64,000 nucleotides of DNA from Magnetococcales bacterium HCHbin5. Lineage in GTDB: Bacteria; Pseudomonadota; Magnetococcia; Magnetococcales; Magnetaquicoccaceae. Position numbers and translations under genes: made by a program. Below are positions 1 to 64,000 of this stretch, one piece after another; the stretch's first letter is position 1, and every line of letters starts with the position of its first letter. The stretch spans positions 23,109 through 87,108 of the forward strand of contig PEAG01000005.1 in assembly GCA_002753505.1 (NCBI GenBank), read 5' to 3'. The notes under the pieces were generated by a model, which was not told the origin of the DNA, did not search any database, and worked only from the letters and a program-made list of their open reading frames with translations.

Positions 1-232
1 TGTAGAGCAGTGCCACGCGAGCCTGGAGGGTGCGCACCCGAAAAAGGCGATCCGTCAGGTGTTCGCGCAGCTCCTCGTCGACAAAAGAGCCCTCCACCAA
101 CTCCGGCGGTTCCGGGCTCAGAAGTGTGCGAATCCCCTTTGGCAGACGCTCGTGCATGAGAGTTCCTGCCTTTTCCGGGTCGGAAAGCAGTAATTTCAGA
201 AATCGGTCATGGGGTTGGCTGATCTCGCTCAT
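1..232 (-). CDS. Rpn family recombination-promoting nuclease / putative transposase (PD-(D/E)XK), truncated by window edge
   Basis: Reverse translation from ATG at 232 reads MSEISQPHDRFLKLLLSDPEKAGTLMHERLPKGIRTLLSPEPPELVEGSFVDEELREHLTDRLFRVR; the PHDRFLK..LSDPE and GSFVDEELRE..D.L.RVR pattern is typical of the Rpn/YhgA N-terminus. Confidence 0.8.
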   Translation of the reverse strand, partial: MSEISQPHDRFLKLLLSDPEKAGTLMHERLPKGIRTLLSPEPPELVEGSFVDEELREHLTDRLFRVRTLQARVALLY

Positions 233-377
233 GGGAAAAGCATACCAGGAGTTGTTGCACAAGTCACCAAATTGGCAGCACAAGTCACCAAATCCTATTG
301 ATCTGGCTAAAGCGCACTCCCAAAAGGGAGAGTCCATCCCCGGCTCCCCTGAGTGACCTGACCGCTCAAATCGCCTG

Positions 378-689
378 TCACTCCGGGTCAGCGTGAATAT
401 AGGCCAGAATGGCCTCCTGATCGACAGCATCCGAATAGACCAGCGTTCGGAATGCCTTGTCATGGAACACGGTCACTTTCTTGTCCTTGCTCAGATGCTG
501 ATAGGCAATCAATACCCCCCCCTTGCGGATCACCTTGCAGTTCTCTTCATTGCCAACCGTTTCGGTCTCCTGTATCGCATCAAATAGTGCATACAACGCC
601 TTGCGGCCTGTGGGCGGACTGATGTTTGGGGTATCCGTTCGCTGAGGAGGTCTTTGGGGACGTTTGGATGATATGCTCATGGCTGACAC
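378..689 (-). CDS. hypothetical protein
   Basis: 103 aa ORF, no recognised family. Confidence 0.5.
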   Translation of the reverse strand: MSAMSISSKRPQRPPQRTDTPNISPPTGRKALYALFDAIQETETVGNEENCKVIRKGGVLIAYQHLSKDKKVTVFHDKAFRTLVYSDAVDQEAILAYIHADPE

Positions 690-703
690 CTTGATCTCAT
701 TTA

Positions 704-1306
704 TTAATCAAATCGCCCTGCATGAAAGATCAGGCGCGGCAACGGCTGTCCCGCCACTTCATCCACCCTGACCCGACTCACAGAGGCGTACTCTACCACC
801 ATCCGGGATAAATTTTGCAACGGTACCTGCAACACCAGACTCAGAATCATTCGAATCACCCCACTGTGAGCCACCACCAACAGGGATTGATCCCGATGCA
901 GCGACACCAACGCTTGCCACCCCTCCTGCACGCGCTGCTGAAAGGTGGCCAAATGTTCCCCGCCGGGAGGGGGATTGTTGAGGGGATCACGCCAGAATTG
1001 GGTCAATCCCTGATAATCCGTTGCCAAAATATCGGTGCTGGTGCGTCCTTCCCAGTGGCCGAAATCCATCTCCTGAAAACGTCTCTCCCGCACCACCGGA
1101 ATCGCCAACTGTTGCCCCAGTTCATCGGCAAACCGGGCACATCGTTGTAACGGTGAGCTGTAGATGGTCTCCCAGGCCGGATGACCCCGCACCGCCGCCC
1201 GCATCTGCTGCCAACCGGCTGCGCTGAGGGGATCATCCAGAGAGCCGCGATACTTGGGTCCGCCCTCCGGTTCTCCATGTCGTAACAGATCAATGGTGGT
1301 AGTCAT
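704..1306 (-). CDS. histidine phosphatase family protein (phosphoglycerate mutase/CobC-like)
   Basis: MTTTIDLLRHGEPEGG (LRHGE motif), SSPLQRC, VVAHSGVIR; ATGA overlap with upstream recO supports start at 1306. Confidence 0.85.
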   Translation of the reverse strand: MTTTIDLLRHGEPEGGPKYRGSLDDPLSAAGWQQMRAAVRGHPAWETIYSSPLQRCARFADELGQQLAIPVVRERRFQEMDFGHWEGRTSTDILATDYQGLTQFWRDPLNNPPPGGEHLATFQQRVQEGWQALVSLHRDQSLLVVAHSGVIRMILSLVLQVPLQNLSRMVVEYASVSRVRVDEVAGQPLPRLIFHAGRFD

Positions 1307-2121
1307 GACGATGATGTCGCATAAGAGTGGATCGATTCCAGACCGAGAATCTGCCGAAACGGGGCGTCCGACAACAGTGGCGTCCGACCCAACCAAACCA
1401 GACAGGCCATGCCTATACGATACAAAACGGCCTTGTCGGCCACGGACAGAGCCACAAACCCGGGGGTCCACTCCAACTGTTGCAGGATGGCGTACAGATG
1501 GTCCCCCAGAAAAAAAAGCCACGGACCCGCCTGCGCAGCCTCCGCTGTCAGAATAGGCTGGACATACGGGGCCGCACAGCGGTTACACACCACCTGGCCA
1601 CGTTTGGCCGAAAAATAGCGCAATCCCTCCTGACCTCCACAACCAACACAACAGTCGGTACGCCAGCCATAGCCCAAGGCCCGCACCAACCGTGCCTGAC
1701 AGATCCCCAGTACCGCCAGCGGCTCCTGTGCCCCATCCAGTTGATCCCAGGCCCACTCCAACAGTTCAAACACCCCCGGATTGGGTTCCCCCGGGGCCAT
1801 GAACCGATACAGAGCCTCCTGTATCACCTGGGCAGCCAGCAAAGCCGCCGCTCCGTGCATCAAGCGGTGCCGGGGCTGCTTGATTTCCACAGCGGTCAAA
1901 GTGGCAAGGGCCTGAACAGAACGGGCCTGACAGCCCATGACAACCGTATGAAACCCGGCCAAAGCCGCCCGATCCATACTGGCCGCAGCACGCCCGCCGG
2001 CCCGGACTCCGCGCGCAAGTGCCGACAACAATCCATGGCGGCGGCTAAAAAAATGCAACAGCAGGGAGGTCTCACGAAAAGGGGTGCGCCGCAACACCAG
2101 GGCATCATCCGACCAACGCAT
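1303..2121 (-). CDS. recO: DNA repair protein RecO
   Basis: MRWSDDALVLRRTPFRETSLLLHFFSRRHGLLSALARGVR; C-terminal Cys pattern CCVGCGG..C..C; next to era. Confidence 0.9.
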   Translation of the reverse strand: MRWSDDALVLRRTPFRETSLLLHFFSRRHGLLSALARGVRAGGRAAASMDRAALAGFHTVVMGCQARSVQALATLTAVEIKQPRHRLMHGAAALLAAQVIQEALYRFMAPGEPNPGVFELLEWAWDQLDGAQEPLAVLGICQARLVRALGYGWRTDCCVGCGGQEGLRYFSAKRGQVVCNRCAAPYVQPILTAEAAQAGPWLFFLGDHLYAILQQLEWTPGFVALSVADKAVLYRIGMACLVWLGRTPLLSDAPFRQILGLESIHSYATSSS

Positions 2122-2125
2122 CGTC

Positions 2126-3121
2126 CTACGACATACCCTCCTGCTCTTCGGGTGTCGGATAGCCCAAATCACGCAAAACGGCGCGATCCTCGCCCCAATC
2201 CTTGCGCACCTTGACCCACAGCTTCAAAAAAATCTGCACCCCAAAAATGCGCTCCAACTCCGATCGGGCCGCGCTGCCAATCAGCTTCAACATGCTGCCT
2301 TTCTGGCCGATCACGATCCCCTTCTGCGACTCGCGTTCCACCAGAATGGTGGCATCAACATCCCAAATCTCCTTTTCCAGGACCGGCAGACGCTGCTGAA
2401 ATTTGCCCAGCTTGACCGCCAAAGAGTAGGGCAGCTCCTTTTGCAAATGCATGAACAACTTTTCGCGAATCACCTCGGCGGCAAAAAATTGTTCCGGCTG
2501 ATCGGTCCATTGATCATCGGGAAAAAACCGGGGCCCTTCGGCCAGATGAGCCGGGAGGAGGGTGAGCAGATGTTCCACATTGTATCCGGTCAGGGCGGAG
2601 AGCGGAACGACCTCGGCACAGGAGAGATCCTGCACTGCCTGCAGATGGGCAAACAACTTGACCTCATCCACCCGATCCACCTTGTTCATCACCAGCACAA
2701 GTGGCCTTTTGGGCGCGGAATCTTCTCCCGAGGCCAGACGGGCCAAAATGGCACGGTCCGCCTCTTGAACCCCCCGGCTGGCATCGACAAAATAGAGGAT
2801 GGCATCCACATCCTGACAGGCCTCGTAGGCGGTACGAACCATTGCCTGATTGAACAGGGAGCTGCCCGGACGGTGAATGCCGGGGGTATCCAGAAAAACC
2901 ATCTGACAATGGGGGCGGTGGCAAACACCCAAAATACGGGTACGAGTGGTCTGGGCTTTGGGGGTGACAATGGCCACCTTGCGTCCCAATACCGCATTCA
3001 AAAAGGTTGACTTGCCGGTATTCGGCTGGCCGGCAATGGCGATAAAGCCCGATTTGAAGGGCACCGGATCGGCTGGTTGCCCGCTGTTTGCGGGGGATGT
3101 AACGCTGTGTTTTGAACTCAT
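2126..3121 (-). CDS. era: GTPase Era
   Basis: GQPNTGKSTFLN, DTPGIH, NKVD, C-terminal KH domain (VERESQKGIVIGQKGSMLKLIG). Confidence 0.97.
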   Translation of the reverse strand: MSSKHSVTSPANSGQPADPVPFKSGFIAIAGQPNTGKSTFLNAVLGRKVAIVTPKAQTTRTRILGVCHRPHCQMVFLDTPGIHRPGSSLFNQAMVRTAYEACQDVDAILYFVDASRGVQEADRAILARLASGEDSAPKRPLVLVMNKVDRVDEVKLFAHLQAVQDLSCAEVVPLSALTGYNVEHLLTLLPAHLAEGPRFFPDDQWTDQPEQFFAAEVIREKLFMHLQKELPYSLAVKLGKFQQRLPVLEKEIWDVDATILVERESQKGIVIGQKGSMLKLIGSAARSELERIFGVQIFLKLWVKVRKDWGEDRAVLRDLGYPTPEEQEGMS

Positions 3122-4017
3122 CTGTTGTCCGGTTCCTCTCCCGTGCGACAGGTTGATGGACCGGCCTGTTCCGGTTCTGGATGGGTCAATGAAGAATCCA
3201 GATAGAGGGCAGTAAAGAGTGCCTGGGCGGCGGCTTGCTGGGCGGTGCGTTTGCTGCGACCAAAGCCAATCCGGGAGATGGGTGCTTTCTCTTTTCCTCC
3301 CTGCTCCACGGTACAGGCAATCTGGAAAATACGCTCATGGGGAGCCCCCTCCATGCTCACCACCCGATAGTCGGGCAGCGGCAGCCCGACCCCCTGCAGC
3401 CGTTCCTGCAACATGGATTTATAGTCCTTTTCCCATTGTCCTGGCCGACACTCCTCCAGCAATCCTGCAAACAGGTGCTGAATCACCTCATAGGCGGCCC
3501 TGTAGCCCCCATCCAGATAGATGGCACCCAACAGAGCCTCGACGGCATTACCTAACAGAGAACGCTTGCCACGGCCACCACTCAACAGCTCTCCCCGCCC
3601 CATATGCAGAAAACGGCCCAGATGATGGGTCAGGGCAATACGTGCCAACGATTGGGTATTGACCAGACTGGAACGCCAATGGGTCAAGGCTCCCTCCGGC
3701 TGCTCTGGATAACGCCGAAACAGCAGATCGGAGATGGTCAATCCCAACACGGCATCCCCCAAAAACTCCAGCCGTTCATTATGTCCGGTGCAATCGATGG
3801 ACAGGCGGTCAGCCCCTGAATCACTGGAGGGTCCATCTTGCAGATAGGAGCGGTGGGTCAGGGCGCGGCACAAAATTTCTGGAGAGCGGAAGTGGTACCC
3901 CAACTGTTTTTGTAACGCCTCCAGCGAATCCTCCCCAGGGGAGGAGCCCGCCTCTTCCGGGGAGTCGGTACGGCCCTCTGATACCGTCTCATCCGATGCA
4001 GGTGATAAATCCATCAT
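3118..4017 (-). CDS. rnc: ribonuclease III
   Basis: NERLEFLGDAVLGL motif plus dsRBD-like C-terminus; position upstream of era. Confidence 0.96.
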   Translation of the reverse strand: MMDLSPASDETVSEGRTDSPEEAGSSPGEDSLEALQKQLGYHFRSPEILCRALTHRSYLQDGPSSDSGADRLSIDCTGHNERLEFLGDAVLGLTISDLLFRRYPEQPEGALTHWRSSLVNTQSLARIALTHHLGRFLHMGRGELLSGGRGKRSLLGNAVEALLGAIYLDGGYRAAYEVIQHLFAGLLEECRPGQWEKDYKSMLQERLQGVGLPLPDYRVVSMEGAPHERIFQIACTVEQGGKEKAPISRIGFGRSKRTAQQAAAQALFTALYLDSSLTHPEPEQAGPSTCRTGEEPDNR

Positions 4018-4111
4018 GGAAACAACCTTGACCTTTCCTGGATTTCAGCCGCTCCATGCCTGTTCATGCGCATTTTGCGCTCGGAACGGGGCATGGATAC
4101 GGAAAAAATAT

Positions 4112-4531
4112 TCAGCTCTCCACCTCATAAACAAATTCCCACCGCTCATGTCCCTCCCAAGTAAAAATCTTGTCCCCAAACCGCAACTCGAGGGGGACAA
4201 CATGGTGAACGGTTACCCGATAACCATGGCCAATGGGCAAAATTTTGAAGGTCTCCTGCGGGACAACGATTCTGGATCGATACATCTCAAACTTGACGCG
4301 ACGTTGAACCTCTTCCAGGGGCAGTCTGGCATACTCGTGGGTGACCCGATCGGCCAGTTCCCGTAACAAAAAACACTCATACAGTTTAGGAAAGGTTGCG
4401 GCCGCCATGGAAAAGAGGGCTCCGGCCATGCCGATCATCAGCATCAGCGTGATAAAGGAAAAGCCGCCCGATCGCCCAAGCCAACCTTTTGTTTGAACAG
4501 ATGCGTCCACTTTAACCCCTCCTTTGTTCAT
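4112..4531 (-). CDS. DUF4845 family membrane protein
   Basis: Small N-terminal TM protein (GGFSFITLMLMIGMAGAL) between lepB and rnc, the usual position of DUF4845 proteins. Confidence 0.7.
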   Translation of the reverse strand: MNKGGVKVDASVQTKGWLGRSGGFSFITLMLMIGMAGALFSMAAATFPKLYECFLLRELADRVTHEYARLPLEEVQRRVKFEMYRSRIVVPQETFKILPIGHGYRVTVHHVVPLELRFGDKIFTWEGHERWEFVYEVES

Positions 4532-4558
4532 ACCCTGTTGGGAAAAACTGTTTGGGTG

Positions 4559-5503
4559 TTATCGAATGACCTGGCCCAGTCGCTCCCACCGCAACCGGCC
4601 CTCCTGATGGTCCCAGGACCAGAAAATTGCCTTGGCCTCTCCCACCAGTCGGTAGGCCGGCACAAAGCCCCAGACGCGGCTGTCGTTGCTGTTATCCCGG
4701 TTATCACCCATGACAAAATAGTGCCCGGGCGGAACGGTGGTATCGGTGATGTCCGAATAGGAAAATGGCCGCACCAACACCGGATGCTCTACAGCCCCCG
4801 CCCCGTCAGAACCGGGCAATTTTTCAGCCCATTTCAGGGATTCCACCTCTTGTCCCTGCTCATTTTTATAGGAAAACTGGCCCGTTGCTTCATAGCCAAC
4901 CGGTTCACCATTCAGATAGAGCCGTTTGTTGCGATAGGTGACATGATCGCCGGGCAGTCCGATGATGCGCTTGATATAGTCTTTCCGTGGATCCTGGGGA
5001 TATTCAAAAACCGCGACATCTCCCCGTTTGGGGCCGGAGGACATGAAAATCCGTTCCCGCATGAAAGGGATGCGATGGCCATAAGCCATTTTGCTTACAA
5101 ACAGATAATCTCCCACCAGCAGGGTGGGGATCATGGAGCCGGAGGGAATCTTGAACGGCTCAACAAGAAAGGTGCGGACCACCAGGGCGATGCCGACCGC
5201 CATGACGATGGCCTCGTAATACTCCACCAGCAGAGTGTTGGTGGCCAAAAATTTTTTTCCCGCCACAAACATGAAGAGGCCGACGGCGATCAGTGCCCAG
5301 GCGGCCAGCATGCCAAAACTCATGAACTCATTCGGTGCGACATCCCCTCCGGGTGACGGGGCATCGCCGATGCCGTAGATGCCCAGCATGAAAACACCGG
5401 TCAGCAAAAAAAAGATGCCGTGCCACAGGTGCTTTTTATCATTTTGGCCGGGCTGTTCTGTCGTTGACATATTTCCGTTATCCATCAGGCTGCTCTTTGA
5501 CAA
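4559..5503 (-). CDS. lepB: signal peptidase I
   Basis: PSGSMIPTLLVGDYLFVSKMAYG, KRIIGLPGD, YFVMGDNRDNSNDSR. Confidence 0.97.
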   Translation of the reverse strand: MSKSSLMDNGNMSTTEQPGQNDKKHLWHGIFFLLTGVFMLGIYGIGDAPSPGGDVAPNEFMSFGMLAAWALIAVGLFMFVAGKKFLATNTLLVEYYEAIVMAVGIALVVRTFLVEPFKIPSGSMIPTLLVGDYLFVSKMAYGHRIPFMRERIFMSSGPKRGDVAVFEYPQDPRKDYIKRIIGLPGDHVTYRNKRLYLNGEPVGYEATGQFSYKNEQGQEVESLKWAEKLPGSDGAGAVEHPVLVRPFSYSDITDTTVPPGHYFVMGDNRDNSNDSRVWGFVPAYRLVGEAKAIFWSWDHQEGRLRWERLGQVIR

Positions 5504-5509
5504 GGTGGC

Positions 5510-7324
5510 CTAATCCACCTTGAGTACCGCCAGAAAGGCCTCTTGCGGTACCTCCACGCGACCAATCTGCTTCATCCGTTTTTTGCCGGCTTTTTGTTTT
5601 TCCAGCAATTTTCGTTTCCGGGTAATGTCGCCCCCATAGCATTTGGCGGTAACATTTTTCCGCATGGCCGCCACCGTCTCCCGGGCGATAATTTTGGCCC
5701 CGATGGCGGCCTGAATGGCCACCTCAAACATTTGGCGGTGAATCACCTCTCGCATCCGCTTGACCAGATCCCGGCCCCGGGTTTGACTCTTGTCCCGATG
5801 GACAATCACCGAGAGGGCATCCACCGGTTCGCCATTGATCAAAATGTCCAGCTTGACCAGATCCCCCGGGCGATATTCCAAAAACTCGTAATCCAGTGAG
5901 GCATAGCCGCGGGAGAGGGATTTGAGCCGATCAAAAAAATCCATCACCACTTCGCTCAACGGCAGCTCATAGTGCAGGATGACACGGGTGTCCGAGAGAT
6001 AGGACATGTCCCGTTGCTGACCGCGACGCTCCGTACACAGCTGCATGACCGGCCCCAGATGCTCTGTTGGCAGCAGGATGGAGGCGAGGATGAAGGGTTC
6101 ATCGATCCGTTCATAGCGTCCCGCCGGCGGCAGATCGGCCGGGTTGTGTACCTCGATCATGACGCCATCGGTGCGCAGCACCTGATAGACCACCGTCGGG
6201 GCGGTAGTGATCAGATCCAGGTCAAACTCACGTTCCAACCGTTCCTGCACAATTTCCATGTGCAACAGACCCAGAAAACCGCATCGACAGCCGAAGCCCA
6301 AAGCCGGGGAGGTTTCCGGTTCAAAGTGGATGGCCGAGTCGTTCAGGGAAAGCTTTTCCAACGCATCCGTCAGGGCCTCATAGTCGGAGGCAATGACCGG
6401 ATAGAGACCGGCAAAAACCATCGATTTGGCCTCACGAAACCCTGGCAACAGATCGGCGGTGGGTCGGGAGGCATCGGTCATGGTGTCGCCGATGCGGGCC
6501 TGGGAGACATCCTTGATCCCGGCCATCACACACCCCACCTCCCCCGCTGAGAGGGAGGAGGTGTAGGTCAATTTGGGGGTAAAGATGCCGACATTGTCCA
6601 GGGGATAGTCCATGCCCACGCTGAGCAGGCGAATTTTGCGGGTTTTTTCTCCCGCGCCCTGGGTGACCATTCTGCCATCGTAGACCCGCACCAGGGAGAC
6701 GACCCCCAGATAGTTGTCATACCAGGAGTCCACCACCAACGCCTTGAGCGGGGCGTTCACGTCTCCCGTGGGGGGCGGAATCAGGTTGACCACCGCTTCC
6801 AAGATTTCCCGAATGCCAATACCCGATTTGGCAGAGGCCAAAACGGCCTGCGAGGCATCCAGACCGATGACATCCTCTATTTGCGCCCGCACCCGTTCCG
6901 GTTCGGCTGCAGGCAGATCAATCTTGTTCAGGACTGGCACAATGGACAGGTTATGCTCGATGGCCAGATAGACGTTGGCCATGGTTTGTGCCTCCACACC
7001 CTGCACGGCATCCACCACCAGCAGCGCGCCCTCACAGGCGGCCAGGGAGCGGGAGACCTCATAGGAAAAATCCACATGCCCGGGGGTGTCGATCAGATTG
7101 AGGATATAGGTGCGGCCATTCAACGCCTGGTAGGTCAGCCGGACCGATTGTGCCTTGATGGTGATGCCCCGCTCCCGCTCCAGGTCCATGCTGTCCAGAA
7201 CCTGTTCGGTCATGTCACGGGCATCCAACCCGCCGGTAAATTCGATCAACCGGTCGGCCAGGGTGCTTTTGCCGTGATCAATGTGGGCGATAATAGAAAA
7301 GTTGCGAATATGATCCAGGGACAT
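5510..7324 (-). CDS. lepA: elongation factor 4 (LepA)
   Basis: [30 protein letters not shown], conserved C-terminal [22 protein letters not shown]. Confidence 0.98.
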
Positions 7325-7443
7325 TAGGTGTGGTAGTCAGGGAGATAAGGTTAATGCCGGGTTTGGCTGGATTTGGTATAAAGCTGTTGCACAGCTCGCG
7401 ACAGCGCACCATAACCAGCAACGCTCTGGCATAGGGCGTACAT

Positions 7444-7905
7444 CTACTTATAATCTCCCCGATCTGTTTTGGCCAGTTCCACTGTTGCCAAAACAGCCGT
7501 GCGGTGCAGCAAATCCCGCTCCTCCCCCTTCTCCGGGACGCTGGAGAGGGTACGCAGGGCATGGTCGCGGGTCTCACGCAGACGCTCACGCGCCATCTCC
7601 AGATTACCGGAGCCGATGGCCGATTGTACCAAGTCATTGCCCAGGGCCACCAGGGAGTCCAGCAACTCGTCCGCCTTGTCCAACTGCTCCCGCCGTTGGC
7701 GGCGATTGGGGTCGGTACCATTCGCGCCGGGTTCAAACTGCACCGCCTGAACGACGGCCACCGCCTCTGGTTCATTCGCCCCGGAAACTTCCGCCAGTTG
7801 ACGGGCAAAAATTTCCCCAGCGACGGAGCCGGTAGCCAGGTTATTGTTGGCTACAGATGGCCGGGCTGCAACTTTGTCGCTTCTATCCACGCGGCGGATG
7901 GTCAT
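7444..7905 (-). CDS. hypothetical protein, weakly FliX-like (flagellar assembly regulator)
   Basis: 153 aa from MTIRRVDRSDK; C-terminal LDSLVALGNDLVQSAIGSGNLEMARERL...VLATVELAKTDR resembles the FliX C-terminus. Confidence 0.5.
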   Translation of the reverse strand: MTIRRVDRSDKVAARPSVANNNLATGSVAGEIFARQLAEVSGANEPEAVAVVQAVQFEPGANGTDPNRRQRREQLDKADELLDSLVALGNDLVQSAIGSGNLEMARERLRETRDHALRTLSSVPEKGEERDLLHRTAVLATVELAKTDRGDYK

Positions 7906-8063
7906 AAAACTCTCCCAACGGCAGTCTGAATGAGTTGTGTGGCACAGCATCGCTTACACGGCAAGAATGCCCGTCCCATCCACATCAATCAAAAAGAGTG
8001 CCAAGAGTAACAGTCAAGAAAATATCTTCCTGTGTGGTGTGTCAATGCCCCGTTTTCAGCCGC

Positions 8064-9614
8064 TCATACCCCCTGGCGCGGACGACCCCTTTTGTGGGCC
8101 AGTTTGTTCAGGGCGTTGATGAGGGCCTTGGCGGAGGCCACAATCACATCGGAGTCAGCACCCTGTCCCTGGGCCATCCGCTCCCCCTTTTCCAGCCGCA
8201 CAGTTACCTCTCCCTGGGCATCGGTGCCGCCGGTGATGGCATGCACCTGGTAGAGCTGCAACCGCATCTCCTTCAACTCCGGCACCACCTGGGAGATGGC
8301 CTGGAAGACGGCGTCCACCGGTCCCGCGCCCCAACTGGCTCCCCGCAGCTTTTCCCCCCGGACATCCATCTCGACGGCAGCCACCGGGGTATCCTGGGTA
8401 CCCGAGGCCACATGCAGTCGGATCAGGCGATAATGCTCGGTCTCCCGGATCACCTCATCATCGACCAGGGCCTCCAGATCTTCGTCGAACAACTCCTGTT
8501 TTTTGTCGGCTACCTCCTTGAAACGGCGGAAGGCCCGGTCCAGATGTTCGGCAGAGAGTTCGTAGCCCAGAATTTCCAACCGGTCCCGGAAGGCGTGGCG
8601 GCCGGAATGTTTGCCCAGGACCATGCGGCTGTCGGTCAGCCCCACCGAAGCGGGGGTCATGATCTCGTAGGTTGTCGCCTCTTTCAGTACCCCGTCCTGG
8701 TGAATGCCCGCCTCATGGGCAAAGGCGTTGGCTCCCACGATGGCTTTGTTGGGTTGGACGGGAAAGCCGGTGACCACCGAGACCAGTTTGGAGGCCCGGC
8801 TGATTTCGGTGGTGACCACGCCTACCTGGAAGGGGAGCAGATCCTTGCGGGTGCGAATGGCCATGACCACCTCTTCCAGGGCGGCGTTGCCGGCCCGCTC
8901 CCCCAGGCCGTTGAGGGTACACTCCACCTGTCGCGCCCCTTGCAGGATGGCCGACAGGGAGTTGGCTACCGCCAGGCCCAGGTCGTTGTGGCAATGGACC
9001 GAGATGACGGCCTGTGCAATATTGGGCACCCGTTCCACCAGGGTGCGAATGCGGTCCCCGAATTCGTGGGGCAGGGTGTAGCCGACGGTATCGGGTATAT
9101 TGACCGTGGTGGCTCCGGCTGCAATGACCGCTTCGACGATGCGGCAGAGAAAATCCATATCGGTACGGCCAGCATCCTCGGCGGACCACTCCACATTGCG
9201 GGTATATTTTCTCGCATGCCGCACGGCTGCCACCGCCGCTTCCACCACCTGGTCCGGTTGCATGTTCAGCTTATGCTTCATGTGGATGGGGCTGGTGGCG
9301 ATAAAGGTGTGTATGCGGGGGTCTGCGGCTTCGGAGAGGGCGGCCCAGGCGCGGTCAATATCGGCGATGGTCGCCCTGGCCAAGCCGGCAACACTGCACT
9401 CCCTGATGGTGGCGGCCACCTTCTGGACAGCCTCGAAATCGCCCTGAGAGGCCATGGGAAAGCCGGCCTCAATCACATCCACCCGCAATTTTTCCAATTG
9501 CTTGGCGATGCGCACCTTTTCGTCCACGGTCATGGAGGCTCCGGGAGACTGTTCGCCATCCCGCAATGTGGTATCAAAGATGATTATTTTTTCTTCGGCC
9601 ATCACAGCACCCAT
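8064..9614 (-). CDS. leuA: 2-isopropylmalate synthase
   Basis: IIIFDTTLRDGEQSPGASMTVDEKVRIA, HCHNDLGLAVANS, LGKHSGRHAF; start could be 9614 or 9602. Confidence 0.97.
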   Translation of the reverse strand: MGAVMAEEKIIIFDTTLRDGEQSPGASMTVDEKVRIAKQLEKLRVDVIEAGFPMASQGDFEAVQKVAATIRECSVAGLARATIADIDRAWAALSEAADPRIHTFIATSPIHMKHKLNMQPDQVVEAAVAAVRHARKYTRNVEWSAEDAGRTDMDFLCRIVEAVIAAGATTVNIPDTVGYTLPHEFGDRIRTLVERVPNIAQAVISVHCHNDLGLAVANSLSAILQGARQVECTLNGLGERAGNAALEEVVMAIRTRKDLLPFQVGVVTTEISRASKLVSVVTGFPVQPNKAIVGANAFAHEAGIHQDGVLKEATTYEIMTPASVGLTDSRMVLGKHSGRHAFRDRLEILGYELSAEHLDRAFRRFKEVADKKQELFDEDLEALVDDEVIRETEHYRLIRLHVASGTQDTPVAAVEMDVRGEKLRGASWGAGPVDAVFQAISQVVPELKEMRLQLYQVHAITGGTDAQGEVTVRLEKGERMAQGQGADSDVIVASAKALINALNKLAHKRGRPRQGV

Positions 9615-9723
9615 GATCCAAGCAACACAACCGGAGAGTTGGTATCTCCTCCTGCGGGGACTCCCCGGGGATGGAGTATAGGAGGTAGAGTCTATTTGTT
9701 GCTATAAAGTTCTGTATTGCAGC

Positions 9724-9760
9724 AAAAAAAAAGCGGTCATGGATGGGGCCAAGAACCGCT
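9724..9760 (-). terminator. Rho-independent terminator downstream of tRNA-Pro
   Basis: On the minus strand: AGCGGT-loop-ACCGCT stem followed by a T9 run. Confidence 0.7.
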
Positions 9761-9778
9761 CACAGCCATGATAAATTT

Positions 9779-9855
9779 TGGTCGGGACGAGAGGATTTGA
9801 ACCTCCGACCCCTAGCACCCCAAGCTAGTGCGCTACCAGTCTGCGCCACGCCCCG
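9779..9855 (-). tRNA. tRNA-Pro (anticodon GGG), CCA encoded
   Basis: Minus strand CGGGGCGTGGCGCAGACTGGTAGCGCACTAGCTTGGGGTGCTAGGGGTCGGAGGTTCAAATCCTCTCGTCCCGACCA; acceptor, anticodon (CTAGC-TTGGGGT-GCTAG) and T arm (GGTTCAAATCC) all present. Confidence 0.95.
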
Positions 9856-10487
9856 AAACGAAAGGCACTCTACGCCACTCTTGCTCTTCTGTCCAGTCTT
9901 CATCATGCGCCCCCCAGCTTTCTTTGCTCTCGGGCCCCATTTTTTTTGCAATCGGTCGGCACAGAGCTTGCGATGGAGGTTGGCAAGGGTGGCCTGTCGC
10001 CAAGGTAAAATTTTCCAGATCGGTTTTTTTGAGGAACTTCCCGTGAACATCTCCAATATCGCTGACTTTCTTGTTAGCCAGGTCGTCAAGACGGCCGCCG
10101 GTTTGCAGCAGCAGAATAAAGACAATAGCAACCAAGGGGTTATCAAGCCGCAACGGGACAAGTTGCCGCAAAGATCGGTGGAATCCAACCGGGTTCACAC
10201 CCCCTCTTCAGCCTATCGGGTGACCATCTCCTCGGCGGCGATGCAAAAGATGGCCGCTTCCGTCTAGCGGCAGGCAGGCCGTTTTTTCCCGGTCGTTCCG
10301 TGCAGGATCGACCGCCGGCACGGCAAAAATTTCCTCTCCGGGTGGGGGCGGCACTTTTGGAGAGGAGAGGCCGGGCATGTTTATCCACCTCCCGCCGGTA
10401 GTCACAAAGGGGCGGTGGTTAACCGAAGACCCTGCCCGGCTCTGACTGCGCCCCTGTTTCAGTCTCGACTTGTACGATCCGTCTGGA

Positions 10488-11357
10488 TCAGGGTTTTTCT
10501 ACTGCTTTTTCCGCATGATAGGCACGGTAAATCGGCATCACCTCAGTGAGGGTTGCCTGGTTCTGGGCGATGCGGGTATCGTCACTCGGGTGGGTTGAAA
10601 AAAATTCCGGTGGGGCACCTTTCCCTTGGTGTGCTTCCGTCTTGAAGCGACTCCACAGCGCAACCGCCTTTTCCGGGTTGTACCCGGCCATCGCCATGAA
10701 ATACATACCCATCCGGTCGGCTTCCGACTCGTGCAAACGGCTGTAGGGGAGCAGTACGCCATAGGTGGCTGCGGCGCCGAAGCCGGCGGCCAGCAGTTTT
10801 GCTTTGGCCTGATCAGCCGCAGAGGCGTTGCGCGTAGCCGTTCCCGCAGCGGTTGCAGAGAGCGCGGCGGTAGCCGCCGAGAGCAACAGTTTCTGACTGC
10901 TGCGTTCGCCGCTGTGCTGGGCGATTGCGTGCGCCACTTCATGTCCCAATACGGCTGCCAACCCCTCTTCATCCCGGGTGATGGACAACATGCCGGTGTA
11001 TACCACGATTTTCCCTCCTGGCATGCAAAAAGCGTTGGCCGTTTTGTCATCATCCACCAGGGTATACTGCCAGTCATAACCGTTGAGCTGTTGGGATAAC
11101 TGGTTTGCAGCCATGTAGGTCTCGACTGCCTGTTGAATACGGCTGCCGACCCGGCGTACCATTTCCGCTTCCTTGCCACCATCGATCACATCGGCTGTTT
11201 GGAGAAATTTATCATAGGCCTGTGCCGAGGCGGCCATTGACTGGCTGGATGGTATCAACATCAGGCGGCTGCGTCCCGTCAAAGGCACACTCTGGCAGGC
11301 GATCAGCAACACGCTGCACAAACCCAGCACACACCCGGCAAGCCAATTTTTTTTCAT
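10488..11357 (-). CDS. M48 family metalloprotease, lipoprotein
   Basis: Lipobox-like LLIAC near N-terminus; HEVAHAIAQH zinc motif; ESEADRMG third-ligand motif. Confidence 0.92.
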   Translation of the reverse strand: MKKNWLAGCVLGLCSVLLIACQSVPLTGRSRLMLIPSSQSMAASAQAYDKFLQTADVIDGGKEAEMVRRVGSRIQQAVETYMAANQLSQQLNGYDWQYTLVDDDKTANAFCMPGGKIVVYTGMLSITRDEEGLAAVLGHEVAHAIAQHSGERSSQKLLLSAATAALSATAAGTATRNASAADQAKAKLLAAGFGAAATYGVLLPYSRLHESEADRMGMYFMAMAGYNPEKAVALWSRFKTEAHQGKGAPPEFFSTHPSDDTRIAQNQATLTEVMPIYRAYHAEKAVEKP

Positions 11358-11758
11358 GAACGTTTTCCCGTCGATGTCTCAATGAAGGGGCGTTATCTTT
11401 GTTGTCCGCCAATGTAACCGAGCCTGTTTTGCTTGTGCAAGGCAAAACAGAGATCTGTTGACATTCCTTCTGCATGGGGAGAGACTGCTCCTGCCGGGTA
11501 AAACGAAGCTGGGCTCTGCTGGCGAGCAGCCCAGCAGGGATAACTTGGTCGGGCTTTACCGAGCCAATGGATAAGATGAGGAGCGTAACTCCCCTCGTGT
11601 TTTTTTCGTTGGGTGGTAGACCCGTCACGCCTCAAAAAACGCAGTCCGGAACTCGTAGACGTCGGGGTGCCAGCGGGTGCTGGGAGTGTTTTGAAAGTGC
11701 TTGCACGCGACGGCTGTTTGTATTATTCGCGCTGAACCAGCGCACGGGAGGAAATGCA

Positions 11759-12901
11759 GTGGTAAAAAAAAAAGCGATGGATCAGTTTCGCATTAATCGA
11801 ATCGAGATAACAAATTTCAAGGCAATTGATAAAATTGAGATGGACTTCTTTCTGCCAAAGATGAAAGCTGACCCTGACATTTATGTTATGGGAAGCCGAA
11901 ATGGATTAGGCAAGACATCGATTCTTGAGGCATGCACTTTGCTTTCCCTCGCTGCTCATAGTGTCGAGAAGAGATGGAATGTTAGTAGGATACCAGAAAT
12001 TTCTATGAATCTATCGGAGTTGTTCATTAGATCGGGAGCGGAGACCGCTTCTGTTTCTGGTGAATTTTCATTAAATGAAAGCTCCATAACTGTTTCCGTG
12101 AATTTGTCAAAGGATGGAATCATAAAAATTGATGGAGATTCTGAGAAAATCAGGAAGATCTTGCCCGGGAACAGTTCTACAGAAGAGTTGGTCGAACGTT
12201 TTTTTATGTTGCAAGCTGGTTACAACATGGAGCCAGTTATTATGCAGCCTTGCCTGTATTTCCATAGCTATAGAAAAGTCCAAGAAGGCAATCCCGAACT
12301 GGGCATGATGGTAGAGTCAGACAGGATTCACAGGCGCATGATGATCCGAACACCTTATGGTAGGGTGGGTATTGCGCCGAACGGAAACATGTTTGTCAGC
12401 ACCTTTAAGTTACAGATTCTGCGTGCCATGATGGGCAAAGCTAATTTGTTTGAGCGTCTTGACAGCAAAAATGCTGATGAAACTCTTGATCGGCTTAATG
12501 GATTGATCGATAGGTATGCTGGAGGAAAAATTGCCAAGCTCCGCCCGTCTCCGGATAATACTGTTGATTTCCGAATTTCTCCCGTGGGTGGTGGGGAGTC
12601 GTTTGCCTTTGATGGGCTCAGTTCTGGTCAGAAAGAGATCATATCTACCCTTTTTCTGATTTGGTACTATACACGGCAGAAGCCATGTCTTATCTTGATC
12701 GACGAGCCGGAACTCCATCTGAATGCTGAATGGCATCGTGATTTTGTTCAACAAGTGTTTAAATTGGCACCAAACAACCAATATATTATCGCGACACATA
12801 GTGAGGATATTTTTAAATCAGTCAATGAGGATCGGCGTCTCTTTTTTGGATTGAGTAACAATGAACCATCACGTCGAAACGTGGTGGAGAATGTTCGATG
12901 A
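11759..12901 (+). CDS. AAA family ATPase (SMC/OLD-like ABC ATPase), candidate AriA-like defence ATPase
   Basis: Walker A GSRNGLGKTSILEA, signature LSSGQKEI, Walker B CLILIDEPELHLN, IIATHSEDIF. Proposed GTG start at 11759 has SD GGGAGG 7 nt upstream; ATG at 11777 is the alternative. Confidence 0.85.
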   Translation: MVKKKAMDQFRINRIEITNFKAIDKIEMDFFLPKMKADPDIYVMGSRNGLGKTSILEACTLLSLAAHSVEKRWNVSRIPEISMNLSELFIRSGAETASVSGEFSLNESSITVSVNLSKDGIIKIDGDSEKIRKILPGNSSTEELVERFFMLQAGYNMEPVIMQPCLYFHSYRKVQEGNPELGMMVESDRIHRRMMIRTPYGRVGIAPNGNMFVSTFKLQILRAMMGKANLFERLDSKNADETLDRLNGLIDRYAGGKIAKLRPSPDNTVDFRISPVGGGESFAFDGLSSGQKEIISTLFLIWYYTRQKPCLILIDEPELHLNAEWHRDFVQQVFKLAPNNQYIIATHSEDIFKSVNEDRRLFFGLSNNEPSRRNVVENVR

Positions 12902-13803
12902 TTTCCGTCCAAGTTGGAGGAACCCCGGATCTGGTCCGGCAGGGCCGTGCTCGCCACAAGTTGTTTGTTGAGGGTGGTGGTGGCGATGTTATCGATTTTG
13001 AATTTCTCAAGATCTTTCTCCCTATGATTGACATTGAGGTCATGGGGGCATCTTTTCACTTGAAAAGCGTTGCAACAGCCCTCCATCCCTACCACCCGGA
13101 TTACTATTTTCTAATTGATCGCGATCATCATGACGATCAGACAGTCAATAATTCTTGGCAGAAATTTCCTGATCCCGATACATCAAATTTATTGATCTGG
13201 AAAAAGAAGGAAATTGAAAATTATTTTTTGGACATTGACTACCTCCAGAGGTCAAACTGGATAAAGAGTACGTATAAAGGGAGCGAAGGAAGAAAGAAAC
13301 TTGAAGCAAAGATTCAGAAGATTGCTACTGATCGTATATATATGGAGGTTGCCAATAGTGTTATATTGACAATTCGCGAAGAACAAAAAAGGACATGGAT
13401 CGAAATTTTCTCGAATCCATCCCAATTTACAAGTATTGAAACCTCAATTAACATGCTTCTTGGCAGAAATGAATTCCAGGAACGAGCCGAGGTTGTAGCT
13501 GATTCCGTTCACGGGGATAATATCAGGAGGATGTTCAACAAAACGTTTGATGAAATGTCCGGTGGGTCGATACCGCTTGACTTGAATCGAGGAACTTGGC
13601 TGGCTCGCATGAGCGGAAAGGAAATACTGACTCAAATTGTCAGTAATTGTTTCCAGGTGAGGGGGCGTGATGGTAAACCTGTTCAAGGTGGTACACAGTA
13701 TATCGAGGTGATTAAAGATCTCGCAAGACAGGAACTGCAGAACCAACCTTATGATTTTAAAGAGTTATACGGGCTTATCGACAGCCGGACAAGAGGCCCG
13801 TGA
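12898..13803 (+). CDS. DUF4435/TOPRIM-like protein, candidate AriB-like defence effector
   Basis: HKLFVEGGGGDVIDFEF, YYFLIDRDHHDD (DxD-like) and LIWKKKEIENYFLD fit the DUF4435/TOPRIM pattern; ATGA overlap with the upstream ATPase gene. Confidence 0.7.
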   Translation: MISVQVGGTPDLVRQGRARHKLFVEGGGGDVIDFEFLKIFLPMIDIEVMGASFHLKSVATALHPYHPDYYFLIDRDHHDDQTVNNSWQKFPDPDTSNLLIWKKKEIENYFLDIDYLQRSNWIKSTYKGSEGRKKLEAKIQKIATDRIYMEVANSVILTIREEQKRTWIEIFSNPSQFTSIETSINMLLGRNEFQERAEVVADSVHGDNIRRMFNKTFDEMSGGSIPLDLNRGTWLARMSGKEILTQIVSNCFQVRGRDGKPVQGGTQYIEVIKDLARQELQNQPYDFKELYGLIDSRTRGP

Positions 13804-14070
13804 CCGGGAATGAGTGTTGTGTTGTTTTGCTGTCTTGCGGATTACAGAGGTTCTTTTCTCCTGGGGGATGCTCCTCTTCCAGGCAACCGGGGGCAAGGCG
13901 GTCGCGGCCATGCCGTGCCGCGCGTCCGTTTCACGGTCCCACTCCAGCCGTTTGCGTTCGCAAAAATCAAACAGATGCCCTGCCGTTTTGCCGTTGTCTT
14001 TTTCCCAAAAGGGCATTATCTTCCTCGTTGTGCCCTGATGTGCCCCACTGTATACGGATTGTACAAACCC

Positions 14071-14358
14071 ATGTCCATTGATGCCCAGACTGTCAAACAT
14101 GTCGCCACCCTTGCCCGCCTGCAGGCCTCTCCTACCGAGGTGGAGGCCTATGCCGAGCAGCTTTCCCGCATTCTGACCTTGATGGAAACATTGAACAGCT
14201 TGCCAACAGAGGGCGTGATGCCCATGTCCCACGCGGTGGATATTCCCATTCCTGAACGTGATGATGTGGTCTGCCATACCGATCAGCGCGAGGCTCTCCT
14301 TGCCTGTGCGGCCGATACCGATCAGGGCCACTTTCGCGTCCCGAAAATTATTGAGTAG
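14071..14358 (+). CDS. gatC: Asp-tRNA(Asn)/Glu-tRNA(Gln) amidotransferase subunit GatC
   Basis: [17 protein letters not shown]....[19 protein letters not shown]; upstream of gatA. Confidence 0.93.
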
Positions 14359-14372
14359 GAGTCTCTACCCCC

Positions 14373-15827
14373 GTGGATCTCTCCCACATATCCCTGACAG
14401 ACGCAGCCGAACTGCTGCGCAGCCGATCGCTCTCAGCCGTGGAACTGACGCGCCATTTCCTGAACCGGATCGAGACAACCGATCCCACCCTGAACGCCTT
14501 TATCACCGTGGATGCAGCCGGTGCCCTGGCCGCCGCCGAGGCTGCCGACTTGCGTTTGGCTCAGGGGCAGGCTACGCCTCTTACCGGCATTCCCCTGGCC
14601 ATCAAGGATCTGTTCTGCACCCAGGGCCTGCGGACCACCTGTGCCTCAAAAATGCTCCAACACTTTGTCCCCCCCTACGAATCAACGGTGACCCGTCGAT
14701 TGAAAGCGGCCGGTGCGGTGGTGTTGGGCAAGACCAATATGGATGAGTTTGCCATGGGCTCCTCCAACGAAACCTCTTTTTTTGGCCCGGTACGCAACCC
14801 GTGGGACCATGACCGTACCCCTGGCGGCTCTTCCGGGGGGTCGGCTGCCGCCACCGCTGCCGGTCTCTGTCTTGCCGCCATCGGTACCGATACCGGCGGC
14901 TCGATCCGCCAACCGGCCGCCCTCACCGGCACCACCGGTCTGAAGCCAACCTATGGACGGGTCTCCCGCTATGGCATGATCGCCTTTGCCTCTTCGCTGG
15001 ATCAGGCCGGCCCCATGACCCGCAGCGTCGCCGATGCAGCCACTCTCCTGCAAGCCATGGCCGGCCACGATCCGCTGGACTCCACCAGCATCGACGCCCC
15101 GGTACCCGACTACCAGAGCGGGCTTACCACCTCCATGCGTGGGATGCGTATCGGTATTCCGGCCGAATATTTTGCCGACGGACTGGCCGATTCGGTCCGA
15201 CGCGGGGTTGAGCAGGCCATGGAGACCTTTCGATCCCTGGGTGCCCAGTGCCTCTCCCTCTCTCTACCCTCTACGGCCTACGCCATTCCCACCTATTACA
15301 TCATCGCTCCGGCAGAGGCCTCTTCCAATCTGGCCCGTTATGATGGCATCCGGTTCGGCCATCGCTGTGCGGATCCGCAGGATTTACAGGAGATGTATGC
15401 CCGCAGCCGCTCCGAAGGGTTTGGCGCAGAGGTCAAACGGCGCATCATGCTCGGTACCTATGTCCTCTCCTCCGGTTATTATGATGCCTATTATCGAAAG
15501 GCACAGAAGGTGCGGCGGCTGATTGCCGACGATTTTCAATCCGCGTTCACCCAGGTGGATCTGCTGCTGACGCCGACCACACCGGAGACGGCGTTTCGGA
15601 TTGGTGAAAAAAACAGCGACCCCGTGCAAATGTACCTGTCCGACATTTTTACCATCAATGTCAATCTGGCGGGTTTGCCGGGCCTTTCGCTCCCCTGCGG
15701 GTTTGATGAGAACAACCTGCCTGTCGGTGTGCAACTGATTGGCCGTCCCCTGCAAGAGGCTACCCTGCTGGCCGCCGGACACGCTTTTCAACAGGTCACC
15801 GATTGGCATCTGCGGAGGCCGTCATGA
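14373..15827 (+). CDS. gatA: Asp-tRNA(Asn)/Glu-tRNA(Gln) amidotransferase subunit GatA
   Basis: [33 protein letters not shown] amidase signature; GTG start. Confidence 0.97.
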
Positions 15828-17314
15828 GCCAGGATATGTCATCCTTTGCGGGCACGGACCGCTATGAGATTGTGGTCGGTTTGGAAGTTCATGCCCAGAT
15901 GCGGACCCAATCCAAAATATTTTGTGGCTGTCCCACCCGGTTTGGTGCGGCGGCCAACACCCAGATCTGCCCTGTGTGTGCCGCCTTTCCCGGTGTGCTG
16001 CCGGTACTCAACCGGGAGGTGGTCAACATGGCGATCAAAACCGGCTTGGCCATTCATGGCCAGGTGCGGCTGTTGAGCGAGTTTTCCCGCAAAAACTATT
16101 TTTACCCTGATCTGCCCGCCGGCTATCAGATCAGCCAATATGAGCTGCCTATCGTGGAGCATGGCCATCTGCTGATCACGCCGACAGCCGATCTGCCGCC
16201 AAAACGCATCGGTATCACCCGCATCCATATTGAGGTGGACGCGGGCAAAAGCATGCATGAGGGGATTCAGGGGGCCTCCTGGGTGGATTTGAACCGCACG
16301 GGAACCCCTCTGATGGAGATCGTCTCTGAGCCGGACCTGCGTTCCGCGCTCGAAGCCGGGGAATATCTGAAAAAATTGCGTGCCATTGTGCGCTATTTGG
16401 GGGTGTGTGACGGCAACATGGAGGAGGGCTCTTTTCGCTGCGATGCCAATGTGTCGGTCCGGCTGCGGGGAGAGAGCCGCTTGGGTACCCGGTGTGAGCT
16501 GAAAAATTTAAACTCCATTCGCAACGTGATGCGGGCCATCGACTATGAGGCGGTCCGGCAGATCGACCTGATAGAGAGTGGCGAGCGGGTGATACAGGAG
16601 AGCCGGTTGTGGAACGCCGATCTGAACAGCAGTCGTTCCATGCGCGGCAAGGAGGATGCGCATGACTATCGCTATTTCCCGGAGCCCGACCTGCCGCCGC
16701 TGCGTATTTCAGCAGCGCGTATCGAGTCGGTGGCGGCCTCCATGCCGGAGTTGCCGGATGCCAAGGCGACCCGCTTGCAGACGGAGTATCAGCTTTCGGA
16801 GTATGATGCGGGGGTTTTGACCGCCAGCCAGGCGTTGGCAGACTATTTCGAGGCGGTGGCCCGGTATACGGCTGAATTGGGCCATCCCAACCCCAAGATG
16901 GCGGCCAATTGGGTGATCGGCGAGTTGGGCGGTCGTCTCAACAAGGATAACCTGGAGATTCAGCAATCCCCCATTTCGGTTCAGCAGTTGGGCAAACTGG
17001 TGGCCATGATTCAGCAGGGGGTTATTTCAGGAAAAATTGCCAAAGAAATTTTTGAAACCCTCTTTACGGACGGGGGAGATCCTCAACACATTGTGGAACA
17101 AAAAGGACTCCAACAGGTTACGGACAGTGCCGCCATTGAGGAGGCTGTCGAGCAGGTTTTGGCCACTTATCCAGAGGATGTTGCCCAATATCGGGCTGGC
17201 AAGGGCAAGGTACTTGGCTTTTTGGTGGGCCAGATCATGAAAGCCACCCAGGGCAAGGCCAATCCGGCGTTGGTCAATCAGCTGTTGCGGGCCAAGTTGG
17301 ACAAGCGGTTATGA
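15824..17314 (+). CDS. gatB: Asp-tRNA(Asn)/Glu-tRNA(Gln) amidotransferase subunit GatB
   Basis: [53 protein letters not shown] overlap with gatA. Confidence 0.97.
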
Positions 17315-17350
17315 TGCGGTATTGTGATCCCGTTGGTACACGAAAATGCG

Positions 17351-20017
17351 ATGACAAAAGATAAGCGAACCCTGCGCATTATCTATCTTCTTGCTGCGAT
17401 TATGCTGCTGGCTCTGTTGGGGGCCGCCGTGTTTGTACACTGGATCGTGGATGTGGAGTACCTGCGCCCCAAGGTGGTCGAGACCTTGACCAGGATTACT
17501 GGCCATCCCGTGACGCTGGACGAAGTATCCCTTGCGCCTACAGAAGGCTTTTTCAAGCTTGAGTTGCATAATCTCCAGATCCGGGCCCTCTCCACGACAG
17601 AACCTCCCATACTCATCGCCAAAAAGGTGCAAGTCGGGATCACCCCCGCCTTCTTTTTTGCCGATCGGGATGATGCCCGGTTGGAGATCTCTTCCCTGAC
17701 CTTTACCAACCCCCAAATCAACATTGTCGAGCGCGGTGATCTTTGGCTGGCCCGTCTGATCCAGGAGACGGTGGAGGAGGGGGACCAGCGCATGAAACAG
17801 CAGTTGGGCTGGGGGCTGACCAATCTGGCGATTGATACCATCAACATCCAAAATGGCATTATTACCCTGTTGGATTGGGAACATGCCATTGGTCGCACGC
17901 TGGTTTTGGATCGCATTCATGCCAGCATTCGCTCTTTTTCCGTCGATCATGCCTCGCCGGCTTCCCTTTCGGCCCGGTTTCAATCGGTTCCTTTTACCCT
18001 GACAGGGCAGGTGGGTCCATTGCCGGCCTCGCTGGATTTGACCGCCATGCCGGTGCTGCTCAATCTGGAGGCCAAGTCGACCAGCCTGCTGCAATTTGTT
18101 GACTTTTTTGCCAATCTTTCCAATTTGTTCATCGCCCACGCCCAGGCGATTCAATTGCCCAAGGATTTGGATATTCAGGGGGCGCGGGGCTATTTTTCCA
18201 CCCTGTTGAATGGCACGTTGGGAAAAGGGTTGCAGACCCGCTCCCGGTTGGAGTTGGATAAATTGACTCTGACAACCCGTCCGGACAAAGTGACCGGGCA
18301 GGTTTTCCCTTCTCGCAGCCTTCCTCCTCCGGATCCCTGGGATCAACCGGACGTTGTGCAAAAGGTTGCGCAAAAACAGGCTGGCATTCCCGGCGACTTG
18401 GCCATTCGACAAAAATCGGTTTTTAAAATTGAGGATGGGCATCCCATTCTGAACCTGGAAGAGTGCTATTTTTATGTGGATGGCAAACCCATCCTGGACA
18501 TAAAAGGCTCGTTGCAGGGGATGGGACAAAATGCAACCAGGGACAATCTGGTCGACCTGACCGTTACGACGCTGAACAGTTTTGATTTTAAACGGTTGCC
18601 TGATCCGTTCATGCCCTATTTTGCGGGTGAGATGCCACAGGGTATGGTTCAGATTCAGGGGAGATGGCCGGAATATCTGCAATGGAATGCCCATCTGGAA
18701 TTTTCACAGACAGAACTTGTTTTTCCATCGTCACCATTGTCCGTGCCTGCTGTTGAGAGGTCGGTGGCCCGTCGTGCATGGGGAAAAGGGTCGGGAGCGC
18801 ACCCGTTCCTCTCTCTGTTTCATACGCTGGGTATTGCAAAACAGGTGGGTGTTCCGCTTGTTTTGGACATGGAGATGGTGCGCGATCAGGAAGGGGACAA
18901 GGAGGAGGAGTGGGTATTGAAAGAGTTGGTACTCAGCCGACCGGCTGTACCGTTATCAGAAACGCCGGAATATCGCATCCGTTTCTCGGGTATGTTGCAA
19001 CCAGACACCCGACTGGAGATCTCTGGAAAGTGGGAACTGTCGCTGTTGAAGGAGTATCTGGCCAGGGCGGTCCCGTGGAACATTTCCGGTATTGCCAATA
19101 TGGAGGGCGTGGTTGTTGTGGATGCTCAGGATGCAACGCCACTGAACATGGGGCGCACCATTCGCAGCCTGGATGGTCAACTGCGGGTGGAGTCGGGTCG
19201 ATTGGCAGGGATCGATTTTCAGGATTTTTCTGCCCTCATCAAGCAGGAGAAGGATATTTTGCGCTTGTCCGAGATGGAGTTCAATACCGGTTTGGGGCGT
19301 CTGGACGGGCTGATGCGGGTGGATTTTTCTTCTCACCAACCGGTTTATCAGGTTTTGTTTGCCTTTGCCGGGATTGCGTTGGAAAAATTGTCAGAGGCAT
19401 CCCAGAGCGGTTTTGTCGGCCTTTCGCCCACCCGGCAGGCGGGCAAAAGGGCCTCATCCGGCAACGTTGTGCCTCCCGTGGCGGTTGCCAAGCCGGCGGT
19501 TCCTTCTTATCCGCAGGTGGAGGGGATTGCCTTTGGTCAGGGTGAACTCAGGGGGCAGTTGGATGAAAACTGGCTGGCGGAGGAGCCTTTTTCCGGTTCC
19601 ATTCATTTGGAGGTTGAACCGGGTCGAATGTTGGGTGTGGATGGGGAGCTTTTTTTGCGGCAGCCTGTCACTCCGCAGGTGATTTTTGGACAGGAAAAAA
19701 TGCTGCTCCAGGAGGAGGAGTTGGGACAGGAAAAAAAAGCTGTCCGGGAGAGCGGTTTGTCGCGGAAAGCCTTTCACTGGGACCATCTGGAGACCGATCT
19801 GGTGTGGAGCAACTCCACTTTGTATTTTGATAACCTGCGCATAAAATCCGCCGGTTTGCAGCTTTCCGGCATCGGTGAGTGGCAACCTTCCGGCCAGCAG
19901 CATTTTGAGTTGACGATTCAGTCACCCTTGAAAGAGCCGGGAACTCTTTTTTTCGCCTGGTTGGAAGGTGATGCCAAACAAATTTTGTATCGGCCCAAAA
20001 AAGGGTGGGCGGAGTAG
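17351..20017 (+). CDS. AsmA-like (DUF748/AsmA family) inner-membrane anchored protein
   Basis: N-terminal TM helix followed by HPVTLDEVSLAPTEGFFKLELHNLQI; very long beta-rich repetitive periplasmic region. Confidence 0.65.
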   Translation: MTKDKRTLRIIYLLAAIMLLALLGAAVFVHWIVDVEYLRPKVVETLTRITGHPVTLDEVSLAPTEGFFKLELHNLQIRALSTTEPPILIAKKVQVGITPAFFFADRDDARLEISSLTFTNPQINIVERGDLWLARLIQETVEEGDQRMKQQLGWGLTNLAIDTINIQNGIITLLDWEHAIGRTLVLDRIHASIRSFSVDHASPASLSARFQSVPFTLTGQVGPLPASLDLTAMPVLLNLEAKSTSLLQFVDFFANLSNLFIAHAQAIQLPKDLDIQGARGYFSTLLNGTLGKGLQTRSRLELDKLTLTTRPDKVTGQVFPSRSLPPPDPWDQPDVVQKVAQKQAGIPGDLAIRQKSVFKIEDGHPILNLEECYFYVDGKPILDIKGSLQGMGQNATRDNLVDLTVTTLNSFDFKRLPDPFMPYFAGEMPQGMVQIQGRWPEYLQWNAHLEFSQTELVFPSSPLSVPAVERSVARRAWGKGSGAHPFLSLFHTLGIAKQVGVPLVLDMEMVRDQEGDKEEEWVLKELVLSRPAVPLSETPEYRIRFSGMLQPDTRLEISGKWELSLLKEYLARAVPWNISGIANMEGVVVVDAQDATPLNMGRTIRSLDGQLRVESGRLAGIDFQDFSALIKQEKDILRLSEMEFNTGLGRLDGLMRVDFSSHQPVYQVLFAFAGIALEKLSEASQSGFVGLSPTRQAGKRASSGNVVPPVAVAKPAVPSYPQVEGIAFGQGELRGQLDENWLAEEPFSGSIHLEVEPGRMLGVDGELFLRQPVTPQVIFGQEKMLLQEEELGQEKKAVRESGLSRKAFHWDHLETDLVWSNSTLYFDNLRIKSAGLQLSGIGEWQPSGQQHFELTIQSPLKEPGTLFFAWLEGDAKQILYRPKKGWAE

Positions 20018-20152
20018 TGGTCCAATCGGGCCGGTTTGAGCGGTTGGCAATGATGGCCTGTTTTTATGCCCAGAAAACAAACTTAAATCGTAAAACAATC
20101 CACAAAGCATGCCCTGCAACGGGCGGGGTCGATGCGCCGGGGAGAAGAGGGG

Positions 20153-20767
20153 ATGGATAATCGCACGCGCTGTGGCTGGGCCAGTTCAGGCAAGGAGTAT
20201 TATACGGCCTATCACGATGAAGAGTGGGGGGTGCCGGTGCATGAGGATCAGCGGCATTTTGAATTTTTGCTGTTGGAGGGGGCCCAGGCGGGTTTGAGTT
20301 GGGATACCATTTTGCGCAAACGGGAGGGGTACCGTCAGGCGTTTGATCGATTTGACCCCGTGCGGGTTGCGGCATATGGGCCGGAAAAGATTGCGGAGCT
20401 TTGTCAGAATGCGGCCATTGTGCGCAATCGGTTAAAAATTGCGAGTGCGGTTCGCAATGCGCGGGTTTTTTTGGCCATTCAGGAGGCTTTTGGCAGCTTT
20501 GATGCTTATGTCTGGTCGTTTGTGGGAGGCCAGCCACGCATCAACGCCTGGAAAACGTTGTCGGAGATTCCTGTCACCACCCGGGAAAGCGATGCGTTAT
20601 CGAAAGATTTGCAAAGACGTGGGATGAAATTTGTCGGCAGTACCATCCTGTATGCCCATATGCAGGCCACTGGTCTGGTCATGGATCACACGGTAGACTG
20701 TTTCCGCTATCAGGCCCTGAGCCGCGGGGAGGATGGTGTTGGCGGTGTGGGTCGTGACTGCCAATGA
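20153..20767 (+). CDS. tag: DNA-3-methyladenine glycosylase I
   Basis: RCGWA....YHDEEWGVPVHEDQRHFEFLLLEGAQAGLSW, KFVGSTILYAHMQATGLVMDH. Confidence 0.95.
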   Translation: MDNRTRCGWASSGKEYYTAYHDEEWGVPVHEDQRHFEFLLLEGAQAGLSWDTILRKREGYRQAFDRFDPVRVAAYGPEKIAELCQNAAIVRNRLKIASAVRNARVFLAIQEAFGSFDAYVWSFVGGQPRINAWKTLSEIPVTTRESDALSKDLQRRGMKFVGSTILYAHMQATGLVMDHTVDCFRYQALSRGEDGVGGVGRDCQ

Positions 20768-20797
20768 TCAGCTGCGGCAGTTGATCACTCCTTCGGG

Positions 20798-21100
20798 ATG
20801 TACTGTCTGTGCAACGAAGATTTTGAATTCTCGGCGCGTAACCTGAAATATATGCGCGCCTTTGCCGATGCTTGGCCAGAATCTGAATTTGTGCAGCAGG
20901 CTGCTGCACAACTGCTGTGGTTCCACCTGTGTACCCTGATCGACAAGCTGAAAACCCGCGAGGAGCGGGAGTGGTATCTGGCCAAGGCCGTCAAGCACAA
21001 CTGGTCGCGCAATATTCTGGTGATGCAAATCGAAGTCAATGCACGCGGGCGATCTGGTCAGGCTGTGAACCAAAATCCGGCGCAATCTGCACAAGTTATT
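20798..21100 (+). pseudogene. decayed fragment of YhcG/DUF1016 family PD-(D/E)XK nuclease-like protein
   Basis: FSARNLKYMRAFADAWPESEFVQQAAAQLLWFHLCTLIDKLKTREEREWYLAKAVKHNWSRNILVMQIE matches the internal region of YhcG/DUF1016 proteins; N- and C-terminal parts are missing. Confidence 0.8.
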
Positions 21101-21112
21101 CTTGCTTGGCTT

Positions 21113-21430
21113 CTAATCGGCCAGCTTCGCCCCTGCTGCGCTTTCGACGGCCTGGATGGGGGCACCGGTTTTTTGGGCAACATCCTGATATTTTGCCTTG
21201 CGCAGACGATTCACCTGCTCCATCAAGGCGATCAATGCCGCATCGGCCCCGGAACCGGGCTTGAGGTAGCCATCCCCCTTTTCAACCAGCTGGCCGGCCG
21301 CCTTGGCCTGCTTGTAGCGGTCGGTCTGGCTCGCGCTCAAGGCGGATTCGGCCAGAGACACGGAAACCTGGCCACACATCAAGGCAACCGATAAAGCTGA
21401 AACGGCTGAGAAAAAATAGCCTTTTTTCAT
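21113..21430 (-). CDS. YdbL family (DUF1318) periplasmic protein
   Basis: Signal peptide plus KAAGQLVEKGDGYLKP....LRKAKYQDVAQKTGAPIQAVESAAGAKL. Confidence 0.85.
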   Translation of the reverse strand: MKKGYFFSAVSALSVALMCGQVSVSLAESALSASQTDRYKQAKAAGQLVEKGDGYLKPGSGADAALIALMEQVNRLRKAKYQDVAQKTGAPIQAVESAAGAKLAD

Positions 21431-21443
21431 CTGATTCCTCTCC

Positions 21444-21641
21444 TTAGAAAATATCCTTGTCTTTGCGGATCAATGCATCCACCTCTTTGTCCATCCTGAT
21501 GCGAATATCATGTTCAATCTTGATATTCATGTTGATCACAATGGGTTTGTCCGGCGGGGCAACGGTCACCGTGGGGGAACAGCCGGCAAGCAGTACCAGC
21601 CAGACAACACCGGTGCAACCGAGCAACATTTGCTTTCTCAT
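21444..21641 (-). CDS. YnbE family lipoprotein
   Basis: Lipobox LLAGC; PTVTVAPPDKPIVINMNIKIEHDIRIRMDKEVDAL. Confidence 0.85.
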   Translation of the reverse strand: MRKQMLLGCTGVVWLVLLAGCSPTVTVAPPDKPIVINMNIKIEHDIRIRMDKEVDALIRKDKDIF

Positions 21642-21686
21642 GATGGGTTTCCGTTGTAAAGAAAAAATTAAACCAAAGCCTCGGCT

Positions 21687-23651
21687 TCACTGGACATGCC
21701 CCATGCTGTCATCGATCGCATCCATTTGCCCCTTTACAGCCAACAATCGATGGATGATTTGATCCAACTGGCCAGACAGATTCAGATTCAGTGCAACGGG
21801 TCGCCCGCCGTCCAGATCGGGATTATTGCCCATTGCTCGCAACAAAACCAGGTACTCCCCATCCATATCCCGATTCACGGCCAGAGACAACTGCTGATAA
21901 TGATAATTTGCCAACGCCTTGACAACAATCTCCGGCAAACCGCTCTCCCCGGCCAGCTGCTGCAACAGATCTGCGGTCAATCGAACGGTTCCAGGCTGGT
22001 CAGTCGACAGGCGGGCCTCCGTAATCGATACCCCGTCAGCCGACAAGGCAACAGGGATCTCCCCCGAGAGTTGGCCGGTGATGTCAACTCCCTGGACTGC
22101 AACCAGTTTGGTCAGTTTTTCCAACGCCAAGTCCGATAGCCGAATGACCGTCTGACCGGCAAGGGGAGACCATTGCCAGTGGCTGGGATCGACCGTAACC
22201 GTTGCATCCAGCAGGGTGCAGGCTGCCCGCAGCAGCTGGAAATGTTCGGCTTGGCGTTGCCAGCGCAGTTCGATATGGTTGACGGGAAGGTCAACATCAC
22301 CCCACTGCCAGCCCGTCAACTCCACCGTCAGGCTGGATGGCCCCATGAGGGGCTGTTGCGGTGCGGAGCCACCCAACAGATCGGCCAGGTTGAGCGTGAC
22401 CAATAACCGGGCCTGACCGCCACTCTCCAGGCTCAGTTGCAGACCGCCCGAACCCTGCCAGGAAAAGGGATCCAACGCCCATTGGAAAAACAGTGGAGTT
22501 TGCAGCGGCTGCACGGCAAGGCGTACGGGGTGGACAAAATTGACCTGCAAGGCGGCGGGCAGCAGCTGCATGAGCGGTTGTTCAGCCAGTGTTGCGGTGA
22601 GCGGATATGCCAGACCGATGCCCAGCTTGCCATCCTGCCAAACCAATCGGCTCCCCCCTTGACTCTGAAACCGGTCAAGCCGTTGGCTGGGCAAATGGAG
22701 ATCCTGGATTGACCACAGCAGTTCGCCCTTGCCGCGCCCCTCCTGGTAGAGCCGGGCCTCTTCATCCTGCCATGGAGGCAGCATTCCGGAGGCCAGCAGT
22801 CGCAGCTCCAGCTCTCCGCTCCCCCCCTTGAGGGCCGGAAGGGTTGGGGTCAGGGTCTGTACCACCCCGTGGGACAATACCGCCTGCCCGCGTGCCGACA
22901 ACTCAAAACGTGGCGCGCGAAAAAAGTCGGCCACTTGAACCCCCAACTGAACCGCAAACGGCTGTACGGGAGCCGTTTTGTCACCCTGACTCAACAGGGA
23001 GAGCGTCAGATCTCCGCTCATCACGGATTCACGCATGGCAGGCTGCCCGTCTGGCAGCTCATCCCTGGGTTGATCCAGATCGGTTCGCGCCAGAAACAGT
23101 TGAAACGGCAACGTATAGTCCACTCCATCCATGCGGGCCGCCACCTGGCAGTTTGTGCAGGAGAGATGGGCCGGCCAGTATTGGGCAAGGGTTGCGAACA
23201 GAGTGTGTCGCGGTGTCGGTGGGGGGAGGGGGGGCGTCGTTTCTCCCTGGTCAACAAGGGGAGCGGAGAGGTCACGATGCCAGCCAGTCAGCATGAACCC
23301 TGTGTCGTGCATCTCTCCCTGGACAGTCAACCGATCCAGATGAATGGTGGCCAGCTGACGCCACTTGGCCAGCTTCTGTGGCCATTCGATCTCCAGGGTG
23401 TTTACTGTGACCGCTTCGCCAATCGCCACCTGATGGAGTCGTAGTGCATCCAGGCCGAGCGCAACCGATCCGATGCGTGCCCCGGCGATGCCTGCCTGCT
23501 CCAAGGCCAACAGGGCTGCCTGACGCAAAATGGTATTGCGAAAGCCGACAAGGCCAGCCGCAAGGAGCATGAGCAGCAACAGAGAGAACACCCAACCCGG
23601 TGGAGGCAAAAATCCGGCGGTCCGTTTTGGCGGCCTGGGATGCGTTTTCAT
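21687..23651 (-). CDS. YdbH family AsmA-like intermembrane protein
   Basis: N-terminal TM helix, long beta-rich protein encoded directly upstream of ynbE and ydbL homologues. Confidence 0.8.
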   Translation of the reverse strand: MKTHPRPPKRTAGFLPPPGWVFSLLLLMLLAAGLVGFRNTILRQAALLALEQAGIAGARIGSVALGLDALRLHQVAIGEAVTVNTLEIEWPQKLAKWRQLATIHLDRLTVQGEMHDTGFMLTGWHRDLSAPLVDQGETTPPLPPPTPRHTLFATLAQYWPAHLSCTNCQVAARMDGVDYTLPFQLFLARTDLDQPRDELPDGQPAMRESVMSGDLTLSLLSQGDKTAPVQPFAVQLGVQVADFFRAPRFELSARGQAVLSHGVVQTLTPTLPALKGGSGELELRLLASGMLPPWQDEEARLYQEGRGKGELLWSIQDLHLPSQRLDRFQSQGGSRLVWQDGKLGIGLAYPLTATLAEQPLMQLLPAALQVNFVHPVRLAVQPLQTPLFFQWALDPFSWQGSGGLQLSLESGGQARLLVTLNLADLLGGSAPQQPLMGPSSLTVELTGWQWGDVDLPVNHIELRWQRQAEHFQLLRAACTLLDATVTVDPSHWQWSPLAGQTVIRLSDLALEKLTKLVAVQGVDITGQLSGEIPVALSADGVSITEARLSTDQPGTVRLTADLLQQLAGESGLPEIVVKALANYHYQQLSLAVNRDMDGEYLVLLRAMGNNPDLDGGRPVALNLNLSGQLDQIIHRLLAVKGQMDAIDDSMGHVQ

Positions 23652-23730
23652 GGTAATGTGTGCCCCTTTTTATCCTGGGCGGCCGCAGACGACGACCCGA
23701 CCGCCAGTCGGTGGCAGCCGTCTGGCCTGA

Positions 23731-24405
23731 TCATCCGCTTTCCACCCCGATCAGTGCGGGTAGGTCGGCCATTCGTTCCAACCAGTGGTGGGGTTGAGCC
23801 TGCGCCAATCGCGCCCTGTCATGGCAACCATAGGTGACCGCACAGGTGGTGATCCCGGCCCGGCGTCCCATCTCGATGTCAAAGCTGGTATCGCCAACGA
23901 TCAACGTGCGGGCGGGATCGGCCCAGGTTTCCAGCAGAATGCGCTCCACCATCTCGGGATCGGGTTTGGAACGGCAGTCGTCGGCCGTTTTCAAGGCGTG
24001 AAAAAAACCTTCCAGCGCATGCTCCCGCAGGGTTCTTTGCAGACCTCTCAGGGATTTACCCGTGGCGATGGCCATGGTGACGTGGGATCTCTGCAAGGTT
24101 TCCAGAACCGCCCGCACCCCCGGAAATAGTGGCGTTGCCAACATTCCGGCATCGGCCAATTTCTGGTAGTTTTTCTTGTAGGCTGCGACCACCTGCTGCA
24201 AAACATGCGCCTCTGCCGTTGGAATCCAGCTGGTAACCGCCCGTTCCAGCGAGAGTCCGACCACCTCCGCAACCGCGTGCTGCGGGATGCCGTCCGAGAA
24301 CCCGGCCTCTATCAACGCCAGATTGGCAGATTGGGCGATACCGGCCAGGCTGTCCACCAGTGTCCCGTCACAATCAAAGATAACCAAATCATAGTCCAGT
24401 GCCAT
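23731..24405 (-). CDS. HAD family hydrolase, phosphoglycolate phosphatase-like
   Basis: LVIFDCDGTLVDSLAGIAQSANLALIEAG, ATGKSLRGL, VGDTSFDIEMGRRAG. Confidence 0.9.
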   Translation of the reverse strand: MALDYDLVIFDCDGTLVDSLAGIAQSANLALIEAGFSDGIPQHAVAEVVGLSLERAVTSWIPTAEAHVLQQVVAAYKKNYQKLADAGMLATPLFPGVRAVLETLQRSHVTMAIATGKSLRGLQRTLREHALEGFFHALKTADDCRSKPDPEMVERILLETWADPARTLIVGDTSFDIEMGRRAGITTCAVTYGCHDRARLAQAQPHHWLERMADLPALIGVESG

Positions 24406-24773
24406 CCCATCTCCAGCGAACTGCGAACCGGTTGTCAATACATGCTGCTACAAACGCCAGTCCGGTACAGCTTTCCCTAATCGGGAACCCGGGTCAAGTG
24501 TCGGCGGATTGCGCTGCAGCCTTTCAGCGGCACGATCAATCCACCTCATGCTTTACGGTGCTGGGGGTGCGAGATCATGGGGGTATCAATTTTTATCGCA
24601 AGGTATCATGAAGCTGTAATGAAACCACACAGACACTTTATCCCGCCGTTTTTCGTTGTACTCTGCCGGGCCAGGGGTTTGCCGGCAGGATTGCCGTCCG
24701 GGCGCAGCTCGTTGGCGGCAACGTCGGCAGGGCTTTCCATGTTTTTTTTCACCATTCTCTAAAGGTATGTACC

Positions 24774-25097
24774 ATGAAAACACTCAAAGTGGTCTTGTTC
24801 GGGCTTGCGCTTTCGCTTTCGCTCCAAAGTGGGCATCTGTTGGCAGCTTACGAGTACAATACTGTGCCTGGAGATGATGCCCAATACAGACAGTGCAAAA
24901 GCTACTCAATGACCCGGTGGGAGGGAGGCGGGGAGCTCAGCCCCATCTCTGGTCAGTCAAAAGCGGAGGCGTTTTGTACCTGTTTGTGGAATGAGACGCC
25001 CGAGGATTTCAGGGGGGATCTGGCCAAATTCTCTGAAACCGATGCGGGAAGGGCGTTGGACAAGGTGTGCAGCAAATATTCCAATTGGGGCGATTAA
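24774..25097 (+). CDS. hypothetical secreted protein
   Basis: 107 aa with clear signal peptide and paired cysteines. Confidence 0.65.
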   Translation: MKTLKVVLFGLALSLSLQSGHLLAAYEYNTVPGDDAQYRQCKSYSMTRWEGGGELSPISGQSKAEAFCTCLWNETPEDFRGDLAKFSETDAGRALDKVCSKYSNWGD

Positions 25098-25157
25098 TAA
25101 CAGTCAAAGCCGTGCCTGATCGGCGTTGGTCGGGCTGCCATCCCTGCTTTCCCAAGG

Positions 25158-25279
25158 ATTGCAGGGGTCCGGGGACCGTCACGGTCCCCGGTGGGGTGCA
25201 GGGGCAAAGCCCCTGCATGTACGGGCGCGCTGCGCCCAAAACGCCCCGCAGGGGCACTGCTGGAGGGCGGCAGCCCGAC
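25158..25279 (+). repeat. nested hairpin repeat, copy 1 (inverted relative to copy 2)
   Basis: ATTGCAGGGGTCCGGGGACCGTCACGGTCCCCGGTGGGGTGCAGGGGCAAAGCCCCTGCATG...CGCCCCGCAGGGGC...GGGCGGCAGCCCGAC. Confidence 0.85.
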
Positions 25280-25421
25280 CGAGAGCGGGCAAGAGATTAC
25301 TTGGTTTGGAAAAAAAACCGCTCCTGGCCTTGTATCAAACAAGAAGCGTAATACAATCAAAGCGTAATATCCGAACGTCCTGTTTCCTTGTCCAAACATT
25401 TTCCATGACATAACCGTGCGC

Positions 25422-25580
25422 GTCGGGCTGCCGCCCTTCCAAGGTCGCCCCTGCGGGGCGGCTTTGTGCGCGTTGCGCAAATTTTCTGCGAAAATTTGCT
25501 TTGGGAAAACGCGCCGTTCATGCAGGGGCTTTGCCCCTGCACCCCACCGGGGAGCGTGACGCTCCCCAGACCCCTGCAAT
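25422..25580 (-). repeat. nested hairpin repeat, copy 2 (inverted relative to copy 1)
   Basis: Reverse complement reads ATTGCAGGGGTCTGGGGAGCGTCACGCTCCCCGGTGGGGTGCAGGGGCAAAGCCCCTGCATG...CGCCCCGCAGGGGC...GGGCGGCAGCCCGAC. Confidence 0.85.
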
Positions 25581-25612
25581 CGTTAGCAGGGGGCAAGGCC
25601 CCTGCGTATCCG

Positions 25613-26320
25613 TTACTCCCAGGAGTCCCGCATGCGGTATCCCACGCCCATCTCTGTCATCAGCAGTTGGGGATGGGCAGGATCCGGCTCCAGTTTGCGA
25701 CGCAACTGCGCCATGAATACCCGCAACGTATGGGTTTGATGGGTGTCGTTCGGTCCCCAGACCTCCTTCAGAATATGCCGGTGGGTCAATACCCGACCAG
25801 CATTGCGGGCCAAAAAGAGCAACAGACGAAACTCAATCGGCGTCATGGTCACCGGACGACCCGACAACAATACCTCCCGCCGCACCGGATCCAGCCGGAG
25901 CGGGCCGACCTCCAGCATTGTCTCCAGAATGGGACCGTTCTGACGCAACGAAGCATGACGCAAAGCGACCCGGATGCGTGCCATCAGCTCATTGATGCCA
26001 AAAGGCTTGGTCAGGTAGTCGTCTGCACCCGCATCCAACGCGGCCACTTTGTCGTCCTCCTTGCCCCGGGCCGAGATGACAATGATGGGCATCTGACTCC
26101 AACCCCGCAATTCGCGGGTAAAATCGATGCCATCTCCATCCGGCATGCCCAGATCGAGCAGAATCATTTCGGGCGGGTGCGCGGTGGCATACAGTCTGGC
26201 CTCCCGTAACGTTGTGGCATCGGTTACCTCAAAGGTTCGTGCGGTCAGTGCCGTGCGCAAAAAACGGCGCATTTGCAGCTCATCTTCCACCAATAAAATT
26301 CGACACGCCGTATTGTTCAT
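25613..26320 (-). CDS. OmpR-family response regulator, KdpE-like
   Basis: ILLVEDELQMRRFLRTALTARTFEVTDATT, LLDLGMPDGDGIDF, winged-helix C-terminus; next to KdpD-like kinase. Confidence 0.88.
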   Translation of the reverse strand: MNNTACRILLVEDELQMRRFLRTALTARTFEVTDATTLREARLYATAHPPEMILLDLGMPDGDGIDFTRELRGWSQMPIIVISARGKEDDKVAALDAGADDYLTKPFGINELMARIRVALRHASLRQNGPILETMLEVGPLRLDPVRREVLLSGRPVTMTPIEFRLLLFLARNAGRVLTHRHILKEVWGPNDTHQTHTLRVFMAQLRRKLEPDPAHPQLLMTEMGVGYRMRDSWE

Positions 26321-27879
26321 GACAGCAGCTCCTCTTCCGTTGCTTGATTGACGCGCTCGTGTTGGTAAATATCCGGTGGGAGAGGGGGATGCGGTAATTC
26401 GATACGAAATTCGGCTCCCCCGGACGGCTTGTTGGCGGCAACGATCGTTCCACCATGGGCTCGCACAACCCCCCGACATATGGCCAAACCCAACCCGGAA
26501 CCGGGAATGGCCGTTCCTTCGCCCCGCACAAACTTTTCAAAAATCCGCTCGATGCTATCCGCTGGGATACCCTCTCCCTGGTCCTCAATGGTGATGAGTA
26601 CCCGATCCCCCAAGCTTTTCAGTTGCCAGGTAATGGTTGTACCTACCGGAGTATACTTGATGGCATTGTCCAACAAGTTTACCAGAACCTGTTCAAAAAA
26701 AATGGGGTCCACATAAAGCAACGAAACATTTTCATCCACCTGGACGTTGACACGCCGTTCCTGGCACCGTTTTTCCAACCGAACCAGAGCCGAACCGGCC
26801 ATCTCCTCAAAGGGAACCCATTCAGGCCGCAACCGACAGCCCCCGGATTCCAGACGCACCATGTCCAACAGATTGGTGATCAACCGTTCCATCCGTTCGG
26901 CTTCGGTACAGATACTCTCCAACAACACCTGTCGTTGCAGGGGGTTCAAGCTGCCCGCATCCTCTTTCATTGTGGTGCCGGAGCCGATAATGGTGGCCAG
27001 CGGGGTGCGCAAGTCGTGGGAGACCATGCTCAACAAAGTACCCCGCAACGCCTCCTCGTTGGCACGCACGGCTGCGGTACGTGCCTCTTCGGCCAATTTG
27101 GCCCGATCAATGGCCAGCGAAGCCTGACGGGCAAAGGCTTCCATAAAATGGGCGTGGCTCGCATCCAGAAATGTGCGGTCGAGAACACGCAGCAGCAGCA
27201 CCCCAAGCGTGCGAGAGGTGAACAGGGGCAGTGCAGTGAACGCGCTGTCTGACAGTTGGCCACTGCCCCGACCGGCAATCTGCCTGTGCGCACTGCTCCA
27301 GTGCAACAGTACCCACTCAGAGTCGGCAAGGCTGAACAGCTCTGGTGTCGCAGCTACCCGGCTCCATTGGCCATCATCCTGCTCCTGACAGATGGCGGCT
27401 TCGCCACCGAACAGGTGGGCGGCCTGTTGGGTAATGATGTGGGAAACCTCTTTTTCATCCAGTGTGGTCATGACTTCCCGACCCAACTGGTGCAGGGCAT
27501 TGGTCTGTCGCTCCCGTTCCCAGGCCTCCTGTTTCTGGCGACGAATGTGCGTCAACAGCGTGTTGATGACGATGCCCACGATAAAAAGAATGGCAACCGT
27601 CAGGCTGGAGCGTGGGTCCGAAAGTGCCAGGATAAAATAAGGGTGAATAAAGAAAAAATTATAAGCAATAACCGAAAGGGCAGCAGCCAGCAAAGAGGGG
27701 GCAGGTCCGTACAGAAAAGAGACCAGCATGATCGGCAATAGATAGAGCATAACCAAATCAGGCTGCGTCAGCAGATGGCGTCCCCAAAGGATCAATGCAG
27801 TGGTGATGGCCACCGATAACAGGCTGGCCACATAGCCCCGCCAGGGCGATGGGACAATATCAAACTTTTTCAGGTTCAT
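26317..27879 (-). CDS. sensor histidine kinase, KdpD C-terminal type (DUF4118-GAF-HisKA-HATPase), lacking the KdpD N-terminal domain
   Basis: Four-helix DUF4118-like TM region then SMVSHDLRTPLATIIGSGTTMKE, NLLDNAIKYTP, GLGLAICRGVVRAHGG. Confidence 0.88.
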   Translation of the reverse strand: MNLKKFDIVPSPWRGYVASLLSVAITTALILWGRHLLTQPDLVMLYLLPIMLVSFLYGPAPSLLAAALSVIAYNFFFIHPYFILALSDPRSSLTVAILFIVGIVINTLLTHIRRQKQEAWERERQTNALHQLGREVMTTLDEKEVSHIITQQAAHLFGGEAAICQEQDDGQWSRVAATPELFSLADSEWVLLHWSSAHRQIAGRGSGQLSDSAFTALPLFTSRTLGVLLLRVLDRTFLDASHAHFMEAFARQASLAIDRAKLAEEARTAAVRANEEALRGTLLSMVSHDLRTPLATIIGSGTTMKEDAGSLNPLQRQVLLESICTEAERMERLITNLLDMVRLESGGCRLRPEWVPFEEMAGSALVRLEKRCQERRVNVQVDENVSLLYVDPIFFEQVLVNLLDNAIKYTPVGTTITWQLKSLGDRVLITIEDQGEGIPADSIERIFEKFVRGEGTAIPGSGLGLAICRGVVRAHGGTIVAANKPSGGAEFRIELPHPPLPPDIYQHERVNQATEEELLS

Positions 27880-28367
27880 TGCTCGATCTCATGCAGCTAA
27901 AATAATAACTATCATAAAAATGATACAAGTTTATTAGTTTTTCTTTTTCGTTACCCTTTATTAAGCCAGTGGTGGAGTGACCATTATACGCACATTCGTT
28001 TTGCGCAAAAGTAGTGCCGAATTTTGGGCGGCTTTTTTTGTTCACATCTTCTTAAAGGCTTGTTTGCACTTAGATTTGACTGCATTCAAGTACCGAATAA
28101 AGATCCTTATAAAATCTTGATAACTTTTTCATAAAAATTGACAACAATTTGATTTTCGATGCGCTATCATCACCGCCAGTTCGGAAAGGCACACTGTCGC
28201 TGTAATTGATTACTTTAATTGTTACGAGAAGTTTACACACTTAACATGAATGTAACATGAGGCGAAAAACAGAGGCCGACGTAGCGATCGCGTTCACGCT
28301 TGCTTTTCTGATCGCCGTTATTGTTATGAATGTCCAATCAACAGTTTACAAGGAGAACACCACGCCA

Positions 28368-29048
28368 ATGGATACACTGAACCCTTTTAGTGGGATGTTG
28401 GGTAAATCGCCCTTCAAGCTCATCCAAACCCACATGAACAAGGTCACCGAATGTGCCGATCAGATGCCCGGCCTGGTCGCGGCGATGATTCAAGGGGATG
28501 CCAACAAAATTCGCGCGGCGGCTGAGACCGTAAATGCGTTGGAGAAAGCAGCAGACGAAATGCGCAACACCGTCTTCGCCAACCTGCCCAAGAGCCTGTT
28601 CATGCCGGTCGATCGCCGTGACCTGCTGGCGGTGCTGGATCTGAACGACGAGGTGGCGGACCACTGCCAGCACATTGCCAACGCGCTGGTCGCCCGCAAC
28701 TTGCAAGTGCCCAGCGATATGGCAACGGCCCTGCAAAGTACCGTTGAGCAGTGTGTGGGTGTCGTTCATCGTGCCCATGGGGTCATGAATGAGCTGGATG
28801 AACTGGTGGAGACCGGTTTCAGTGGTCGTGAGGCACAACATGTGGCCAAACAGTTGGATGAGTTGTCTGCCGCCCGTGACGCGGCCGTCGATCACATATT
28901 GCAGCTGGGTGGTAAACTGGTTGCCCATGAAAATACCATCTCCCCCTTGGCGGCCGTTTTTTGGGTCCGCTTTTTGGAGGACATTGGCGAAATCGCCCAT
29001 GCGGCCGAAAAATCCAGCAATCGCATCCGCTTGATGCTGACGCGCTAA
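28368..29048 (+). CDS. DUF47 family (PhoU-like) protein, putative Pit accessory protein
   Basis: All-helical DUF47 pattern MDTLNPFSGMLGKSPFKLIQTHMNKVTECADQM....ALEKAADEMRNTVFANLPKSLFMPVDRRDLL; directly upstream of the PiT gene; AAGGAG SD. Confidence 0.9.
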   Translation: MDTLNPFSGMLGKSPFKLIQTHMNKVTECADQMPGLVAAMIQGDANKIRAAAETVNALEKAADEMRNTVFANLPKSLFMPVDRRDLLAVLDLNDEVADHCQHIANALVARNLQVPSDMATALQSTVEQCVGVVHRAHGVMNELDELVETGFSGREAQHVAKQLDELSAARDAAVDHILQLGGKLVAHENTISPLAAVFWVRFLEDIGEIAHAAEKSSNRIRLMLTR

Positions 29049-29097
29049 TTATTACCCCCTACCAATACGCATAATCATGCATCGAGGAGATGGTTAG

Positions 29098-30366
29098 ATG
29101 GAAATTATTGCTCAATATGGGTCATTATTCACCGCTATGGCCATGGTCTTTGCCTTTTACGCCTGTTGGGCGATTGGCGCGAATGATGTGGCCAACGCCA
29201 TGGGGCCGCCGGTGGGATCCGGCTCTTTAAGCCTGCGCAATGCCGTTATTATTGCGGCAATTTTTGAGTTTGCCGGTGCCTTCCTCGCCGGTGGACAGGT
29301 GACTGGCACCATCCGCAAGGGCATCGTGGATCCCCAGGTGTTTGTCGCCACCCCGCACCTGCTGATGTATGGCATGACCGCGGCGGTGCTGGCAACGGCT
29401 CTCTGGCTGCATTTTGCCACCAGTCGGGGTTGGCCGGTCTCCACCACCCATACCATCGTCGGGGCCGTCGCCGGCTTTGCCGCCGTCGGTGTTGGCGTCG
29501 ATACCGTTCAATGGGGCAAAATGGGTGAGATTGTTGCCTCCTGGTTTGTCTCCCCGGTGCTGGGTGCCATCCTGGCCTTCCTGCTGACCATGAGCATCCG
29601 CAAGCTGATCATGGATACCGAAAAACCGTTTGAAAATGCCAGAGCATGGGGTCCTTTCTACGTGTTTCTGGTCGGATTTATCGTTTCCCTGATCACCTTT
29701 TTCAAGGGGTTGGAGCATCTCAAGCTGAAGTTGAGCGATATGGAGACTGTGACCGCCTCTTTCGTTGCCGGTGTGATCTGCGCCATTGTCGGCAAGATCA
29801 TGATCAACAAAATTCAGGCGGATCACGCGGCAGACAAGGAATTTTTCCACGCCAGTGCGGAAAAAGTCTTTATCCCCATGATGGCCTTCACCGCTGCTGC
29901 CATGTGTTTTGCCCACGGTTCCAATGACGTGGCCAACGGTATCGGTCCTTTGGCGGCCGTGCTGGATGTGGTCAACACGGGCGGTAAGGTTTCCGGCAAG
30001 TCGCCGTTGCCGTTGTGGGTGTTGACCATGGGTGGTATCGCCATCATCATCGGCTTGGCCACCTACGGAGCCAAGGTGATTGCCACCATCGGTACCAAAA
30101 TTACCGAGCTGACCCCCAGCCGTGCCTTTTCCGCCACCCTGGCCGCTGCCACGGTAACCGCTGTGGCTTCCAAGCTCGGTATGCCGGTCTCCACCACCCA
30201 TATCGCCGTCGGTGCGGTGTTGGGGGTGGGTTTGGCACGGGGTATCGGAGCCCTGGATCTGCGGGTTCTGCTTAACATTGTCGTCTCCTGGTTGGTTACG
30301 GTGCCGGCGGGTGCTTTGGGTGCGGCTTTGATCTTTTTCATCTTGAAAGGGATCTTTGGCGCGTAA
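29098..30366 (+). CDS. inorganic phosphate transporter, PiT family
   Basis: CWAIGANDVANAMGP and GSNDVANGIGPL duplicated PiT signatures; GMPVSTTH. Confidence 0.95.
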   Translation: MEIIAQYGSLFTAMAMVFAFYACWAIGANDVANAMGPPVGSGSLSLRNAVIIAAIFEFAGAFLAGGQVTGTIRKGIVDPQVFVATPHLLMYGMTAAVLATALWLHFATSRGWPVSTTHTIVGAVAGFAAVGVGVDTVQWGKMGEIVASWFVSPVLGAILAFLLTMSIRKLIMDTEKPFENARAWGPFYVFLVGFIVSLITFFKGLEHLKLKLSDMETVTASFVAGVICAIVGKIMINKIQADHAADKEFFHASAEKVFIPMMAFTAAAMCFAHGSNDVANGIGPLAAVLDVVNTGGKVSGKSPLPLWVLTMGGIAIIIGLATYGAKVIATIGTKITELTPSRAFSATLAAATVTAVASKLGMPVSTTHIAVGAVLGVGLARGIGALDLRVLLNIVVSWLVTVPAGALGAALIFFILKGIFGA

Positions 30367-30383
30367 AAAGCCAAATTCAATAC

Positions 30384-30424
30384 GCAGGCAGCCTCCAGAC
30401 CAAGCCCTATGGGAGGCTGCCTGC
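30384..30424. other. perfect 13-bp inverted repeat (hairpin) downstream of pit
   Basis: GCAGGCAGCCTCC-N15-GGAGGCTGCCTGC; no T tract follows. Confidence 0.85.
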
Positions 30425-30465
30425 CATGGACTGTGCAACAGGGCCTGATTGTCTTACAATGATCG

Positions 30466-31173
30466 GTGAGTTTTAATGGAATGGTCACGATATTGATTGT
30501 TGAAGATGAGCCGGATCTGCTTTCCACATTGGAGTACAACCTGCAGCGGGCAGGTTTTCATACCCAGGCCTGTTTGACCGGGGAAGAAGGTCTGAATTGG
30601 ATTGCGGACCATGGTCCGCCCGGACTGGTGTTGCTGGATATCATGCTGCCCGGTATCTCCGGCATTGAGGTCTGTTACCGTTTGCGTGCCCAGGAACAGA
30701 CACGGGCAACGCCCGTCATCTTTCTCAGTGCCAGGGCAGAGGAGATTGACCGGGTGATCGGTTTTGAGTTGGGTGCAGATGATTATGTGGTCAAACCTTT
30801 CAACATTCGCGAACTGATTTTGCGCATTCGTGCCGTTCTGCGCCGCAATGGTGAGGAAACGGTGACCTCCATCAAAACGGAGGAGAGCATCGGTCCCCTG
30901 CGGTTGAACAGAAAACGTCACCAAGTGTGGCTCAATGAGGTGGAGGTGGTGCTGACCCCGGTCGAGTTCAGGCTGCTGTCGCTGCTGCTGGCCCGCAAGG
31001 GGGTGGTACAATCCCGGGAGGTGTTGCTGACCGATGTCTGGCACGTCAACAGTCTGATTCAACTGCGCACGGTGGATGCACACATAAAGCGACTGCGGGA
31101 AAAACTGGGTGCTGCCGGGGATATGTTGGAAACCATTCGAGGCGTTGGTTATCGCATCCAGGCTGCCTGTTGA
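30466..31173 (+). CDS. phoB: PhoB-like response regulator
   Basis: ILIVEDEPDLLSTLEYNLQRAGF, LLDIMLPGISGIEVCYRLR, GADDYVVKPFNIRELILRI, winged-helix RTVDAHIKRLREKL; next to phosphate transport genes. Confidence 0.85.
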   Translation: MSFNGMVTILIVEDEPDLLSTLEYNLQRAGFHTQACLTGEEGLNWIADHGPPGLVLLDIMLPGISGIEVCYRLRAQEQTRATPVIFLSARAEEIDRVIGFELGADDYVVKPFNIRELILRIRAVLRRNGEETVTSIKTEESIGPLRLNRKRHQVWLNEVEVVLTPVEFRLLSLLLARKGVVQSREVLLTDVWHVNSLIQLRTVDAHIKRLREKLGAAGDMLETIRGVGYRIQAAC

Positions 31174-31203
31174 ACCTGCCCTGTTAGTCATTCAGTCAAA
31201 TGG

Positions 31204-31250
31204 TTGCGGGGGGTTGGGGAGCATGACACTCCCCACCCCCCCCCCGCAAT
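31204..31250. repeat. nested hairpin repeat, degenerate copy
   Basis: TTGCGGGGGGTTGGGGAGCATGACACTCCCCACCCCCCCCCCGCAA. Confidence 0.65.
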
Positions 31251-31564
31251 GGGTTTAAAAAAGCAGAAAATGCACTCCTTCATGCCCTGCTGTGTTGGAC
31301 GGCAAAAAACGATACTTGTCGGAAATCCCTTCTCCAAATTGAACAAAATGCTCGTCGTCTCGCCAAAAGATTCTACCTTTTGGGGCCTTGCCGGCCGGCA
31401 GAGGTACTCTTACCTCTGCACCCTACGGAACTTTATCATTCAAATCAGCTCTATCCTCTTACTCCCCGGCTGCCTTATGAAAGTTGGTCTGGCCCGGCAT
31501 GGCAAGCCATGCACAGGAAAATTTTTGATAAATCAATTTTTTTGCATGCATTTTTAATTAATTT

Positions 31565-31578
31565 GTGATAAAAATCAA
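31565..31578. promoter_or_regulatory. FNR/CRP-family-like palindrome upstream of dsrA
   Basis: GTGAT-AAAA-ATCAA, 9 of 10 positions matching TTGAT-N4-ATCAA. Confidence 0.4.
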
Positions 31579-31831
31579 AAAACGATTGGTTCGTTGGCTT
31601 GTCCTCTGTCAGACCTGTCCAGGCGATATTTGGCCATTTTTGTTGTCTGACTGAGGATCTGACGTCGTTTTCCGACCTGCCAGGCATGGCAGCGTGTGGG
31701 TGCGGGGCGGTCCTTTGATTGTTGAGTGGGGCCATGGGAGAGAGATCGCCGGTAGTGGATGACTACCTGAACATGATTGAGTGCTGACCATACAAAAAAA
31801 TAGTCATAATTCTAAATTAGTGAGGTTGACC

Positions 31832-33073
31832 GTGAGCGATAAACAGGCAGATACAGAAGCGTTTACACTGCATCCGACCCCCATGTTGGATGATCTGGAG
31901 TCAGGGCCGTGGCCGAGTTTTGTCAAAGGTTTCAAGGAATCGGTCCAAAGAACGGGAAAAACCATGGTTCGTGGTGTGCTTGACCAACTGAACTACTCTT
32001 ACGAAACCCGCATGGGATACTGGAAGGGTGGCGTTGTAGGGGTTCATGGTTATGGCGCGGGGATTATCAGTCGGTACAGCTTGATTAGCGACAAATTTCC
32101 CGAGGCGGCAGAGTTTCATACCATGCGGGTTCAACCCGCACCGGGCTTGCACTACACCTCCCAGGCGTTGCGGGAGATCTGCGATATTTGGGAAGAGTAT
32201 GGTTCCGGCCTGTTGTCGATGCATGGTCAGACCGGCAACCTGCAGTTGCAGGGGATCAAGGCAGAGCATGTGCAGGCCTGTTTTGACGCCATCAACAAGC
32301 TGGGTTGGGATCTGGGGGGGGCCGGGGCCACGGTGCGGACGGGCTCCTCTTGTGTTGGCCCGGCCCGTTGTGAGCAGGCCTGTTACGACACCCTGGGTGT
32401 TCATGGCAAGGTGCTGGGGTACTATTCGGATTTGACCCATCGGCCCCAACTGCCCTACAAAGCCAAGTTTAAATTTTCCGGTTGTCCCAACGATTGCACC
32501 AACAGCATCCAGCGCAGCGACTATTCGGTGATCGGCACCTGGCGTGACGACATCAAGATTGACGATGCCGAGGTGGAAAAATTTGTCGCCCGGAAAGGGC
32601 TGGACTATGTCGTCAACAATGTCATCAGCCGTTGCCCCACCCATGCCATCACCTTGCAGGGCGGCAGGATGGTGATCGACAACCGTTCCTGTGTGCGCTG
32701 CATGCACTGCCTGAATGTGATGCCCAAGGCCCTTTCGCCGGGCGATGATCGGGGCATCACCCTGCTGGTGGGGGGTAAGGGCCATCTGAAGGTGGGCAAC
32801 ATGATGGGTTCCGTCATGGTTCCCTTCATGAAGATGGATACCGATGAGGATGTGGATGCCTTCATCGAACTGGTGGACAAGATGATTGATTATTGGTCGG
32901 AAAACGGCTTGGATCACGAGCGCATTGGCGAATGTATTGAACGGGTCGGGGTGCAACAGTTTTTGGAGGCGGTCGGCCTGGAGGCCAACGTGGATATGGT
33001 TGCCCATCCGCGGGACAACCCGTTTTTTAAAGCGGATGATGCCACTGCCACTGCGGGTCAGCAAGCGGCCTGA
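31832..33073 (+). CDS. dsrA: dissimilatory sulfite reductase alpha subunit (oxidative/reverse type inferred)
   Basis: CVGPARCEQACYDT...FKFSGCPNDCTNSIQRSD siroheme/[4Fe-4S] motifs and ferredoxin-type CVRCMHC; followed by dsrB. GTG start at 31832 with SD GTGAGG. Confidence 0.95.
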   Translation: MSDKQADTEAFTLHPTPMLDDLESGPWPSFVKGFKESVQRTGKTMVRGVLDQLNYSYETRMGYWKGGVVGVHGYGAGIISRYSLISDKFPEAAEFHTMRVQPAPGLHYTSQALREICDIWEEYGSGLLSMHGQTGNLQLQGIKAEHVQACFDAINKLGWDLGGAGATVRTGSSCVGPARCEQACYDTLGVHGKVLGYYSDLTHRPQLPYKAKFKFSGCPNDCTNSIQRSDYSVIGTWRDDIKIDDAEVEKFVARKGLDYVVNNVISRCPTHAITLQGGRMVIDNRSCVRCMHCLNVMPKALSPGDDRGITLLVGGKGHLKVGNMMGSVMVPFMKMDTDEDVDAFIELVDKMIDYWSENGLDHERIGECIERVGVQQFLEAVGLEANVDMVAHPRDNPFFKADDATATAGQQAA

Positions 33074-33135
33074 GTATTACGGAATCTTGTCCTGCATGCC
33101 GTCCACCCATTCAATTTCTAGGAGATAGTGTTTCC

Positions 33136-34212
33136 ATGGCCAACGAACGTAGCTGGAAGACCGTTGAGAACGGTCCCCATTCTCTCGACGGGTTTTTGCA
33201 TCCCGTCAGCGTCAAAAATTATGGCAAATGGCAGTATCATGAGCGGCCCCGTCCCGGGGTTTTGAAACATGTGGCTCAAAGTGGCGATGTCCTGTACACC
33301 GTCCGGGCCGCCACCCACCGCCAGGTAACGGTGGATATTGTACGCCGTCTGTGCGATCTGGCGGATAAATATTCGGATGGCCATCTGCGTTGGACAGTGC
33401 GCAACAACGTGGAGTTCATGACCCCCCACCAGGAAAATGTGGACCCCTTGATCCGTGACCTGGAGGCCCTGGGTCATCCGGTTGGGGGAACCGGTCCCTC
33501 GGTCAGTGCCATCGCCCATACCCAGGGCTGGTTGCACTGTGACATTCCCGCGGTGGATGCCTCCGGGGTGGCCAAGAGCATCATGGACAGCCTGTTTCAG
33601 GATTTTATCCATGAAGAGATGCCAAACCGGGTCCGTCTCTCCACCTCCTGCTGTGAGATCAACTGCGGAGGGCAGGCCGACATTGCCGTGGTGGTACAGC
33701 ACACCCGTCCGCCCCGGATCAATCATGAAATTTTGGCCAATGTCTGCGAAATGCCCAGCACGGTTGCCCGTTGTCCGGTGGCGGCCATTCGCCCCACGAC
33801 GGTGAACGGCAAGCCCTCCCTGATGGTGGTGGAGGAAAAATGTATTTATTGTGGGGCCTGTTTTGGAGCCTGTCCGGCCATGGAGATCAACCATCCCGAG
33901 TATTCCAGATTGGCGATCTGGGTGGGGGGCAAAAATTCCAACGCCCGCAGCAAACCGGCCAACATGAAACTGGTTGCCCATGGACTGCCCAACCGTCCCC
34001 CGCGTTGGCCGGAGGTTTCCGATATTCTCAAGCGCATCCTGGCTGCCTACAAAGCGGGTGGTCGTGATTGGGAACGGTTGGGGGAGTGGATCGATCGCAT
34101 TGGCTGGAAGCGGTTTTTCGAGGAGACGGGTCTCTCGTTCGACAAATCCATGATTGACAACTATCGCCATGCCAGAATCTCATTCAACCAGTCTGCTCAC
34201 ATTCGTTTTTAG
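33136..34212 (+). CDS. dsrB: dissimilatory sulfite reductase beta subunit
   Basis: LSTSCCEINCGGQADIAVVVQHTRPP; ferredoxin domain CIYCGACFGACPAMEI; directly after dsrA. Confidence 0.95.
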   Translation: MANERSWKTVENGPHSLDGFLHPVSVKNYGKWQYHERPRPGVLKHVAQSGDVLYTVRAATHRQVTVDIVRRLCDLADKYSDGHLRWTVRNNVEFMTPHQENVDPLIRDLEALGHPVGGTGPSVSAIAHTQGWLHCDIPAVDASGVAKSIMDSLFQDFIHEEMPNRVRLSTSCCEINCGGQADIAVVVQHTRPPRINHEILANVCEMPSTVARCPVAAIRPTTVNGKPSLMVVEEKCIYCGACFGACPAMEINHPEYSRLAIWVGGKNSNARSKPANMKLVAHGLPNRPPRWPEVSDILKRILAAYKAGGRDWERLGEWIDRIGWKRFFEETGLSFDKSMIDNYRHARISFNQSAHIRF

Positions 34213-34223
34213 GGGGATGAACC

Positions 34224-35954
34224 ATGATGGAATCAAACCCCATGCACCGCTCTGCCATGGAGTGGGTTTATGAGCCGTATAAAGTGGAGGAGGGGTTGGA
34301 CCGGATTGTTGCTTATGGCGACCGGAGTGGCAAGTGCCCCACCTATGTCGAGCGTCTGCCCCCCTGTTCCCACGCCTGTCCGGCCGGTGAGGATATTCGG
34401 GGCTTTCACAATCTGGTGCGGGGCATCTGGAAGGATGGTCCCGATCGCTGGGAGGCGGCATTTCGCCGTTTGACCCTGACCAACCCCTTTCCGGCGGTGA
34501 TGGGGCGAGTCTGTCCCGCCCCCTGCCAGAGTGCGTGCAATCGTCAATACCGGGATGAGACCATCCACATCAACGCGGTGGAACAGGCCATCGGGGAGTA
34601 TGGCATTGAAAAACGGCTGGCTTTTCCGAAACCGACCCAGCGGACCGGCAAACGGGTTGCGATTGTGGGTGCGGGGCCCGGAGGGCTCTCTTGTGCCTAT
34701 CAACTGGCCAAACGGGGCCATGATGTGGTGTTGTATGAGGCACAGGCCGAGTTGGGGGGCATGATGCGCTATGGCATCATGGGCTATCGGGTCAGCCGTG
34801 AGGTGCTGGAGGCGGAGTGTCAGCGGATCATCGACCTGGGTGTGACGGTGCATACCGGTGTGCGGATTGGGGTGGAGATCTCGCTGGAGCAGTTGAGCCG
34901 GGAGTATGATACCGTGTTCGTCGCGGTCGGTGCCCAGAAGGGGCGGAATCTGCCGATTCCCGGGGCCGCCGGTCCTGGGGTGACCAATGCCATTGAATTT
35001 TTGAGTCAGTTTGAACGGCAGGGTACCCGCATGCCGATTGGCAAGCATGTCATTGTGATCGGTGACGGGGATGTGGCCATGGATGTTGCCCGCCTGGCTT
35101 TGCGTTTGGGTTCAAAGGCGACCCTGGTTGCTGCGGTGCCCAGGGAGGAGATGAAATGCTCCCCCGCCGAGTTTGACGAGGCTTGTGCGGAAGGGACGCA
35201 GGTGGTCTACCTGACCGGTTCGGTCGCCGTGTTGCGGCAGGGTTCCGAGGTGCAGGGCTTGCAGTGTGTCAAGATGGTCAAAAAGGAGAAGGGGGAGGAG
35301 GGGTGGAACCATCCCATTCCATTTTTCCGCTTCAAGCCGGCTCCTGGCACCGAATTCACCCTGGCAGCGGATATGATTGTCGCCTCCATCGGTCAGACCA
35401 CCGACATGACCGGGTTGGAGCAGACCACGGGGGGTGGGCCCTGGTTGAAGGTGGATCACAACTATAAAGTGGTTGGGATGGATAATGTATTTGGGGGTGG
35501 GGATGCGGTGCAGATTACGCTGTTGACCACGGCCATCGGCCATGGTCGCAAGGCTGCGGAGGCGATGGATCTGCTGATGCGCAACGCTCCCCTGCCCGCC
35601 AAGCCGTCCCGGCAGGATGTGGTCAAATATGACAAGCTCAAGTCCGATTATTTTATCCATGCCCCGCAACAGAAGCGTCGTATCGAGCATCCGCCGGTCA
35701 TTCAGGATGCCTGGGGTGAAATTCTGCTTCCCCTGGATCGGGAGCAGGCGGCGGCGGAGTCTGCCCGTTGCATGAGTTGTGGCCTCTGTTTTGAGTGCAA
35801 CCAGTGCATGCTTTTCTGTCCTCAACATGCCATTACCCGCTTTCCTGGCAATCCCGAGGGTGAGGTGATGTTCACCTGGTATGAAAAGTGTGTCGGTTGC
35901 CATATTTGCGCCGAGGTTTGCCCGACCGGGTTTATCGATATGGGTATGGAATGA
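34224..35954 (+). CDS. dsrL: DsrL-type NAD(P)H:acceptor oxidoreductase (GltD-like with C-terminal ferredoxin)
   Basis: GltD-like fold VAIVGAGPGGLSCAYQLAKRGHDVVLYEA, two-nucleotide-binding architecture, C-terminal CMSCGLCFECNQCMLFCP and CVGCHICAEVCP; directly downstream of dsrAB. Confidence 0.92.
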   Translation: MMESNPMHRSAMEWVYEPYKVEEGLDRIVAYGDRSGKCPTYVERLPPCSHACPAGEDIRGFHNLVRGIWKDGPDRWEAAFRRLTLTNPFPAVMGRVCPAPCQSACNRQYRDETIHINAVEQAIGEYGIEKRLAFPKPTQRTGKRVAIVGAGPGGLSCAYQLAKRGHDVVLYEAQAELGGMMRYGIMGYRVSREVLEAECQRIIDLGVTVHTGVRIGVEISLEQLSREYDTVFVAVGAQKGRNLPIPGAAGPGVTNAIEFLSQFERQGTRMPIGKHVIVIGDGDVAMDVARLALRLGSKATLVAAVPREEMKCSPAEFDEACAEGTQVVYLTGSVAVLRQGSEVQGLQCVKMVKKEKGEEGWNHPIPFFRFKPAPGTEFTLAADMIVASIGQTTDMTGLEQTTGGGPWLKVDHNYKVVGMDNVFGGGDAVQITLLTTAIGHGRKAAEAMDLLMRNAPLPAKPSRQDVVKYDKLKSDYFIHAPQQKRRIEHPPVIQDAWGEILLPLDREQAAAESARCMSCGLCFECNQCMLFCPQHAITRFPGNPEGEVMFTWYEKCVGCHICAEVCPTGFIDMGME

Positions 35955-36331
35955 AGGAGACACAAAGGATGGACAGGTTGAATGTGATCAAGCAGTTGGA
36001 TGGAGCCATCGCCGAAGCGCGTGGCTGGGCGGAGGTGGGCTGGCCGATGCATTTTGGTCGCAACTCGGTACGGGTCTCCTCTCTCTCGGAGGCGCAGGGA
36101 CAGCCCAACGCCTTTGTCTATCGGCAGGAGGCCATCGCCTACTGGAAGCAGGTGGCCGAGTTGGGCCAGGAGACGGCCGAGCAGGGTGAGAAGGCCAAGC
36201 AGGCCCTGGCGCAGCAGGATCTGCGTTTGGCCGAGGGGGCGGTTTATTGGGCGGCTTACATGGAAAAAAAGTTGAACAAGCCTGTGCCTACCTGGGAGCC
36301 TCTGTTGGCGACGCTGCGGTCGTTGGTTTAG
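35951..36331 (+). CDS. hypothetical protein co-transcribed with dsrABL
   Basis: ATGA overlap with dsrL stop; alternative ATG 35969 has SD AAGGAG; helical, no recognised family. Confidence 0.7.
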   Translation: MKETQRMDRLNVIKQLDGAIAEARGWAEVGWPMHFGRNSVRVSSLSEAQGQPNAFVYRQEAIAYWKQVAELGQETAEQGEKAKQALAQQDLRLAEGAVYWAAYMEKKLNKPVPTWEPLLATLRSLV

Positions 36332-36419
36332 TTGGCCAGCGGACAGGGCGGGCTTGACCGGCTGCCGTCTGTGCGTCCGCCGGATTTTGTTGGTTGTCGA
36401 TCGCTGACCCGGCATCGGG

Positions 36420-36647
36420 TCAGCGATTGGGGCCCAGGTGTTCCGTACCGCATTGGGGGCAGTACCAGGCGCGTCCGCCGCCGTGCCACAGGTCGGTGTT
36501 GTTTTGCAGGCAGTCGGTACAGAGTGCAAAACCGCAGGCGCAGGCCCAGGTAAATCCGGGATCGGCGTGGCAGGCGATGCACGGGGGAAAGGTTTTGCCT
36601 CTCTTGCGTCGAGGCGATGGGGTCGGTGGCGTTTGCATGGTTGTCAT
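36420..36647 (-). CDS. small cysteine-rich (zinc-ribbon-like) protein
   Basis: CIACHADPGFTWACACGFALCTDCLQNN...WYCPQCG, multiple CxxC motifs in 75 aa. Confidence 0.6.
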   Translation of the reverse strand: MTTMQTPPTPSPRRKRGKTFPPCIACHADPGFTWACACGFALCTDCLQNNTDLWHGGGRAWYCPQCGTEHLGPNR

Positions 36648-36676
36648 TGTAGCACTGATAAACAGCGGAGGAAACG

Positions 36677-37324
36677 ATGTCTGATCCGGGCTCCCATCAT
36701 CGTGTCATTGAGATTGTCGCACTTCCCAGGGGGAGAGAGTTGGCCGAGCAGACGGCCGCTGTCCAGGAGCCACGCCGGTCGAGAGAGCAGGATTGGGAGG
36801 CCAATGTGGCACTGCTGTTGGAGGCGGTTCAACAGGGGGATTGGTTGGGGGCGCAGCGGACGTTGGTCTATCTGTCCACCCGTGACTGGCATCCGATGGC
36901 TGGCAAGGCGTTGGCGCAGCGGATCTGGCTGGCGTTGAAGACGGATACGGCGATTACGGAGGTGATGCTGGCTTTGACGGCATTGTTCAGCCAGTTTGGT
37001 GCGGCCCATGAGCAGGCCGGGGATATTGCTGCCATGGCGGGTTTATTGGCGGCACGTCGGGGGACGGATCATCCCGATTCGGAGTGGGCTGAGGTGCAGG
37101 CCCTGCAGATGATGCAGCAGGTGCAGCAGGTCAATGCTTTTTCCGAACCCGGGGCGTTCGAGGATTGGTTTGTGGCCAGGGGGTGGGCTGACCCGGATGT
37201 TTTTATTCCCCGATTCATGAAACTATTGGAAGAGGTTGTGGGCGACGATTGGTGGTTGGATCGTGACCGTTTGCAGCAGGATTTGGATCACTATAATGTG
37301 CATGGAGATGCTGAGGATCCATAA
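36677..37324 (+). CDS. hypothetical protein
   Basis: 215 aa helical ORF; good coding character between the dsr cluster and clpB. Confidence 0.6.
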   Translation: MSDPGSHHRVIEIVALPRGRELAEQTAAVQEPRRSREQDWEANVALLLEAVQQGDWLGAQRTLVYLSTRDWHPMAGKALAQRIWLALKTDTAITEVMLALTALFSQFGAAHEQAGDIAAMAGLLAARRGTDHPDSEWAEVQALQMMQQVQQVNAFSEPGAFEDWFVARGWADPDVFIPRFMKLLEEVVGDDWWLDRDRLQQDLDHYNVHGDAEDP

Positions 37325-37426
37325 TATTTTTTAAACAACTATCCCCCCTTGTTATTATGGATTCCCTCCCTATCTAATGGTCAGGCAATCAGAGCCCAAC
37401 CGCCCTTTTCCCATTGGAGTGGAACC

Positions 37427-40018
37427 ATGCGACAGGATCGTCTTACCACCAAATCCCAGGAAGCTCTGCAGAGCGCAGGCCAGATGGCTGCCAGCCGCTC
37501 TCACCAACAGTTGGAGCCGGAACACCTGCTGGCCGCCCTGTTGGCACAACAGGAGGGCTTGACCCGTCCCATCCTGGAAAAGATGGGGGTCTCCCTGCCT
37601 GCACTGTCGGCCGAAGTCACAAAGTTGATCGACCGCTTTCCCAAGGTGGAAGGGGTTGATCAACTCATCTCTTCGCGGCGACTGCAAACCCTCTTCATGA
37701 ACGCCGAACAACGGGCCGCCGCCCTGAAAGACGAATATATCTCCACCGAACATTTTTTGCTGGCCATGACTGCCGAACAGGGCAGCGGCGAGATGGTCCG
37801 ACTGCTGCGGGCCATGGATATTACGGAAAAAAAGCTGTTGGAAGCCCTGAAAGGGGTGCGGGGCAGCCAGCGGGTCACCTCTCCCGATCCGGAAGGAACC
37901 TTTCAGGCTCTGGAAAAATATGCCCGTGATCTGACCGAACTGGCCCGCCAGGGCAAACTGGACCCCGTGGTGGGCCGGGATGAAGAGATTCGCCGCACCA
38001 TTCAAGTGCTTTCCCGGCGCACCAAAAACAATCCGGTCCTGATCGGTGAACCCGGCGTGGGCAAAACAGCCATTGCCGAAGGTTTGGCCCAACGCATTGT
38101 GCGGGCCGATGTGCCGGAATCGCTCAAAAACAAAACCCTGGCAGCCCTGGATATGGGCGGACTGGTGGCGGGGGCAAAATACCGGGGCGAATTTGAGGAA
38201 CGCCTGAAAGCGGTCCTGAAAGAGGTGCAAGAGGCCGACGGGGGGGTCATCCTGTTTATCGATGAGATGCACACCCTGGTCGGGGCCGGTCGGACCGATG
38301 GCGCAATGGATGCCTCCAACCTGCTGAAACCGGCCTTGGCCCGTGGGGATCTGCACTGCGTCGGGGCCACCACCCTGGACGAATATCGCAAACATGTGGA
38401 GAAGGATCCGGCATTGGAACGGCGTTTTCAACCGGTGCTGGTGGGGGAGCCGAGCGTTGTCGATACCATCTCCATTCTGCGGGGCATCAAGGAAAAATAT
38501 GAACTGCATCACGGGGTCAGAATCACCGACAGTGCCATCGTGGCGGCGGTTACGCTCTCCAACCGCTATATTTCCAACCGCTTTTTGCCAGACAAGGCCA
38601 TCGATTTGATGGATGAGGCGGCGGCCCGCATCCGCATGGAGATCACCTCCAAACCGCAGGAGATTGACGAAACCGATCGCAAAATATTGCAGCGGGAGAT
38701 TGAACGGCTGGCCATGGCCAAGGAGAAAGACAGTGCCAGCCGGGAACGGCTGCAGGCGTTGGAAAAAGAGTTGGCCGATTTGAAAGAAAAATCGGCCCAA
38801 TTGACCACCCTGTGGGAAAAGGAGCGGGAGGCCATCGCCCAGGTCCAGGCACTCAAAGAGAGCCTGGAACGGAAACGGTTTGAACTCGAAGAGGCCGAGC
38901 GGTCGGCCCAGTTGGAAAAGGCTGGCCAACTGCGGTATGGGGAGATTCCCGCCCTGGAACTGCGTCTGACCGCGGCGCAGCAACTGGCCGAAGGGGTGGA
39001 GCATCGACTGCTGCGAGAGGAGGTGGGCGAGGATGACATTGCCGCCATTCTCTCCCACTGGACCGGTATTCCGGTTGCGCGCATGCTGGAAGGGGAGCGG
39101 GAAAAATTGCTGCAGATGGAACAACGCCTGGCCCAACGGGTGGTTGGCCAGGAGGAGGCGTTGCAGGCGGTGGCGCGGGCGGTGCGCCGCTCCCGCGCCG
39201 GTCTGCAGGATGCCAACCGCCCCATCGGCTCGTTCATTTTTACCGGTCCGACCGGGGTGGGCAAGACAGAGTTGAGCAAGGCGTTGGCAGCCTTTCTGTT
39301 TGACGACGATCAGGCCATGGTGCGGCTGGATATGTCCGAATACATGGAGCGTCACTCGGTCTCCCGCCTGGTGGGGGCTCCGCCCGGTTACGTGGGGTAT
39401 GAGGAGGGGGGACAGTTGACCGAGGCGGTCCGGCGGCGGCCCTACAGCGTGGTCCTGCTGGATGAGATTGAAAAGGCCCACCCGGAGGTGTTCAACATTC
39501 TGTTGCAACTGCTGGATGATGGCCGCCTGACTGATGGCCAGGGTCGTACGGTGGATTTTCGCAATACGGTGGTTATCATGACCTCCAATGCCGGTTCGCA
39601 CGAGCTGAACGGTGAAGTGGCGGAGAGCCTGGAGCCGGGCACGGCCGAGCAACGGGCCCGTCTGGCATTGCGCGCCCTCTTTCGGCCCGAATTTCTCAAC
39701 CGGTTGGATGATATTATTGTCTTCCACCGGTTGGAACGGCAGCAGATGGACGCCATTGTGGAGATTCAACTCGCCCGACTCAGCCGGTTGCTGTCGGAAC
39801 GCAACATGGCGATTACATTGGACCCGGCCGCCCGTCGGCTGTTGGCCGACCTGGGGTATGATCCGGTCTATGGGGCACGCCCCCTCAAGCGGGTGATCCA
39901 GCAACGGGTGCAGGATCCCTTGGCAGAGGGAATTCTGGCGGGCCAATTCCGGGATGGGGAGAATGTCCAGATCACAGCAGGGGGCGAAGGATTGCTGTTC
40001 AAAACCGGAGGGGTGTGA
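37427..40018 (+). CDS. clpB: ATP-dependent chaperone ClpB
   Basis: [37 protein letters not shown], two AAA+ modules plus middle coiled coil; start [14 protein letters not shown]. Confidence 0.98.
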
Positions 40019-40222
40019 ATGGGCCGATCGGCTGCTGTTCAATCAAAAATGGCTGTTGGGGCTGGGGAGAGAGGAGTTCCTTCCCGTGGAGTGAGGGCGA
40101 TGGTACAACCTCAACGCGCCCCTTGCGATAATCAGGGGGAATTGCTAAGCTGCAGTCACCACAGCCGGTTTGTGTATCCCTATTGTAACCACCTGTAGAT
40201 ATTTACTTTGCGAGTACTGATC

Positions 40223-40546
40223 ATGAAAAAATTATCAGCCATGGTTGCTGTTTTGTCTCTCGCGTTGATTGTTTCAACCCCGGCCCAGGCCCGCAAGAGC
40301 AGGAACGAGGTCATCAACTTTGGCTCCTACACCTGCCAAGCGTTTTTGGAGGAGGCGGCGCAGGGCAGTGAGGAGGATGTGGGTATTGTGTTGATGTGGC
40401 TGGACGGTTATTTGAGCGGTATTTCGGGGGATACCGTCTTCAATATGAAGGAGTTTGGTGAATTTTCCGAGCGGTTGGCCGAATATTGTTCCAGACATGG
40501 CAACGTAAGGCTGTTGGATGCAGCGGAAAGGAAGGGGATCGAATAG
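40223..40546 (+). CDS. HdeA/HdeB-like periplasmic protein
   Basis: Signal peptide, short mature domain NFGSYTCQAFLEEAA....MWLDGYLSG....YCSRHGN with two conserved Cys. Confidence 0.7.
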   Translation: MKKLSAMVAVLSLALIVSTPAQARKSRNEVINFGSYTCQAFLEEAAQGSEEDVGIVLMWLDGYLSGISGDTVFNMKEFGEFSERLAEYCSRHGNVRLLDAAERKGIE

Positions 40547-40696
40547 AGTCTGCTGGAGAGGGGGCACGGATTGGATCGGGTAACCCTTATGGGGGACGGG
40601 GCGGCGTGGCCTGGACTCCATAAGGGTTTGATCGTTTGGGGGTCTGATGCTCCCGCCTGGCCGACAGGAGTGCAGAGACCGTGCTTTGGGGGTCGA

Positions 40697-41269
40697 TCAA
40701 CTCGGGAAGGGAACCCCGGTGCCGGCCAATCCACAGTAACCGGCTGGGTTTTTGTGTAAATAGTGTTGGTGATACCCTTCGGCTTCATAAAAAGGCGGGG
40801 CCGCCCGGACCTCCGTCGTGATGCGACCAAAACCGGCCCGGGATAACGGCTGCTGGTACAACTCCAGGCTGTGCAACGCCTCCTGCTGCTGTTGCACCGA
40901 ACTGGTGTAGATGGCGGAACGGTATTGACTGCCCACATCGTTGCCCTGTCGCATGCCCTGGGTGGGGTCGTGGCTTTCCCAGAATATTTTCAAGAGTTGA
41001 CCAAAAGAGATTCTGGCCGGATCATACACAACGCGCACCACCTCGCAATGGTTGGTTTGGCCGCTGCATACCTGCTCATAGGTGGGCGAAACCAACGCCC
41101 CGCCGGCATAACCCACCGCCGTGACAACCACCCCAGGGGTCTGCCAGAACCGCCGCTCCGCTCCCCAAAAACATCCCATGCCAAAGAGAACCTGCGCCGT
41201 ATCGTCTGGAAATGGCGGGAAAATGTTTGTTTTCAAAACAGGATGAATACTCTGCCTTGCTGTACTCAT
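40697..41269 (-). CDS. msrA: peptide-methionine (S)-S-oxide reductase MsrA
   Basis: [40 protein letters not shown]. Confidence 0.95.
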
Positions 41270-41355
41270 GAAAGAGGCTCCTTCCGGTTGTATCATACCG
41301 GTCAGCCCGTGGCGAATCCGGTGGTCGGTTGCAGGCTGACAGACAAGAGGGGGAT

Positions 41356-41384
41356 TTGACAACAAAAAAATAATGGTATATTAT
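41356..41384 (+). promoter_or_regulatory. sigma70-like promoter for bolA-grxD
   Basis: TTGACA (41356-41361), 17 nt spacer, TATTAT (41379-41384), upstream of ATG 41431. Confidence 0.55.
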
Positions 41385-41430
41385 AAAATATAACAACTGA
41401 GTTGCAACCCTTTTCTGTGGGAGATGTCTT

Positions 41431-41667
41431 ATGGAAGTAGCAACCCTGAAGCAGATTTTGCAAAATGGTTTGCCCTGTGATCACCTGGACGTGGACGGGG
41501 ATGGGCGGCATTTTCAGGTTACCATGGTATCCGCGTTGTTTCGTGGCAAGGGTATGGTACAGCGTCATCAGATGGTTTACGAGGTGTTAGGCAATTTGAT
41601 GGTGGATGAGGATGTGCATGCCCTGGCATTAAAGACGATCACCCCGGAGGATTGGGCCAAATCCTGA
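41431..41667 (+). CDS. BolA/IbaG family protein
   Basis: ILQNGLPCDHLDVDGDGRHFQVTMVSALFRGKGMVQRHQMVYEVLG. Confidence 0.92.
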   Translation: MEVATLKQILQNGLPCDHLDVDGDGRHFQVTMVSALFRGKGMVQRHQMVYEVLGNLMVDEDVHALALKTITPEDWAKS

Positions 41668-41710
41668 CGGTTGTTCAAGCAAATCACCCTACTATCCAGA
41701 GGAGAAAAAG

Positions 41711-42034
41711 ATGGAAGATGTACAGGAAAAAATCAGAGCCCAAGTCAATGAACACCCCATTGTTCTTTACATGAAAGGTACCCCCCGTTTTCCGCAGTGC
41801 GGTTTTTCCCAGAATGCGGCGGCCATTTTGCAGGCTTGTGGTGCCAAGGACTATTTTTCGGTGGATGTGTTGATGGATCCGGAAATTCGGAGCGGAATCA
41901 AGCTGTTTTCCAACTGGCCAACGTTGCCCCAGTTGTATCTGAAGGGGCAGTTGATTGGTGGTTCTGATATCATGACGGAGATGTACCAATCGGGTGAGTT
42001 GCAAAAACGGGTTGCCGAGGCGATGGCGGGTTGA
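41711..42034 (+). CDS. grxD: monothiol glutaredoxin, Grx4 family
   Basis: IVLYMKGTPRFPQCGFSQNAAAIL, NWPTLPQLYLKGQLIGGSDIM; follows bolA. The active-site motif reads PQCGFS rather than PxCGFS with an adjacent CPF. Confidence 0.93.
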   Translation: MEDVQEKIRAQVNEHPIVLYMKGTPRFPQCGFSQNAAAILQACGAKDYFSVDVLMDPEIRSGIKLFSNWPTLPQLYLKGQLIGGSDIMTEMYQSGELQKRVAEAMAG

Positions 42035-42076
42035 TGTCGGATTGGCTGGCTGTCAGCAGTGGTCGGGGGAGTTTCC

Positions 42077-42889
42077 ATGGAGGTTGATCATCGGCTCATC
42101 GAGCCATACCGGATTCAGGAAGAGCCCTATTTCGAGCCGGTTGGTTCGGAGATCTCCCTGTTTACGGCTGCCTACGCCAACCGCCTGCCGGTCTTGATCA
42201 AGGGGCCGACGGGGTGTGGCAAAAGTCGTTTTGTGGAGTATATGGCTTGGCGACTGGGGCGGCCGTTGGTCACGGTCTCTTGCCATGAGGATATGACGGC
42301 CAGTGATCTGGTGGGTCGTTATCTGGTGGTGGGGGGAGAGACTGTCTGGCAGGATGGTCCTTTGACGTTGGCGGTGCGGCATGGTGCCCTCTGTTATCTG
42401 GACGAGGTGGTGGAGGCTCGCAAAGATACCACGGTGGTGATCCATCCGTTGGCGGATGATCGGCGCATTTTGCCGATGGAAAAGCAGGGTACTTTGCTCA
42501 GGGCGGCCGCCGAATTTTGTTTGGTCATCTCCTACAATCCGGGTTATCAGAGTGTCTTGAAAGATCTCAAGCAGAGTACCCGACAGCGGTTTGTTGCCAT
42601 GGAGTTCGACTATCCCGATGCCCGGCGGGAGGCGTTGATTGTTCACAGGGAGAGTGGTCTGGATCACGCTTTGGCTGCCTCTTTGGTGCGGTTTGCCCAT
42701 TTGACCCGCAACCTGAAGGGCAACGGTCTGGAGGAGGGGGCCAGCACCCGGTTGCTGGTGCATGCGGGTCGGTTGATACAGGCGGGTTGTTCGCCGGCGG
42801 AGGCCTGTGCCGCTGGCATCACCCATGCCTTGACGGATGATCCAGAGATGTTGGCGGCGGTCAATGCCTTGAGTGATGCCATTTTTTAG
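42077..42889 (+). CDS. cbbQ: CbbQ/NirQ/NorQ family MoxR-type AAA+ ATPase
   Basis: [68 protein letters not shown]. Confidence 0.88.
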
Positions 42890-42916
42890 TGGCTTCTTGC
42901 CCTCCTTTTAGACAAT

Positions 42917-42958
42917 CAGGGGCCTGGGAACTGTGGCGGTCTCCAGGCCCCTGCAATG
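42917..42958. repeat. nested hairpin repeat copy between cbbQ and cbbO
   Basis: CAGGGGCCTGG-N15-CCAGGCCCCTGCAATG, perfect 11 bp stem. Confidence 0.75.
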
Positions 42959-43013
42959 ATTTTCGTGGGTTTGCTGCTGGTATGGCAGCCGCATCTATCA
43001 GGTCAGGACCATT

Positions 43014-45119
43014 ATGGACAACGATTCGCCGCCATTGACACTGGATCTGCTTGAGGGGCGTCTGGAAGAGATTCTGGAGGCTGCCCTCTCTTCCCGCCGT
43101 ACCATCGTTCCCATTGTGCAGGTGATGACCCACCGTACCGAACAACAACAACATACCCTGCTGCACTGGTTGCCCATTGTCGCGCGCGTCAACCCGGAGT
43201 TGGCCTTTCAGTGCGCCCAGCGGATTCCACCACAAATGGATCAACTGGAGGAGGCCGACCTGGAACGTTGGGTTGGAGGGGTGCTGGACCGCTACGACCA
43301 GGAGGGGTTGCAACAGGCCCTGACAGTGCTGCGCAATGGTCCCCCCCGTCTCAACCAAAGAGCAGAAACAGCCTTCCTGGCAGATATTGCGGGGTTGCTG
43401 ACCACCTTTGTCGCCGCATTGGGGGGCCGTCCCCTGACCCTGGCAGAGGGGGAGTACCCCCATACCAATACGGAAACCCTCTTTTTACCCCCCAGCCTGG
43501 CCGTTGCCGACCGGGTGGAGGATAACCATACCCTCTATCGCTGTCTGGCTGCCCATCTGTGGTCCCTGGGGCGGTTTGGTACCTATTTTCCCGACCTGCC
43601 CGAACGGTTGGGGCACTACCCGGACCCCGAGGCCGCCGCACAGCTCTATTTGACCCTGGAGAGCTGCCGCATGGATGCCATTCTGGATCGCCTGCTGCCG
43701 GGTCTGGGCCGTTTCATGCTGCCCTGGCAGGCTTCCCGCCAGCGTGGGGGGCCTTGGCAAGAGGTGGCGGCTGCGCTGGCCGCTCCAACGGCCAGCCGGG
43801 AGAACAGTCTGACCTGGACGGAGAGCCTGTACGGGATAGCGTTACCAACGCCGCTACCGTTTCACAGTGCCCGCTCTTATCGTCCGGCCATGGCGACCCT
43901 GCTGCACCGTTTGGAACGGGAAAAACAGCTTTTCCGCCGGGTGGTGAACCAGGCAATGCCACGTCTGCAGCCGATCACTCTGCCCGACGCCGGGGACGAG
44001 AGGGAACTGGAGTTGCGCCCCCTGGCCGATGGGATGACCTTTGAGCTGTTGTTGGATGGCCAGCCGTTATTGCCTCCCGACCTGATTCATGCCCTGAGCC
44101 ATTCGATCATTCAGGATTTGGGACGGATTCCGCCGGAATATCTGACTGCGGCGGGTGCGGGAGGTTACGCTGCCCAGGAATCGACTGAAACCGGGGAACA
44201 GGAGGATTCCTGTCTGCCCACCAGAGCCGAGGTGGATACCTTTCTGTATGACGAATGGGATTTTCGCCGCAATGATTACCGAAAAGATTGGTGTGTGCTG
44301 AAAGAGTTGCCCATCCTGCCATCCGACGCACCCCTTGTTGCAACCACGCTGGCAAAATACCGTGCCCTTTGGCAGGGGATTCGGCGCAGTTTTGAGTTGC
44401 TGCTGGGTCGGGATCTCTGGCTGCGGCGGCAGTTGCAGGGCGACGAGGTGGACACGGACACCTTGGTCCAGGCTCTGACGGACAGCCGGGCGGGGTTGGA
44501 GATGGATGAACGCCTGTTCCGCTGCCGACGGCGCAACGAACGAGACGTGGCCACCCTGATTCTGGTGGACATGAGCGGTTCCACCAAGGGATGGGTGATA
44601 GAGGCCATTCAGGAGAGCTTGGTGCTGTTTTGCAAGGCGTTGCAGGTATTGGGGGACCGTTACGCGGTGTACGGCTTTTCCAGTCGGACGCGCAAGCAGT
44701 GCGAACTGTTCCCCATCAAGCGGTTTGAACAGCCGTATGGTCCGGCGGTGGAGGGGGGCATCGCCGGTATTGCGCCCATGGAGTACACCCGGATGGGGGT
44801 GTTTATTCGCCATGCGACGGCGGTACTGAATGGGCAGGAGGCCCGAACCCGCCTGCTGATCACCCTTTCGGATGGCAAGCCGGAGGATTATGACGGATTT
44901 TACGATGGTTATCGAGGCCAGTATGCCATCGAGGACACCCGCAAGGCATTGATCGAGGCGCGTCGGAGCGGTATCCATCCTTTCTGCATCACCGTTGACA
45001 CGGAGGCCAGGGAATATTTGCCCCGTCTCTATGGTCCGGCCCGCTATGTGATGTTGGATGATGTGCGGCAATTGCCGGTCAAGATTGCCGACATCTATCG
45101 CCGCTTGACTACCGGGTGA
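43014..45119 (+). CDS. cbbO: VWA domain protein, CbbO/NorD type
   Basis: C-terminal VWA with MIDAS LILVDMSGSTKGW, ITLSDGKPEDYDGFYDGYRGQYAIEDTRKAL; follows cbbQ. Confidence 0.85.
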   Translation: MDNDSPPLTLDLLEGRLEEILEAALSSRRTIVPIVQVMTHRTEQQQHTLLHWLPIVARVNPELAFQCAQRIPPQMDQLEEADLERWVGGVLDRYDQEGLQQALTVLRNGPPRLNQRAETAFLADIAGLLTTFVAALGGRPLTLAEGEYPHTNTETLFLPPSLAVADRVEDNHTLYRCLAAHLWSLGRFGTYFPDLPERLGHYPDPEAAAQLYLTLESCRMDAILDRLLPGLGRFMLPWQASRQRGGPWQEVAAALAAPTASRENSLTWTESLYGIALPTPLPFHSARSYRPAMATLLHRLEREKQLFRRVVNQAMPRLQPITLPDAGDERELELRPLADGMTFELLLDGQPLLPPDLIHALSHSIIQDLGRIPPEYLTAAGAGGYAAQESTETGEQEDSCLPTRAEVDTFLYDEWDFRRNDYRKDWCVLKELPILPSDAPLVATTLAKYRALWQGIRRSFELLLGRDLWLRRQLQGDEVDTDTLVQALTDSRAGLEMDERLFRCRRRNERDVATLILVDMSGSTKGWVIEAIQESLVLFCKALQVLGDRYAVYGFSSRTRKQCELFPIKRFEQPYGPAVEGGIAGIAPMEYTRMGVFIRHATAVLNGQEARTRLLITLSDGKPEDYDGFYDGYRGQYAIEDTRKALIEARRSGIHPFCITVDTEAREYLPRLYGPARYVMLDDVRQLPVKIADIYRRLTTG

Positions 45120-45148
45120 CGGGTGCAGCGAGGCAAGAGGCTTGCAAT

Positions 45149-45259
45149 TCAAGGGTGTTTGCAGGTTTTGAACTTCAGATCCAGTTTGATGACTGTCTCT
45201 GCACTGGAAAAATCAAAACAGAGATCCCCCTCCCGCCAGTTGTCCGGGCAGGTGGTCAT
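45149..45259 (-). pseudogene. 36-codon ORF coupled to AAA ATPase, likely truncated partner gene
   Basis: ATGA overlap with the ATPase stop; reads MTTCPDNWREGDLCFDFSSAETVIKLDLKFKTCKHP then TGA. Confidence 0.5.
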
Positions 45260-46272
45260 CGGGGGTTGCCCGCGAGGGATTTCCTGATTTCCATATCGTA
45301 AAGTCGCTGGTTTTCTTCGGCAATTTTGTTGGGATAAACCTGGATGTATTCGGAACAGGCATTGACCTGGACACCGTTTTTGCCTGAATCATCCAAGGCA
45401 AAATAGGTGACAGGCGTTTGTTCTTTCTGATAATCCAGCTCCTTCAATAAGGCATAGTCATGGGTTGCCAGAAAAATTTGCACGCCCTGTCTGGCCAGCA
45501 TGAGCAAAATTTTTGCAACATGCTGCATCATGGAGGGGTTCAGGTTGGCTTCCGGTTCGTCCCAGTAGAGTGTGGTCTCCTTGCACAGGGAACCATTGCG
45601 GATAAGCTGCCAGACCAGGGCCAGTTTCCGAAAACCTTCCGAGACCAGGGAAAATTCCATGCTGATACTGTTCTGATATAAATAAAATGTCTCGCCTTCG
45701 ACAATAACTTCACCGCCAATAATCCCTTGAATGTACAGCGAAATATCCCTGAATGCCGGATCAAGATTTTTGACAGGTGGCAGATAGGCCAATTTTAAAA
45801 TATCATAATAGACTTCATCAAACGATAAGTTGTACTTGTCATAAAGTGAGATAAAGCCCGGTGCAAAGGAGAGCATCTCTTTTACGGGAAGATATGCTGG
45901 CACTCCAAATACGTCAGAAATTGTTATGCTTTCCCCGTGATGTGTGTTTTGGAGCGAACGGTTTGCTGTACCTGCCCGAAAGGATACTTTCACTAGGCAA
46001 TCGTCCCAGATTGCTGTGGCCTCAGCTTCTGCTCGATCCGTGCTGTTGCGGATCAAACCTTTATGGTCTACCGTTTTTGTCCGAAAAACAGTATAAAATT
46101 TACGTGATAAATCACCTGTCATAGTTCCAGACATTTGAAGACAATACAAGAGCTTGAGAATGTGTGTTTTCCCGGTGCCGTTGGCACCGACAAACGCATT
46201 GACCCCCTTGGAAAATTCCATCTCCAAGTGCTCAAAGGCGGTAAAGTTGGTCAAGGTCAGATGGGTAAACAT
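45256..46272 (-). CDS. AAA family ATPase (OLD/RecF-like ABC ATPase)
   Basis: MFTHLTLTNFTAFEHLEMEFSKGVNAFVGANGTGKTHILKLLY; LYWDEPEANLNPSMM; FLATHDYALLKEL. Confidence 0.88.
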   Translation of the reverse strand: MFTHLTLTNFTAFEHLEMEFSKGVNAFVGANGTGKTHILKLLYCLQMSGTMTGDLSRKFYTVFRTKTVDHKGLIRNSTDRAEAEATAIWDDCLVKVSFRAGTANRSLQNTHHGESITISDVFGVPAYLPVKEMLSFAPGFISLYDKYNLSFDEVYYDILKLAYLPPVKNLDPAFRDISLYIQGIIGGEVIVEGETFYLYQNSISMEFSLVSEGFRKLALVWQLIRNGSLCKETTLYWDEPEANLNPSMMQHVAKILLMLARQGVQIFLATHDYALLKELDYQKEQTPVTYFALDDSGKNGVQVNACSEYIQVYPNKIAEENQRLYDMEIRKSLAGNPR

Positions 46273-46445
46273 CAGTCGTCTCCTTTCGCGCCGGTAACGG
46301 CGGTCACGGCCGCTCGCCGGGTGCCGCCAAACGCGCATCCGGTGGGAGCAGTCTCTGTCCGTGCTGCAGGAATGTCAATCGATTTCATGGTTGCAGAGCT
46401 GTTTTGCCCTGGCACGCACGCAGGATGATCGGCACCGCCCGCCTG

Positions 46446-48413
46446 CTATTCCATGAAAAAACGCTGTACCGACGCATGGTCCCGCACAATGCGCGCCGGT
46501 GGCAACGCCTCCAACAATTGCCGACCATACCGCTTCCGGGTCAACCGAATATCCAATATGGCCATCCCCCCCCGATCCGTGCTGCGCCGCAACAAACGAC
46601 CGACCCCTTGCTTTAACGAAAGAATCGCTCTGGGAATAAACATTTCCCGAAACGGGTTGCGACCGTTCAACTCCAACCACCGCCCGCGCGCCGCAATCAG
46701 CGGATCCACCGGCGATACAAAAGGCAGGCGGTCAATGATCACCATGGAGAGCGCATCCCCCGGCACATCCACCCCTTCCCAAAAACTGGACAACCCCAAT
46801 AACACCGAAGCATTCTGCACCCGAAACGTCTCCAGCAAGGCCCCCTTGGACCGCTCACCCTGCACCAGCAACGGAAACCGGATTCGCCCCATCAAACCTT
46901 GGCGCACAAACTCCAACATGCGTTGGCTGGTGAACAGGCATAAGGTGCGCCCCGAGGCCGCCTCCAACAGCGCAACCGTCTCCTCCACCACCGCCGCCGG
47001 ATAGAGCGGATCATCCGGCTCCGGCATCTGTTCCGGCAGATAGAGAATTGCCCGCTGTCGATAATCAAATACCAACGGCAGTTGCTCGGTGATGACCTCG
47101 CTCGCAGTCAGCCCCAGTTGATCCAACAAGAAGGCAAACCCGCCCGCCGGTCCGCCCGTGGCCAGTGTGGCCGAGGTGAAAATGGCTGTTTTGACCCGTG
47201 GATAGAACAACTCCTTCATGGTTGGCCCGGTCTCCAACGGGGAAGCGGTCAAAAAAATGCCCCGATCCCGCGTCTCATACCAATAAACCCGGGCCGGATC
47301 ATCCATGCTGCGAATCCAACCCGAAGTGTCCAGCATCTCCCTGGCCCGCCGCCCACAGGCTGCCAGGCCGGCACTGCGTACCTGATGCGGTTCCAGCATG
47401 CGCAGCAAATGATGCAGAGCGCTCTCCATCTGCATCAACGCCTTGCCGATGGGGCCATCCCGTTCCAAATCCTGCGGAATCATCCCCTCCCGCCGGTTGT
47501 CCTCGGGAAAGGCCTCCCGCAAAGCCTGAGCCGCCAACTCCAGATCAGGAAACGCCAGCAACAAGGCCGGATCATCCGCCCCAACCTCCTGCGACTCCCG
47601 CCGGCAGTCCGCAACCAGCTCCCGCAGTTGATGGTTGCTGATGTTCCAACCAAAAAATTGCGTGATCACATCCGGGATTTTATGGGCTTCATCAAACACA
47701 ACCACTCCATGATCGGGCAGCAACTCCCCGAACCCCCCATCCCGCAACGCCAAATCCGCAAAAAACAGATGATGATTGACGACGACCAGATCCGACTTTT
47801 TGGCCCGGTCACGGGCCTTGGTGAGAAAACATTGATCATAATGGCCGCAGCGACGCCCCAGACAGTGGTCTCCCCCGGCACTGATCTCTTTCCAGAAGCT
47901 AACCGTTTCCGGCAAGGCGTCCAACTCCTCCCGGTCTCCCAGTTCGGTTTGGTCCGCCCAATCGGCGACCATGGCCGACCATTGTCGCTCCTGGGGGGGA
48001 ACATTCATACCCTGGTGGCGAAAGGTATCAAACCGGTAACGGCAGAGATAATTGCTGCGCCCTTTCAGGCTGCTGGCGGTAAAAGGGCGCGCAACGACCC
48101 GCCGCAACAGGGGAATATCCTTGTCAAACAGCTGTTCCTGCAACGCCTTGGTGGCCGTGGAAACGATCACCGCTTGGCCAATGGCCAGCAGGGGCAGCAG
48201 ATAGGCCAAGGTTTTGCCGGTGCCGGTGGGAGCCTCCACCACCAGACTCCGCTCTGCCACAACCGCTTCCACGACCAGTTGGGCCATTCGACTTTGAATG
48301 GCGCGGGGCTCGTAAGCCCCAATCTCTGTCGCCAACCGGCTGGACAAACCAAAAAGTGCCTGAATGTGCAGCGCAGAGGGAGGATTTTCCATGGGCGTAA
48401 TTAGCCTTGACAT
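46446..48413 (-). CDS. ATP-dependent DNA helicase, DinG/YoaA (XPD-like) family
   Basis: VVEAPTGTGKTLAYLLPLL, Fe-S-type cysteines (CRYRFDTFR...CLGRRCGHYDQC), VVFDEAHKIPD, C-terminal SFWEGVDVPGDALSMVIIDRLPF. Confidence 0.93.
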   Translation of the reverse strand: MSRLITPMENPPSALHIQALFGLSSRLATEIGAYEPRAIQSRMAQLVVEAVVAERSLVVEAPTGTGKTLAYLLPLLAIGQAVIVSTATKALQEQLFDKDIPLLRRVVARPFTASSLKGRSNYLCRYRFDTFRHQGMNVPPQERQWSAMVADWADQTELGDREELDALPETVSFWKEISAGGDHCLGRRCGHYDQCFLTKARDRAKKSDLVVVNHHLFFADLALRDGGFGELLPDHGVVVFDEAHKIPDVITQFFGWNISNHQLRELVADCRRESQEVGADDPALLLAFPDLELAAQALREAFPEDNRREGMIPQDLERDGPIGKALMQMESALHHLLRMLEPHQVRSAGLAACGRRAREMLDTSGWIRSMDDPARVYWYETRDRGIFLTASPLETGPTMKELFYPRVKTAIFTSATLATGGPAGGFAFLLDQLGLTASEVITEQLPLVFDYRQRAILYLPEQMPEPDDPLYPAAVVEETVALLEAASGRTLCLFTSQRMLEFVRQGLMGRIRFPLLVQGERSKGALLETFRVQNASVLLGLSSFWEGVDVPGDALSMVIIDRLPFVSPVDPLIAARGRWLELNGRNPFREMFIPRAILSLKQGVGRLLRRSTDRGGMAILDIRLTRKRYGRQLLEALPPARIVRDHASVQRFFME

Positions 48414-48569
48414 TTTTAATTAAAATCAACATTCTAATCCTGGGAATGGCATGACGTCAAGCAGGAGATCGCGTCCCGACTGCGGGTTCCGTCCCTGCCG
48501 TTTGCTGCCACCCATCCTGGTCGACCAGGGGCAGGGCAGGGCTTTTTTTCCACTTACCAAAGGGCAGCC

Positions 48570-51500
48570 ATGTCCTACGCACATTTTGTCCATTTACATG
48601 TCCATTCCGGCTTTTCCCTGCTGACCTCCAGTGCCCGCGTTGAGGCACTGATTCAGCGCGCCAAGGCGTTGCGGATGCCGGCCCTGGCCCTCACCGACCA
48701 TGGCAACCTGTTTGCCGCCATCCCCTTTTTTACCGGCTGCCTCAAAGCCGGGATCAAGCCCATTCTGGGTGCGCAACTCTATCTGGTGGCCGATCGGCAC
48801 GACCGCTGCAGCCGTCCCGATCAGGAGATTCGCGACCAACTGATTCTGCTTTGCCGCAACCAGACCGGTTGGCAAAATTTGATGCGCTTGGTGTCAGCCG
48901 GTCATCTGGAGGGGAGTCATGAAAAACCCCGGATTGATTTTGAGCTTCTGCAACAGCACCATCAGGGTTTGATCGCCCTCTCGGCCGCCCACAAAGGGGC
49001 GGTGGGTCGGCTGTTGCACGCGGGTGACTGGGAGGCCGCAACGGCGGCAGCGACTGCCCTTGCCGATCTGTTCCGGGAACAGGATGGGTCGGGCGAGCCG
49101 GTTCCCGGCTTTTTTATCGAGCTGCAACGCCACGGTTTGCCCGTTGAAGAGGAGGTCAATGCCGCTGCCATCCGACTGGCCCACCAATGCAACATTCCCC
49201 TGCTGGCCAGCAATGATATTCACATGGTGCGGGCCGAAGAGCATCGGGCTCAGGATGCCCTGCTCTGTGTCGGCCTGGGCCACACCCTGTTTGAGAGCAA
49301 CCGACCCCGTTTTACCGAACGCCACTGCTTCTCTACCCCCGAAGAGATGGCCAGCCGTTTTGCCGACCTGCCGGAGGCCCTGGCCAACACCCTCTATGTG
49401 GCCCAGCGTTGCAACCTGCAACTGGAGCTGGGCAAAACTGTCCTGCCGGATTATCGACCGCCCCAGGGGGAGGATCTGGACAGCTGTTTGCGGCGGGAGT
49501 CGGAGGAGGGGTTGCAGCGTCGCCTGCGGGAGTTTGTGTTGCCCGGCTGTCTGGCCAGCGAGCAGGAGGCTACCCGGATGCTCTACCAGGAGCGGTTGGC
49601 CTATGAACTGGAAGTCATTTTGCAGATGGGCTTTTCCGGTTATTTTCTCATCGTCTCCGACTTTATCCGCTGGGCCAAGCGGGAAGGGATTCCGGTCGGG
49701 CCGGGGCGTGGCTCCGGGGCGGGTTCGCTGGTGGCCTGGTCGCTGGATATTACCGATCTGGACCCCATCCGTTACCAGCTGCTGTTTGAACGTTTTCTGA
49801 ATCCGGAGCGGGTCTCCATGCCCGACTTTGACGTCGACTTTTGCATGGATAACCGGGAGCGGGTGATCCACTATGTCCGGGACAAGTATGGGGCGGACCG
49901 GGTGGCGCAGATCATCACCTTCGGGACGTTGCAGGCGCGGGTGGTGATTCGGGATGTGGGGCGGGTGCTGGAGTTTCCCTATGGCCGGGTGGACCGGATC
50001 GCCAAACTGATTCCCATGACCCTGGGCATCACCCTGAAAGAGGCCATCGCCCAGGAAGAGCCACTGCGCCGCCTGCTGGAGGAGGAGGAGGATGTTCAGG
50101 ATCTGATCAATCTGGCCATGGTGTTGGAGGGGCTGCCCCGCTCGGCCGGTACCCATGCCGCCGGGGTGGTCATGGCCAATGGCCCATTGACCGACATGGT
50201 GCCCCTGTATCGGGATCCCCGCTCGGAGATGCCGGTTACCCAGTTCAACATGGGGGATGTGGAAAAGGCGGGCTTGGTCAAGTTTGACTTTCTTGGCCTG
50301 AAAACCCTGACCGTGATTGCCGATGTGTTGCGACTGGTCAATCAGGGCCGGGTGGCCCGTGGCGAGCATCCCATCGATATCAACCGGATCGATCTGGCCG
50401 ACAGCGACACCTTTGCCCTGCTCAAGGAGGGACAGACCCGCGGGGTTTTCCAGTTGGAATCCTCCGGCATGCGGGACATTTTACGAAAACTGGCCCCGGA
50501 TACCTTCGAGGAGGTGGTTGCCCTGGTGGCCCTCTATCGCCCGGGGCCGTTGGGCTCTGGCATGGTGGATGATTTTATCAATCGCAAGCATGGTCGCATC
50601 GAGGTCAGCTATCCTCTGCCCATGCTGGAACCCATCCTGAAGGAGACCTTTGGCGTCATCCTCTACCAGGAACAGGTGATGAAAATTGCCCAGGTGTTGG
50701 CAGGCTATACCCTGGGGGGAGCCGACCTGTTGCGGCGGGCCATGGGCAAGAAAAAAATGCAGGAGATGCTGGCGCAGCGGGCCATTTTCATGAACGGTGC
50801 CCTGGCCAACAACATACCCGCGGAACGGGCCGGTTTTGTCTTTGATTTGATGGAAAAATTTGCCGGCTATGGCTTTAACAAATCCCATTCGGCCGCCTAT
50901 GCCCTGATCTCCTATCAGACGGCCTGGTTGAAAGCCCACTATCCGGTTGAATTCATGGCTGCCACCCTCACCTGTGACCTGTTGAACAGTGACAAGGTGG
51001 CCATTTTTGTGCATGAATGCCGTGCCATGCAGATTGCCATCCTGCCGCCGGATGTCAACGTTTCGGTGAGCGGCTTTGCGGTGGAACGGCAGGGTGAGGC
51101 TCAGCGTCTGGCCATTCGCTACGGCTTGGCCGCCATCAAAAATGTCGGGGAGGGGGCGGTGGAGGGGCTGCTGAAGGCCAGGGAGCAGGGCGGCCCCTTC
51201 GCCAGCCTTTTTGAGCTGTGCCGCCGTATTCGGGGGCTGAACAGACGCATGATGGAGCAACTGATCAAGTCCGGGGCCTGTGACTGTCTGGGGCAAAACC
51301 GGGCCACCCTGCTGCACCACCTGCCAGCCGCCATGAGTCGGGGGAGTAAAAAACAGGAGTCGGTTGCCTTGGGATTCCGGGATCTGTTCGCCGATACCGA
51401 AGAGGAGTTGCCTCCCGGCCTGCCGGAATTTGATCCGCAGCAAAAACTCCTGTATGAGAAAGAGGCCCTGGGATTTTATGTGACCGGTCACCCCATGGAC

Positions 51501-52178
51501 CAGTATCACGAGGAGTTGCAGCGGTACGGTTTAAAAACCATTGCCGAAGTCAAGCTTTTTGGTTCATATAACTCGGCAGTGGAGGAGCCCCTTGCCGTTT
51601 TTGGCCGCGAGGGGCGACGGGGAGGCGGCGATGAGCTGTTTGCCCGGGTCGCGGGCATGCTGAGTGCCCGCAAGCTGCACCGGACCAAAAAAGGGGACCG
51701 CATGGCTTTCCTGACCCTGGAAGATGCGGATGCCCAGATTGAAATTACCGTTTTTGCCGATGTCTATCAGGCCAGCAGTACCCTGTTGGAAGAGGCGGCG
51801 GCCGGGATGGGGGGCGATGGCTCGTTGGCGGTGGGGGGACGGGTTTTGATCGTAGCCGGCAAGATGGATCGGGGAGAGGAGGAGGTCAAGCTGTTGGCCG
51901 ATGAGATCATGGAGCTGGATCGCTGGCGGCAACAACAGTGCCGGGTATTGCACCTGAAGAGCGATCTGCTGCTGTTGACCGATGCCGTCATGACCCGGTT
52001 GAGCGAGGTGCTGGCTGAACATCGAGGTGAACTCTGCCGGGTGGTGATGGAGGTGGCGCAGCAGGAGTCGGTGGCGACCCTCCGTTTTGGCCATGCCTTT
52101 TCTGTGACACCCTCTCAGGCTCTGTTGGAGGGGGTCAAGGCGATATTGGGGCCCCACTCGGCCTTTTTTGCAGTATAG
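48570..52178 (+). CDS. dnaE: DNA polymerase III subunit alpha
   Basis: [15 protein letters not shown] PHP domain, [63 protein letters not shown]. Confidence 0.98.
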   Translation: [1202 protein letters not shown]

Positions 52179-52253
52179 CCGCCTGAAACCGGTTATGATC
52201 ATCCCCACGGCACAAAGTATAACAGACCATTCCAGAGGAATTGGACCCAAAAG

Positions 52254-53243
52254 ATGAGCCAAAATATTTCTCGTACATTCCTGGATTTTGAGCGGCCCAT
52301 TGGCGAGTTGATGGCCAAGATTGATGAGTTGCGCATGCTTTCCAACAAGTCGGACATCAACATTTCGGCCGAAATCAATCGCATGGAGGATGAGGCCCGC
52401 AACCTCACCACCCGCATTTTTTCCAAGTTGACCCCTTGGCAAAAAACCTTGCTCTCCCGCCATCCCGACCGCCCATACTCCACCGACTATCTGGGTTCGG
52501 TTTTTACCGGCTTTCGGGAGTTGCACGGGGATCGCCATTTTGGGGATGACAAGGCCATCCTGGGGGGATTGGCCATGCTTGACGGCAAGGAGGTGATGGT
52601 CATTTGCCAGGAGAAGGGGCGAGGCACTCGGGAGCGGGTGCTCTACAACTTTGGCATGCCCCGACCGGAAGGGTATCGCAAGGCGTTGCGCCTGATGAAG
52701 CTGGCGGAAAAATTCCGTCTGCCGGTTGTCACCCTGATCGATACCCCGGGGGCCTATCCGGGCAAAGAGGCGGAAGAGCGGGGTCAATCCGAGGCCATCG
52801 CCCGCAACCTGAAAGAGATGGTGGCCTTGCGGACGCCGGTGGTCTCGGTGGTGATCGGGGAGGGGGGCTCCGGGGGGGCGTTGGCACTGGGGGTGGGCAA
52901 TCGGGTGTTGATGATGCAGTATGCCATCTATTCGGTCATCTCTCCCGAGGGGTGCGCCTCCATCCTGTGGAAAGATTCGGGCAAGGCGGAACTGGCGGCA
53001 GAGGCACTTAAAATTACCGCAGAAGAGATCATGGAGCTGGGTCTGATCGATGGCATTATTCCCGAGCCCATCGGCGGGGCCCATCGACAATTTGAGGTGG
53101 CGGCCGCAACCCTGCGAAGCCATATCAGTCGTCATGTGCAAGAGCTCTCCACCCAATCCCCGGAGCAACTGGTGGAGGAGCGGTTCAAAAAGTTTATGGC
53201 GATGGGGGTGGTTTTGGAGGGTGAAAAACTTGGCACAACATGA
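52254..53243 (+). CDS. accA: acetyl-CoA carboxylase carboxyltransferase subunit alpha
   Basis: [67 protein letters not shown]. Confidence 0.97.
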
Positions 53244-54024
53244 TACGAAGCCGTTGCAGGATGTGCAGGCACAGAAGGATTCCAGGCGTCTCAGCATCGA
53301 CAAGGTGGGGGTGAAGGATATCCGTTATCCCATCCTGGTGCGGGACCGGGATCGGGGCCAGCAGCACACCATTGCCTCCGTGAACATGTACGTCAAACTG
53401 CCCCATCAGTTCAAGGGGACGCACATGTCCCGTTTCCTGGAGGTGTTGGCTGAGCAGAATGAGACCATTTCGGTGGAAAATGTGCCGGATATTTTGCGCA
53501 AGATTCAGGCTTGCCTGAATGCGGAAGAGGCCTACATTGAGCTGGAATTTCCCTATTTTATCCGCAAGGAGGCTCCGGTTTCCAAGGCTTCCGCCCTGAT
53601 GGATTATCAGGTGCGCTTTTCGGGGGTTTGCGTCGGGAAAAGCTATCAGCTCACCCTGGGGGTGAGGGTGCCGGTAACCTCTTTGTGTCCCTGCTCCAAG
53701 GAGATTTCCCAGTATGGTGCCCACAATCAGCGTTCCCATGTCACCGTCACCTTGCGCTATAAAAAATTTATCTGGGTGGAGGAGATTATTGAGCTGGTTG
53801 AAAAGCATGCCTCCTGTGAACTCTATGCCATCCTGAAGCGGCCCGACGAAAAATATGTAACAGAAAAGGCCTATGAAAATCCGCGCTTTGTAGAGGATAT
53901 TGTCCGCTCGGTGGCGGCCGATCTCGAAAAGGATCCCCGCATCACCCTGTTTACGGTCGAGTCGGAAAATTTTGAATCCATCCATAACCATTCCGCCTAT
54001 GCCTTCATATCCGGGGGCGACTAG
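53230..54024 (+). CDS. folE2: GTP cyclohydrolase FolE2
   Basis: [53 protein letters not shown]; start is GTG 53221 or TTG 53230 inside the accA end. Confidence 0.92.
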
Positions 54025-54034
54025 AGGAGTTGTC

Positions 54035-55738
54035 ATGCACTTCAGCAAAACGTTGATTCCAACCTTGAAAGAGGATCCGGTGGATGCCCAGGTGATCTCC
54101 CATCGCCTGATGTTGCGGGCCGGTTTGATTCGCCCCCTGGGGGCCGGCATCTACACTTGGTTGCCTTTGGGGTTGCGGGTGCTGCGCAAAGTGGAGGCCA
54201 TTGTCCGGCAGGAGATGGACCAGGCTGGGGCGCAGGAGGTGTTGATGCCCGCCGTCCAGCCGGGAGAGCTTTGGCAGGAGTCTGGTCGCTGGGAGCAGTA
54301 TGGCAAGGAGTTGCTCCGTTTTGTCGACCGTCATGACCGGCAGTGCTGTTTTGGTCCCACCCATGAGGAGGTGATTGCCGATCTGGTACGGCGGGAGATT
54401 CGCTCCTATCGGCAGTTGCCGGCCAATTTTTATCAGATTCAGACCAAGTTCCGGGACGAAATCCGGCCCCGGTTTGGCATCATGCGGGGGCGGGAATTTT
54501 TGATGAAGGATGCCTACTCCTTCGATCTGGATCAGGCTGGTCTGGATGTCAGTTATCAGACCATGTTTGAAACCTATCAGCGTATTTTTAATCGCTGTGG
54601 GTTGGCGTTTCGGGCGGTGGAGGCGGATACCGGTTCGATTGGGGGGGCCTCTTCCCATGAGTTTCACGTGTTGGCAGATTCCGGTGAGGATGTCATCGTC
54701 TCCTGTGATCAGTGTGGCTATGCGGCCAATTTGGAAAAGGCGGTGGCGGCGCATGTGGAGGCTGGGGCGGTTGAGTCGCTGGAGGAGATGCAGCGGGTTG
54801 CCACCCCGGGCCAGAAAAGCATCGAAGCGGTGGCACAGTTTCTAAAGATTCCGACCTCGCGTCTGGTCAAATCCTTGTTGGTTGAAACGGCTGCCGGGCC
54901 GGTTCTGTTGCTGTTGCGCGGGGATCATGCCTTGAATCTGGTCAAGGCCGCGGCGGCGTTGGCGGTCTCTCAATTGACCATTCCTGAACCGGAGCGGGCG
55001 GCTCAGTTGGCGGGGGTGGAGATGGGGTCCATGGGACCGGTGGGAAGCCGGTTGCCGATTTTGGCTGACCAAGCGGTGCAAGGGTTGCGCAACTTTGTCT
55101 GTGGTGCCAACGAGTCGGGCTGGCATTTGCAGCATGTCAACTGGGGGCGGGATCTGCCGCTGCCTGCCTTTGCGGATTTGCGGAATGTGGTGGCGGGGGA
55201 GCCCTGTGCCCGTTGTGCCGGTGGTCGCTTGGTGCGGCACCAGGGTATTGAGGTGGGGCATGTTTTCAAGTTGGGTGATAAATATTCCCAGGCATTGGGG
55301 GTTCGGGTGTTGGACCGCCAGGGGTTGGAGCAGACCTTGGTGATGGGATGCTATGGGATTGGGGTATCCCGCATCGTGGCGGCGGCCATTGAGCAGAACT
55401 ATGATCAAAACGGTATCATATGGCCCAAGGCGTTGGCTCCTTTTCAGCTGGAGTTGATTGTGCTCAACCCCAGGGAGGCACAGGAGGTGGCAGCAGCGGA
55501 GGGGTTGTATCAGGCCCTGTTGGCGGACGGGGTGGAGGTGCTGTTGGATGACCGGGATGAGCGTGCGGGTGTCAAGTTCAAGGATGCGGACCTGTTGGGT
55601 ATTCCTTTGCGGTTGCTGGTGGGGGGGCGTTCTTTCAAGGAGGGGATGGTAGAGTTGCAATCCCGTCGCGGGGATCTGTCGGAGCGGTTGCCGCTGGCGA
55701 CAGCGTTGTCGTCGGTTATGGCTTTGCTGGGGAGTTGA
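54035..55738 (+). CDS. proS: prolyl-tRNA synthetase
   Basis: MHFSKTLIPTLKEDPVDAQVISHRLMLRAGLIRPLGAGIYTWLPLGLRVLRKVE; FGPTHEEVIADLVR; YbaK-type insertion; anticodon domain. Confidence 0.97.
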   Translation: MHFSKTLIPTLKEDPVDAQVISHRLMLRAGLIRPLGAGIYTWLPLGLRVLRKVEAIVRQEMDQAGAQEVLMPAVQPGELWQESGRWEQYGKELLRFVDRHDRQCCFGPTHEEVIADLVRREIRSYRQLPANFYQIQTKFRDEIRPRFGIMRGREFLMKDAYSFDLDQAGLDVSYQTMFETYQRIFNRCGLAFRAVEADTGSIGGASSHEFHVLADSGEDVIVSCDQCGYAANLEKAVAAHVEAGAVESLEEMQRVATPGQKSIEAVAQFLKIPTSRLVKSLLVETAAGPVLLLLRGDHALNLVKAAAALAVSQLTIPEPERAAQLAGVEMGSMGPVGSRLPILADQAVQGLRNFVCGANESGWHLQHVNWGRDLPLPAFADLRNVVAGEPCARCAGGRLVRHQGIEVGHVFKLGDKYSQALGVRVLDRQGLEQTLVMGCYGIGVSRIVAAAIEQNYDQNGIIWPKALAPFQLELIVLNPREAQEVAAAEGLYQALLADGVEVLLDDRDERAGVKFKDADLLGIPLRLLVGGRSFKEGMVELQSRRGDLSERLPLATALSSVMALLGS

Positions 55739-55741
55739 ACG

Positions 55742-56074
55742 ATGGGGAATGAGGCCGAGCTTGAGGCGATGATTGTCGCTTTGGTCACCGAAAAGTTGCG
55801 GGATTTGGTGCAGGAGTCGGTGCAGAGTTGGGGACCGGCGTTGCTGGCTGAGCAGGTGCGGGCCGAGATCGAGCGGATCAAAGGGGCGTCAGAGGTCGAG
55901 GCTCGGGCAGTTGTCGAGCCGGCGGAGCCGTATGAGGGGTTTGACGAGCAGGTGTGCGCGCTGTTCAGGCCGCAGATTTATGCGTTGGCCCGGCAGCTTG
56001 CCAGTCGGGAGGTTGCGTATGCGTTGCCGGAGGTGGCAGAGCAGATGATCCTGGCGGAGTTGGAGCGGTTGTAG
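55742..56074 (+). CDS. hypothetical protein
   Basis: 110 aa, 3 nt downstream of proS; no recognised family. Confidence 0.55.
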   Translation: MGNEAELEAMIVALVTEKLRDLVQESVQSWGPALLAEQVRAEIERIKGASEVEARAVVEPAEPYEGFDEQVCALFRPQIYALARQLASREVAYALPEVAEQMILAELERL

Positions 56075-56143
56075 CCGCCGACGCACGGATGACAATCCAA
56101 TCGCCTTTTCATGGATCTGCAGCAACGGCGGCCTGTATTGGCA

Positions 56144-57814
56144 CTATGGCTGCGGTGTATAGTCGACGGTCGCGTACAAAATGGTCTCCCACTCCAGCGT
56201 CGTATAGTGATCAAGGAACAGGTGGTATCCCAGTCCCAACCCCTTGATCCACTCGGCCAACACGTATAAATCTTCCGGTTTATGATAGATGCTGATGGCC
56301 AGCTTTGGTCTGAATTGCCGAATGGTCGACTCTGCACCTTGCAGTGCTTTCAACTCAACCCCTTCCACATCCAGCTTCAAAAAATCAACCCGTTTGATGG
56401 TGCCCTTGGCCACGAGTCCATCAATGGAGGCCAAAGGAATATCGCCTGAACTGATGCGGAACCCACTATCCATTGCCCCGATAGAGACAGAGGGAGCCTC
56501 GTAGTCCACATCAGACAGGCCATAATTGAATAAAACCGCGTTGTCCAGAGCGTTGATTTCCAGATTGCGCTTGACCAGCCTGATATGGTCCTGAACCGGA
56601 TCAAAGCTGTATACACAACCCTGGGCCCCAACAGCCAGGGCAAAGCGCAGGGTGGTTTCGCCCGTATAGGTACCTGCATCCACAGCGTAATCCCCGGCTT
56701 CTGGTTGGATGCTGACACCACCCCGGTTATAGAAATACTGGCTCATGTAAAATGCAAAGAATATATCAATAAAATGGCAATGGATACGAACCAGCCGTTC
56801 CTGAAACATGAACTTGTAATATTTGACAGGGTAGATCGTGACGGCAGAACTTTGCTGCAGCTCCTCGTCATTGGCAACCTCTTTCTGCATTCTGTCCCAG
56901 AGCTGCCAATAACCGGGCGAGTCCGTTGGCAGACGCACATGAGTGGGGCCGGCAATCCGGTATCGTAGCAGATCGATAAACAGACTTTTCGATTGCAGGT
57001 TTGCGTATTGTTGCCAGGCGTGGCAAAGATTTTCATGGTTATCCACGACCCATTCCAACCAATGGGCATGGGACAAGGCATTCTCCGCACTCGCTTTTCT
57101 CCAACCGGGTACCAGTACTTCTTTCCTGTGTTCTATCTCTGTTGGATTTTCTGGTATGGCGCGATACATATCCTGAAAGGTCAGCAGGTATATATATTTT
57201 AAAAATCCACGCTCAGGGCCCAGTTTGTATTGTGCCAGCGTACTATCCATCATGTGATTTAACAGCCAGTCATGCCCGTCCACTTGCCACTTGTTCCTGC
57301 CGATGGTTTCAACAGCAGAACGAATCTCTTCAACACCACGACCAAGGCGCAACAGGGACAACAGCAACTCCATGGATTCGGCGAGATACAACAACAGCAT
57401 CTTTGTCATCTGCTTCCGCTCATTTTGTAGCGGCTCGATAAGTACATTCACAACATCGGGTGCCGGTATACCGGCTATAAAAAAACCAATCGCGGAATCC
57501 AATAAAGGCTTCAATCGTTCCTGCAATTTGGTATTCGTTTCAATCGTCGAACGTGATTTTGTATAGGTATTGCAGGCCGCTTCAGCCACCTTCACACTGA
57601 CGCCCCTCTCTATCAATGCCTGTTTCAGGTGATCGGGCGATACGCCAGAATCCGTGACGGATCTCATGTACTTGACCAGATAAACGCAGGTATTGACAAT
57701 ATCCGTGCCGATTCCGCGTTGAGCCGAAACCGCTTGAATATCATCGACAGAGACCCCGGCATTCAATTGGGATATGACAAAAATAAGAGACTCTTCTCTG
57801 CTCAGGGCTTCCAT
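56144..57814 (-). CDS. FkbM-type methyltransferase with long helical N-terminal extension
   Basis: C-terminal DAGTYTGETTLRFALAVG.....YSFDPVQDHIRLVKRNLEIN......VDFLKLDVEGVELKALQGA.....LAISIYHKPEDL is FkbM-like; about 350 aa N-terminus unassigned. Confidence 0.85.
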   Translation of the reverse strand: MEALSREESLIFVISQLNAGVSVDDIQAVSAQRGIGTDIVNTCVYLVKYMRSVTDSGVSPDHLKQALIERGVSVKVAEAACNTYTKSRSTIETNTKLQERLKPLLDSAIGFFIAGIPAPDVVNVLIEPLQNERKQMTKMLLLYLAESMELLLSLLRLGRGVEEIRSAVETIGRNKWQVDGHDWLLNHMMDSTLAQYKLGPERGFLKYIYLLTFQDMYRAIPENPTEIEHRKEVLVPGWRKASAENALSHAHWLEWVVDNHENLCHAWQQYANLQSKSLFIDLLRYRIAGPTHVRLPTDSPGYWQLWDRMQKEVANDEELQQSSAVTIYPVKYYKFMFQERLVRIHCHFIDIFFAFYMSQYFYNRGGVSIQPEAGDYAVDAGTYTGETTLRFALAVGAQGCVYSFDPVQDHIRLVKRNLEINALDNAVLFNYGLSDVDYEAPSVSIGAMDSGFRISSGDIPLASIDGLVAKGTIKRVDFLKLDVEGVELKALQGAESTIRQFRPKLAISIYHKPEDLYVLAEWIKGLGLGYHLFLDHYTTLEWETILYATVDYTPQP

Positions 57815-57868
57815 TTTTTATTGTCCTTTACTCGTAATGCCAAGTTCCGCAGGCGCATTTCTTATATA

Positions 57869-57917
57869 CAGGGGGCCTGCCCCCGTACCTGCCTGGGGAG
57901 ATGACCTCCCCGGCTCC
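57869..57917. repeat. nested hairpin repeat, degenerate copy upstream of the methyltransferase gene
   Basis: CAGGGGGCCTGCCCCCGTACCTGCCTGGGGAGATGACCTCCCCGG. Confidence 0.6.
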
Positions 57918-58089
57918 ATGATCGTTTGCCTGCCAATCAGGGTGACCGGACTGTTACGCCCCCTCGGAGATAGAAACGGGTTGCGCTGGGACAGGATCGG
58001 GACGGGTTGTGGGACAAGAGAGACCCCACCGACGTCGACTGCTGCCGTCACCAGGCGAAGGAGATCGATCGCTACCGCGGGCCACTACA

Positions 58090-58287
58090 CTACCGGTTGG
58101 CCAACAGATGAGGGTGATGGAGAGAGATCGCACGGGCTGCCTGTTGAACTTTTTCCAGCCCCGCCCTGAGCCGGAAAAACAGCAGCATCCCTTCATCCAG
58201 GCTTTCCCAACAGAGGGTACGCAGCCTTCTGTTAAATTTTTCAGAAACACCGGACAACGCCACGGTTACGGTTGCTCTGCTGTTCAT
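58090..58287 (-). CDS. hypothetical small protein (65 aa)
   Basis: ATG at 58287 preceded by AGGAG with suitable spacing (CCAGGAGAAAAGCATATG). Confidence 0.45.
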   Translation of the reverse strand: MNSRATVTVALSGVSEKFNRRLRTLCWESLDEGMLLFFRLRAGLEKVQQAARAISLHHPHLLANR

Positions 58288-58449
58288 ATGCTTTTCTCCT
58301 GGAAGATGACCGCGCCGGGTCGTTGAGGAGAGAAGAAGCAGCTTTTGTGCCGTCTGTCATTTTGTTGAAAAACACAACCAAAAACAGTCCATTCGAGCAG
58401 CAACTGTGGGGCACTGGAGCCAGAATGTCGAAACGATGACGCTGTTTCT

Positions 58450-59601
58450 TTACAGGCGCATCTTCAAGATGGCCGCTACTGCGCTGCCGTCGATATTACC
58501 CTGCTCTCCCAATCGAACCTGCCGCGCCGCCAACCGGTTGGATACTGCCTCAACCGCCTCCATGCCCAGGCCATAGTCGGACAGTCGGGTCTTGACACCC
58601 ACCTCCTGAAAAAAGGCTACCGTTTTTTCAATGGCCGCAGTCGCCAACGCTTCGGCAGAACCATTATCCATCCCCCAAACCCGACGGGCATATTGAACCA
58701 ACTTTTCCTGTTTTGCCGCCTGATTGTAACGCAAGACACCGGGCAAAACCACAGCCAGAGATTGACCATGATCCAGGCCATAGAGGGCGGTCAATTCATG
58801 GCCGATCAGATGGGTGGACCAATCCTGCGGGACACCACAGCCGATCAGACCATTCAACCCCTGGGTGGCACACCACATCAGATTGGCCCGTACCGTATAC
58901 GCCTGGGGTGTGAGCCGAACCTTTGGGGCCTCCTCAATCAGGGTCAACAGGATGGCTTCCGCCTGTCGATCCTGTAACGAAGCCTGGACGGGATAGGTGA
59001 GATATTGCTCTGTCACATGGACAAAGGTGTCGACAATGCCATTGGCGACTTGACGATCATCCAGCGAAAAGGTGGTATGGGGATCCAGAATGGCAAAACG
59101 GGGGTAGCAGTGCGGGCTGCCAAAGCCCCGCTTTTCCTGGTTGGAAAGGCGGGAAATGACGGCAAACCCATTCATTTCCGAGCCGGTGGCCGGTAGCGTC
59201 AACACACTGCCCAGGGGCAGGGCTGCCTCGATGGGGGCATTTTCAGCCACGATGCGCCAGGGATCCCCCTGGAACAGTGTAGCCGCCGCAATAAATTTGC
59301 TGCCATCCAACACCGAACCGCCCCCTACCGCCAGCAAAAAGGTGATCCCCTCCCGGCGACATAGCTCAACCGCTTTCATGCAGGTTTCATACTGCGGGTT
59401 GGGCTCCAGACCGCCAAATTCCAGCAGGGACCACCCTTGCAATGCCTCCTTGACCTGTTGATAGACCCCGTTGCGCCGAATGGAACCTTGACCATAGGTC
59501 ATCAGCAGGCGGCTCCCCGCCGGCAGCAGATCCGGCAGTTGGGCGATGGTATGGGCACCAAACAGGATATGAACCGGATTGTGATAGCTAAATGTGCGCA
59601 T
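58450..59601 (-). CDS. iron-containing alcohol dehydrogenase (YqhD/BDH-like)
   Basis: FSYHNPVHILFGAHTIAQL, LLAVGGGSVLDGSKFIAAA, LPATGSEMNGFAVIS, GLDHGQSLAVVLPGVLRYN. Confidence 0.93.
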   Translation of the reverse strand: MRTFSYHNPVHILFGAHTIAQLPDLLPAGSRLLMTYGQGSIRRNGVYQQVKEALQGWSLLEFGGLEPNPQYETCMKAVELCRREGITFLLAVGGGSVLDGSKFIAAATLFQGDPWRIVAENAPIEAALPLGSVLTLPATGSEMNGFAVISRLSNQEKRGFGSPHCYPRFAILDPHTTFSLDDRQVANGIVDTFVHVTEQYLTYPVQASLQDRQAEAILLTLIEEAPKVRLTPQAYTVRANLMWCATQGLNGLIGCGVPQDWSTHLIGHELTALYGLDHGQSLAVVLPGVLRYNQAAKQEKLVQYARRVWGMDNGSAEALATAAIEKTVAFFQEVGVKTRLSDYGLGMEAVEAVSNRLAARQVRLGEQGNIDGSAVAAILKMRL

Positions 59602-59633
59602 GGAATATTTCCTGTTGAATGGGTTGCACGAAT

Positions 59634-60836
59634 CTACTGTCGGGGTGCAGAAGGGATTTCGTCTTGCAATGGGCTGTGGGAGGCTGCAGTGGCCTTCGGT
59701 ATATGAATGGCATGCTCATCAAATCGCCCACTGAGGGCATCATGATGGCAGACCGGACAATTGATCGGCGAGGAGACGGGCGGCCTGTCAAAAACGGCTG
59801 CCTCGATGTTGAGGTGAATTTTTTGCCAGGCAGGATGGTTGGTGATGCGCTGGTCGGGATCCGGCATGAGCTTGCGAAAACGATGCGCCGCATCCGTGTT
59901 CCAGTCCTCGGCCGCATGCACCAGCAAAAAGGAGGTGATCGTTACCGCTTCCTTGCCATTCAGCGTGACAGAATGGCCAAAATGGTCATGCATGTGACTC
60001 AGCAGATTCTGCCACGCCTCTTCCGGCAACAGGCTGGGATGGATGGTCCAGTGACAGTGGCCGCACTTTTCCTGATAGGCCACAGGATAATGCAGGGGAC
60101 GCCAACCGTCCATGGGGAGCTGCCCCAGGGCCTTGGAGGTGTGATCAATGGAAAACATGAGCACCATGCCGAGGACCATGGCCCAGGCCACGTTGGCATT
60201 TCTCATCTGTTCGGTCGGTTGATCCACATCCATCGGCTTGCAACCGGTCACCATGCTTCGCAACAGAGAGACTCGCGTCAATTGAGACTCACGCCGAACG
60301 ATCCCAATATGGATGGCGACAACCACCAACAGCAGAACAGCAAGCTTTTCATGGAGTGACTGGCCATACGTTCCCGCGCTGTAACTGACCAGGGAGGCCA
60401 ACGGCCCCATGTGCTCCTCCCCCCCATAGGCCACCAAACCGGTCACCAACAGCGCGAAAACAATCAGCAGCAACAACAAACTGACCCAGGCATTGACCGG
60501 ATTCAAAGCCAGAGAACTGCTCTTGGTTTGGCCACGCCACAAAGCCCGGGCATCATCATATACTTGAGCCGGTGACTGGAAATAATGGGAAAAGCGGTTA
60601 TATTCCGATCCAACCACGCCCCAGAGCAGCCGAAACATCAGCAAACCGGCGGTCACACCCCCCAGCAACAGGTGCCGATCCAGTTGCCAAGCCGGATCAA
60701 GCCAACCCGTGATCAGGTCAGCAACCAGCAGACCGGTTACAGACCAATGAAAAAAACGGGTCGGACGATCCCATACCTCCCATTCAACAACGGAACAGGT
60801 GCGAAAATAGTGCAACATGCGCTGCCATTTGGCCAT
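59634..60836 (-). CDS. cytochrome b561-like membrane protein fused to a diheme cytochrome c-like domain
   Basis: WDRPTRFFHWSVTGLLVADLITG (cyt b N-terminus), four TM segments, then KCGHCHW and NCPVCHHD CxxCH motifs. Confidence 0.85.
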   Translation of the reverse strand: MAKWQRMLHYFRTCSVVEWEVWDRPTRFFHWSVTGLLVADLITGWLDPAWQLDRHLLLGGVTAGLLMFRLLWGVVGSEYNRFSHYFQSPAQVYDDARALWRGQTKSSSLALNPVNAWVSLLLLLIVFALLVTGLVAYGGEEHMGPLASLVSYSAGTYGQSLHEKLAVLLLVVVAIHIGIVRRESQLTRVSLLRSMVTGCKPMDVDQPTEQMRNANVAWAMVLGMVLMFSIDHTSKALGQLPMDGWRPLHYPVAYQEKCGHCHWTIHPSLLPEEAWQNLLSHMHDHFGHSVTLNGKEAVTITSFLLVHAAEDWNTDAAHRFRKLMPDPDQRITNHPAWQKIHLNIEAAVFDRPPVSSPINCPVCHHDALSGRFDEHAIHIPKATAASHSPLQDEIPSAPRQ

Positions 60837-60904
60837 GGTCTCCCCCTGTCAGGGCAGTCGACGCCAGAGAATTAAGAAGGCCCTCGGGGTAAGGATCAAT
60901 AACA

Positions 60905-61750
60905 CTACGAGGCTGCAGCAGCCTCCTGCACCACCAACACCGGACAGTTTGCCCGACCGATCAGATGCACCAGCTTGTTGGTTTGAAACAGGCGATCGAT
61001 CACCGAACGATCACGAGGTTCGCAAACAATAATGTCTGCCGACCGTTGGCGCGCCACCTCCAGGATGACATCATCGGTCTCCCCCGATTGAACCAAACCG
61101 GTGACAGGTACCTGCTGCAACTCTGCCAGGGCGACCAGACGATTGACCGTCTGATTGAGTTCCCGCCGCTCCGACTCGTCCCCCTCCGTGACCATCAGGA
61201 CAGTCAAGGGCAGTTGGGTGGCCCGGGCCAGACTGAAGGCGGTCTGGGGCGCACGGCTGCGCTCATCCTGATCGTTCTCCGCCACCAACAATACACCGCC
61301 ATTCCAGTAGGAGAAGAGGCGGGGCACCACCAGCACCGAACACTCCGATTTGTCAACCACCTTGGCCGTGGCCTCCCCCACCATCAGCTTGGCCAATCCA
61401 CGCCGCCCACGGCGGCCCAGAATGACCAACTGCGCCTCCACCTCTCTGGCGGCGGCCAGTATTCCCTGGCTGGGTTCCTCGCAGGAGCGAACCATTGGGG
61501 TGCAGGAGATCCCCCGCTCCGTACATTGCAGCGTGACCCGTTCCAGATGCAGGGCTGCGTCCTGCTCCTCTACAATCGCCGCATCGGTGCCGGCCTCCGC
61601 CAACAAAAGACGCAGGATAAAAAGCCGGGCGTGATGCCTGGAGGCCATCTCCATGCCAACCCGCTCGACCCCTGCTGAATATTCAGAACCGTCTGTTGCC
61701 AACAGGATGACCTGAAACGGGTCACTACCCGCACCGTCACTATCGTCCAT
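60905..61750 (-). CDS. universal stress protein (tandem UspA domains)
   Basis: FQVILLATDGSEYSAGVERV, LVILGRRGRRGLAKLMVGEATAKVVDKSECSVLVV and a second half ending IIVCEPRDRSVIDRLFQTNKLVHLIGRANCPVLVV. Confidence 0.92.
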   Translation of the reverse strand: MDDSDGAGSDPFQVILLATDGSEYSAGVERVGMEMASRHHARLFILRLLLAEAGTDAAIVEEQDAALHLERVTLQCTERGISCTPMVRSCEEPSQGILAAAREVEAQLVILGRRGRRGLAKLMVGEATAKVVDKSECSVLVVPRLFSYWNGGVLLVAENDQDERSRAPQTAFSLARATQLPLTVLMVTEGDESERRELNQTVNRLVALAELQQVPVTGLVQSGETDDVILEVARQRSADIIVCEPRDRSVIDRLFQTNKLVHLIGRANCPVLVVQEAAAAS

Positions 61751-62472
61751 TACTTGTCAAACCCCTCGTATCAGTTGGTTGGTTTTGGCAATCCACAGTT
61801 GGATACCAGCTCGTTGGACGCCAGAGTATCAGAATCCTCTCAAACGTTTCAAGGCCGGAGGCCATCTTAAAACAGAATGGCCAGCCTTGGACAGCATTTT
61901 TTTTTGTGTAGATTGCCTATTGGTCTTGACGCCAGCGGGTCAGCTGAATAGAATGGCGACAGGATTAACTATTGTCGGAGGATGTGTGGACATACGGATG
62001 GTTACAGATCTGGTTTGCCGCCAGTCGGTGAGGCCGTTTGACCGAAACACTACCCCCTTCGGCCTCCCTCGCACTGCCCGCACCAGATAACCCCCTTTTT
62101 TGTCGTTGCCACCAGGTAATGAACTGTCTGTTCTTCGTACAGAGCCGAGCGGCTTGACCGGTACGGTGAGGATGGATGGCAGTTCGCGACGATTGCAGAG
62201 TTCGAGCAAGAAATCCACAACGCGCGGTTGTAGATGTTGTGTTGTTTACCCGCTCTTTTATGGGTATTGCTTGCTGCTGGACATGACCCGTTCAACACCC
62301 TTTTCCTGTTCGAGACCGGGCGTGTTGGATGGCGTTGATCTGCATCCCGATGCAGTGGACCCCCACCGGTTCCGCTGCTGTGTGCTGTGGGTTTTCCGAC
62401 AAATCGGGCGGTTTTTTCTTTCCCGCTGTTCATCGCCGCCATCGCCGCCATTACGGAAAGGAAGGACGTCAA

Positions 62473-63870
62473 ATGAGTATGATTGTGGTGGATGAACCTC
62501 AAAGCCCTATTGAATCGGGCCACTCTCCCATGTACGTGGAGACCATTCGACGTTTGTATTTTAAGGGTGCCAACGAACAGCTTTCCCGAATTATTGGCAA
62601 ATTGTTGCCTGGCGACATTGTCATGGTGATCAATGCCGCTGATGATGTGGATGAGGCGACGGATCTTTTTAACCTGATCCCCGATCCCAAGCAGGCCGGG
62701 GAGACACTCAAGGATCTGAATGAGGATTTCCAGATTCATATCATCTCTGTCTGTACCCTGGATCGGGCGGTGCCTATCCTGGAAAGCCTTCCCCCGGACA
62801 CCCGCAGCCAGATCATCAGCCTGTTGAACCCCGAGGTGGGGGCACTGTTGATGAATGCCCTGGGTCAGGAGACCCAGAAAGAGGTGCAAAATCTCCTGCA
62901 ATATCTCCCTGATACTGCCGGGAACCTCATGACATCCCAGTTTTTTGCCATTCGGGAGACTGCCACGGCCGGGGAGGCCATGGAGGCATTGCACGGTTTG
63001 CCGTACCATGAGTTTGTTTTTTATGTGTACGTGCTGGACGCGGAACAGCATTTGACCGGTGTCAGTTCGCTGCGCAAGCTGTTGCTGTCGCCGAGCGGCA
63101 CCCTGGTCAAGGATATCATGGAGCGACGGGTTCACACGGTGAATGTGGACACGCCGGAGAAGGATGCGGCCAAACTGGTGACTGAACACGATCTGATGGC
63201 CATTCCGGTGGTGAACGATCAGGGGGTGTTGCGGGGTATCATCACCGTCGATGACCTGATCCATGTCATCCAGGACGCGGACACTGAATCCATGATGAAA
63301 GCGGTTGGGGTGGATTCCGAACACAAGCTGAGCATCATGTCCCAGGCCATCAGCAGCGTTGCCAGAAACCGGTTGCCCTGGTTGGCTGCGCCCTTCATGG
63401 GCGGGCTGTTTGCCGCCTGGATATTGGGCCTTTTTGAGGACACCATGTCCCAGGTGATTCAATTGAGCTTTTTCATGCCCATGATTTTTGGTATGGCGGG
63501 CAATGTGGGCAGCCAGACCGCGGTGGTGGCGGTACGTGGCTTGGCCACCGGAGCGATCACCGTCAGCGACTATGTGGCACTGCTGTTCAAGGAGACCAAA
63601 ACCGGGCTGTTGATCGGCTGTTTTTACGGTTTTTGCCTGTCGCTCTATGCTCTGGTGGTTTTCAAAAGCTCCACCCTGGCCTTTGTGGTGGGGATCAGCA
63701 TTCTCAGCAACATTACCTATGCAGGGGTGATCGCCTCCAGTTTGCCCCTGCTGTTGCAAAAACTGGGTCATGATCCTGCCGTCGGTGGTGGACCCTATGT
63801 GTTGACAACCGTCGATGTACTCGGGGTGATCAACTATCTGGTGATCGCCACCGTGGTGTATGGCTTGTAA
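62473..63870 (+). CDS. mgtE: magnesium transporter MgtE
   Basis: MgtE N domain, two CBS domains (VKDIMERRVHTVNVDTPEKDAAKLVTEHDLMAIPVVNDQGVLRGIITVDDLI) and C-terminal TM domain GMAGNVGSQTAVVAVRGLATG. Confidence 0.96.
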   Translation: MSMIVVDEPQSPIESGHSPMYVETIRRLYFKGANEQLSRIIGKLLPGDIVMVINAADDVDEATDLFNLIPDPKQAGETLKDLNEDFQIHIISVCTLDRAVPILESLPPDTRSQIISLLNPEVGALLMNALGQETQKEVQNLLQYLPDTAGNLMTSQFFAIRETATAGEAMEALHGLPYHEFVFYVYVLDAEQHLTGVSSLRKLLLSPSGTLVKDIMERRVHTVNVDTPEKDAAKLVTEHDLMAIPVVNDQGVLRGIITVDDLIHVIQDADTESMMKAVGVDSEHKLSIMSQAISSVARNRLPWLAAPFMGGLFAAWILGLFEDTMSQVIQLSFFMPMIFGMAGNVGSQTAVVAVRGLATGAITVSDYVALLFKETKTGLLIGCFYGFCLSLYALVVFKSSTLAFVVGISILSNITYAGVIASSLPLLLQKLGHDPAVGGGPYVLTTVDVLGVINYLVIATVVYGL

Positions 63871-63942
63871 CCATGCGCGGTTGGTACGTTGGCTTGATCA
63901 CTGGATTTCACCACTATTAACTTACACCAAAAGGGTTCCGCC

Positions 63943-64000
63943 ATGGCCATGATGGTTTTGGATGACAATACAAACAATACGGCTGCACCGGTCAAGAGCA
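63943..64000 (+). CDS. start of a downstream CDS, possibly a second MgtE-like protein (truncated by window edge)
   Basis: ATG at 63943 reads MAMMVLDDNTNNTAAPVKS, similar in style to the MgtE start MSMIVVDEPQSPIESGHS. Confidence 0.35.
   Translation, partial: MAMMVLDDNTNNTAAPVKS

Follow-up and report, generated by a model that had tools for sequence, protein, structure and literature searches.

REPs are defined by a GTAG or CGTC tag and favour convergent and 3' positions (PMC3733652), which are also the positions favoured by BOX, RUP and SPRITE repeats (PMC3049150). BIMEs form modular arrays with locus-specific spacers, for which rolling-circle amplification has been proposed (PMC2817692), and ERIC can reach up to 711 copies (PMC10969869). 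The repeat described here was found in Magnetococcales bacterium HCHbin5 (4.19 Mb, 200 contigs), from an order of magnetotactic bacteria, in a window of 64,000 nucleotides. A literature search, limited in reach, returned no account of this repeat in Magnetococcales, Rfam 15 gave no match near the gathering score for the element, and plasmid records and viral contigs held no match to it. The copy in the window is likely to belong to a non-autonomous, dispersed palindromic repeat of the BIME/MITE type.

Anatomy of the copy in the window

Positions 25158-25580 hold a single copy of a composite repeat, in which two inverted arms of about 160 bp, each consisting of five hairpins in a row, surround a core (Table 1). 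The inverted pair of hairpin elements described in an earlier, sequence-only reading is real: the stretches 25154-25224 and 25514-25584 are 93% complementary over 71 nt, and the matching blocks reported for both arms, GGGCGGCAGCCCGAC (25264-25279 and 25422-25437) and CGCCCCGCAGGGGC (25242-25255 and 25447-25460), are 100% identical. The central hairpin motif occurs twice in the window, against 0.11 occurrences expected. The element starts at position 25160, where AT is directly followed by TGCAGGGG. Its arm A misses a 37-bp piece of the third hairpin (hairpin C) that is present in most copies, a deletion found in about six other copies, which form a small subfamily with it. The two AAGCGTAATA direct repeats noticed in the core are present as well (25344-25353 and 25360-25369), and correspond to the two copies of one 16-bp tandem duplication. 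The folding energy of the 441-nt element strand lies 17.7 sd below that of shuffles, and the folded strand could form one giant hairpin.

The flanking genes are those named in the sequence-only reading, a signal-peptide-like ORF and a KdpE-type regulator. Directly outside arm A, positions 25128-25139 hold an exact piece of hairpin E (GGTCGGGCTGCC), possibly a fragment of an older copy. Beyond the element, the region 26317-30366 encodes a short KdpD-type sensor kinase (DUF4118, GAF, HisKA) and the KdpE-type regulator, not beside kdpABC; these genes adjoin DUF47-type regulator-like and Pit-type phosphate permease-like ORFs, both judged by eye. A siroheme sulfite reductase with NIR_SIR domains, DsrA-like by eye, lies at 31781-33073 and suggests sulfur oxidation or sulfite metabolism.

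Table 1. Features of the element copy and its neighbours (positions in the window)
Feature	Position	Strand	Remarks
Signal-peptide-like ORF	24774-25097	+	no Pfam match
Arm A	25158-25283	+	deletion subfamily, without 37 bp of hairpin C
Hairpin A of arm A (CCGGGGACCGTCACGGTCCCCGG)	25169-25191	+	covariation shown on arm B
Hairpin B of arm A (GCAGGGGCAAAGCCCCTGC)	25198-25216	+	
Hairpin C remnant of arm A (GGGCGCGCTGCGCCC)	25223-25237	+	
Hairpin D of arm A	25243-25255	+	
Hairpin E of arm A (GGGCGGCAGCCC)	25265-25276	+	
Core	25280-25421	+	142-bp subtype; antiparallel to adjoining kdpE-type gene
A8 tract in core	25310-25317	+	
16-bp tandem duplication	25344-25369	+	holds both AAGCGTAATA; duplication hotspot in other copies
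Arm B	25422-25580	-	full length; toward 3' end of kdpE-type gene
Hairpin C of arm B	25467-25515	-	nested stems; compensatory changes in other copies
Hairpin B of arm B	25522-25540	-	
Hairpin A of arm B	25547-25569	-	
Outer end motif	25579-25585	-	TAACGAT read inward; consensus TTNAAACNAT ahead of TGCAGGGG
Additional hairpin	25586-25606	.	partly degenerate; from element to kdpE-type stop codon; probably remnant of an outer unit
Response regulator, KdpE type	25613-26479	-	

Dispersal, fixed ends and local instability

Used as a query, arm A gives 91 matches in the 4.19-Mb genome. The hairpin motif GGGTGCAGGGGCnnnGCCCCTGCA, of which each inner arm has one, is found at 587 places, against none for the reversed control, and the inner-arm hairpins pair as plus and minus at about 350 bp, so that the 587 hairpins correspond to roughly 290 elements. 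At about 440 bp each, these would amount to about 130 kb or about 3% of the genome, a figure that is arithmetic from the hairpin count and no direct measurement. The core, described earlier as 140 bp of unique sequence, is itself repeated, with 49 matches among 40 scored of 235 candidate places. The sequence-only reading had named an element found only here as the outcome that would speak against it; instead, there are hundreds of copies elsewhere in the genome. These refute a simple local inverted duplication, for which the local symmetry alone speaks and whose probability is now negligible. Contig ends lie inside an element piece in 34 of the 47 cases examined, compared with 10% of random pieces, and the division of the assembly into 200 pieces is therefore probably due to this repeat. 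With such a load, the genome offers a natural experiment, rich in copies, on palindromic repeats for which no transposase is known.

The inner element has one order, in which AT and TGCAGGGG are followed by hairpins A and B, the large nested hairpin C, hairpins D and E, the core, and the mirror image of the same series, with a span concentrated at 438-457 bp (68 elements). At the element end, as seen in 66 elements, T-rich DNA is followed by TTNAAACNAT and directly by TGCAGGGGTC, and AAC.AT immediately ahead of TGCAGGGG is almost invariant. Long inverted arms and sharp ends would also be expected of a classical MITE, moved by a DDE transposase and flanked by target-site duplications. However, a search of 66 elements at all offsets for duplications of 2-9 bp, a check suggested in the sequence-only reading, found no direct repeat at any fixed offset, and the longest flank words in common per element stay at the level of shuffled pairs. 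This explanation is largely refuted and must be considered very improbable.

Within these fixed ends the element is unstable at three fixed points, with locus-specific tandem duplication hotspots at the outer hairpin and at the core centre. Cores measure about 125 or about 142 bp, but tandem units that are specific to a locus, each of roughly 5-60 bp, lengthen their middle, up to 360 bp, and the AAGCGTAATA pair of the window is one among many such duplications at the same core point. In more than half of the elements, one or both arms are flanked on the outside by extra copies of the initial ~56 bp with a spacer; the repeat period (48, 71, 80, 92, 96, 99 or 108 bp) varies from locus to locus and is uniform within each. 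Tandem repeats make up 13.4% of element DNA, 1.2% of gene DNA and 1.6% of intergenic DNA elsewhere, and their density in elements is about 10 times that of genes and nearly 7 times that of other intergenic DNA. In one copy (L094 3361-4023) dozens of 8-bp units enlarge the core to 349 bp, and directly outside this copy there is an (AAGGAA)n run. The 56-bp direct repeats, consisting of hairpin A and a spacer, would shrink and grow via recombination or slippage; alternatively, the tandem units may originate from rolling-circle amplification as proposed for BIMEs (PMC2817692).

Related composites are present in other members of the order. The terminal hairpin is found in 23 of 41 Magnetococcales genomes, and the hairpin pattern matches the Magnetococcales MAG ER1bin7. 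The core is essentially limited to this species, and G004 and G006 match just 20-40-bp arm pieces. The composites of the sister species G006 have homologous arm parts and an unrelated core, and those of G025 have a different build and the same end. Another sister species, G002 (L187-L190, L194), holds its own abundant GGGGTCCAGGGG-type hairpin composites with the same terminal hairpin. It is tentatively proposed, as an idea that is still rather doubtful, that these belong to an order-wide superfamily of mobile palindromic composites with one terminal hairpin and species-specific cores. An unrecognised single-strand mechanism would read the direction of transcription, placing them behind genes in one orientation, and would leave locus-specific tandem duplications at three fixed points.

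Gene context, orientation and constraint on the hairpins

Gene context was assessed with a home-made codon-usage gene caller in 1.23 Mb of the 4.19 Mb (29%), in stretches chosen partly for holding elements. Only 2 of 97 elements overlap a called gene. Among the 95 elements with both neighbours, 42 lie between convergent, 50 between codirectional and 3 between divergent genes, whereas the comparison gaps of more than 100 bp without elements number 27, 167 and 68, respectively (element versus other gaps: convergent p 1e-11; divergent p 1.5e-7). The convergent preference is repeated in G006, with 16 of 27 elements in convergent gaps and none in divergent ones.

The element is also oriented with respect to transcription. 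Of the 50 elements in codirectional gaps, 42 have a core antiparallel to it (42:8, p 1e-6); the second sample alone gives 13:5 (p 0.10). In all 14 cases in which local transcription opposes the strand bias of its stretch, the core goes with local transcription. The replication strand was considered as a driver of core orientation and rejected, as no link was found with GC skew or stretch strand bias. In G006, analysed with a one-arm marker, the ratio is 4:7 and shows no bias. This coupling to transcription exceeds what harmless insertion predicts, and counts against the preferred reading of a dispersed non-autonomous repeat.

What is maintained within the arms is the hairpins. The 45 base pairs of six helices, scored in 64 sequences of arm B, form in 99.7% of cells. 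Two-sided changes affect five of these pairs in 100 cells, versus 37.6 for shuffled data (0 of 500) and no more than 17 for slid controls. Part of this covariation may reflect a few old variants spread via recombination. Within one element, variants of arm A show no correlation with those at the same variable sites of arm B (Fisher p 0.35 and 0.77), which means that pairing between the arms can be lost without loss of the individual hairpins. Since the hairpins stay paired through two-sided changes and the arms vary independently, the constrained unit is the single hairpin.

These compensatory changes, together with the placement behind genes and a core orientation that tracks transcription, would fit a domesticated 3'-end RNA or transcription-boundary element, in which the transcribed arm B and core act as a transcription barrier or mRNA 3' stabiliser whose position and orientation are under selection. 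In 60 of 66 copies the transcript strand of the core additionally bears a run of at least six U. Against such a role, the transcript strand of the element holds no canonical intrinsic terminator, core expansions of more than 200 bp and outer arrays are tolerated, the element is missing at most genes, and the bias in orientation loses strength in the second sample and disappears in G006. The search for an intrinsic terminator gave just weak matches, at shuffle level and on the other strand. Domestication at transcript ends is accordingly judged improbable, although, under the preferred reading of a dispersed repeat, transcripts running into arm B may incidentally be stabilised or terminated by the hairpins. 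Testable predictions on the origin of such repeats follow from the orientation rule and from the duplication hotspots.

Probable mobility and comparison with described repeats

Neither an empty site nor a new insertion was seen, and movement of the element is inferred from its dispersal. Two copies that are 96.6% identical (L212:11421 and L213:5790) have only 2 bp of flank in common per side. Two others, 2.6 kb apart on contig C33 (L092 7569-8138 and 10044-10820), are 99.6% identical in their inner parts and differ in outer unit numbers and right flanks, and represent a recent copying or conversion event. The kdpE neighbourhood, examined for an empty site, has no synteny in relatives, and no ORF-bearing or autonomous version with the same ends was found in 1.23 Mb of the 4.19 Mb.

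Two candidate enzymes are encoded side by side on contig C130, each by a single gene in the genome: an intact Y1_Tnp (RAYT-type) gene (L152 1189-1863, minus strand) and, upstream of it, a Y2_Tnp (IS91-type) gene with an in-frame TGA (L152 1-943). The pair adjoins a tyrosine-recombinase-like ORF, and no element hairpin lies beside either gene in the 3.3 kb of this locus that the analysis covered. IS110/IS1111 (PF02371) is absent.

The presence of a Y1_Tnp gene, a REP-like placement (PMC3733652), and modular arrays with locus-specific spacers as in BIMEs (PMC2817692) would be consistent with a true REP/BIME moved by this transposase. Nevertheless, the lone RAYT-type gene, for which a search had been suggested earlier, is not flanked by the hairpins, the GTAG/CGTC tag is lacking, and the hairpin-bearing draft genomes G005, G015 and G018 have no Y1_Tnp. 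Present once, unflanked and uneven in relatives, this gene was rejected as the mobilising gene, and a true REP/BIME seems unlikely.

A MITE that descends from a rolling-circle transposon of the IS91 type (Y2) would have no target duplication, a terminal hairpin and a preference for a short AAC-containing target. The missing target-site duplications, the position of Y2_Tnp next to the Y1 gene, and its presence in the three genomes with most hairpin candidates (G000, the genome holding the window, G002 and G006) agree with this origin. The ends of IS91, however, are not alike, in contrast to the two ends of the element. Furthermore, the genome's own Y2_Tnp is interrupted, no hairpin ends were found beside this damaged copy, and over 41 genomes the gene is not clearly associated with the hairpin (7 of 23 hairpin-bearing versus 3 of 18 other genomes). 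Y2_Tnp is thus a single gene with an unconvincing association, and descent from IS91 appears as improbable as the RNA role above.

For the dispersed, non-autonomous repeat that is preferred here, an enzyme supplied in trans would recognise the end, made up of AAC.AT, TGCAGGGG and hairpin A, probably in the form of a single-stranded hairpin. As HUH transposases do, it would then copy or move the element without target duplication and without staggered cuts in the target. The best candidates would be HUH enzymes of the IS200/IS605-RAYT (Y1) or IS91 (Y2) type, and survival would be best where insertion is harmless, behind stop codons.

Compared with BIMEs built from REPs in Enterobacteria, Pseudomonas and Stenotrophomonas (PMC2817692, PMC3733652), the element has in common the high copy number, inverted palindromic units flanking a spacer, the extragenic position mostly behind genes and between convergent genes, complementary changes that keep the palindrome, and modular tandem forms with locus-specific spacers. 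Its unit is instead a 160-bp arm of five hairpins, where a REP is one 20-40-bp unit; its core is conserved in all copies; and it flanks no RAYT gene and has no GTAG or CGTC at the hairpin foot, which reads AAC.AT and then TGCAGGGGTC in 66 elements.

With ERIC and Correia MITEs (PMC10969869) it shares terminal inverted repeats, high copy number, an intergenic position and the absence of coding capacity, and its sharp ends are MITE-like too. It differs from them in that no target-site duplication was detected and in its much longer arms, each of which folds on itself into a row of hairpins.

Pneumococcal BOX (boxA-boxB(n)-boxC; PMC3049150) is similar by architecture only, with fixed left and right modules, a centre of variable tandem copy number, over-representation between convergent genes and a strongly folding predicted transcript. 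Unlike BOX, which has one fixed boxB, the element has locus-specific centre units and arms that are inverted copies of each other, and no sequence relation between the two is known. The REP/BIME-type or MITE-like assignment of the sequence-only reading thus holds as to kind, as the repeat is high-copy, intergenic, palindromic and dispersed, and fails on the specific marks of tag, RAYT and target-site duplication: the element falls outside the definitions of REP and of classical MITE that were tested, though it is BIME-, MITE- and BOX-like.
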